This document shows, piece after piece, positions 1-24,446 of a DNA stretch of 24,446 nucleotides. The notes beneath the pieces were generated by a model. That model was not told the origin of the DNA. It did not search any database and saw only the letters and a program-made list of their open reading frames with translations. A program made the translations under genes and the position numbers. The stretch is from a virus: positions 1 to 24,446 of the IMG/VR virus record IMGVR_UViG_3300037840_000211, one strand, 5' to 3'. Each line of letters opens with the position of its first letter. Position 1 is the stretch's first letter.

Positions 1-667
1 TCTCAACAGCACACAAGGCGTCCCACTCGGCAACGAGGTCTTCGTCGGTGAGATTGAGCCAGGGAGGAGGGCCCTGGACAGCAAAGAGGGGCCAGTACGC
101 GTCCAGCCCTCTGACCTTGCGGATGAACTGGTCAAAGCTCCGGTACTGGTAGTGGGCGACCTCCAGCGCAGGCTCCAATGGCCCCTCGGGTTCAGGGAGA
201 GTGACATCATGGTTGCCCGCTACAAGCCGTGCCTCAGGAGACGCCCGGAACACGACCTTGGCGCGCTGGGGCAGGATGGCGCGGCGCTTAAAGTCGAGGT
301 ACCTCCACGCGGGGCAGTACATCTTCTGCACCCCGCCAGGCACTAGGGCCAGTTCTGCGGCCACTGTGCGCCCGCTGGGGGCATAGAAGAACTCATCCGC
401 GTCAAAAGGGACCACCCACTCTGCGCCGACCACGTAGACCGATTGAGCGAGCGCGGTCATCTTCTCAGGTTGGTAGAACACCGGGGTCTCATCGCGCAGC
501 AGGACGATCGGCAGTTCAAGCGCTAGCTCTTGGAGCAGTTCCCACGTCCCGTCCGTACTCATGTGGTCCTCTACCCACAGTTGGTCGACCCCTTCCGCGA
601 CGGTGTGAAGCAGCACCCGTTCAAGGATGTCGATCTCGTCCTTGACGTGGCAGATGCCGGCGATCAT
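1..667 (-). CDS. Glycosyltransferase, GT-A / family 2-like (3' end cut by window edge)
   Basis: The open frame runs from ATG at 667 off the left edge, giving at least 222 residues. The N-terminus (MIAGICHVKDEIDILERVL) matches the start of family-2-like glycosyltransferases that move a sugar from a nucleotide-sugar donor. A D-x-D motif, D89-A-D91 in the context PFDADEFF, is the expected metal and nucleotide-sugar site. The ATG overlaps the stop of the preceding small gene (ATGA), so it is translated in the late leftward operon. It is the second glycosyltransferase within 1.5 kb, just downstream of portal and MuF. A role in decorating virion proteins or host envelope is inference. The acceptor cannot be read from the sequence. 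Confidence 0.85.
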   Translation of the reverse strand, partial: MIAGICHVKDEIDILERVLLHTVAEGVDQLWVEDHMSTDGTWELLQELALELPIVLLRDETPVFYQPEKMTALAQSVYVVGAEWVVPFDADEFFYAPSGRTVAAELALVPGGVQKMYCPAWRYLDFKRRAILPQRAKVVFRASPEARLVAGNHDVTLPEPEGPLEPALEVAHYQYRSFDQFIRKVRGLDAYWPLFAVQGPPPWLNLTDEDLVAEWDALCAVE

Positions 668-867
668 TCGATGACTCGGACGTGGAAATGGACCCGATAC
701 TCGGTGCCATCTACGATGAGCGAGCCGTACCCGCCGTTGTCGTCATAACGCCAGTGGACATCAGAGCCGAGGCCAGACGCGAGCAGATTGCCGATCGCCT
801 GAGCTACCTTCCCCGTCGTACCAGCCCAAGGCGGGCGACGCTTGGCCATCTCTACGGAGCCTTTCAC
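664..867 (-). CDS. Small hypothetical protein between two glycosyltransferases
   Basis: This is a 67-residue frame with a GTG start at 867 overlapping the upstream stop (GTGA); ATG at 849 is an alternative start. Its own stop overlaps the next gene's ATG. The N-terminus is basic (KRRPPW), followed by a compact region ending in alternating hydrophobic residues (YGSLIVDGTEYRVHFHVRV) that look like beta strands. I do not recognise the family. The tight coupling on both sides is the main evidence that it is a gene. Confidence 0.6.
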   Translation of the reverse strand: MKGSVEMAKRRPPWAGTTGKVAQAIGNLLASGLGSDVHWRYDDNGGYGSLIVDGTEYRVHFHVRVIE

Positions 868-1517
868 GGCAGCCAGCCTTCCATACGGCGCTCCCCGATG
901 TGGTGGACGCGGGGAGGGTCGGTCGTTTGGCCGAGGTAGCCAAAGCGGTAGCCCTTCGCCAGACAGGAGGAGGTGACGTTCGGCTCAGTCCGGGGGGACG
1001 GATCGGCCAGGGCTACCGCTATGACATCTTTGGGGATCAGGCAGGGGTTGAAGGTGAAGATCAGGTCCGTGTCACAGAAGCCCTCGTGGTCCTCCCAACG
1101 GTCCAGTTCGACCGCCATGAGGTCACCTACCGCGAGTTCGACGGGGCCGTGGGGCTGGCGCTTGAGGGCTAGCTGGGCGAGGTAAGGGTTCTCCTCAAGG
1201 ATCGCGGCCATGCGCTCTAGGTCCACCGTCTCGGTGTAGATGAAGTCGTCCTCAGCGTGCCAGACGTAATCGAACTCCGACGCTGCCAGCCAACCTGTGC
1301 TAACCGCGGCGCTGCAACCACGACGTTCGGGGTGGTGGATGATGGAGAAGTACCCCCCGAACTCGTCGTCCAGCCAGTCGGCGTACTCAGGGTCGCCCGA
1401 GTCATCGACAATGATCTCATGGTCAAAGCGCGGGAAGCTGTCCACAAGGCTGGCGGTGGTCTGAGTGAGGAAGTTCTGCCGGCCGTCGGTGATGACCACT
1501 AGAGCGACGTCGGTCAC
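864..1517 (-). CDS. Glycosyltransferase family 2-like protein
   Basis: This 217-residue protein starts at GTG 1517, overlapping the HAD stop (GTGA). The N-terminus (VALVVITDGRQNFLTQT, then EIIVDDSGD) is the nucleotide-binding half of a GT-A fold. E89-D90-D91 (WHAEDDFIY) occupies the D-x-D position, and a later acidic segment followed by RVHHIG could be the metal-ligand histidine region. At about 217 residues it is a compact catalytic domain without membrane segments, so it is probably cytosolic. With the gene at 1-667 it forms a glycosyltransferase pair in the head-gene operon. The donor and acceptor sugars are unknown. Confidence 0.85.
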   Translation of the reverse strand: MTDVALVVITDGRQNFLTQTTASLVDSFPRFDHEIIVDDSGDPEYADWLDDEFGGYFSIIHHPERRGCSAAVSTGWLAASEFDYVWHAEDDFIYTETVDLERMAAILEENPYLAQLALKRQPHGPVELAVGDLMAVELDRWEDHEGFCDTDLIFTFNPCLIPKDVIAVALADPSPRTEPNVTSSCLAKGYRFGYLGQTTDPPRVHHIGERRMEGWLP

Positions 1518-1867
1518 TTAGGCCCCAAGTGGCGCAGGGCCAGGAACCCAGCCTTGCGCGCCGCCTTGCAGTTCTTCTTCCGGTCATCGATCAGGGCAGA
1601 GGCACCGACATGGGTCATATAGTTGACCTTTTCCTCGGCAACGTGGTCCTCGGGGCCCCCAACGACGATCAGCTTGTCGTAGCAATCCCCGCACCCAAGA
1701 GACTCTAGTTGGGCTTTCTTCACGTCCAATTCCTCTTGGGAGGCCGGGCCGGGGGAGCCGGTGAGGACGTGGACCTCGCAGCCTTGAGCCTTGAGGCCCT
1801 CCATGAGTGCCCTGTAAAAGTCGGGGGCCGCACTGATCGTGTCATCCAAATCGAAACAGATCAGCAT
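1514..1867 (-). CDS. HAD-superfamily phosphatase, 5'(3')-deoxyribonucleotidase or polynucleotide 3'-phosphatase-like
   Basis: Motif I is FDLDDT near the N-terminus, with D6 as nucleophile and D8 as acid/base. Motif II is the threonine of VLTGSPG, motif III the lysine in EEKVNYM, and motif IV LIDDRKKN. All four HAD motifs are present in 117 residues, so it is a small single-domain enzyme. I prefer ATG at 1867 because GAGG lies 5 bases upstream; GTG at 1873, which overlaps the MuF stop, is also possible. HAD enzymes of this size act on nucleotides, polynucleotide 3' ends or sugar phosphates. Its place next to glycosyltransferases leaves a sugar-phosphate role open. Confidence 0.85.
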   Translation of the reverse strand: MLICFDLDDTISAAPDFYRALMEGLKAQGCEVHVLTGSPGPASQEELDVKKAQLESLGCGDCYDKLIVVGGPEDHVAEEKVNYMTHVGASALIDDRKKNCKAARKAGFLALRHLGPK

Positions 1868-1869
1868 GG

Positions 1870-3210
1870 TCACCTCACAACGGGATATTCAACGCACCGG
1901 CAATTTACGTGAGTCGGAGGCCCTCCGTTGGGCCATGAATCGTTGATCCCGATGGGGCTGACATCGGCGTTCTCCCGGCAGAGCTCGCAGCAGTCGGGGT
2001 GGACCGCCAGAGCTAAGCCCGCAATGTGATTGGCACGGTAGAGAGCACGGCGAGCAGCGGTCGCAGCCCGGTTGTACTCCTGGTGTGCAATCACCTGGGC
2101 CCGGGCGGCGTCGTGGATGACCTCTTCGACCTTGGCAACGGTGGCCTTCATTGGGGCCCCGTCCCTGACCGCGGCGGCGATGATGTCCGCGATCCGGTGA
2201 AGCTGCGTCTCGGAGATGCCCTTGATCGTGATGCCCTGAGCCTGGAGCAGCTCCTCGAGCGTCCCACCAGGAAGCTGCGCCGCGACCTCATGGTGCCCCG
2301 GCACCCACTGGTCCCAATAGCCTTCGGGTAGCCCTAGAGACGGTAGGGGCTTCCCAGAGGCCTGTGAGGCTTCGTAAGCGCCTTGAAGGAGTGCGTCGCC
2401 GTACAGAGCCGTCAGAACGGCCGTGAGGCCCCCTAGCTTCAACTGGGCGTTCAGCAGAGCGAGGACGGCGCTACCCACCCCGCCAGCGGTTGCTAAGGCC
2501 GGTCCCGCCAGGGCAGCGCCGGCACCAACCCCTGCTGCGCCCACGACGGTTTGGGGAGAACTGATCAAGGCTTGAAGCTGCCGCTGGTACTTCGGGGTGT
2601 TCTGCGTCCCCGGCGCGGTCGGCTGCATCTGCTTGTGGACCGAGGTGTACGCGGCGCGGATCGCGTGGCGCACTACGTCGCCTTCGATGATCTGGGCCAT
2701 CGAGTCTTGGACTAGGGGGGTGTAGTGGGCCAAGATCGCGTCGGTGTGGCGGTGGAACGACTTGAGCAGGGGCTTGATGTCGCCGAGCTGTTCGGTGACC
2801 TTGTCCCTGATCTTGGGATCGTCTAGGTCGTCGCGGTGCCACCAGGCGGCTCGAGAGACTTCATCGCGCTGAGGTCGGAGCGTAAGGTCGGACTCAGAAC
2901 CAACACGCACGACAAATCCCTCGTACACGCCATCATCGGATACCCACCCTCCGCAGGGAGCGAGCCCCACGGGTAGAGAGGCACCAGTCTCTTCTTCCCA
3001 CTCGCGGACTGCACCAGCCCATACAGATGGGTCAGCGGAGCCGTCGTGGCCTCCGTCAAGTCGACCCCCGGGAAACTCCCACCTGGCATAAGCCTCTCCA
3101 TCGTCGTGCTTGTCGGGCAACCGCTGGACCAACAGTACACGGCCAGTGTCCTCGGCCTGGACAAGGATGCCGGCGGCTTCTCTGTTCAGGCCCCCTGAGG
3201 GGCCCTCACT
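1870..3210 (-). CDS. Nudix-MuF minor head protein, probably expressed as a -1 frameshift extension of the portal
   Basis: About 446 residues are read in the -1 frame after the slip at 3210. The N-terminal part is a Nudix hydrolase domain. Its box reads PGGRLDGG, then an enlarged loop, then VREWEEETGA, keeping the R-E-x-x-E-E-x-G core. A central Ala/Gly-rich hydrophobic stretch (VVGAAGVGAGAALAG region) follows. The last 80 residues are MuF/SPP1-gp7-like and end in the cysteine/histidine pattern HPDCCELC to HVNCRC. The frame also stays open upstream to a TTG at 3279 inside portal with no ribosome site, and a CTG at 3189 overlaps the portal stop. Neither is a good start. MuF proteins are minor head components next to the portal, so the Nudix domain may be carried in the virion. 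Confidence 0.85.
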   Translation of the reverse strand, partial: SEGPSGGLNREAAGILVQAEDTGRVLLVQRLPDKHDDGEAYARWEFPGGRLDGGHDGSADPSVWAGAVREWEEETGASLPVGLAPCGGWVSDDGVYEGFVVRVGSESDLTLRPQRDEVSRAAWWHRDDLDDPKIRDKVTEQLGDIKPLLKSFHRHTDAILAHYTPLVQDSMAQIIEGDVVRHAIRAAYTSVHKQMQPTAPGTQNTPKYQRQLQALISSPQTVVGAAGVGAGAALAGPALATAGGVGSAVLALLNAQLKLGGLTAVLTALYGDALLQGAYEASQASGKPLPSLGLPEGYWDQWVPGHHEVAAQLPGGTLEELLQAQGITIKGISETQLHRIADIIAAAVRDGAPMKATVAKVEEVIHDAARAQVIAHQEYNRAATAARRALYRANHIAGLALAVHPDCCELCRENADVSPIGINDSWPNGGPPTHVNCRCVEYPVVR

Positions 3211-5435
3211 TTTCCCGCTGACCGCGAGAAGGCCGCGATCACCTCTTCCCGCGTGCGCGCAGCCTGTAGGTGCTCCCAAACGGGGTCGGCGATGCCGAAA
3301 GGCAGGTCTTCGAAGCGGCGGGGAGGGAGGCCCTTCTTGACCCGGTTGAGCGAGTTCTCGCGCCAGCGACGGAGCAGGGTCTTCTCGGCCTCGTCTTCGT
3401 CGTCGTCCTCGGGGTCCTTCTTGACCTTCGGGCCGATCAGGTCGACGCCTTGGATGCCGGTGTCCACCATAAGGCCACCTGTGACCGTTGTGGGGTTGGA
3501 GAAGCCACGCGTGACGCCGGGGCCTCCGGTGTTGTCGATCGAGGTGCCGTCCTTGGAGACGCCCATGCGGTCCAAGAGGGCGTCGATCAGTTCGTAGGCT
3601 TCTCCGAGGGCGTCCTTCTGGGCGTTTTTCGGTTGGGTGGGGCCGTCGCCGGTCGCGGGCTTGGTAATCATGGGGGGCTGCTGGGCGGGGCGGAACTGCT
3701 GGGCAGAACGGGGGTCGGCGTTCTCAAGGGCCATGTTCGTCTGCATCTGCGCCGTCGAGTTCTGCGCGTCCTTGTAGTCCTGGCTCCCGATAACAGGGAG
3801 AGTGCCCGGCGCGGAGATGAACGGGTGGTCGATGAACTGCTGCTCCTGAGCGGGGCCGTACGTGGTCGCGTCCACCTTGCCAGCGAGGGAGTGGATCGCC
3901 AGTAGAGGGATGGGGCCACCGCGGGTGTTGTCCATGATCCGCGGGGTGGGGATCTCCCGGCTGATCCGCTTGCCGAGGGTCATACGCACCTCGTCTGAGG
4001 AGAGAGTCCCGTTCTTGATGTAGAGGTCGTTGGCCTGAGCGACCTCCAGGCGGTGCTGAGTCCCTTGTCCGGTGTCGAACTGGATACGGGCCTTGAGCTT
4101 CAAGTTCTCGAGGATGAACTGATTGATGACATCTTCGACGAAGCGGACCACGGGGAGAGTACCCACGCGGAACTGCACGTCTACCTGCACTTCTCCTGTC
4201 GCGCGGTTGACATCTTCGGTGAAGCCCAGGTCGTTCGCTGTGACCCCGAAGGCGGCCGCGGTGCAGCGCATCAGATAGAGCGGGAACTCCTTGTCAAAGA
4301 CTGTCTCCTTGACGGGCGTGAACTTCGCGCCACCGGGGACCCAGCGGATTTGGTTCAGCTTGGACTGGTCGCCGAGCATCACAGCGTCCCAGGTCTCCTG
4401 CCATTGTTCCACTTGGATCGGGTCCGAGAGGTCAGGCGGGGCTTCCATGAAGCCCGCCGGGATAGTCCCTTCGGTGAACCACTGGAGAAAATGCCACTGG
4501 AACCTGATATCCGTGTTCGCTTGGATTAGGACGGCTTCCATCGGGGCAAGGCCGTACTGACTCTCAGGCAATGGGTTCAACCGCTGGTAGATAATGTCGT
4601 CGGCTGTGAGCCACACCCAAGGCAAGCCTTCAATGATCTGCACGAACGCGGGAACCGTGTCGCCCTCCCAAATACCTTCGGGAGTCGCATTGGTGTCGTC
4701 CTCGTCAGCCGGTGGCCGTCCAAAGAAGTCCACCAGGGGAATTATCGTGGCCCCGCTGATGACCTCCAACGCAATCGGGTCTCCAGCCTCGTTGCGGCGG
4801 ATGTAGAGCGAGCCGGCGTCGTAACGGAGGACGTCTTGGAGCCACTCCGCGAGCCAAGTCCTGAAGGGCTGACGCTTGTCCGGCGAGGCCATGAACTCCT
4901 CGGCCTTGGCGATGTCCTCAGTCGCGTCCTCTAGGACATTCTGCGGCGGGATGAACTGGAAGTCGAGCGACCTAACGTCATTAATCAGGTGCCGAACGGC
5001 GATCTGCGCCGCGTAGTACGAGTCAATGATCGCCTTGAGGGTGCCAAAGCTGATGCGGTTCCAGCGCGGGACGAGCTGGACGTTCTCCCCGACGGAGTAG
5101 TCCCAAGTCCTCGGTGGGCGACGGTAGCCCCAGAAGGGGTCGAGCGGCCTGCCGGGAGGGAAGGGGGGTCCCCACGACAGGCCGTGCTCAGCTAGCGACG
5201 CCTCTAGCTCGGCGGGCGCGCGGCCGAAGGACGACGCTAGGTTCTGGGTGACCCTCGCGATCAGGGCGTTGTTGACCGTCCCCTGGTTGCTCCATGAGGT
5301 CCCTGGCATCTTGGCGGCGTTGCCAGTCAGGAACGCCTTGATGACCGCTTCGGAGGCCTTCGCGAACGCGAGGTCATCAACTGCCTCGGCCTTCACAAGT
5401 TCGGCCTTGGGGCGACGACGCAGAGAGATCGCCAC
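3186..5435 (-). CDS. Phage portal protein
   Basis: I place the start at GTG 5435, sharing one base with the terminase TAG, giving 749 residues. The frame is open upstream to a TTG at 5519 but that part lies inside terminase. The segments YSVGENVQLVPRWN, LKAIIDSYYAAQIAVR, AGSLYIRRNEAGDPIALE, DDIIYQRLNPLPESQYG and the helix near QFRVGTLPVVRFVEDVINQ are typical of portal clip, stem and wing regions in actinophage portals. The last 200 residues are Gln/Pro-rich, then acidic (DPEDDDEDEAEKTLL). The portal forms the dodecameric DNA channel at one capsid vertex. Gene order TerL-portal-MuF supports the call. A -1 frameshift signal lies at its 3' end. Confidence 0.93.
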   Translation of the reverse strand: MAISLRRRPKAELVKAEAVDDLAFAKASEAVIKAFLTGNAAKMPGTSWSNQGTVNNALIARVTQNLASSFGRAPAELEASLAEHGLSWGPPFPPGRPLDPFWGYRRPPRTWDYSVGENVQLVPRWNRISFGTLKAIIDSYYAAQIAVRHLINDVRSLDFQFIPPQNVLEDATEDIAKAEEFMASPDKRQPFRTWLAEWLQDVLRYDAGSLYIRRNEAGDPIALEVISGATIIPLVDFFGRPPADEDDTNATPEGIWEGDTVPAFVQIIEGLPWVWLTADDIIYQRLNPLPESQYGLAPMEAVLIQANTDIRFQWHFLQWFTEGTIPAGFMEAPPDLSDPIQVEQWQETWDAVMLGDQSKLNQIRWVPGGAKFTPVKETVFDKEFPLYLMRCTAAAFGVTANDLGFTEDVNRATGEVQVDVQFRVGTLPVVRFVEDVINQFILENLKLKARIQFDTGQGTQHRLEVAQANDLYIKNGTLSSDEVRMTLGKRISREIPTPRIMDNTRGGPIPLLAIHSLAGKVDATTYGPAQEQQFIDHPFISAPGTLPVIGSQDYKDAQNSTAQMQTNMALENADPRSAQQFRPAQQPPMITKPATGDGPTQPKNAQKDALGEAYELIDALLDRMGVSKDGTSIDNTGGPGVTRGFSNPTTVTGGLMVDTGIQGVDLIGPKVKKDPEDDDEDEAEKTLLRRWRENSLNRVKKGLPPRRFEDLPFGIADPVWEHLQAARTREEVIAAFSRSAGKVRAPQGA
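3189..3216 (-). promoter_or_regulatory. Programmed -1 ribosomal frameshift signal (slippery heptamer plus hairpin)
   Basis: On the minus strand, GGGAAAA occupies 3216-3210 and is phased G-GGA-AAA in the portal frame, the canonical X-XXY-YYZ form. The spacer GTGAG (3209-3205) is followed by GGCCCC-TCAG-GGGGCC (3204-3189), a 6-bp all-GC stem with a tetraloop. The portal TGA follows at once (3188-3186). A -1 slip continues as S-E-G-P-S-G-G-L-N-R-E-A-A-G into the Nudix domain. Efficiency cannot be read from sequence. An indel in the assembly is the alternative explanation for the frame change. Confidence 0.75.
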
Positions 5436-7003
5436 TACCGACGCGCCGCTGCCAACTTGAGGGTCCTCTCGTGTTCCATCGCATCGACCTCTTCGTGAGT
5501 GACCCCGCAGTTGACACAACGACCATCAGGCCAATACCGATGTTTGCAAGCTCGAGCCGGGATGACAGACGCGCCTTGGCCGATCAACGAGGGAAGTGGG
5601 CGCTCAGCCGGGGGCTTCGGGTTGGCCTCCTGGGCAGCCTGCTTGTTTTTCATGTAGTCCAACCACGAGTGCCCGAGGCCGGTCCCATCCCCAAGGAGGA
5701 TGCGACAGGCCATCCCTATCGCGACAGCTTGGTCGTCGTGCGCCCCGCGGTCGTGGTCAAGGCGGGTAACCCCCGGTGAGCTCTCCCGCAGCCTGACCTT
5801 CAAGAGCTCGTCCTTCAGTTGCGGGTCGTTCGGGACGTAGATCTGACGGTTGCGGAACGTCTGGACCAAAGCCGTGGCGACCTCGCCAACAGACGTGGCC
5901 GTGAAGTTCCACTCCTTCGCCCTGACCCCGCGTAAGTTCAGATTTTGGACCGACCCTCGGAATTGCGACGGGTCGGCATAGACCGGGCACCTAAACCACG
6001 CTGGGCTGGCGCTGACGATCCAGTCCTCGACAGCGCTGACCTGGATCGGGGCTTTCTTGGAACCCTTCCAGCGCTCAAGGTGGTCGATCACGACCCTCTG
6101 CGGCCCAAGCCTGTGGAGCGGGTCGATCGGCTCCTTGTGGGCTATGACCATGACCGTCGCGTCGTTCAGGATGCCGAGGTCGACGGTCATTATGTAGTTC
6201 GTGCCGGCCCTTGGTAAGAGGCTCTTGTACTCCTGGGCGGCGAAGTCCCAGTCCTCCTCGGAGACCGCTCTGTCCTCGTCCTCGGACCACAGGTTCAGAA
6301 CGAGGCGTTCGTACTCCGAGGGACGGAGCTGCCACTTGAGAGAGGCAAGTTCTTCCTCAGCGAGCCAAGGTACGGGGCCGGGAGCCTCAGAGACGCGCCA
6401 GAGGGGGTCGTCCTTGCACTTCTCGTAGATCTCATGGGACCAGTGAGACGGCTCACCCGCGGAGGTCAGGATGACGAGCTTGCACCCCTGGACCTTCGGA
6501 GCGGCCGTGTAGAGGGCCGTCCACACTCTCTTAGCCCCCCGCGTCTCGGGCCACTGGCAGAACTCGTCTGCTACTAGCAAGTGGGCGTCACGGAGGCCCC
6601 AGGCCCCTGAGTCGGACTGGGCCAAGACCTCTACCCACGCGCCGTTCGGAGCTCTGAGCTTCTGTGACTCCACGATCACCGCGCCGTCAAGCTCAGGGGT
6701 GCGCGCCACAAAGCCGTGGGCGGCGTCGATCACGATCGCGGCTTGATCGGTCGAGGCAGCGACGACGTGCCCGTTTGCCATCGGTGGCGCGTCGGTGGTC
6801 AACCAGGACAGGGCGATCGCAGCCATGTCCGTCGACTTCGAGCCACCTCTTGGGCGGGTGATGAAGTGCCAGTTCGGGCGCTGGTCGGAGAAGATCGCCT
6901 CCGCGTCCTCGATCTGGACGGGCCAATCGGCGGCTGCTTCGCCCCAGGGCCTGCCGTCCTCAAGACGGAGGGCCCACATCCGGTCAAGAGCTTTGCTACT
7001 CAC
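5435..7003 (-). CDS. terL: Terminase large subunit (packaging ATPase and nuclease)
   Basis: The product has 522 residues from GTG 7003, overlapping the small-terminase stop. The ATPase domain has a Walker A-like RPRGGSKS at 50-57 and Walker B with catalytic glutamate, HLLVADE, at 141-147. A serine coupling motif LTSAGEP follows near 179-185. The RNase-H-like nuclease domain shows D275 (TVDLG), D344 (YADPS) and D423-D424 (AHDDQ), the expected acidic triad. An unusual C-terminal tail carries C486-x-H488 and C496-x-x-C499, a small zinc-binding pattern. The protein drives DNA into the head through the portal and cuts the concatemer. Confidence 0.95.
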   Translation of the reverse strand: MSSKALDRMWALRLEDGRPWGEAAADWPVQIEDAEAIFSDQRPNWHFITRPRGGSKSTDMAAIALSWLTTDAPPMANGHVVAASTDQAAIVIDAAHGFVARTPELDGAVIVESQKLRAPNGAWVEVLAQSDSGAWGLRDAHLLVADEFCQWPETRGAKRVWTALYTAAPKVQGCKLVILTSAGEPSHWSHEIYEKCKDDPLWRVSEAPGPVPWLAEEELASLKWQLRPSEYERLVLNLWSEDEDRAVSEEDWDFAAQEYKSLLPRAGTNYIMTVDLGILNDATVMVIAHKEPIDPLHRLGPQRVVIDHLERWKGSKKAPIQVSAVEDWIVSASPAWFRCPVYADPSQFRGSVQNLNLRGVRAKEWNFTATSVGEVATALVQTFRNRQIYVPNDPQLKDELLKVRLRESSPGVTRLDHDRGAHDDQAVAIGMACRILLGDGTGLGHSWLDYMKNKQAAQEANPKPPAERPLPSLIGQGASVIPARACKHRYWPDGRCVNCGVTHEEVDAMEHERTLKLAAARR

Positions 7004-7535
7004 CTACTGGTCTGCCTTGGGCCTCGCGGATGCGCCGGCCGTCACTGGTGAGCTTGTCCAGGTTCTCATTGCCGAAGTGCCGCGCAAAGCCCATATTTTT
7101 CGCTATGGAGGCCCACGCGGCGACCGTTAGACCGAGTTCCTTCGCGTAGTTGAGCGAGATCTGCTCCGACTTCGCGATCTCGGCCATCAAGGTAGGGGTC
7201 TCCTTCATGGTCTCCAAGACGCCGATCTCGTCGAAGCGCTCCGACATGGCCTCGTACATCTGGTCCAAACGGGCCTCGGCCAGGCAGTAACGTTCGATGG
7301 CTCGCGCTGGCATGAAGACGACCTGTGGGTAGAGCCCAACCAGTTCCTCCATGACCTGAGTCGCGTGCTCACTAACGATGGCGTCGGAGTAAGCGCCGTG
7401 CCTGATGGCAGCACCTTTATTAGCGAGGGCGAAGGAGCGCTTCTGCTTGTCAGGGTGCGCCCCCCAGGAACGGACCACCCCGTCCACTATCTCTATGTGC
7501 TGGCCGTCGGTGGTCTCCACCATCACTGTTCCCAT
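6996..7535 (-). CDS. terS: Probable terminase small subunit
   Basis: This 179-residue protein begins at ATG 7535 with a strong GGAGG exactly 5 bases upstream, the first gene of the leftward late operon. It is mostly predicted helical (AIERYCLAEARLDQMYEAMSE and the following helices). The final third (YAKELGLTVAAWASIAKNMG) resembles the C-terminal region of P27-like small terminases. Immediate coupling to terL supports a role as the DNA-recognition subunit. No clear helix-turn-helix is visible, so the assignment rests on position, size and helical character. Confidence 0.75.
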   Translation of the reverse strand: MGTVMVETTDGQHIEIVDGVVRSWGAHPDKQKRSFALANKGAAIRHGAYSDAIVSEHATQVMEELVGLYPQVVFMPARAIERYCLAEARLDQMYEAMSERFDEIGVLETMKETPTLMAEIAKSEQISLNYAKELGLTVAAWASIAKNMGFARHFGNENLDKLTSDGRRIREAQGRPVGE

Positions 7536-7551
7536 CCGGTCCTCCGGTGTG

Positions 7552-7580
7552 TTGACAAATGCAGCGAGCGGACGTACCGT
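7552..7580 (+). promoter_or_regulatory. Sigma-70-type promoter, rightward
   Basis: TTGACA at 7552-7557 is followed after exactly 17 bases by TACCGT at 7575-7580, between the divergent terS and the gene starting at 7607. The predicted transcript has a leader of about 20 bases containing the repeated start-associated box at 7593-7605. Confidence 0.75.
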
Positions 7581-7592
7581 GTAAACACGACT

Positions 7593-7605
7593 ACGAAAGG
7601 GAACC
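7593..7605 (+). promoter_or_regulatory. Start-associated leader box, copy 1
   Basis: ACGAAAGGGAACC lies one base before ATG 7607 and includes the ribosome-binding AAGG. The same 13 bases occur on the minus strand at 17773-17785, also one base before an ATG. Confidence 0.7.
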
Positions 7606-7606
7606 T

Positions 7607-7921
7607 ATGAGCATTGCGAGCATCCGCAAGAGACTAGAAGCTGCAACTCCAACGGAGTGGGTAGCTGCGACTGGCACACGACGGCAGTATGGCGTGGTCG
7701 GGACGAAGGACACCAACGGGCACTCCTACGCCCTAGCCGTGTTCAGTGCCGTGCCAGCCACTCATCGAAAGGCCGATGCTGAACTCACCGCCCACGCCCC
7801 CAAAGACCTAGCACTGCTGGTAGAGGTGGCCGAGGCCGTTGAGTTGTGGGCTTCTCTTCGCCAGCTCCCCCTCGAGCACCACCTTCTGGACGCCCTAGAA
7901 GCCTTAGCGGCGGCCGACTGA
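7607..7921 (+). CDS. Hypothetical early protein, Ead/Ea22-like pattern
   Basis: The product has 104 residues from ATG 7607, with AAAGG about 6 bases upstream. An upstream in-frame ATG at 7559 would place the -10 box inside the gene and is rejected. The layout SIRKRLEAATPTEWVA at the N-terminus, a short beta region, then ADAELTAHAPKDLALLVEV matches a common pattern in small phage proteins sometimes grouped with Ead/Ea22-like proteins, whose function is poorly known. It is the first gene of the rightward four-gene operon. Its stop shares one base with the next ATG (TGATG). Confidence 0.75.
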   Translation: MSIASIRKRLEAATPTEWVAATGTRRQYGVVGTKDTNGHSYALAVFSAVPATHRKADAELTAHAPKDLALLVEVAEAVELWASLRQLPLEHHLLDALEALAAAD

Positions 7922-8439
7922 TGCCGACCCCCTACCGCCACTTCCGCTGCTCCGACGACCTATGGAAAGCGGCCGATGAGATAGCGCACAAGACCGAGAC
8001 CACGGTGTCAGGCCTCATCATCGACTACCTGACAGCTCTGACCTCGGGGACGATCGAACCTCTAAGTCACGCTCAGAGAGAAGGGGCGGCGGCCACGATG
8101 GACCGAGAGACCTGGGAGAGCATCCGGACTGCGGCCGCTAAGGCGATCACCCACGAGGTCCACATGGCCGTCAGGGGGGCGCTCCTGCACATGGACAACC
8201 CGCTTCCAAGGAGAGCGGTGGCGAAGACTTCTAGGGCCATAGTCCCCGAGGTGAACATCCCCCGCCCTGTGCGCGAGCCGGCGAGGCGGCCCAAGAAGGA
8301 AGCCGGGGCACCGATCGACCCCGCCAAGTGCAAGCACGAGGAGTTCCGCCAGCGCAAGCTCCAGTTCGCGACGCTCTGCACCTGCGGGGCCATCAAGAGC
8401 GAGACCGGGTGGAAGCTGCCGAAGAGGGTGACGAAGTGA
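7921..8439 (+). CDS. Ribbon-helix-helix-like protein with C-terminal metal-binding motif
   Basis: ATG 7921 overlaps the preceding stop by one base, giving 172 residues. Residues 5-42 (YRHFRCSDDLWKAADEIAH, then VSGLIIDYL) fit a ribbon-helix-helix DNA-binding domain: one strand and two helices with a Thr/Ser turn. A middle helical part and a basic Pro-rich linker lead to C137-x-H139 and C153-x-C155, a likely metal site. It may be a phage transcription regulator, but no operator can be assigned. Confidence 0.7.
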   Translation: MPTPYRHFRCSDDLWKAADEIAHKTETTVSGLIIDYLTALTSGTIEPLSHAQREGAAATMDRETWESIRTAAAKAITHEVHMAVRGALLHMDNPLPRRAVAKTSRAIVPEVNIPRPVREPARRPKKEAGAPIDPAKCKHEEFRQRKLQFATLCTCGAIKSETGWKLPKRVTK

Positions 8440-8789
8440 GCGAGCCTGCCGCGTGGTCCAAGATCCCGCCGATGGTCTGTAAGGGCCTTTGCGCCGAATC
8501 CTGTGGGCCCATTGACGCCAGCCCTCAAGAGAAAGCCCTGCTCGCCATGAGGGGTATACAGCTAGCTCCTATCGCGGAGGCGGTTACCACCATCCTCCTG
8601 GGCGGCGACTTTTACTGTCCAGCCCTCAAGGATGGCCGCTGCACCGTTTATGACGTGCGCCCAACCGTCTGCCGGCTGTGGGGCGTCGTAGAGGGGATGC
8701 CGTGCCCCTGGGGGTGCGAGCCGGAAGGCGGGAGGCTCCCCGACATGATCGGCCAAGCCATCCTCGCTAACTCGCTGAATGAGCCATGA
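8436..8789 (+). CDS. YkgJ-family cysteine-cluster protein (putative zinc/iron-chelating)
   Basis: The start is GTG 8436 (GTGA overlap), preceded by GAGGG; the product has 117 residues. Cysteines at 15, 19, 23, 61, 69, 79, 90 and 94 form the family pattern, most recognisably CPALKDGRCTVYDVRPTVCR followed by LWG. Known family members bind iron-sulfur or zinc clusters, but their biochemical role is unclear. It is co-transcribed with a ribbon-helix-helix protein and a membrane protein. Such proteins are occasional passengers in phage genomes. Confidence 0.85.
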   Translation: MSEPAAWSKIPPMVCKGLCAESCGPIDASPQEKALLAMRGIQLAPIAEAVTTILLGGDFYCPALKDGRCTVYDVRPTVCRLWGVVEGMPCPWGCEPEGGRLPDMIGQAILANSLNEP

Positions 8790-9028
8790 TCCTCTACGCC
8801 GGCCTCCTTGTGCTGCTCTACCCCCTGTTCCTGCTCGGGGTCTTCATGGCGAGCTTCATGGCCGCCGCCGCAGGGCACTACTGGTTGGCCTTTATCTATT
8901 GGGGCCTCACCGCGCTGTTCACGCCTTGGTTCCGCAACCCGGCCTACAAGAGCGCCTTGGGCTGGGTGCTCGGGCTACAGGGGTGCGCGCTGTTCGTGAC
9001 GGGGCTGGTGGCGGCTCTAGCGAAGTAA
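8786..9028 (+). CDS. Small membrane protein, about three transmembrane segments
   Basis: This 80-residue protein has an ATGA overlap with the YkgJ-like gene. Hydrophobic stretches lie at about 2-28, 31-48 and 57-78, separated by short polar loops (AGHYW, FRNPAYKS). The size and topology would suit a holin-like or inner-membrane protein, but there is no adjacent endolysin and no family is recognised. It is the last gene before a strong hairpin. Confidence 0.7.
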   Translation: MILYAGLLVLLYPLFLLGVFMASFMAAAAGHYWLAFIYWGLTALFTPWFRNPAYKSALGWVLGLQGCALFVTGLVAALAK

Positions 9029-9035
9029 TGGGAGA

Positions 9036-9056
9036 GGGGGACCCCCGAGGTCCCCC
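9036..9056. terminator. GC-rich hairpin, likely bidirectional terminator
   Basis: GGGGGACC-CCCGA-GGTCCCCC is a perfect 8-bp stem with a 5-base loop, just after the stop of the 8786-9028 gene. Neither side carries a long U tract. It also lies downstream of the leftward tRNA transcript, so it could end both. Confidence 0.65.
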
Positions 9057-9213
9057 CTTCCCCTTGCTCGTCGGCGACCCTTCCCTCTGTCCCTAAGCCG
9101 GCCCTCTATCGGTTCGGGCAACCGGCCTGCAACGTTGCGCTCGGGGAGCTGGCAGGACACCCGTCTAGCTGGGGGACTTCATCGGGAGTGGGTCTATCTA
9201 TGGGAGTCTTCTG
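9057..9213. other. Non-coding spacer with small dyads
   Basis: I see no credible gene here. It contains the hairpin CGGTT-CGGGC-AACCG at 9110-9124 and the perfect palindrome GCAACGTTGC at 9129-9138. It is the 3' flank of the tRNA on the minus strand and the trailer of the rightward operon on the plus strand. Confidence 0.5.
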
Positions 9214-9288
9214 TGGTGGCGGGGGCCAGGAATCGAACCTGAGACTCAGGGTTATGAGCCCAACGAGTTGCCACTACTCCACACCGCT
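9214..9288 (-). tRNA. tRNA-Met (anticodon CAT), initiator-like but irregular
   Basis: The minus strand reads D-arm GAGT-AGTGGCA-ACTC, anticodon loop CTCATAA with CAT at 9256-9254, and T-arm TCAGG-TTCGATT-CCTGG. The 3' end has an encoded CCA (9216-9214). The acceptor 5' side AGCGGTG pairs with CCCCGCC, with a U-C mismatch at pair 6 and an unpaired A-C at position 1:72, a feature known from bacterial initiator tRNAs. One extra base lies between T-arm and acceptor, and the anticodon stem has a mismatch. It sits at the end of the leftward small-gene operon. It may be functional or decaying. Confidence 0.75.
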
Positions 9289-9331
9289 ATCACCTGTGAT
9301 CTTGCCACGGCGGAGCTGCGCCGTCAAGCAC

Positions 9332-9397
9332 CTAGAGAATCCAGATCACCAGGGCGATGGCAACCAGCACCAAGACGATGGGGACGAGGTAGCGCAT
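9332..9397 (-). CDS. Single-span membrane micropeptide (21 residues)
   Basis: MRYLVPIVLVLVAIALVIWIL is almost entirely one transmembrane helix after a positively charged start. Its ATG overlaps the stop of the two-span gene upstream (ATGA), the usual coupling in this genome, which is the main reason to call so short a frame. It is the last reading frame before the tRNA. A small membrane accessory to its neighbour, perhaps in lysis, is inference only. Confidence 0.45.
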   Translation of the reverse strand: MRYLVPIVLVLVAIALVIWIL

Positions 9398-9591
9398 CAG
9401 AAGGCGAACAACAAGCCGACACTGACCAGGAACAGGACCAGCACCAGGAGGACCCCCGTCGCCCAGAAGTTGGCCCGGCCGTAGGCGCTCAGGCCGAGGA
9501 TGGCGGCGATGACGCAGGTGAAGGCGGCCAACAGGAAGCAGACCTGAGCGAGGCTGATGTTGGCGGCGGTGAGAGTGGCGAGGAAGTGCAT
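9397..9591 (-). CDS. Two-span membrane protein (holin-like size)
   Basis: The product has 64 residues from ATG 9591, with GGGGG 5 bases upstream. An upstream in-frame ATG at 9675 would overlap the zinc-protein gene and lacks support. Transmembrane segments lie at about 14-35 and 42-63, joined by a polar turn (AYGRANFW). The family is not recognised. The size and topology resemble class II holins, but the nearest lytic domain is 9 kb away, so the role is open. Confidence 0.6.
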   Translation of the reverse strand: MHFLATLTAANISLAQVCFLLAAFTCVIAAILGLSAYGRANFWATGVLLVLVLFLVSVGLLFAF

Positions 9592-9602
9592 GGTTCCCCC
9601 TT

Positions 9603-9797
9603 TCAGGGCTGGTGGTGCTTGCGCTCTGTGGCGCTCGAGATGAGGACACGCAGCATCGCCGTGCAGGAGGTACACAGCCGGCGCCGGAGCTCGGTCTTAC
9701 CATCGACGACTATTACTATCCTGCGCGTCTTGAGGTCGTCCTCACCGCAGATGGCACAGCGCGGGCGGCGGTGCTGGTGCTTATGGGGTCTCGGCAT
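9603..9797 (-). CDS. Small zinc-ribbon-like protein
   Basis: This 64-residue protein starts at ATG 9797, overlapping the upstream gene by 17 bases. The basic N-terminus (MPRPHKHQHRRPR) leads into C14-x-x-C17 and C42-x-x-C45, separated by a predicted beta hairpin, a simple zinc-ribbon layout. It could bind nucleic acid or act as a small regulator. No close family is recognised. Confidence 0.65.
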   Translation of the reverse strand: MPRPHKHQHRRPRCAICGEDDLKTRRIVIVVDGKTELRRRLCTSCTAMLRVLISSATERKHHQP

Positions 9798-10041
9798 GAA
9801 GCTCGATGGTGAACCAATGGCTGACCCCGCAGACGTCGCAGGTCACAGCCTGTTCCTCTCGGGGGACGTCCCTCTCGGGAACAGGGATCACGAGCAGGAT
9901 CTCAGCGCCGCAATCGCAGTGAAGGAGTACGCCCTCGGGGGTGCTCTCAGCACCAACCAGGCCCATGTCAGTTACCCGAGCCGGGACGGGGCCGGTGACG
10001 GGGTTCGGCTTCCCGGCCCAGCGCGTGAGCAGAAACCCCAA
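9781..10041 (-). CDS. Small protein with paired cysteine motifs (zinc-ribbon-like)
   Basis: The product has 86 residues from TTG 10041, chosen because GAGGG lies 5 bases upstream and no better start is available. C42-x-C44 (LHCDCGAEILLVI) and C68-x-x-C71 (VTCDVCGVSHWF) are separated by a beta-rich acidic loop, consistent with a zinc ribbon. The function is unknown. It is in the leftward small-gene operon. Confidence 0.6.
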   Translation of the reverse strand: MGFLLTRWAGKPNPVTGPVPARVTDMGLVGAESTPEGVLLHCDCGAEILLVIPVPERDVPREEQAVTCDVCGVSHWFTIELHAETP

Positions 10042-10047
10042 AAACCC

Positions 10048-10377
10048 TCACTGCCCCGGCTCAGGACCTAGTACGGCTTCCGCCAGCTCAGCCAGCGCAG
10101 TGAACTGACGGCCGTAGGGGGCTGGCTCGGTCCACAGCCTCGCCAGTTTCAGTAGCGCCGGTGCCGCGTTGCCAAGTACGCAAAGGGCTTCAAGCTGGGA
10201 CTGAGGCAGGTCCACTCGAGGTTGGTGCTCGGTAAGGAAGCTGAACCCGCCCGTAGCTAACACTTCAGCGACACGTTCCCTCCTGCTTGGGGACCAGTCG
10301 GTACGCAGGCGCAAGGGGAGGGCCTTCTCTGCGGCCTCTAGGGCAGCTAGGGCCTCGGCTACGCGGTCAGGGGTCAC
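10048..10377 (-). CDS. Hypothetical protein
   Basis: This 109-residue protein starts at GTG 10377, overlapping the deoxyribosyltransferase-like stop (GTGA); GTG 10392 is also in frame. It is rich in Ala and Leu and predicted helical (VAEALAALEAAEKALPLRL; LEALCVLGNAAPALLKLAR). No catalytic motif is visible and the family is not recognised. Coupling to its neighbour supports it as a gene. Confidence 0.65.
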   Translation of the reverse strand: MTPDRVAEALAALEAAEKALPLRLRTDWSPSRRERVAEVLATGGFSFLTEHQPRVDLPQSQLEALCVLGNAAPALLKLARLWTEPAPYGRQFTALAELAEAVLGPEPGQ

Positions 10378-10826
10378 GACGCGGCCAACCACGAAAGCAA
10401 CTGAGCCACGTCGGGCAGCACGGCATCATGGAGCTTATACATCAACTCCGGTGTCACAATCGGCCCGTCGAGGAGCACTGCGGTGCGCTTACCCATCCCA
10501 GCCATCCAGCCGATCTCGTCGTGTGCGGAGCGCCCGCAGGGTAGGACCAAAACGCCGGTATCGGCTCGGGTCATGGCGTCGAGGTCATTGTGAAAGCCCT
10601 CTACCGAGAGCGGGTGGTCTAGCCCTCGGATGTACTCGCGTGCGTCGACTTCCTGTTTTTCGATTGAGAACGAGGGCATGACGCTCTGCCATGCGAACCC
10701 GGTCTTGCCGGGTCCCGGGTTGCGGAAGTCGTAGCAGTCGATACCAGCGTCACGGATCGCGGCAACGACGACGGGGTGAGCCGGGCAACGCCACGAACTG
10801 GCGACGTAGACATACTTGGCGCTCAC
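10374..10826 (-). CDS. Nucleoside 2-deoxyribosyltransferase-like protein
   Basis: The product has 150 residues from GTG 10826 (GTGA overlap). The strand YVYVASSWR, the motif TGVLVLPCGRSAHDEIGWM and KRTAVLLDG, then PELMY, match the nucleoside 2-deoxyribosyltransferase / DUF4406-like fold. E104 is the expected nucleophile in the S-A-H-x-E context. Known enzymes transfer deoxyribose between bases in nucleoside salvage. Some phage members may serve in making unusual nucleotides or in defence evasion. That role here is inference. Confidence 0.75.
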   Translation of the reverse strand: MSAKYVYVASSWRCPAHPVVVAAIRDAGIDCYDFRNPGPGKTGFAWQSVMPSFSIEKQEVDAREYIRGLDHPLSVEGFHNDLDAMTRADTGVLVLPCGRSAHDEIGWMAGMGKRTAVLLDGPIVTPELMYKLHDAVLPDVAQLLSWLAAS

Positions 10827-11293
10827 GCCTGCACCTCATCAAAGGTAGCCAGAGCGGCCCGAGTGGCGTTCCTGGCCTCCTCTCTTTTCCTGTGAATCGA
10901 ACTAAGACCCGCGTCACGTAGACGCTGTTCCAATCGCGCCGCCTCGACTACTTCAAGCGCCTTGGCGTAGCGCGGCAGCAACTCCCTGAGCTCTGCTTTC
11001 TTGGTGGCGAGCTTCGCCTCGTAGTGTTCCTGCGTCATACTCTCCATGCCGTCATTGACGCGGAGATGGCCCGAGCGACCCCGGCCTTTGAAGCGGTTGA
11101 AACCCACTATGTCGTCGCGTAGCCGCTGAACGGCCTTTTCGTCGGTGGGGTCGATGTGGAAACGAGCTAGCCACCCGTCCCGCTCCAGACGAAGGTCTTT
11201 CAGCTCCTGCCTCAGTTTGGCCCGGTCCTCTCGCTCCTCCTCCAGGTCGTGGAGAAGGTAACTATGACCCGGCACTGCACAAGCCTCGCTCAC
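10823..11293 (-). CDS. Coiled-coil hypothetical protein
   Basis: The product has 156 residues from GTG 11293 (GTGA overlap). Two long charged helices are evident: residues about 16-45 (DLEEEREDRAKLRQELKDL region) and 88-145 (HYEAKLATKKAELRELL region), with heptad-like spacing. No enzyme motif is seen. The RFKGRGRSGHLRVND segment between them is Gly/Arg-rich. The function is unknown. Confidence 0.65.
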   Translation of the reverse strand: MSEACAVPGHSYLLHDLEEEREDRAKLRQELKDLRLERDGWLARFHIDPTDEKAVQRLRDDIVGFNRFKGRGRSGHLRVNDGMESMTQEHYEAKLATKKAELRELLPRYAKALEVVEAARLEQRLRDAGLSSIHRKREEARNATRAALATFDEVQA

Positions 11294-11541
11294 CGCCCCG
11301 TCACCCTGTCCAGGTTCGCCAGAGCATTGTCCAGGTTCGCCAAGGCATTGTCCAGCCTCACCAGAGCCGGGATGTCGAAGCCCTTTGATTTCAGGTTGCG
11401 GACCGCGGCGATCACCTCTTGCTGAGCGCGGTACTCAGCCCAAGGCACTGACTGGTCCGCGAGGCCGGCGCAGGTGTGACATTGATAGGGGACGAAGCCA
11501 TGAACGCAGATCGCGAGCTCAGTCGTGTGGACGGCGGTCAT
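11290..11541 (-). CDS. Small protein with CxH/CxxC motif and heptad repeats
   Basis: This 83-residue protein starts at ATG 11541 (ATGA overlap). C12-x-H14 and C21-x-x-C24 form a compact metal site near the N-terminus. The C-terminus carries a 7-residue repeat (RLDNALAN-LDNALAN-LD) encoded by tandem 21-base DNA repeats and predicted to extend a coiled coil. The same CxH...CxxC arrangement recurs in other proteins of this window. Confidence 0.6.
   Translation of the reverse strand: MTAVHTTELAICVHGFVPYQCHTCAGLADQSVPWAEYRAQQEVIAAVRNLKSKGFDIPALVRLDNALANLDNALANLDRVTGR
11308..11370 (-). repeat. 21-base tandem repeat, two exact-like copies and one degenerate
   Basis: On the plus strand, two 21-base units (11308-11328 and 11329-11349), each starting GTCCAGGTTCGCCA, differ by two bases. 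A third, 11350-11370, matches at 16 of 21 positions. Each unit encodes seven residues of the coiled-coil tail, so copy number can change without a frameshift. Confidence 0.8.
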
Positions 11542-11888
11542 GGCTTGCCACCCTGCGCGTGGTCCAAGTGGTCCAGCGCGTTTACCAGCACCTCGTCACC
11601 CATCCTGTCGAACGAGCCACGTCGCGTCCGCGCCGCCCCGGCAACCTCCAAGAGCGCCAGGTACTCGTCCTCGGGTAATCGGGTTACGGAAAGCTCAAGG
11701 GCCCTGGCGTCTACCACCATCGTGAGCGCATCATCTAGCTTGCTGAGGATGGCTCTGAGGTTCCTTCTGTTAGAGCCAAAGCGGTTGAGATCGCCGACAG
11801 CGGTGGCCCGATTGCAGGTTGCTACTTCTTGGGCGGCCTCTTCAATGAGCCAATCAAGAACCTCGCGGCTGCTACGTTCGGGGGTCAC
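11538..11888 (-). CDS. Hypothetical helical protein
   Basis: The product has 116 residues from GTG 11888 (GTGA overlap) with mostly helical character (REVLDWLIEEAAQEVA; LRAILSKLDDALTMVV). No recognised domain, membrane segment or cysteine cluster is visible. It sits in the chain of overlapping leftward genes between 12202 and 9332. Confidence 0.6.
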   Translation of the reverse strand: MTPERSSREVLDWLIEEAAQEVATCNRATAVGDLNRFGSNRRNLRAILSKLDDALTMVVDARALELSVTRLPEDEYLALLEVAGAARTRRGSFDRMGDEVLVNALDHLDHAQGGKP

Positions 11889-12202
11889 TTCTTCAGCCCC
11901 GCGTGCTCGGCCCAGGCCATGACGGCATCGTGAAGCGGGAACTCGTAGAACAATGCCCCACAGGAGCAGCCGGCGACGCTGTTCGTATTATCGTGAGCGG
12001 CAACGGCGCGCGTGAGGCGGTGCTCAACGTCGACTAGGCGGTAGCGGTGCGAGCTGGTCGGTGCCTGGACAGTGACCTCGGCCAAAGCGGGGAGCACCAG
12101 GAGGAACTCTTCCACCGCGGGGAACATAGCTCCCAACCACGGCCCCCACGAACCATCATCGGCGTGGAACTCACTGCACTCCAGTCGCCGCCCGTCGCTC
12201 AT
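11885..12202 (-). CDS. Hypothetical protein
   Basis: The product has 105 residues from ATG 12202 (ATGA overlap with the ribbon-helix-helix gene). Trp- and Phe-rich N-terminal part (DDGSWGPWLGAMF) is followed by a beta/alpha region with a paired cysteine (GCSCGALFYEFPLHDAVM). The pattern CSCG...HDAVMAWAEH is seen in other small phage proteins I cannot name. The function is unknown. Confidence 0.6.
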   Translation of the reverse strand: MSDGRRLECSEFHADDGSWGPWLGAMFPAVEEFLLVLPALAEVTVQAPTSSHRYRLVDVEHRLTRAVAAHDNTNSVAGCSCGALFYEFPLHDAVMAWAEHAGLKK

Positions 12203-12573
12203 TTGTCGGCCTCGGGCTTAGCCCCCACGGTCGCGTAGCACGCCGCACACTGGTTGCCGATGCGCCGGTTCACGGGATGGCGACAGGGTTCACGGCGGAC
12301 CTCGGCTAGATCAGCAGCGGCCTTCTTGACCGGAGCGGACTCTCGAACTGAGGACTTGGCCTTCCTGAACTTGGCCTCAGCCCTGCTGCTGGCGAACCCC
12401 GGGTTGACGGGAGGGGTCGGGGTGGCTTTGCGGGGCGGGGGCACCTCAATGGGCGTAGTGTCCCCGATGGCCTCTCGGAGAGCCGCCTGGCAGATCACCG
12501 ACACCGAGGCCAGCCCGGCCCCCTTGACCCGTTCGTAGAGCTTGTCGGGGAGGTAAATGTTCACCCTTGCCAT
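12199..12573 (-). CDS. Ribbon-helix-helix DNA-binding protein with C-terminal metal motif
   Basis: The product has 124 residues from ATG 12573, with GAAAGG upstream. Residues 1-40 (MARVNIYLPDKLYERVK then SVSVICQAALREAIG) are a textbook ribbon-helix-helix (Arc/CopG-type) domain: the strand RVNIYLP sets the DNA-contacting ribbon. A Pro/Lys-rich linker (about 41-95) leads to C97-x-H99 and C109-x-x-C112. It overlaps the end of the broken HNH gene by 13 bases. It is a candidate regulator of the divergent control region at 12906-13485. Confidence 0.8.
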   Translation of the reverse strand: MARVNIYLPDKLYERVKGAGLASVSVICQAALREAIGDTTPIEVPPPRKATPTPPVNPGFASSRAEAKFRKAKSSVRESAPVKKAAADLAEVRREPCRHPVNRRIGNQCAACYATVGAKPEADK

Positions 12574-12905
12574 GCCAGAGCCTTTCGGGCCTCGTTCCCT
12601 CGGATCACGTTCACCGAGTGGGTCACGACCTCCAAGTGGGAGGGGTTTCACACAATGGCGTACCCGACACAGGTGGTCCAACTCCATGCCCTCGGGTACC
12701 GGCCCGACCACTCGTAAGACAACCGGTGCGCGATGACCATCTGAGCCCCACGACCGCCTCCCCCGATCCGTCCGTAGCCACATTGATTGCGAACGGCCAT
12801 CCAGAGCCAGCACCGGCCGAGATGAGGGGCATAGGTCGGCGGAGGGCCTAGCCGATCAACCTTAGGCCAGAACCGATCTGGCAGGGGTGTGAGAGCACGA
12901 GGCAT
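12561..12905 (-). pseudogene. HNH endonuclease broken by two compensating frameshifts
   Basis: Reading from ATG 12905, the first frame gives RFWPKVDRLG, CWLWMAVRNQCGYGRI and AHRLSYE, then stops at 12650-12648. The next block of the HNH domain, VVGPVPEGMELDHLCRVRHC, is in a second frame. The last, NPSHLEVVTHSVNVIRGNE, is back in the first frame, ending at 12561. The whole span is 345 bases, a multiple of three, so one net loss and one net gain of a base fit. The family motif H-R-L-S-Y-E...E-L-D-H-L-C...N-P-x-H-L-E is complete across frames. Assembly error is the alternative. Confidence 0.8.
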
Positions 12906-12911
12906 GTGTAC

Positions 12912-12940
12912 ATGGTAGCAGTGTGTATGGGGATACACAA
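12912..12940 (-). promoter_or_regulatory. Candidate leftward promoter, possibly leaderless
   Basis: On the minus strand, TTGTGT (12940-12935), a 17-base spacer and TACCAT (12917-12912) precede ATG 12905 by only six bases. No ribosome-binding sequence is present, so transcription could start at or near the ATG, a common situation in actinobacteria. Confidence 0.5.
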
Positions 12941-12960
12941 AAGACCCCGCACCCGAGGTC
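12939..12960 (-). terminator. Intrinsic terminator-like hairpin, leftward
   Basis: The minus strand reads GACCTCG-GGTG-CGGGGTC followed by TTTT: a 7-bp stem with one G-T pair and a short T run. It would end transcription entering from 12961-13485, leaving the promoter at 12912-12940 to start afresh. No leftward gene is seen upstream, so a short untranslated RNA is one possibility. Confidence 0.5.
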
Positions 12961-13416
12961 ACGATGGAACGCTGTTAGCGCGCGTGCCCTTGAAGCTCGT
13001 TGGAGGCTTTTTGGCTTGACCGACTCCCGTTTGTGCTGGTCACAGGCTGTTTGTTGTCCTGGAGTGCTAACTATCGGAGATCAGCGGCCCGTCGTGTTCA
13101 TCCTGGCTGCTCATGGCACACGCCCAGCTTGCGCGCCCCCTGTCTTTGTCCATCATTGTCTATTTGTTCTGTCTTGTCCAGTCTTATCTTTGTTTGTCCA
13201 GTCCCGGCTTCGCCTCAGCGTGCTTTTGAGCTCTCACGCTTGGTGACTACAGGTAGGCAAGTCAAAGGCTGCAAACAAGGGCGGCCGAGACTCGCTCAGC
13301 GTTCTCCGGGCGCACTGTCCACCAATGAGCAGGCCAAACTACACGTTTGTAAGTCCCTGTACAAGCATGGTGGCTTTGGCGTGGTGCTGCTCTCTTCTAT
13401 CTGTACACACAAACAC
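12961..13416. other. Non-coding divergent control region with phased TTGTC array
   Basis: I find no gene with a ribosome site and sensible codon use in either strand. The stretch is visibly less GC-rich than its surroundings. The core TTGTC (or one-base variants) starts at 13146, 13156, 13164, 13174, 13184 and 13194, close to one turn of DNA apart, and TTGTCCAGTC is exact at 13174-13183 and 13194-13203. It separates leftward and rightward operons and could hold an operator cluster or a replication origin. Confidence 0.55.
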
Positions 13417-13445
13417 TTGACTATCGCCCATGGTGAGCGTACAAT
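13417..13445 (+). promoter_or_regulatory. Strong sigma-70-type promoter, rightward
   Basis: TTGACT (13417-13422), exactly 17 bases, then TACAAT (13440-13445). It is close to consensus and stands about 40 bases before ATG 13486, with the leader box at 13463-13472 in the predicted 5' untranslated region. Confidence 0.85.
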
Positions 13446-13462
13446 ATGAGTTGTGAGCAGTA

Positions 13463-13472
13463 CCCCTACGAA
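13463..13472 (+). promoter_or_regulatory. Start-associated leader box, copy 2
   Basis: CCCCTACGAA followed by CGAAAGG and ATG at 13486. The box is shared with 14361-14370, 14845-14854 and, on the minus strand, 21911-21902. Confidence 0.75.
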
Positions 13473-13485
13473 CGAAAGGCACAAC

Positions 13486-13692
13486 ATGGCCGAGACCAGC
13501 ACAAACGTGTTTTCGCCCGATGATCTTAGCTTCATTAGGGCCCACGCCAAAGCCTACGCTGGGCACCATCCCCTAGCCGACGAGTACGCGGCTTGGTATG
13601 TCGAGAACTACGCTACGGAAGACGCCGACTGGCAGTATTTGCCGGCGCACTCGAGCGCTTGGCTGTTGTGGCAGGATGCGCGCAATGTCTAA
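13486..13692 (+). CDS. Small hypothetical protein
   Basis: The product has 68 residues from ATG 13486, with AAAGG six bases upstream. A GTG at 13453 is in frame but lies within the leader. The sequence is rich in Ala and aromatic residues (AAWYVENYATEDADWQYLP, then SSAWLLWQDA). It is predicted helical and acidic. It is the first gene of the rightward cassette. The function is unknown. Confidence 0.75.
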   Translation: MAETSTNVFSPDDLSFIRAHAKAYAGHHPLADEYAAWYVENYATEDADWQYLPAHSSAWLLWQDARNV

Positions 13693-13933
13693 CCTCACCA
13701 TCTCGGCCCCCACCTTCCGCCGTCTTCCCCGCGACCCCGGTTGGGTACGGTATGACCCTTACGAGACCCAACACGACGGCACGGTGCTGATCACGGTGCA
13801 TGTTGCCCACGGACAAGACAAGAGCCCACGTTGGGACACTCTCAACCATTACGAGCCCACCTGCGGTTGGTGCTGGCTTGGGTACACACACTCAGAAGCT
13901 GCACATCAGGCAGACCTACCAGCTAGCGCCTAG
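13685..13933 (+). CDS. Small hypothetical protein with CxxC motif
   Basis: The product has 82 residues from ATG 13685, overlapping the previous gene by eight bases; ATG 13676 is an alternative. A Trp-rich beta region (GWVRYDPYETQHDG, VLITVHVAHG) is followed by CGWCW near residue 62. The last three codons, GCT AGC GCC then TAG, are identical to those of the 14009 gene. The function is unknown. Confidence 0.7.
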   Translation: MSNLTISAPTFRRLPRDPGWVRYDPYETQHDGTVLITVHVAHGQDKSPRWDTLNHYEPTCGWCWLGYTHSEAAHQADLPASA

Positions 13934-13934
13934 C
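13922..13934 (+). repeat. Gene-end repeat GCTAGCGCCTAGC, copy 1
   Basis: The 13 bases span the last codons and stop of the 13685 gene. An identical copy spans the end of the 14009 gene at 14294-14306. Confidence 0.85.
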
Positions 13935-13940
13935 GCGTCT

Positions 13941-13981
13941 CCCTCGGTGGCGGCCGAGGGTTTCGCGGTAGGCAACTACCG
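13941..13981 (+). terminator. Twin hairpins between cassette genes
   Basis: CCCTCGG-TGGCGG-CCGAGGG (13941-13960) is followed by TTT, a terminator-like form. CGGTAG-GCAA-CTACCG (13966-13981) is a second perfect stem with a GNRA-type tetraloop, just before the leader box of the next gene. Partial termination or a structured leader are both possible. Confidence 0.6.
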
Positions 13982-13990
13982 AAACCACTA

Positions 13991-14001
13991 CCCTACGGAG
14001 G
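13991..14001 (+). promoter_or_regulatory. Start-associated leader box, copy 3 (variant)
   Basis: CCCTACGGAGG merges the box with the ribosome-binding site, seven bases before ATG 14009. Confidence 0.7.
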
Positions 14002-14008
14002 TCACAAA

Positions 14009-14305
14009 ATGAGCACTACCAGCACCGACACCAAGCCAACGCTAACGGATGCCGAATGGTCGCAAATCGGTCTATGGCGGAAGATAGCGCGCACGTACCG
14101 ACATGGTGGATGTGGGCGCGAGCACCATCGGGCCATCGGCTGCGACATCGTTTGCCTGTATGCCCACGGCACCGATGATCACAGCCTACGCGAGCCCTGG
14201 CACCCTAGCTACCAACGGCACACAACCGAGGCCAACAACGCGGTTGTCGATCGTCTATGCGACGAAATAATGAGCGCCATCCCCAAGGTACGCGCTAGCG
14301 CCTAG
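14009..14305 (+). CDS. Hypothetical protein
   Basis: The product has 98 residues from ATG 14009, with GGAGG seven bases upstream. Helical N-terminus (DAEWSQIGLWRKIARTYRHGG), a His/Cys-containing middle (CGREHHRAIGCDIVCLYAHG) that might bind metal, and a C-terminal helix. The end A-S-A-stop shares its DNA with the 13685 gene. The function is unknown. Confidence 0.75.
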   Translation: MSTTSTDTKPTLTDAEWSQIGLWRKIARTYRHGGCGREHHRAIGCDIVCLYAHGTDDHSLREPWHPSYQRHTTEANNAVVDRLCDEIMSAIPKVRASA

Positions 14306-14306
14306 C
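14294..14306 (+). repeat. Gene-end repeat GCTAGCGCCTAGC, copy 2
   Basis: This is identical to 13922-13934 and again covers codons A-S-A and the TAG stop. Confidence 0.85.
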
Positions 14307-14340
14307 TGGTCTAGCAGGGACTCGTGCCCTGCTTTTCCAG
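14306..14340 (+). terminator. Extended hairpin between cassette genes
   Basis: AGCAGGG (14313-14319) pairs perfectly with CCCTGCT (14327-14333), followed by TTT. An outer CTGG/CCAG pair extends the structure after a 3x3 internal loop. It may end or attenuate the transcript before the 14388 gene. Confidence 0.65.
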
Positions 14341-14360
14341 GTATGCACCTAGCACCGACA

Positions 14361-14370
14361 CCCCTACGAA
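14361..14370 (+). promoter_or_regulatory. Start-associated leader box, copy 4
   Basis: CCCCTACGAA is followed by GACAAGGAG and ATG 14388. Confidence 0.75.
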
Positions 14371-14387
14371 GACAAGGAGCCGACAAG

Positions 14388-14789
14388 ATGACCCTGACCA
14401 GCACTAAGACCCTCAAGAGCGTATGCGACGTGCGCGGCGGCGTTCACTCAACCGCAACCTACGGAGCCGAGAATATCCCTGAGAACTTCCGCGACTCTGA
14501 CCCTTGGACCGTGCAGCTTCGCTACCAGGGTCGGTCTATGACTGTCCCATTCTTCATGGGGCCGGCGCTATGCCGCGAACCAAGCACCAAAGACGTTCTT
14601 GAGTGCCTGTTGAGCGATGCGAGCTTCACCGAGAATTGCCGAGACGAGTACGACCTAGCCGAAGAGCTCGGCGAGCAGGTCACACGCGCCAGCCGCGCCA
14701 CTTGGCTACAGATGGTCAAGAACGCCGGCAAGCTCCACAACCTGCTAGGCGACGATTACCGGCACTTCATGTACGACCTGGAACGCTAG
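14388..14789 (+). CDS. Conserved-looking phage hypothetical protein
   Basis: The product has 133 residues from ATG 14388, with AAGGAG nine bases upstream; ATG 14343 lies upstream of the leader box and is rejected. The blocks WTVQLRYQGRSMTVPFFMG, EPSTKDVLECLLSDAS and KLHNLLGDDYRHFM resemble a protein I recall as widespread but uncharacterised in actinobacteriophages. That recollection is from memory and should be tested by search. Mixed beta (N-terminal) and helical (C-terminal). The function is unknown. Confidence 0.8.
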   Translation: MTLTSTKTLKSVCDVRGGVHSTATYGAENIPENFRDSDPWTVQLRYQGRSMTVPFFMGPALCREPSTKDVLECLLSDASFTENCRDEYDLAEELGEQVTRASRATWLQMVKNAGKLHNLLGDDYRHFMYDLER

Positions 14790-14796
14790 CTTCCCG

Positions 14797-14830
14797 GCCT
14801 AGCGTTGCGCTCACAGATCGGGCGCTAGGC
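14797..14830 (+). repeat. Inverted repeat between cassette genes
   Basis: GCCTAGCG (14797-14804) and CGCTAGGC (14823-14830) are perfect inverted copies around an 18-base loop, between the 14388 gene's stop and the next leader box. The arms contain CTAG, like the other cassette boundaries. Confidence 0.7.
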
Positions 14831-14844
14831 GCGCTGTACCCAAA

Positions 14845-14854
14845 CCCCTACGAA
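14845..14854 (+). promoter_or_regulatory. Start-associated leader box, copy 5
   Basis: CCCCTACGAA is followed by ACGAGGA and ATG 14868. The 17 bases from 14845 are identical to the minus-strand copy beginning at 21911. Confidence 0.8.
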
Positions 14855-14867
14855 ACGAGGACCCCGA

Positions 14868-15059
14868 ATGAAGCTCACCGACGCGGGACGAATAGCCCGC
14901 GAGATGCTCGCGCTGGACAGGGCCAAGGCAGCCCAGATGACGGACGCGCAGCTAGCTTGCAACATCTCCACCTATCGCAGCTCATCAGCCGGCACGGCTA
15001 ACTATTACTGGCGCGAGGTCTGCCTGGCCGAGCAAGCCAAGCGCGCCGAGGTGGCCTGA
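14868..15059 (+). CDS. Small hypothetical helical protein
   Basis: The product has 63 residues from ATG 14868, with CGAGGA seven bases upstream. It is Ala/Lys/Arg-rich and helical (TDAGRIAREMLALDRAKAA; WREVCLAEQAKRAEVA) with a Ser/Thr turn in the middle. The function is unknown. Its stop is one base before the next ATG. Confidence 0.7.
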   Translation: MKLTDAGRIAREMLALDRAKAAQMTDAQLACNISTYRSSSAGTANYYWREVCLAEQAKRAEVA

Positions 15060-15060
15060 G

Positions 15061-15261
15061 ATGGCCCGCAAGTGGGCGACAGCCCGCGACCTAGGTGACC
15101 CCATAGCCGACCCATCGCGGCGCGGCGAGATGCTTTACAACCCGCGGACAGGCGAGGAGTACAGCGCCAACCGCTCCGACTACTTTATGACCCCTGACCA
15201 GCACGTATTTACTGGCTTCGTACTAGCTCGCCGCGTCACCACCCATGTTCGGGTGGCTTGA
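15061..15261 (+). CDS. Small hypothetical protein
   Basis: The product has 66 residues from ATG 15061, one base after the preceding TGA, with GAGGTGG about ten bases upstream. Polar N-terminal half (MARKWATARDLGDP, then RTGEEYSANRSDY) and a beta-like C-terminus (HVFTGFVLARRVTTHV). No known motif. Translational coupling supports it. Confidence 0.6.
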   Translation: MARKWATARDLGDPIADPSRRGEMLYNPRTGEEYSANRSDYFMTPDQHVFTGFVLARRVTTHVRVA

Positions 15262-15439
15262 CATGCCCGGCCGCGCTCTACTCGCAGTCGCGGGGCTCCT
15301 AGCGCTCGCGCTCACCCCCATACCCCCGTTCAACGCGACGCCTCAGAGCTGCGCCACCTACTGGAGCCAAGCTCCGGTGCCGGGCCCGTCGCAAGCGTGC
15401 AACGCGCTAGCACTGAGCAGCGAGAACAGAGGGAGCTAG
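15245..15439 (+). CDS. Small exported or membrane-anchored protein
   Basis: The product has 64 residues from ATG 15245, overlapping the previous gene by 17 bases. ATG 15263, one base after that gene's stop, is an equally good start. A hydrophobic segment (ALLAVAGLLALALTPI, residues 11-26) is followed by a Pro/Ser-rich tail with two cysteines (C36, C52) that could form a disulfide outside the cell. It is the last gene before the convergent terminators. The function is unknown. Confidence 0.55.
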   Translation: MFGWLDMPGRALLAVAGLLALALTPIPPFNATPQSCATYWSQAPVPGPSQACNALALSSENRGS

Positions 15440-15443
15440 CACA

Positions 15444-15478
15444 CCGGAGCAGCTAGGCCCGACCTAGGACTGCTCCGG
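15444..15478 (+). terminator. Strong hairpin at the end of the rightward cassette
   Basis: CCGGAGCAG pairs with CTGCTCCGG, and an inner CTAGG-CCCGA-CCTAG extends the stem to 14 bp with only a GA bulge on the 3' side. No T run follows. It sits five bases after the last rightward stop. Confidence 0.75.
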
Positions 15479-15551
15479 CGCAATCAAGTAAGCAACGCGA
15501 CAATAGCTCGCAAACGCGACTGCCGCTCGCAAGCTAGTTCACCACGCGAAA

Positions 15552-15582
15552 GAGGCCCCCCAGCACCTAGCCGAGGGGCCTC
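15552..15582 (-). terminator. Terminator for the leftward operon
   Basis: GAGGCCCC (15552-15559) and GGGGCCTC (15575-15582) form a perfect 8-bp stem. On the minus strand it is followed by TTTC. It lies 45 bases past the stop of the 15627 gene and, with 15444-15478, insulates the two convergent operons. Confidence 0.75.
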
Positions 15583-15626
15583 AGTAACTCGTAGCGTTGA
15601 CCGGCGAAGGGCTGGTCCAAGAGGCA

Positions 15627-16376
15627 TCACCTCACCCTCGCGCTCGGTAGCTCGCCGCGTCGGCAAAGTCTTTCGATCTCACGCGACTCACGCTCGGCCT
15701 TAGCTCGAGCCTTGGCCTCCTGTTGCTCAAAGAACTCGGCCATGTGGACATAGAAGACCTGCCTGTCGGCCCCAGGATCGCCGCTGGTCGGGTGTACCAA
15801 GCGCCATGAGCAGAGGTGAAGGTAACACCGCGGGCAGCACCCTGAGCGCTTCCTGTCGGAGCCTATCCCTGTGATCGAAGCGGCGCAGGATGGTACCTCG
15901 CAGTTCGTGAGGGTGCTCTGTCGGCCGACGAAGCGAGCCGCGCTACCCATGACCAGATCAATCTTGGCGGCCACCACTTCTAAGGCTCTAAGTGCCACTC
16001 CAAGCTCTTTGAGCCCGTCAACGACACCATCACCAATCGGGTCGGCCCAACGTCTTCCACTTCCCCCACAAGCTCGGCACTTGCCGCGCGTCCCATACTT
16101 GCCCGTCCCCTGACAAGCTCGGCACACGTCGGCTACTCGCGCGTTGCCGGCAGCCTCTACGCTCGTCCACTCGCCCGTCCCGTGCCCACCTACCCCGCTC
16201 GGCTCGAGCGCTGTCTTGTTCGCGTACCCGTCAACCGCCGATCCCACCTCACCGCGGCGCATGAACTCAAACAGCACGGTAGGGGTGCCTTTGCCGGCCC
16301 AAGGTGCCAAGAGGTGTTCAACGGTCTCGTTGGCTCGCTTGATGCGGCGCTCGAGGTCGTCGGTTCGGCGGCTCAC
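15627..16376 (-). CDS. Protein with DnaJ-type CxxCxGxG zinc motifs
   Basis: The product has 249 residues from GTG 16376 (GTGA overlap). C85-x-x-C88 and C100-x-x-C103 occur as CRACQGTG and CRACGGSG, two DnaJ cysteine-rich repeats. A second cluster, C158, C163, C179/C180, C183 and C188, may bind another zinc. The N-terminus is helical and basic and the C-terminus is a charged helix (EQQEAKARAKAERESREIE). There is no J domain, so it is not a DnaJ. A protein- or nucleic-acid-binding role is inference. Last gene of the long leftward operon. Confidence 0.75.
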   Translation of the reverse strand: MSRRTDDLERRIKRANETVEHLLAPWAGKGTPTVLFEFMRRGEVGSAVDGYANKTALEPSGVGGHGTGEWTSVEAAGNARVADVCRACQGTGKYGTRGKCRACGGSGRRWADPIGDGVVDGLKELGVALRALEVVAAKIDLVMGSAARFVGRQSTLTNCEVPSCAASITGIGSDRKRSGCCPRCYLHLCSWRLVHPTSGDPGADRQVFYVHMAEFFEQQEAKARAKAERESREIERLCRRGELPSARVR

Positions 16377-16612
16377 TTGACCGCCTCGGTGGCTGCCTGC
16401 TGGGCGACGCGAAGCGCCTGTAAGTCACCGTAGCCACCATTCCAAGCGTCCAGTGCGTTCCACACCAAGGCTGCCAGGTACTTAGGAACTCGTCGCCAGT
16501 GCGGGCCACACATCAGGTAACCGGGCTGGACCTTGCAGCCGCAAACCGTGCAGTGCCCCTCGCCTGGCATGTAGCCGCCGTAAGCCCACACAGTCTCATC
16601 AAAAAGGCTCAT
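16373..16612 (-). CDS. Small zinc-finger-like protein
   Basis: The product has 79 residues from ATG 16612 (ATGA overlap). C21-x-x-C24-x-C26, C35 and H38 (HCTVCGCKV, then MCGPHWRRVPKYL) fit a treble-clef or zinc-knuckle form, followed by helices. I recall this layout in small actinophage proteins but cannot name a function. Confidence 0.65.
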   Translation of the reverse strand: MSLFDETVWAYGGYMPGEGHCTVCGCKVQPGYLMCGPHWRRVPKYLAALVWNALDAWNGGYGDLQALRVAQQAATEAVK

Positions 16613-16941
16613 GCTGGCTGGTACTCATAACAGTCGTACTGAACTCCGACCTTGAACGGGCTGTCCTCTGGGTGCCAGTCCTTGTCGACTACAAGGCGAA
16701 CTAGGTGCGTGCCGCTCTTGGTCACTTCCACTAGGCGACGAACCTCAAAGAGCACGTCACCTAGAGCCTCTACCTTGGCGTAGGTGGGCTGCTGCGGTGC
16801 CTCTTGGGCTGGGATGATTGAATCACGTACCCGGCGCAGAGCAGCCTTGCGGGCGAACTCGTAGCTATCCGTACACATGATGCGCCGAGGTGGGTGGGCA
16901 CTGGTAGCGATGCTCATCTCAAAGGGTTGCTCGTCGCTCAC
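16609..16941 (-). CDS. Hypothetical protein
   Basis: The product has 110 residues from GTG 16941 (GTGA overlap). Helical segment (SYEFARKAALRRVRDS) followed by beta strands (VEALGDVLFEVRRLVEVTK; HLVRLVVDKDW). No catalytic residues stand out. The function is unknown. Confidence 0.65.
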   Translation of the reverse strand: MSDEQPFEMSIATSAHPPRRIMCTDSYEFARKAALRRVRDSIIPAQEAPQQPTYAKVEALGDVLFEVRRLVEVTKSGTHLVRLVVDKDWHPEDSPFKVGVQYDCYEYQPA

Positions 16942-17147
16942 TGCCCAGCGATCCTAACCCCGTCCCGGGGGCCGCTCTGCGCGGACTCGATGCTCAAGCC
17001 GATGACCTCTCCAACCGCTTCCATGATCGCATGGTGGGCGAACTCGACGTAAGACGTGCCGAGGATGCGACAAGCCTCGCGGAGCTTGACCATCTCGGCC
17101 TCGCTGAACTGGAGCGTGCGGTTGGTCACGAGGCTTGAGAGAGCCAC
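16938..17147 (-). CDS. Ribbon-helix-helix-like small protein
   Basis: The product has 69 residues from GTG 17147, with GGTGAG five bases upstream. TNRTLQFSEAEMVKLREACRI then GTSYVEFAHHAIMEAV fits strand-helix-turn-helix of the Arc/CopG type. It follows the HTH gene directly, so the two may act together in regulation. No target site is proven. Confidence 0.65.
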   Translation of the reverse strand: MALSSLVTNRTLQFSEAEMVKLREACRILGTSYVEFAHHAIMEAVGEVIGLSIESAQSGPRDGVRIAGQ

Positions 17148-17398
17148 TGGCTCACCGCTGACCTCGTAACACCTAACTCGTCGGCGACCACCTGTTGCTT
17201 CACACCGAGGAAGCTCAAAAGACGGAGGGCGTCAAGGAACCTCTTGCGGTGCTCCAGGTACTCAGCGCCGGGTTTGATGTTGCCGCGAACGGAGAACCTT
17301 CTCATGCCCGCGTGGGCCCGCTTGGCAGCACGTAGCGCCGTGCGAGCCCCTCGCGGTAGCTCAGTCAGGGTCGGGGGCTGATTCAAGTCGGAAGACAC
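17126..17398 (-). CDS. Helix-turn-helix DNA-binding protein
   Basis: The product has 90 residues from GTG 17398. Residues 66-88 (VKQQVVADELGVTRSAVSQW) are a clear helix-turn-helix with the usual A-x-x-x-G pattern. A preceding helical region (YLEHRKRFLDALRLLS) may dimerise. The chosen start overlaps the upstream gene by 38 bases and has only a weak ribosome site, so a later start is possible. Probably a transcription or replication regulator. Confidence 0.75.
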   Translation of the reverse strand: MSSDLNQPPTLTELPRGARTALRAAKRAHAGMRRFSVRGNIKPGAEYLEHRKRFLDALRLLSFLGVKQQVVADELGVTRSAVSQWLSQAS

Positions 17399-17771
17399 CC
17401 TTGGCCTGTTCGTTGGCGACGCGCTCAGCCTCGCGGAACTCCGCTAGCCGAGCCTTCTGGCGCTCAACCGCGGCGCGGATGATGTCGTCATCCAAGAAGA
17501 GGCCGGTCTCCGCGTCGAAGATGTGCCGACGGGTGGCGCCGAGCGCATGGTCCTTCTTGTCGCGCCAAGGGTGGTGGACATCGGTGCATTCCACCTCAAG
17601 CACCAGGAAGCGGCGCTCGCCCTTGTGGACCACGAACGGAGCGAAGTGCATCTCCTCACTCAAACCGTCCCCCGTTTTCCGAACGACGGCACTGGCCCCC
17701 TTCACCTCGATCCCCTCGAAGTCGTAGGGATACTCCCCGGTAGCCGAGGATGCTGCTTTGGCTTTAGGCAT
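17361..17771 (-). CDS. Hypothetical protein, first gene behind an internal promoter
   Basis: The product has 136 residues from ATG 17771, with AAAGGG in the conserved leader box. Beta-rich middle (KGERRFLVLEVECTDVHHPW) and a long C-terminal charged helix (IIRAAVERQKARLAEFREAE). No recognised domain. The leader box and a -10-like element directly upstream suggest it starts a transcript. Confidence 0.7.
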   Translation of the reverse strand: MPKAKAASSATGEYPYDFEGIEVKGASAVVRKTGDGLSEEMHFAPFVVHKGERRFLVLEVECTDVHHPWRDKKDHALGATRRHIFDAETGLFLDDDIIRAAVERQKARLAEFREAERVANEQAKGVFRLESAPDPD

Positions 17772-17772
17772 T

Positions 17773-17785
17773 GGTTCCCTTTCGT
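17773..17785 (-). promoter_or_regulatory. Start-associated leader box, copy 6
   Basis: The minus strand reads ACGAAAGGGAACC, identical to 7593-7605, one base before ATG 17771. Confidence 0.7.
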
Positions 17786-17795
17786 TGGTTTAGCT

Positions 17796-17825
17796 AGCTT
17801 ACTCGGCCAACAACTCGGCCAACAA
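17796..17825 (-). promoter_or_regulatory. Candidate leftward promoter with shared TAAGCTAGC element
   Basis: On the minus strand, TTGTTG (17825-17820), 18 bases, then TAAGCT (17801-17796). The 13 bases GCTAGCTTACTCG (plus strand 17793-17805) recur at 21920-21932 in the same position upstream of a boxed gene. A 12-base tandem repeat CTCGGCCAACAA (17802-17825) overlaps it and encodes the end of the resolvase-like gene. Confidence 0.55.
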
Positions 17826-18122
17826 CGACAGCGGCATGGTGGCGTAGGCGTCAGCGGTCGAGTGCATCTTGCGCTTATGAACCACAACCCACCGTGTCAC
17901 CTTGTCATTGGCCGCTTCGGTGGCAGCCTCCTTGCACCATTCGGCCAGCTTCATGCTGGCGACGTTCTTGATCTCAATCACGACCCCTGGTATGCCAGTC
18001 ACGTCTCCGCAGTCACGGGCACCCTTCATCGCTCGGCGCTCCGCGAACGGGTGGCCGTGAGCGACAAGGTAGTTCACGACCTCAGTCTCGAAGCGTGTGC
18101 CCTTGGCCTTGGACGCGCTCAC
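17799..18122 (-). CDS. Holliday-junction-resolvase-like PD-(D/E)xK nuclease
   Basis: The product has 107 residues from GTG 18122 (GTGA overlap). KGTRFETEVVNYL, then D40 in CGDVTGI and E50-I-K52 in VVIEIKN, make the D...ExK active site of small resolvases and related nucleases. The length and motif order resemble archaeal-type Hjc and actinophage resolvases. It would cut branched DNA in recombination, replication or packaging. The C-terminus encodes a short LLAE-LLAE duplication. Confidence 0.8.
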   Translation of the reverse strand: MSASKAKGTRFETEVVNYLVAHGHPFAERRAMKGARDCGDVTGIPGVVIEIKNVASMKLAEWCKEAATEAANDKVTRWVVVHKRKMHSTADAYATMPLSLLAELLAE

Positions 18123-18370
18123 TCGGGGTGCTCCTCATCCTTGTCCCAAACCCAGTCGCCCATGTCCTCCTCGCAAGTCACCGTCATGGCCTTGCGCTTG
18201 CCTGGTAGAACGTAGAAGTTCACGCAGAGGCGTCGCTTGTCGTCGGCGGAATAAATGCCCATCCACCAAGATCGTTCGCTCATCTGCTCAAGATGGACCG
18301 TCACCCCGTAGGCGACGATCTCATCCACCTCTTTGCGCCCGGGGTTCCAAAGGATGCGGTCGGCGGTCAC
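18119..18370 (-). CDS. Hypothetical protein
   Basis: The product has 83 residues from GTG 18370, immediately after the TAG of the lytic-domain gene. Beta-rich, aromatic and acidic at the end (EEDMGDWVWDKDEEHPE). No known motif. It is coupled to the resolvase-like gene by GTGA overlap. Confidence 0.65.
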   Translation of the reverse strand: MTADRILWNPGRKEVDEIVAYGVTVHLEQMSERSWWMGIYSADDKRRLCVNFYVLPGKRKAMTVTCEEDMGDWVWDKDEEHPE

Positions 18371-18952
18371 CTAGAGCCCCAGCATCGCACTACAAGCCGG
18401 CCACTGGCCCCAGCCTGAGATTGCCTGGTCGCGCTCAGCAGCCTGGTCCTGCATCCAAGGGGGAGCCTCGTTTGGGTAGCCTGAGTAACCGAGGGACCAC
18501 CACGTAGACGGCAGAAATTGGTACGCGCCGTAGAACCCGTTCCCTGTGTCCTCGGCGTAGTTGTCACTGGACTCGCACTCGCGGAGCTCAAGCCAAACTC
18601 CCCCTGTTGTGCTCTGCGACGAGGCGAGCTCGACGGGCCTTGCGGGCTGCGTCGTCGGCACGCTCCGCGTCGTCGCTGAAGAGGGCGTTGTCGGGGTGGT
18701 GGAGGACTTCGGGGGGAGGCTTGTAGTGGTAGGCGTCGTCGAACTCGCCGGGAAGGGGGTCGTAGCCGGGAATGACCCAGGTTGGTGACTGAGGGGTGGG
18801 GGGAGCTGGATCGGCCCCAGCGCGGAGCGCATCGGTGGAGGGGGCGTGGACAGTCTCAAGGTGAGGACCGCCACAGATGGGGCAGGGGAGGCCAGAGGTG
18901 CCCTCAAGGGCATAACCGAAGCCTGCGAGGAAATCAACGCGGCGAGGACCAT
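18371..18952 (-). CDS. Secreted Rpf/transglycosylase-like cell-wall lytic protein
   Basis: The C-terminal 76 residues (WLELRECESSDNYAEDTGNG, YGAYQFLPSTW, GQWPACSAMLGL) are an Rpf-like lysozyme fold that cleaves peptidoglycan glycan chains. E127 in the C-E-S motif is the expected catalytic acid. A Pro/Ser/Thr linker (about 36-116) is typical of secreted wall enzymes. From ATG 18952 the length is 193 residues. CTG 18970 would add L-T-R-W-A-A to make a proper signal peptide (RWAAMVLAALISSQAS) and lies six bases after GGAG. Most of the linker overlaps the 18588-18977 frame, so start and expression are uncertain, but the domain is clear. Confidence 0.75.
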   Translation of the reverse strand: MVLAALISSQASVMPLRAPLASPAPSVAVLTLRLSTPPPPMRSALGPIQLPPPLSHQPGSFPATTPFPASSTTPTTTSLPPKSSTTPTTPSSATTRSVPTTQPARPVELASSQSTTGGVWLELRECESSDNYAEDTGNGFYGAYQFLPSTWWSLGYSGYPNEAPPWMQDQAAERDQAISGWGQWPACSAMLGL

Positions 18953-18977
18953 CGCCGCCCACCGTGTCAGCAGTCAC
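18588..18977 (-). CDS. Hypothetical protein overlapping the lytic gene in another frame
   Basis: The product has 129 residues from GTG 18977, with GGAGG exactly five bases upstream, the best ribosome site in this stretch. It has a CxxC (LPCPICGGPHLETVH), a middle rich in Asp/Tyr/Pro (IPGYDPLPGEFDDAYHYKPPP) and a basic end (AARKARRARLVAEHN). About 71% of its third positions are G or C by my count, against about 76% for the overlapping frame, so codon use does not decide. Either both are genes or one is a shadow. Confidence 0.55.
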   Translation of the reverse strand: MTADTVGGDGPRRVDFLAGFGYALEGTSGLPCPICGGPHLETVHAPSTDALRAGADPAPPTPQSPTWVIPGYDPLPGEFDDAYHYKPPPEVLHHPDNALFSDDAERADDAARKARRARLVAEHNRGSLA

Positions 18978-19068
18978 TCCGTCCTCCCATCTGCCGGCAC
19001 CCATCGAAAATGGCGCGACCTCCTAGTTGGGGCGGGGTCTGGGTCGCAATTGTGGGGGTCATGTTCAT
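18967..19068 (-). CDS. Possible 33-residue peptide coupled to the exonuclease gene
   Basis: ATG 19068 overlaps the exonuclease stop (ATGA) and the frame ends at TGA 18967, overlapping the candidate CTG start of the lytic gene (CTGA). The product (MNMTPTIATQTPPQLGG and so on) has no recognisable feature. Its only support is the overlap geometry usual in this genome. Confidence 0.3.
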   Translation of the reverse strand: MNMTPTIATQTPPQLGGRAIFDGCRQMGGRSDC

Positions 19069-19784
19069 CTCGCTTTCGCGTCTAAGAGGCCGCGACACGG
19101 CCACTGGTTTTCTCCCGAAGGGAGGGGGTCCTTACCTTGACCTACCAAGTAAGCCGAGAATTGCGTGAACCACTCTTGGTGCCAACCTTCTTGCAGGTGC
19201 GTGAGCAGTTCAGGGTCGGCGTTGGCTACCTCGGGGTACTTCTTGGCCTGGGCGAAGGCCACGAGGGCGGCAGCGGTAGCGTCGGCGGCGGCGGTGTGTG
19301 CTTCGGTGAGCTTCACCCCGTAGTGCTCAGTCACGGCGGTGAGCTTCCTCGAACCACGCCGGTAGCGGTCAACATGACGGTCAATCACCAAGGGGTCAAT
19401 GACCATGCCTTCCCACTTCTCGCCTATCATCGGACCACCGAATAAGCGCTGGTAGTTGGCTTGAAGCACACTTAAATCGTAGCTGGCGTTGTAGATCACC
19501 AGCGGGCAACGGGCAGACACGGCCTTCTCAAGAGCCCTAGCAATGCCGCTGATCGTCGCTTCCAAGGAGCCGCCGCGCTCGCGAACCATGTCATCGGTGA
19601 TTTGGTGGATCGCGGTGCTTTCAGGTGGGATGGGGATGCCGGGATCACATAACCCATGACGTACACGGGTGACCGCTCCGTCGTTTAGCTCCACAAGCGC
19701 AAAAGAGACCGGGATCGCCTCGTCAGGAACCGCCGACGTGGCCTCTAGGTCAACCGCTAAGCACCTCTCGGTTGCCCATGTCAT
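19065..19784 (-). CDS. DnaQ-like DEDDh 3'-5' exonuclease
   Basis: The product has 239 residues from ATG 19784. Exo I is D12-x-E14 (AVDLEATS), Exo II D103 (YNASYDLSVL), Exo III H163 and D168 (EAHTAAADAT), together the DEDDh set of the polymerase III epsilon family. Residues 60-66 (HQITDDM) are also typical. It would degrade or proofread DNA 3' ends in phage replication or recombination. The last 60 residues are an extra C-terminal part without known motifs. A long structured leader precedes it. Confidence 0.9.
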   Translation of the reverse strand: MTWATERCLAVDLEATSAVPDEAIPVSFALVELNDGAVTRVRHGLCDPGIPIPPESTAIHQITDDMVRERGGSLEATISGIARALEKAVSARCPLVIYNASYDLSVLQANYQRLFGGPMIGEKWEGMVIDPLVIDRHVDRYRRGSRKLTAVTEHYGVKLTEAHTAAADATAAALVAFAQAKKYPEVANADPELLTHLQEGWHQEWFTQFSAYLVGQGKDPLPSGENQWPCRGLLDAKAR

Positions 19785-19801
19785 CGGATTGGTACTTCCG
19801 T

Positions 19802-19875
19802 TGCCCCTAGGAGCCCCGCAAACGGTCGGGGGCTACCTGAGTGCCTCCTGGGGCTTTTAGAGGCTCCTAGGGGCA
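19802..19875. repeat. Perfect 14-bp inverted repeat enclosing 46 bases
   Basis: TGCCCCTAGGAGCC (19802-19815) and GGCTCCTAGGGGCA (19862-19875) are exact inverse copies. The interior holds a second hairpin (AGCCCCG with CGGGGGCT, 19812-19834) and, on the plus strand, GGGGC followed by TTTT. It lies in the 115-base gap before the exonuclease gene, so it may be a leader structure, a terminator or a protein site. Confidence 0.8.
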
Positions 19876-19899
19876 CTGAGGGGGCCGGCTGCGCCCAGG

Positions 19900-20112
19900 T
19901 CACGGCTTGGCCAATCGTACGCGAGCACTATGGGCTGTGATCGCCCTGGCACCGCGCCACGTCCGGCACCGCTCCTTCGGGCGGGCATTGCAACGAGGGC
20001 ACTTGACGCGCAATTCGCAGTAGTCCAGGTGGTTGATCCGAGCCCTCTCGTAGAGCGGCGCGCCACACCAAGGGCACTCGCCAGTTACGGGCCACGTAGG
20101 GTCAATGGTCAC
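19900..20112 (-). CDS. Small zinc-finger protein
   Basis: The product has 70 residues from GTG 20112 (GTGA overlap with the WhiB stop). C13-x-x-C16 (ECPWCGAPL), C32, C38-x-x-C41 (KCPRCNARP) and C49 form one or two zinc sites. The end is basic (RTWRGARAITAHSARVRLA) and could contact nucleic acid. C-P-x-C...R-x-W-x-G patterns of this kind occur in actinobacterial phage proteins of unknown role. Confidence 0.7.
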   Translation of the reverse strand: MTIDPTWPVTGECPWCGAPLYERARINHLDYCELRVKCPRCNARPKERCRTWRGARAITAHSARVRLAKP

Positions 20113-20444
20113 GCGCTCACCCGGTTCCTAGCGCGCTCGCGCTCCCTTCGGATCTCACGGCGCTCCAATGGGCTGAAACCACCCCACAGACCGAACTCGC
20201 TGGCCGTGGCCAAGGCATGAGCCAAGCAGGGCCCGTCAGGCCCAGAGAAGGGGCAGGTGGCACAAATCTTGCGCGCCTCGGGGTAGTCATAACCGAGCAT
20301 GGCCTGCTTGGTGTTCATGGCCCTCAGATCGTCCGAGAAGAAGGGGCGAGGGTTGCGGCGACAGGGAGCTGCACTCATCCAAGGGGCAGCCGCGAGTTCA
20401 AAGGCGAGCCGGCCGAGCTGGGGGACACCAGTCGTCCAGGTCAC
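20109..20444 (-). CDS. whiB: WhiB-family iron-sulfur transcription regulator
   Basis: The product has 111 residues from GTG 20444 (GTGA overlap). Four cysteines (C28, C61, C64, C73) for a 4Fe-4S cluster, the G-L-W-G-G turn at 85-89 and the basic C-terminal tail (RREIRRERERARN) are the family hallmarks. The CxxC to last-Cys gap is 8 residues, longer than the usual CxxCx5C. WhiB proteins bind the host sigma factor and are restricted to actinobacteria and their phages, which is the best host clue here. It may redirect host transcription. Confidence 0.9.
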   Translation of the reverse strand: MTWTTGVPQLGRLAFELAAAPWMSAAPCRRNPRPFFSDDLRAMNTKQAMLGYDYPEARKICATCPFSGPDGPCLAHALATASEFGLWGGFSPLERREIRRERERARNRVSA

Positions 20445-20683
20445 CGGTTGACGGCCTTCTTGAGCTGGCGGATGATCCGTGCGCGCCCGCGCCGGGTTGT
20501 TGGGAGGTCAAAGCGATGGGCGTTACGGCCCGCGGAATCAGGCCACTCCACGGTGACACTCTTGACTCCGACGATCATCCCAGCCGCTAGGAGAGCGTCC
20601 TCAAACTTGGCCCTAGTCAGGCACTCGTCCTCAACGACGAGTTTGATCATGTCGTCCATGCGCTTCACCTGTTCCGCGGTCAC
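20441..20683 (-). CDS. Hypothetical protein
   Basis: The product has 80 residues from GTG 20683, overlapping the upstream stop (GTGA); the frame is open further but within the neighbour. Helical start (AEQVKRMDDMIKLVVEDE) and a basic end (TTRRGRARIIRQLKKAVNR) that might bind nucleic acid. No recognised domain. Confidence 0.6.
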   Translation of the reverse strand: MTAEQVKRMDDMIKLVVEDECLTRAKFEDALLAAGMIVGVKSVTVEWPDSAGRNAHRFDLPTTRRGRARIIRQLKKAVNR

Positions 20684-20952
20684 AGCGCGTGCCTCCCCCT
20701 TCGCCCACGGACGATAACCGTGTCCTCGCCGTGGAACCGGATCGGACAACCCACCTCGGCCAGCCTCTTGGCAGCGCGGTGCTTGCCGTGGATCACTACC
20801 AGGGCCTCCATGACCGCCGTCCACTCCAAGGCCTGAGCCGCTAGTTCGATGGCGTCAGGTTGCGTGCCGATGTCCTCAATCTTGACAAACGGGGCGACGT
20901 AACGACCCCGACCCGCGTAGTCGGTCACTCGCACCTTCCCGAGGTTGCTCAT
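20680..20952 (-). CDS. Hypothetical protein downstream of an operator-like palindrome
   Basis: The product has 90 residues from ATG 20952, for which no ribosome site is visible; GTG within the first ten codons is an alternative. Beta-rich N-terminus (GKVRVTDYAGRGRYVAPFVKI) and a helical middle (AIELAAQALEWTAVMEAL). The end is basic. An 18-base palindrome lies 14 bases upstream. The function is unknown. Confidence 0.6.
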   Translation of the reverse strand: MSNLGKVRVTDYAGRGRYVAPFVKIEDIGTQPDAIELAAQALEWTAVMEALVVIHGKHRAAKRLAEVGCPIRFHGEDTVIVRGRRGRHAL

Positions 20953-20965
20953 AGCGCGTTTGGGC

Positions 20966-20983
20966 TGGTAGTCGTGACTACCA
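20966..20983. promoter_or_regulatory. Operator-like palindrome
   Basis: TGGTAGTC-GT-GACTACCA is a perfect 8+8 dyad with a two-base centre, in the 37-base gap between the 20990 and 20680 genes. A two-base loop is poor for an RNA hairpin, so a dimeric DNA-binding protein is the likelier reader. Confidence 0.6.
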
Positions 20984-20989
20984 CCCCAC

Positions 20990-21196
20990 TCATATCGCGA
21001 CCCACCGTTCGTAGATCCGCTCGCCCTCGGCGATCTGGTGCTCTAGTTGCTCAATCGCCTGTGCCACCCTGATTGGGTTGCCTCGGACACCCTCAGTCCA
21101 TTGGCTCCAGTCAGGGCCATTCGCTTTAGCTTCCTCTACCAGATCGCGGAGGAACGCGATCTTGGCGGGTAAGTCCTCAATCTTCGGCGCGCTCAT
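20990..21196 (-). CDS. Small hypothetical helical protein
   Basis: The product has 68 residues from ATG 21196, overlapping the membrane-protein stop (ATGA). Three amphipathic helices (AKIAFLRDLVEEAKA; RVAQAIEQLEHQIAEGERI) suggest a small coiled-coil or helical bundle. The function is unknown. Confidence 0.65.
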   Translation of the reverse strand: MSAPKIEDLPAKIAFLRDLVEEAKANGPDWSQWTEGVRGNPIRVAQAIEQLEHQIAEGERIYERWVAI

Positions 21197-21348
21197 ATCC
21201 CAAGCCTCCGCGCGTTCCGCCGCCTCTTGCGCCACCTGACCAGGCGCGGCCTGACGTAGATGGGCCAGCCCGCGTAGAACAGCAGGCCGAGAAGGAGGGC
21301 GACGACCAACCACACTGGGATGAACAGGGTCGCTTCGGAGGCGGTCAC
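21193..21348 (-). CDS. Single-span membrane protein
   Basis: The product has 51 residues from GTG 21348 (GTGA overlap). One transmembrane helix (LFIPVWLVVALLLGLLFYAG, about 8-28) is followed by a very basic tail (RPRLVRWRKRRRNARR), predicting N-out/C-in by the positive-inside rule. A role in membrane anchoring or superinfection control is possible but unproven. Confidence 0.65.
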   Translation of the reverse strand: MTASEATLFIPVWLVVALLLGLLFYAGWPIYVRPRLVRWRKRRRNARRLGI

Positions 21349-21890
21349 GACACGCCCTCCAAGACGGGCAGGGTCAGTTCGGGTAACTCGGTGATGTCTG
21401 TGCGGCAAGGCTGGAGGACTGCGACGGTCTCGCCCTTGACGACGATGTAGGCGGGAGCTAGCGGCCCTTCCATGTGCCACTCGCCACCGAGAGCCTGTAG
21501 GCGGTCCACGTACTCGCGGTTGAACGCGGCCACCTCGTCCTCGTGGGTGAAGAACGTGTAGAGCAGGTCGTGGCGCCCAGCCTCGGCAAGGAAGCGCGAT
21601 CGCGCCCAGACTTTGAGAGGAATGGGGGCGTGGACAATCTGACCTGCCGACTCAACAGACTTCTTTAGACCCGAATCGGGCCAGGCCATGAGGGTCTCGC
21701 TGTCAAGCACGGCGCGGAGCCGAGCGGCAACGAAGGGGCGGGGGACATCAAGGACCCACCCGAAGGTGGTGAGTTGATCGGCCCGCATCATCCAGACATG
21801 ACCTCGGTCAACCAACCAGCCGCGGTCACCAACTGGGAGCAAGAAACCCTCATGGAGGCACTCCTGGGGGTGGTACTCGTCATTGAACAT
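21345..21890 (-). CDS. Hypothetical protein behind a boxed promoter
   Basis: The product has 181 residues from ATG 21890, with GAGGA about five bases upstream in the conserved leader. The start (HPQECLHEGFLLPVGDRGWLVD) and the two repeated beta parts (GWVLDVPRPFVAARLR; YIVVKGETVAVLQPC) suggest an alpha/beta protein. No catalytic motif is recognised. It begins a transcript of three overlapping genes. Confidence 0.7.
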   Translation of the reverse strand: MFNDEYHPQECLHEGFLLPVGDRGWLVDRGHVWMMRADQLTTFGWVLDVPRPFVAARLRAVLDSETLMAWPDSGLKKSVESAGQIVHAPIPLKVWARSRFLAEAGRHDLLYTFFTHEDEVAAFNREYVDRLQALGGEWHMEGPLAPAYIVVKGETVAVLQPCRTDITELPELTLPVLEGVS

Positions 21891-21901
21891 GGTGTCCTCG
21901 T

Positions 21902-21911
21902 TTCGTAGGGG
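21902..21911 (-). promoter_or_regulatory. Start-associated leader box, copy 7
   Basis: The minus strand reads CCCCTACGAA, then ACGAGGACACC and ATG 21890. The 17 bases from the box onward match the plus-strand copy at 14845. Confidence 0.8.
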
Positions 21912-21922
21912 TTTGTAAAGCT

Positions 21923-21950
21923 AGCTTACTCGCCCACGTTAGAGAGTCAA
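21923..21950 (-). promoter_or_regulatory. Leftward promoter for the 21345-21890 gene
   Basis: On the minus strand, TTGACT (21950-21945), 16 bases, then TAAGCT (21928-21923). The -35 lies in the last codons of the HNH gene. The TAAGCTAGC segment is shared with 17796-17825. Confidence 0.65.
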
Positions 21951-22268
21951 GGCTTTAGCGATCAACGGGTGGGCATGGACCCAATCGTGGCAGCCACGGC
22001 ACAGGCAAACCGCCTGGGAAGGGTCAGTTGGGTCCGCACCTTGAGAGCGGTGGCCGGGTTCGTGAACGTCCAGCGGGCCCCAACAGGGGCGGGGGGGGAC
22101 GACGGTAATCCAAGGCCACCCCTCGGGGTTCCAGCGAGACGGAAGAACACAACCCTTGTCCCTCGCCAGCACTATCTCCACGCACTTGCGGCGCGCCGGG
22201 AGTGACGCGCGGCGCTTGGCTGACATTGGGCGCAGCGGGGAACTACGGGACAACGGGGATCGCTTCAC
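21939..22268 (-). CDS. HNH endonuclease
   Basis: The product has 109 residues from GTG 22268. The basic start (MKRSPLSRSSPLRPMSAKRR) is common in phage HNH/NinG-like nucleases. The core is H69-E70 with H73 (DVHEPGHRSQG), then C88/C90-R-G-C93-H94 (VCLCRGCHDWVHAHP), giving the HNH metal site plus structural cysteines. Earlier C29/C40 may complete a zinc site. It could nick or cut DNA in recombination, packaging or homing. It overlaps the methylase end by 26 bases. Confidence 0.85.
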   Translation of the reverse strand: MKRSPLSRSSPLRPMSAKRRASLPARRKCVEIVLARDKGCVLPSRWNPEGWPWITVVPPRPCWGPLDVHEPGHRSQGADPTDPSQAVCLCRGCHDWVHAHPLIAKALTL

Positions 22269-23532
22269 CCTCGTACCTTTCTACGGTCATGTAGAGGGGA
22301 CCGACGCGCTCTAAGGCGAGGTTGGCGTTGCGTTCGTCTAGGTCAATGCCGATTGAGCTGCGGCCGTTGCCTTGTGCCATTGCGAGTGTCGTGCCTGAGC
22401 CGGCGAACGGGTCGAGGACCATGCCAGGGCGCCACGCGTTGTGGCCGCAGTCCGTCCAGCCGACCGTTTCGTACTGGGCGCTCTTTATGTGCGGGACGCC
22501 GAGCGGCTGGCCTCCGTGGTTTGAGCGATCGCCAGCGGCGGCTTTCGGACGACCGTCGCTGCGATCGGCCCACGACTCACCAAGCATGTCGGCATAACCC
22601 TCGGCGGCTTGCGTGATGCGCCGACTGGGCTGGCCGCACTCCTGGCAAACCTTCGTCGGGCACATGAGCAGCACCACCCGCCGAGCCAGTTCGTCAGGGA
22701 ACGTCGCGTAGTGGGAGCCGGCGTAGGGCTGGGTGCTTATCTCCCAGTAGTCGAGCAGGGGGGCGCCAGCGGGGTTGGACATGCCTGTTGTCTCGCTACG
22801 CGGTTCGCCCACAATCGAACCGTCGTTTTTTCGACTAGAGCCCTTGTTGACCATCGCCGTACCGACTGCGTGCGGGCCCCCGATGTGGGGGTGGCGCACG
22901 GCGTCCATGTCGAACCACCGGTCCCGCGCCTTGGTCGCGACGGTCAGGTAGCTCGTAGCGGGCCTGCATTTGTCGCTCAGCGCCCCTACTGGCGGGTTGG
23001 GGCGGCACCAGGCGATTACGTTGCGCACGCGCCAGCGGGCGGTTGTGCGGCCGTTGAGCGGGTTTAGGCCGTAGGAGAGGGCGACGGAGAACAGTTCGGG
23101 AATAAGGCACAGGGACTTGTCGAGGGGCCACGCGTCTGGCTGTCGGTTCTTCTGCCGCCAGTGAGCGGCATTACCCTCGCGTTGACGCTCTGCCGAACCA
23201 CCGAAACCGGGCTGGCCTTCCCGCATACCACCCTCGAGGTAGTCCCCGCCACCACCTCCTGAGCCGCTGTAGGTGTCGCCCAGCTCGAACACGAGCGAGC
23301 CGTGCGGCGCCAGCACTCGAGCGCACTCCTCTACCACGTCGAGCATGGTGTCAATGAACTCGGCCGGCGTCGCTTCGGAGCCAATCTCTTTAGCCTTGTC
23401 GGGGTGCCCAGACGGTAGGTAGCTCCTGAGCGCCAAGAACGGTGGACTGGTGAACACGAGGTCCACAGAGGCGTCAGGGAGGGTCTTGAGGACATCGAAC
23501 ACGTCCCCGACGATGTAGCGCGTGTCAGGCAT
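22243..23532 (-). CDS. DNA methyltransferase, beta-type (N4-cytosine or N6-adenine)
   Basis: The product has 429 residues from ATG 23532, overlapping the winged-helix gene by eight bases. The catalytic motif T-S-P-P-F is at 28-32 and the AdoMet-binding L-D-P-F-A-G-S-G-T-T at 373-382, the beta order. The S-P-P-F form leans towards N4-cytosine. A middle cysteine set (CPTKVCQECGQPSRR, then TDCGH) may bind zinc, and a Gly-rich loop (GSGGGGGDY) is notable. No restriction enzyme is next to it, so it is probably an orphan methylase protecting phage DNA or controlling genes. Confidence 0.93.
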   Translation of the reverse strand: MPDTRYIVGDVFDVLKTLPDASVDLVFTSPPFLALRSYLPSGHPDKAKEIGSEATPAEFIDTMLDVVEECARVLAPHGSLVFELGDTYSGSGGGGGDYLEGGMREGQPGFGGSAERQREGNAAHWRQKNRQPDAWPLDKSLCLIPELFSVALSYGLNPLNGRTTARWRVRNVIAWCRPNPPVGALSDKCRPATSYLTVATKARDRWFDMDAVRHPHIGGPHAVGTAMVNKGSSRKNDGSIVGEPRSETTGMSNPAGAPLLDYWEISTQPYAGSHYATFPDELARRVVLLMCPTKVCQECGQPSRRITQAAEGYADMLGESWADRSDGRPKAAAGDRSNHGGQPLGVPHIKSAQYETVGWTDCGHNAWRPGMVLDPFAGSGTTLAMAQGNGRSSIGIDLDERNANLALERVGPLYMTVERYEGEAIPVVP

Positions 23533-23770
23533 CGCCCCGCCCACGCGAGCCGAACCGGACGGGCCTAAAGCGCGCATGGAGAGTCCCACGCTTGCCGTCC
23601 TCGAAGTCCACCAGACCCCTGTCCCGCGCGTTCAGGAGCCTCTCGTACGCGGAGCTTTTGGAGATGCGGAGCGCGTAGGCCACAGCTGGCAGGGTCGGAT
23701 GTTCAAGGGCTAGGACGGCCAAGAGGGTAGCGGCCTGCTCGCCGGGGACCGAGCCGGGGGGGCGGCGCAT
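23525..23770 (-). CDS. Winged helix-turn-helix protein
   Basis: The product has 81 residues from ATG 23770 (ATGA-type overlap). HPTLPAVAYALRISKSSAYE is a helix-turn-helix, followed by LLNARDRGLVDFEDGKRGT, the recognition helix end and wing of MarR/LexA-like folds. It is directly upstream of and overlapping the methylase gene, so it may control that operon. Confidence 0.75.
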   Translation of the reverse strand: MRRPPGSVPGEQAATLLAVLALEHPTLPAVAYALRISKSSAYERLLNARDRGLVDFEDGKRGTLHARFRPVRFGSRGRGDA

Positions 23771-24099
23771 CAGACCCTCAGAGCGTTGGCTAGGGGGCCG
23801 GTGGACGCTGCGATGGTCTTTTGGACCTCGCCCAGCCAGAACAAACGGCGCTCGGGAAAGGTAGGGGTGTCGTTGTGCGCGATCCGCTGTCCCTTGTAGC
23901 GCAGCTCAATCAGGACGTTGCGGATGTCCTCGCGGCCGGGGTCCAGTTCTCCGTTCGTGTTGAGCTGCTCGTTGTAGGCCGCTCGCGCGTCCACGGCGTT
24001 CTTGAAGTGCCGAGGCTTCTGGGCGTAGAAGGTCCACGCGCCGTCGCGCTCTTGGTCCCAGGAGACAATGAGGTCGTAGGCCGCGGCTACGCGCTCCAT
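23770..24099 (-). CDS. Hypothetical protein
   Basis: The product has 109 residues from ATG 24099, overlapping the upstream gene by 13 bases. Aromatic beta start (YDLIVSWDQERDGAWTFYA) then helices (VDARAAYNEQLN; FWLGEVQKTIAAS). The family is not recognised. It shares a stop-start overlap with the winged-helix gene. Confidence 0.65.
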   Translation of the reverse strand: MERVAAAYDLIVSWDQERDGAWTFYAQKPRHFKNAVDARAAYNEQLNTNGELDPGREDIRNVLIELRYKGQRIAHNDTPTFPERRLFWLGEVQKTIAASTGPLANALRV

Positions 24100-24446
24100 C
24101 GCTGCCTCCGATGTTCCTCAACAAGCTCATCGAACGAGATCCCACGACGAGCCATCTCCTCCTCCTCGCGGAGGGTCGGGATGATCGTAGGCCCAGCACG
24201 GACTGGCGCGGGCCCACTCCCGCGACGCTTTGTCAGGGTCATTTCCAAGCACGCGGTCGTGTAGGTGGGGGCCTGCATCAGGGCGTCGGCTACCTCATCA
24301 TCTGACCAACCTGCCGCCAAGAGGCGGATCACCAACCCTTGCGCGGCGATGAACGGGGTAGCCGGCTTGGGGTCGCGTGTCTCGTAGACAGGTTTCAAGA
24401 TCTTCTGGGCGCGGACAACCTGAGGATCGGGCAGTGAAGGTGTTGA
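24087..24446 (-). CDS. Hypothetical protein (5' end beyond the window)
   Basis: The frame is open to the right edge, giving at least 119 residues. The first visible residues are S-T-P-S-L-P-D-P-Q-V-V-R, so the internal TTG at 24398 need not be the start. GWSDDEVADALMQAPTYTT resembles a short helical repeat of the kind that senses or binds nucleic acid, and the end is charged (REEEEMARRGISFDELVEE). The function is unknown. Confidence 0.6.
   Translation of the reverse strand, partial: STPSLPDPQVVRAQKILKPVYETRDPKPATPFIAAQGLVIRLLAAGWSDDEVADALMQAPTYTTACLEMTLTKRRGSGPAPVRAGPTIIPTLREEEEMARRGISFDELVEEHRRQRWSA

Follow-up and report, generated by a model that had tools for sequence, protein, structure and literature searches.

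A putative programmed −1 frameshift site at the portal–MuF junction of a phage family, retained through repeated inversion of its polarity

The portal–MuF junction in the window

The window, by which we mean the whole 24,446-nucleotide stretch analysed (IMG/VR virus record IMGVR_UViG_3300037840_000211), carries on its minus strand a portal gene followed, one frame back, by a reading frame for Nudix and MuF domains, and the question raised by this arrangement is how the second frame comes to be translated. A preliminary description had proposed a programmed −1 frameshift joining the two. The elements named there, namely a GGGAAAA heptamer in the portal phase and, after 5 bases of spacer, a 6-bp GC stem followed by the portal TGA, proved exact to the base in the minus-strand sequence (Table 1), and the −1 frame from the site was confirmed to be that of Nudix-MuF, open from the site to a stop at 1870. 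The sizes given earlier, a 749-residue portal and a fusion of about 1188 residues, match those computed here, where the predicted portal-Nudix-MuF fusion comprises 742 + 446 = 1188 aa. The portal start was placed at GTG 5435, the longest ORF starting at 5519.

Table 1. Features of the portal–MuF junction in the window
Feature	Position (strand)	Basis or match
Portal protein, 749 aa, frame-0 product	3186..5435 (-)	PF04860 E 3e-19; phrog_2662 E 2e-31
−1 frame extension, Nudix + MuF	1870..3210 (-)	PF00293; PF04233-like; homologous segments fused in one frame in most relatives
Whole site	3217..3186 (-)	reads C GGGAAAA GTGAG GGCCCC TCAG GGGGCC TGA
Slippery heptamer G_GGA_AAA	3210..3216 (-)	portal phase; same in L001 and L002
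Spacer GTGAG, 5 nt	3205..3209 (-)	read from sequence
Stem-loop GGCCCC-TCAG-GGGGCC, presumed stimulator	3189..3204 (-)	GC stem in relatives with changed letters
Portal stop TGA, frame 0	3186..3188 (-)	sequence

In the 6-bp stem, positions 3204-3199 pair with 3194-3189 around a TCAG loop. The minimum-energy RNA structure of the 44 nt 3′ of the heptamer includes this stem, one G-U pair longer, with a fold energy of −21.3 kcal/mol (z = −2.1 against shuffles), and no Rfam match was found at the site. The window satisfies the sequence criteria for −1 frameshifting, with a zero-frame X_XXY_YYZ heptamer, a structure at 5 nt and Nudix-MuF coding in the −1 frame; frameshift-stimulating structures usually start 5–8 nt downstream (PMC4066793).

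The Nudix domain in the −1 frame was identified with PF00293 (E 1e-13). The C-terminal MuF match (PF04233, E 1e-5) scored 26.8 bits, slightly below the Pfam cut-off of 29.6, the scores in relatives being 36.6 (L001), 54.1 (L025) and 32.8 (the cultured phage Mufasa8), and the MuF of the window adjoins the portal, as the criterion for MuF/SPP1 gp7-like minor head proteins requires. The upstream neighbours of the portal gene are a 522-aa ORF at the large-terminase position, for which no Pfam match was obtained, and a weak small-terminase match.

A frame lying immediately behind another gene could simply be a separate gene, with Nudix-MuF translated by coupling at CTG 3189 or from a start at TTG 3279, though we regard this as very unlikely. 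CTG 3189 does overlap the portal TGA, and four-base start/stop overlaps such as this CTGA are common in phages. However, the first base of the CTG is the last base of the stem, which it abuts, and there is no properly spaced ribosome site. Near the site, the −1 frame offers no ATG, GTG or TTG other than three TTGs, one lying 63 bases upstream and the others 84 and 96 bases downstream, these two already within the Nudix domain, and none of the three has a Shine-Dalgarno match; the earlier statement that Nudix-MuF has no credible start stands. Shine-Dalgarno-matched starts are also absent from the −1 frame of close relatives and, among the 13 loci whose −1 frame encodes MuF, a start with a 4-base Shine-Dalgarno was seen only in the distant L095, L118 and L146. 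A separate gene would, moreover, leave unexplained both the in-phase heptamer and the relatives, fused in frame 0, in which the heptamer leads to an early −1 stop (see below).

Conservation of the heptamer and stem among relatives

Relatives were gathered via a portal alignment and then a wider one, yielding 84 loci in 69 clusters at 90 % nucleotide identity, and the 55 clusters with a detected MuF domain were counted. An in-phase X_XXY_YYZ heptamer with Y = A or T was sought in the zone between the portal core and MuF. A first definition of this zone missed the window, L001, L002 and L004, where Nudix lies downstream, and a later definition was used instead. An in-phase heptamer is present in the zone in 49 of the 55 clusters (48 if the doubtful L037 is removed), when about 7 loci would be expected from the background elsewhere in the relatives' ORFs (14 in phase in 35,067 codons). 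The most frequent junction heptamers are CCCAAAA and GGGAAAA, which together occur in the zone 44 times in phase and 0 times in the other two phases, and the A-type sites use AAA every time, as against 274 AAA and 1338 AAG among the Lys codons elsewhere in these genes (17 % AAA; 274/1612). When 38 new clusters were fetched once the rule had been fixed (the unseen set), 33 contained an in-phase heptamer, with heptamers of all types numbering 34 in phase vs 7 off phase. These counts (48/55 and 33/38) lend support from relatives to the original reading of a −1 frameshift that joins portal to Nudix-MuF. Because related loci were counted as independent, P values are overstated, and we therefore lean more on the phase control and the unseen set; these, and the polarity changes described below, depend less on the independence of loci.

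An acceptable heptamer is absent from seven of the 55 loci. L018 is a near miss (TCTAAAA, with a 7-bp stem and a −1 stop), MuF lies in the +1 frame in L016, L032 and L051, portal and MuF are fused without the signal in L011 and L037, and L043 has a separate ORF downstream. A poly-A heptamer in L037 was discarded as misplaced, and the A-run site of L053, which is in the right place and has no stem, was retained in the count with this caveat. The relatives out of frame by +1 are L016, L032, L051, L077 and L144. No comparable in-phase site was found in the distant portal-MuF-like proteins of Thermoanaerobacterium THSA-485A, Brevundimonas Polewnik and Alicyclobacillus MMB025, so the claim extends no further than the portal family to which the window, Mufasa8 and Sonali belong.

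The best simple stem 3–9 nt past the site has a median score of 16.0 vs 5.4. Within a subgroup whose geometry is constant, 98.4 % of the stem cells are paired and changes on both sides were found at two pairs, a pattern seen in none of the slid controls. The fold-energy percentile alone is modest (mean 0.15) because the genomes are GC-rich, and discrimination by the simple-stem score is better. A minority of loci, among distant relatives (L060, L073, L081, L094 and L099), have only a weak simple stem or none, and other stimulators would be needed there.

These features also bear on whether it is the polymerase, not the ribosome, that slips on the A run, which appears less likely still than a separate gene. 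Runs of A7 or longer are found in a few relatives (L020, L021, L025 and L053), but the window and most relatives have four A's only, after GGG or CCC, and a four-A run is, by general experience, too short for polymerase slippage, whereas the strict codon phase and the downstream stem fit the ribosome.

Two close relatives are the viral contigs L001 and L002, the latter occurring also in a second assembly (L003), whose Nudix-MuF segments are 74 % and 78 % identical in amino acids to that of the window. Their sites read GGGAAAA GTGACA GCCCC GGCAA GGGGC TGA and GGGAAAA GTAGC GGCCCC GACG GGGGCC TGA, respectively. The heptamer, its phase, the stem and the −1 relation are common to all three, and the flanking codons, the loop and part of the stem vary. 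The preliminary description had suggested an alignment of relatives as a check, and this is the expected outcome, with GGGAAAA and the GC stem kept while the flanking bases differ. It had also named two observations that would refute it. One, a heptamer-less relative with a clear ATG for MuF, was not found in the clade of the window, and the more distant L016 may have gone to a heptamer-less, separately started MuF. The other, an extra base merging the frames, was not met with either: the frames are identical in two further assemblies, which excludes an indel as the cause. A sequencing or assembly indel in one truly fused ORF would accord with the single frame shared by portal and MuF in most relatives, but L001 and L002 (with L003) share the frame relation and its place at 74–78 % identity and the run concerned is merely GGGAAAA. 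The probability left to it is negligible and, judged on the sequences available, local sequencing error appears to be ruled out for practical purposes.

Polarity of the signal

Most members of the family have portal and MuF fused in a single frame. In the fused relatives, an in-phase heptamer is still found at the junction and the −1 frame stops almost immediately, after a median of 4.5 codons vs 37 when counted from other codons in these genes and, in the unseen set, after a median of 2 codons vs 32 for the +1 frame. Examples are L013 (GGGAAAA GCACAG GCCCGGC TTAG GCCGGGC, whose −1 stop TAG falls within the loop), L021 (AAAAAAA GCCTCA GCCGGC TCTAG GCCGGC) and L091 (CCCAAAA GGTGA CGCCCCC ACCAA GGGGGCG). 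What the preliminary description did not include is the family-wide occurrence of the signal, mostly in the reverse sense, with frame 0 giving the fusion and −1 the short portal.

The −1 frame joins portal to MuF in about ten clusters, the window among them, and in three further loci of the unseen set (L118, L146 and L178). When the 55 clusters are placed on a portal tree, eight changes are required to account for fusion by the −1 frame, and well-supported branches force every one of them. In view of these changes and the three unseen loci, the signal outlives the choice of frame-0 product. Inversion is attainable by a one- or two-base indel past the site, and either polarity would yield two products, portal with and without MuF. 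The persistence of inversions suggests, by inference, that the two are made in not too unequal amounts.

Another very improbable explanation, a conserved Pro/Gly-Lys protein motif with codons chosen by chance and no recoding, has in its favour the P-K or G-K encoded at most sites and can be set aside, as the motif is replaced by S-K-K (L021 and L025), P-L with CCCTTTA (L019) and P-F with CCCTTTC (L063), AAA is invariable despite its 17 % share of Lys codons elsewhere, the early stop is specific to the −1 frame (2 vs 32 codons in the unseen loci), and both the stem and the repeated polarity change stand against it.

The position of Nudix is not constant. The window, L001, L002, L004 and L052 have it downstream of the site and L018, L028 and Mufasa8 upstream, and it was not detected in L013, L017 and several of L020–L027. 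Nudix is incidental; the site separates MuF from the portal body.

Searching cultured phages at the nucleotide level gave no match, and a protein-level search was therefore needed to reach them. The Arthrobacter phages Mufasa8 and Sonali, which are 60 % identical in the portal-MuF protein, have genes homologous to those of the window, annotated as a single product of about 1000 aa (portal, Nudix or portal-MuF). In Mufasa8, CCCAAAA at 4347 is the sole in-phase heptamer in the 1000-codon CDS; in Sonali, where CCCAAAA is at 4354, the only other in-phase heptamer sits at the start codon. In both, a CCCTCC...GGAGGG stem follows the heptamer and a −1 stop lies nine codons on, giving predicted short forms of about 749 aa (Mufasa8) and 748 aa (Sonali), and both have the inverted form, with the fusion in frame 0. 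The in-phase CCCAAAA, the stem and the −1 stop are not mentioned in the records of these phages or in the literature found.

Proposed mechanism and comparison with known systems

We consider it very probable that a −1 programmed ribosomal frameshift takes place as translation of the portal gene nears its end, the slippage itself being inferred without protein or reporter data. In the window, some ribosomes would terminate at the TGA and release the 749-aa portal while, in a set fraction, the P-site tRNA-Gly and A-site tRNA-Lys on GGA AAA would slip back one base to GGG AAA at the GC hairpin. The slipped ribosomes would read on to produce the 1188-aa portal-Nudix-MuF. Because the portal ring domain is common to both products, they should co-assemble in the dodecamer. 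Portal C-termini point to the capsid interior in established portal structures and, for this reason, MuF (together with Nudix in the window) would be expected inside the head, with the slip rate determining its dose. Covalent attachment and frameshifting would then replace non-covalent binding as the way to set the MuF dose. The mixed rings and their function remain inferences, and the role of the MuF tail is inferred by analogy with SPP1 gp7.

More tentative is the idea that a polarity-reversible site maintains two portal isoforms, and with them a mixed dodecamer bearing MuF arms in set dose, at a slip rate of tens of percent, near parity; it is a real possibility, on which our doubts slightly outweigh our confidence. 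A high slip rate, near parity, was inferred because the frame roles have swapped about eight times without loss of the signal. In E. coli, C_CC.A_AA.G reaches 54 % when the stimulator is strong, and the motif G_GG.A_AA.A is described as inefficient (PMC4066793). The hosts here look actinobacterial and may differ from E. coli in motif efficiency.

A large group of soil-type phages appears to have a slip signal at the portal end and a portal in two lengths. Portals have been treated as rings of twelve identical subunits; a two-form signal predicts mixed rings, and two portal forms would be a way to set the load of MuF, and of attached enzymes such as Nudix, in the capsid. The stoichiometry and function of MuF would become directly testable in cultured phages, and annotations would be corrected in Mufasa8, Sonali and many environmental phages. 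The case is also an unusual one, in that a frameshift signal persists although the product that depends on the shift has been exchanged repeatedly.

Taken singly, programmed −1 frameshifting in phages, the fusion of portal with MuF and the layout of dnaX are all known. In the literature searched as full text, with most subscription papers outside coverage, neither a frameshift at a portal-MuF junction nor repeated polarity inversion of such a signal was found. The frameshift cases that were found concern tail chaperones, tail tubes, capsids and transposases only.

A structural-protein frameshift product is made from T7 gene 10B. As proposed here, a shift in T7 10B, SPP1 gp17.1* and Listeria PSA gives a minor extended virion protein that assembles with the short form, but these are tail-tube or major capsid proteins, and gp17.1* (PMC6316719) and the PSA structural proteins (as related in PMC10299305) use a +1 shift. 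In the lambda G/GT tail-assembly chaperones (Xu, Hendrix and Duda 2004, as summarised in PMC6316719 and PMC3556154), a −1 slip at X_XXY_YYZ near the end of a structural gene likewise yields a short protein and, in a set ratio to it, a version extended at the C-terminus. However, the lambda chaperones lie between the major tail protein and the tape measure, whereas the portal/MuF pair belongs to the head module, and the portal-MuF site is usually followed by a GC stem and inverts its polarity among relatives. Membership of the tail chaperone group was considered and rejected: the first product is Phage_portal, the extension carries MuF and the genes just upstream are the ORF in the large-terminase position and the weak small-terminase match.

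The E. coli dnaX (tau/gamma) frameshift, which is about 50 % efficient (Larsen 1997, as cited in PMC4066793), resembles the state in most relatives, where frame 0 gives the long form, −1 stops almost at once and a stem lies past the heptamer, though the gene is a different one and the layout in the window is the opposite. Portal is joined to MuF, as predicted for the window, in Mufasa8, Sonali and the single-ORF fusions of Microbacterium clusters EA3, EA5, EA8 and EB, for which no shift was reported (PMC7302621), but these are annotated as one product. In SPP1, a few copies of the MuF protein gp7 are held by the portal in the capsid and aid infection (PMC6316719, PMC5576092). The likeness to SPP1 gp6 and gp7 is that MuF is with the portal, inside the capsid and in low copy; the difference is that gp6 and gp7 are two separately translated proteins, whereas here MuF is predicted to be carried covalently on a fraction of the portal subunits.

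Domain content of the MuF arm

The Nudix-MuF protein of L002, a close relative of the window, includes an additional 2'-5' RNA ligase/LigT-like (2H phosphoesterase) domain located between Nudix and MuF, whereas a PF13563-type domain is missing from the Nudix-MuF of both the window and L001, the other close relative. The enzymes carried on the MuF arm thus appear to be exchangeable. The Nudix domain has changed sides of the frameshift site when L018, L028 and L006, further loci of the portal family, are compared with the window. It lies upstream of the site in some phages, and is present in both products; in others it lies downstream, and is present only in the fusion.

Relatives with MuF in the +1 frame

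In the relatives L032, L016 and L051, MuF is in the +1 frame after the portal and the -1 heptamer is absent. As L032 includes CCC_TTT in the portal frame and no ATG, GTG or TTG is evident ahead of Nudix, the ribosome may shift to +1 at CCC_T. In L016, MuF may have its own separate ATG start.

Portal insert and other window ORFs

The insert in the portal of L034, another related locus, begins DTEVLTDEGWRT, and this start is intein-like; no intein match was found in Pfam. In the window, the glycosyltransferase-like ORFs follow the portal-MuF genes at a short distance on their downstream side, a position in which one would expect capsid genes.

Features in the window and related loci
Locus	Positions	Feature	Pfam
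L002	6600-7250	LigT-like domain	PF13563 (E 9e-8)
L034	5920-6390	in-frame insert breaking up portal ORF	
L032	3400-3530	+1-frame MuF downstream of portal	
L016	3230-3340	+1-frame MuF downstream of portal	
L051	6430-6500	+1-frame MuF downstream of portal	
window	1-1517	two glycosyltransferase family 2-like ORFs	PF00535, PF13704
window	22243-23589	DNA N6/N4 methyltransferase ORF	PF01555
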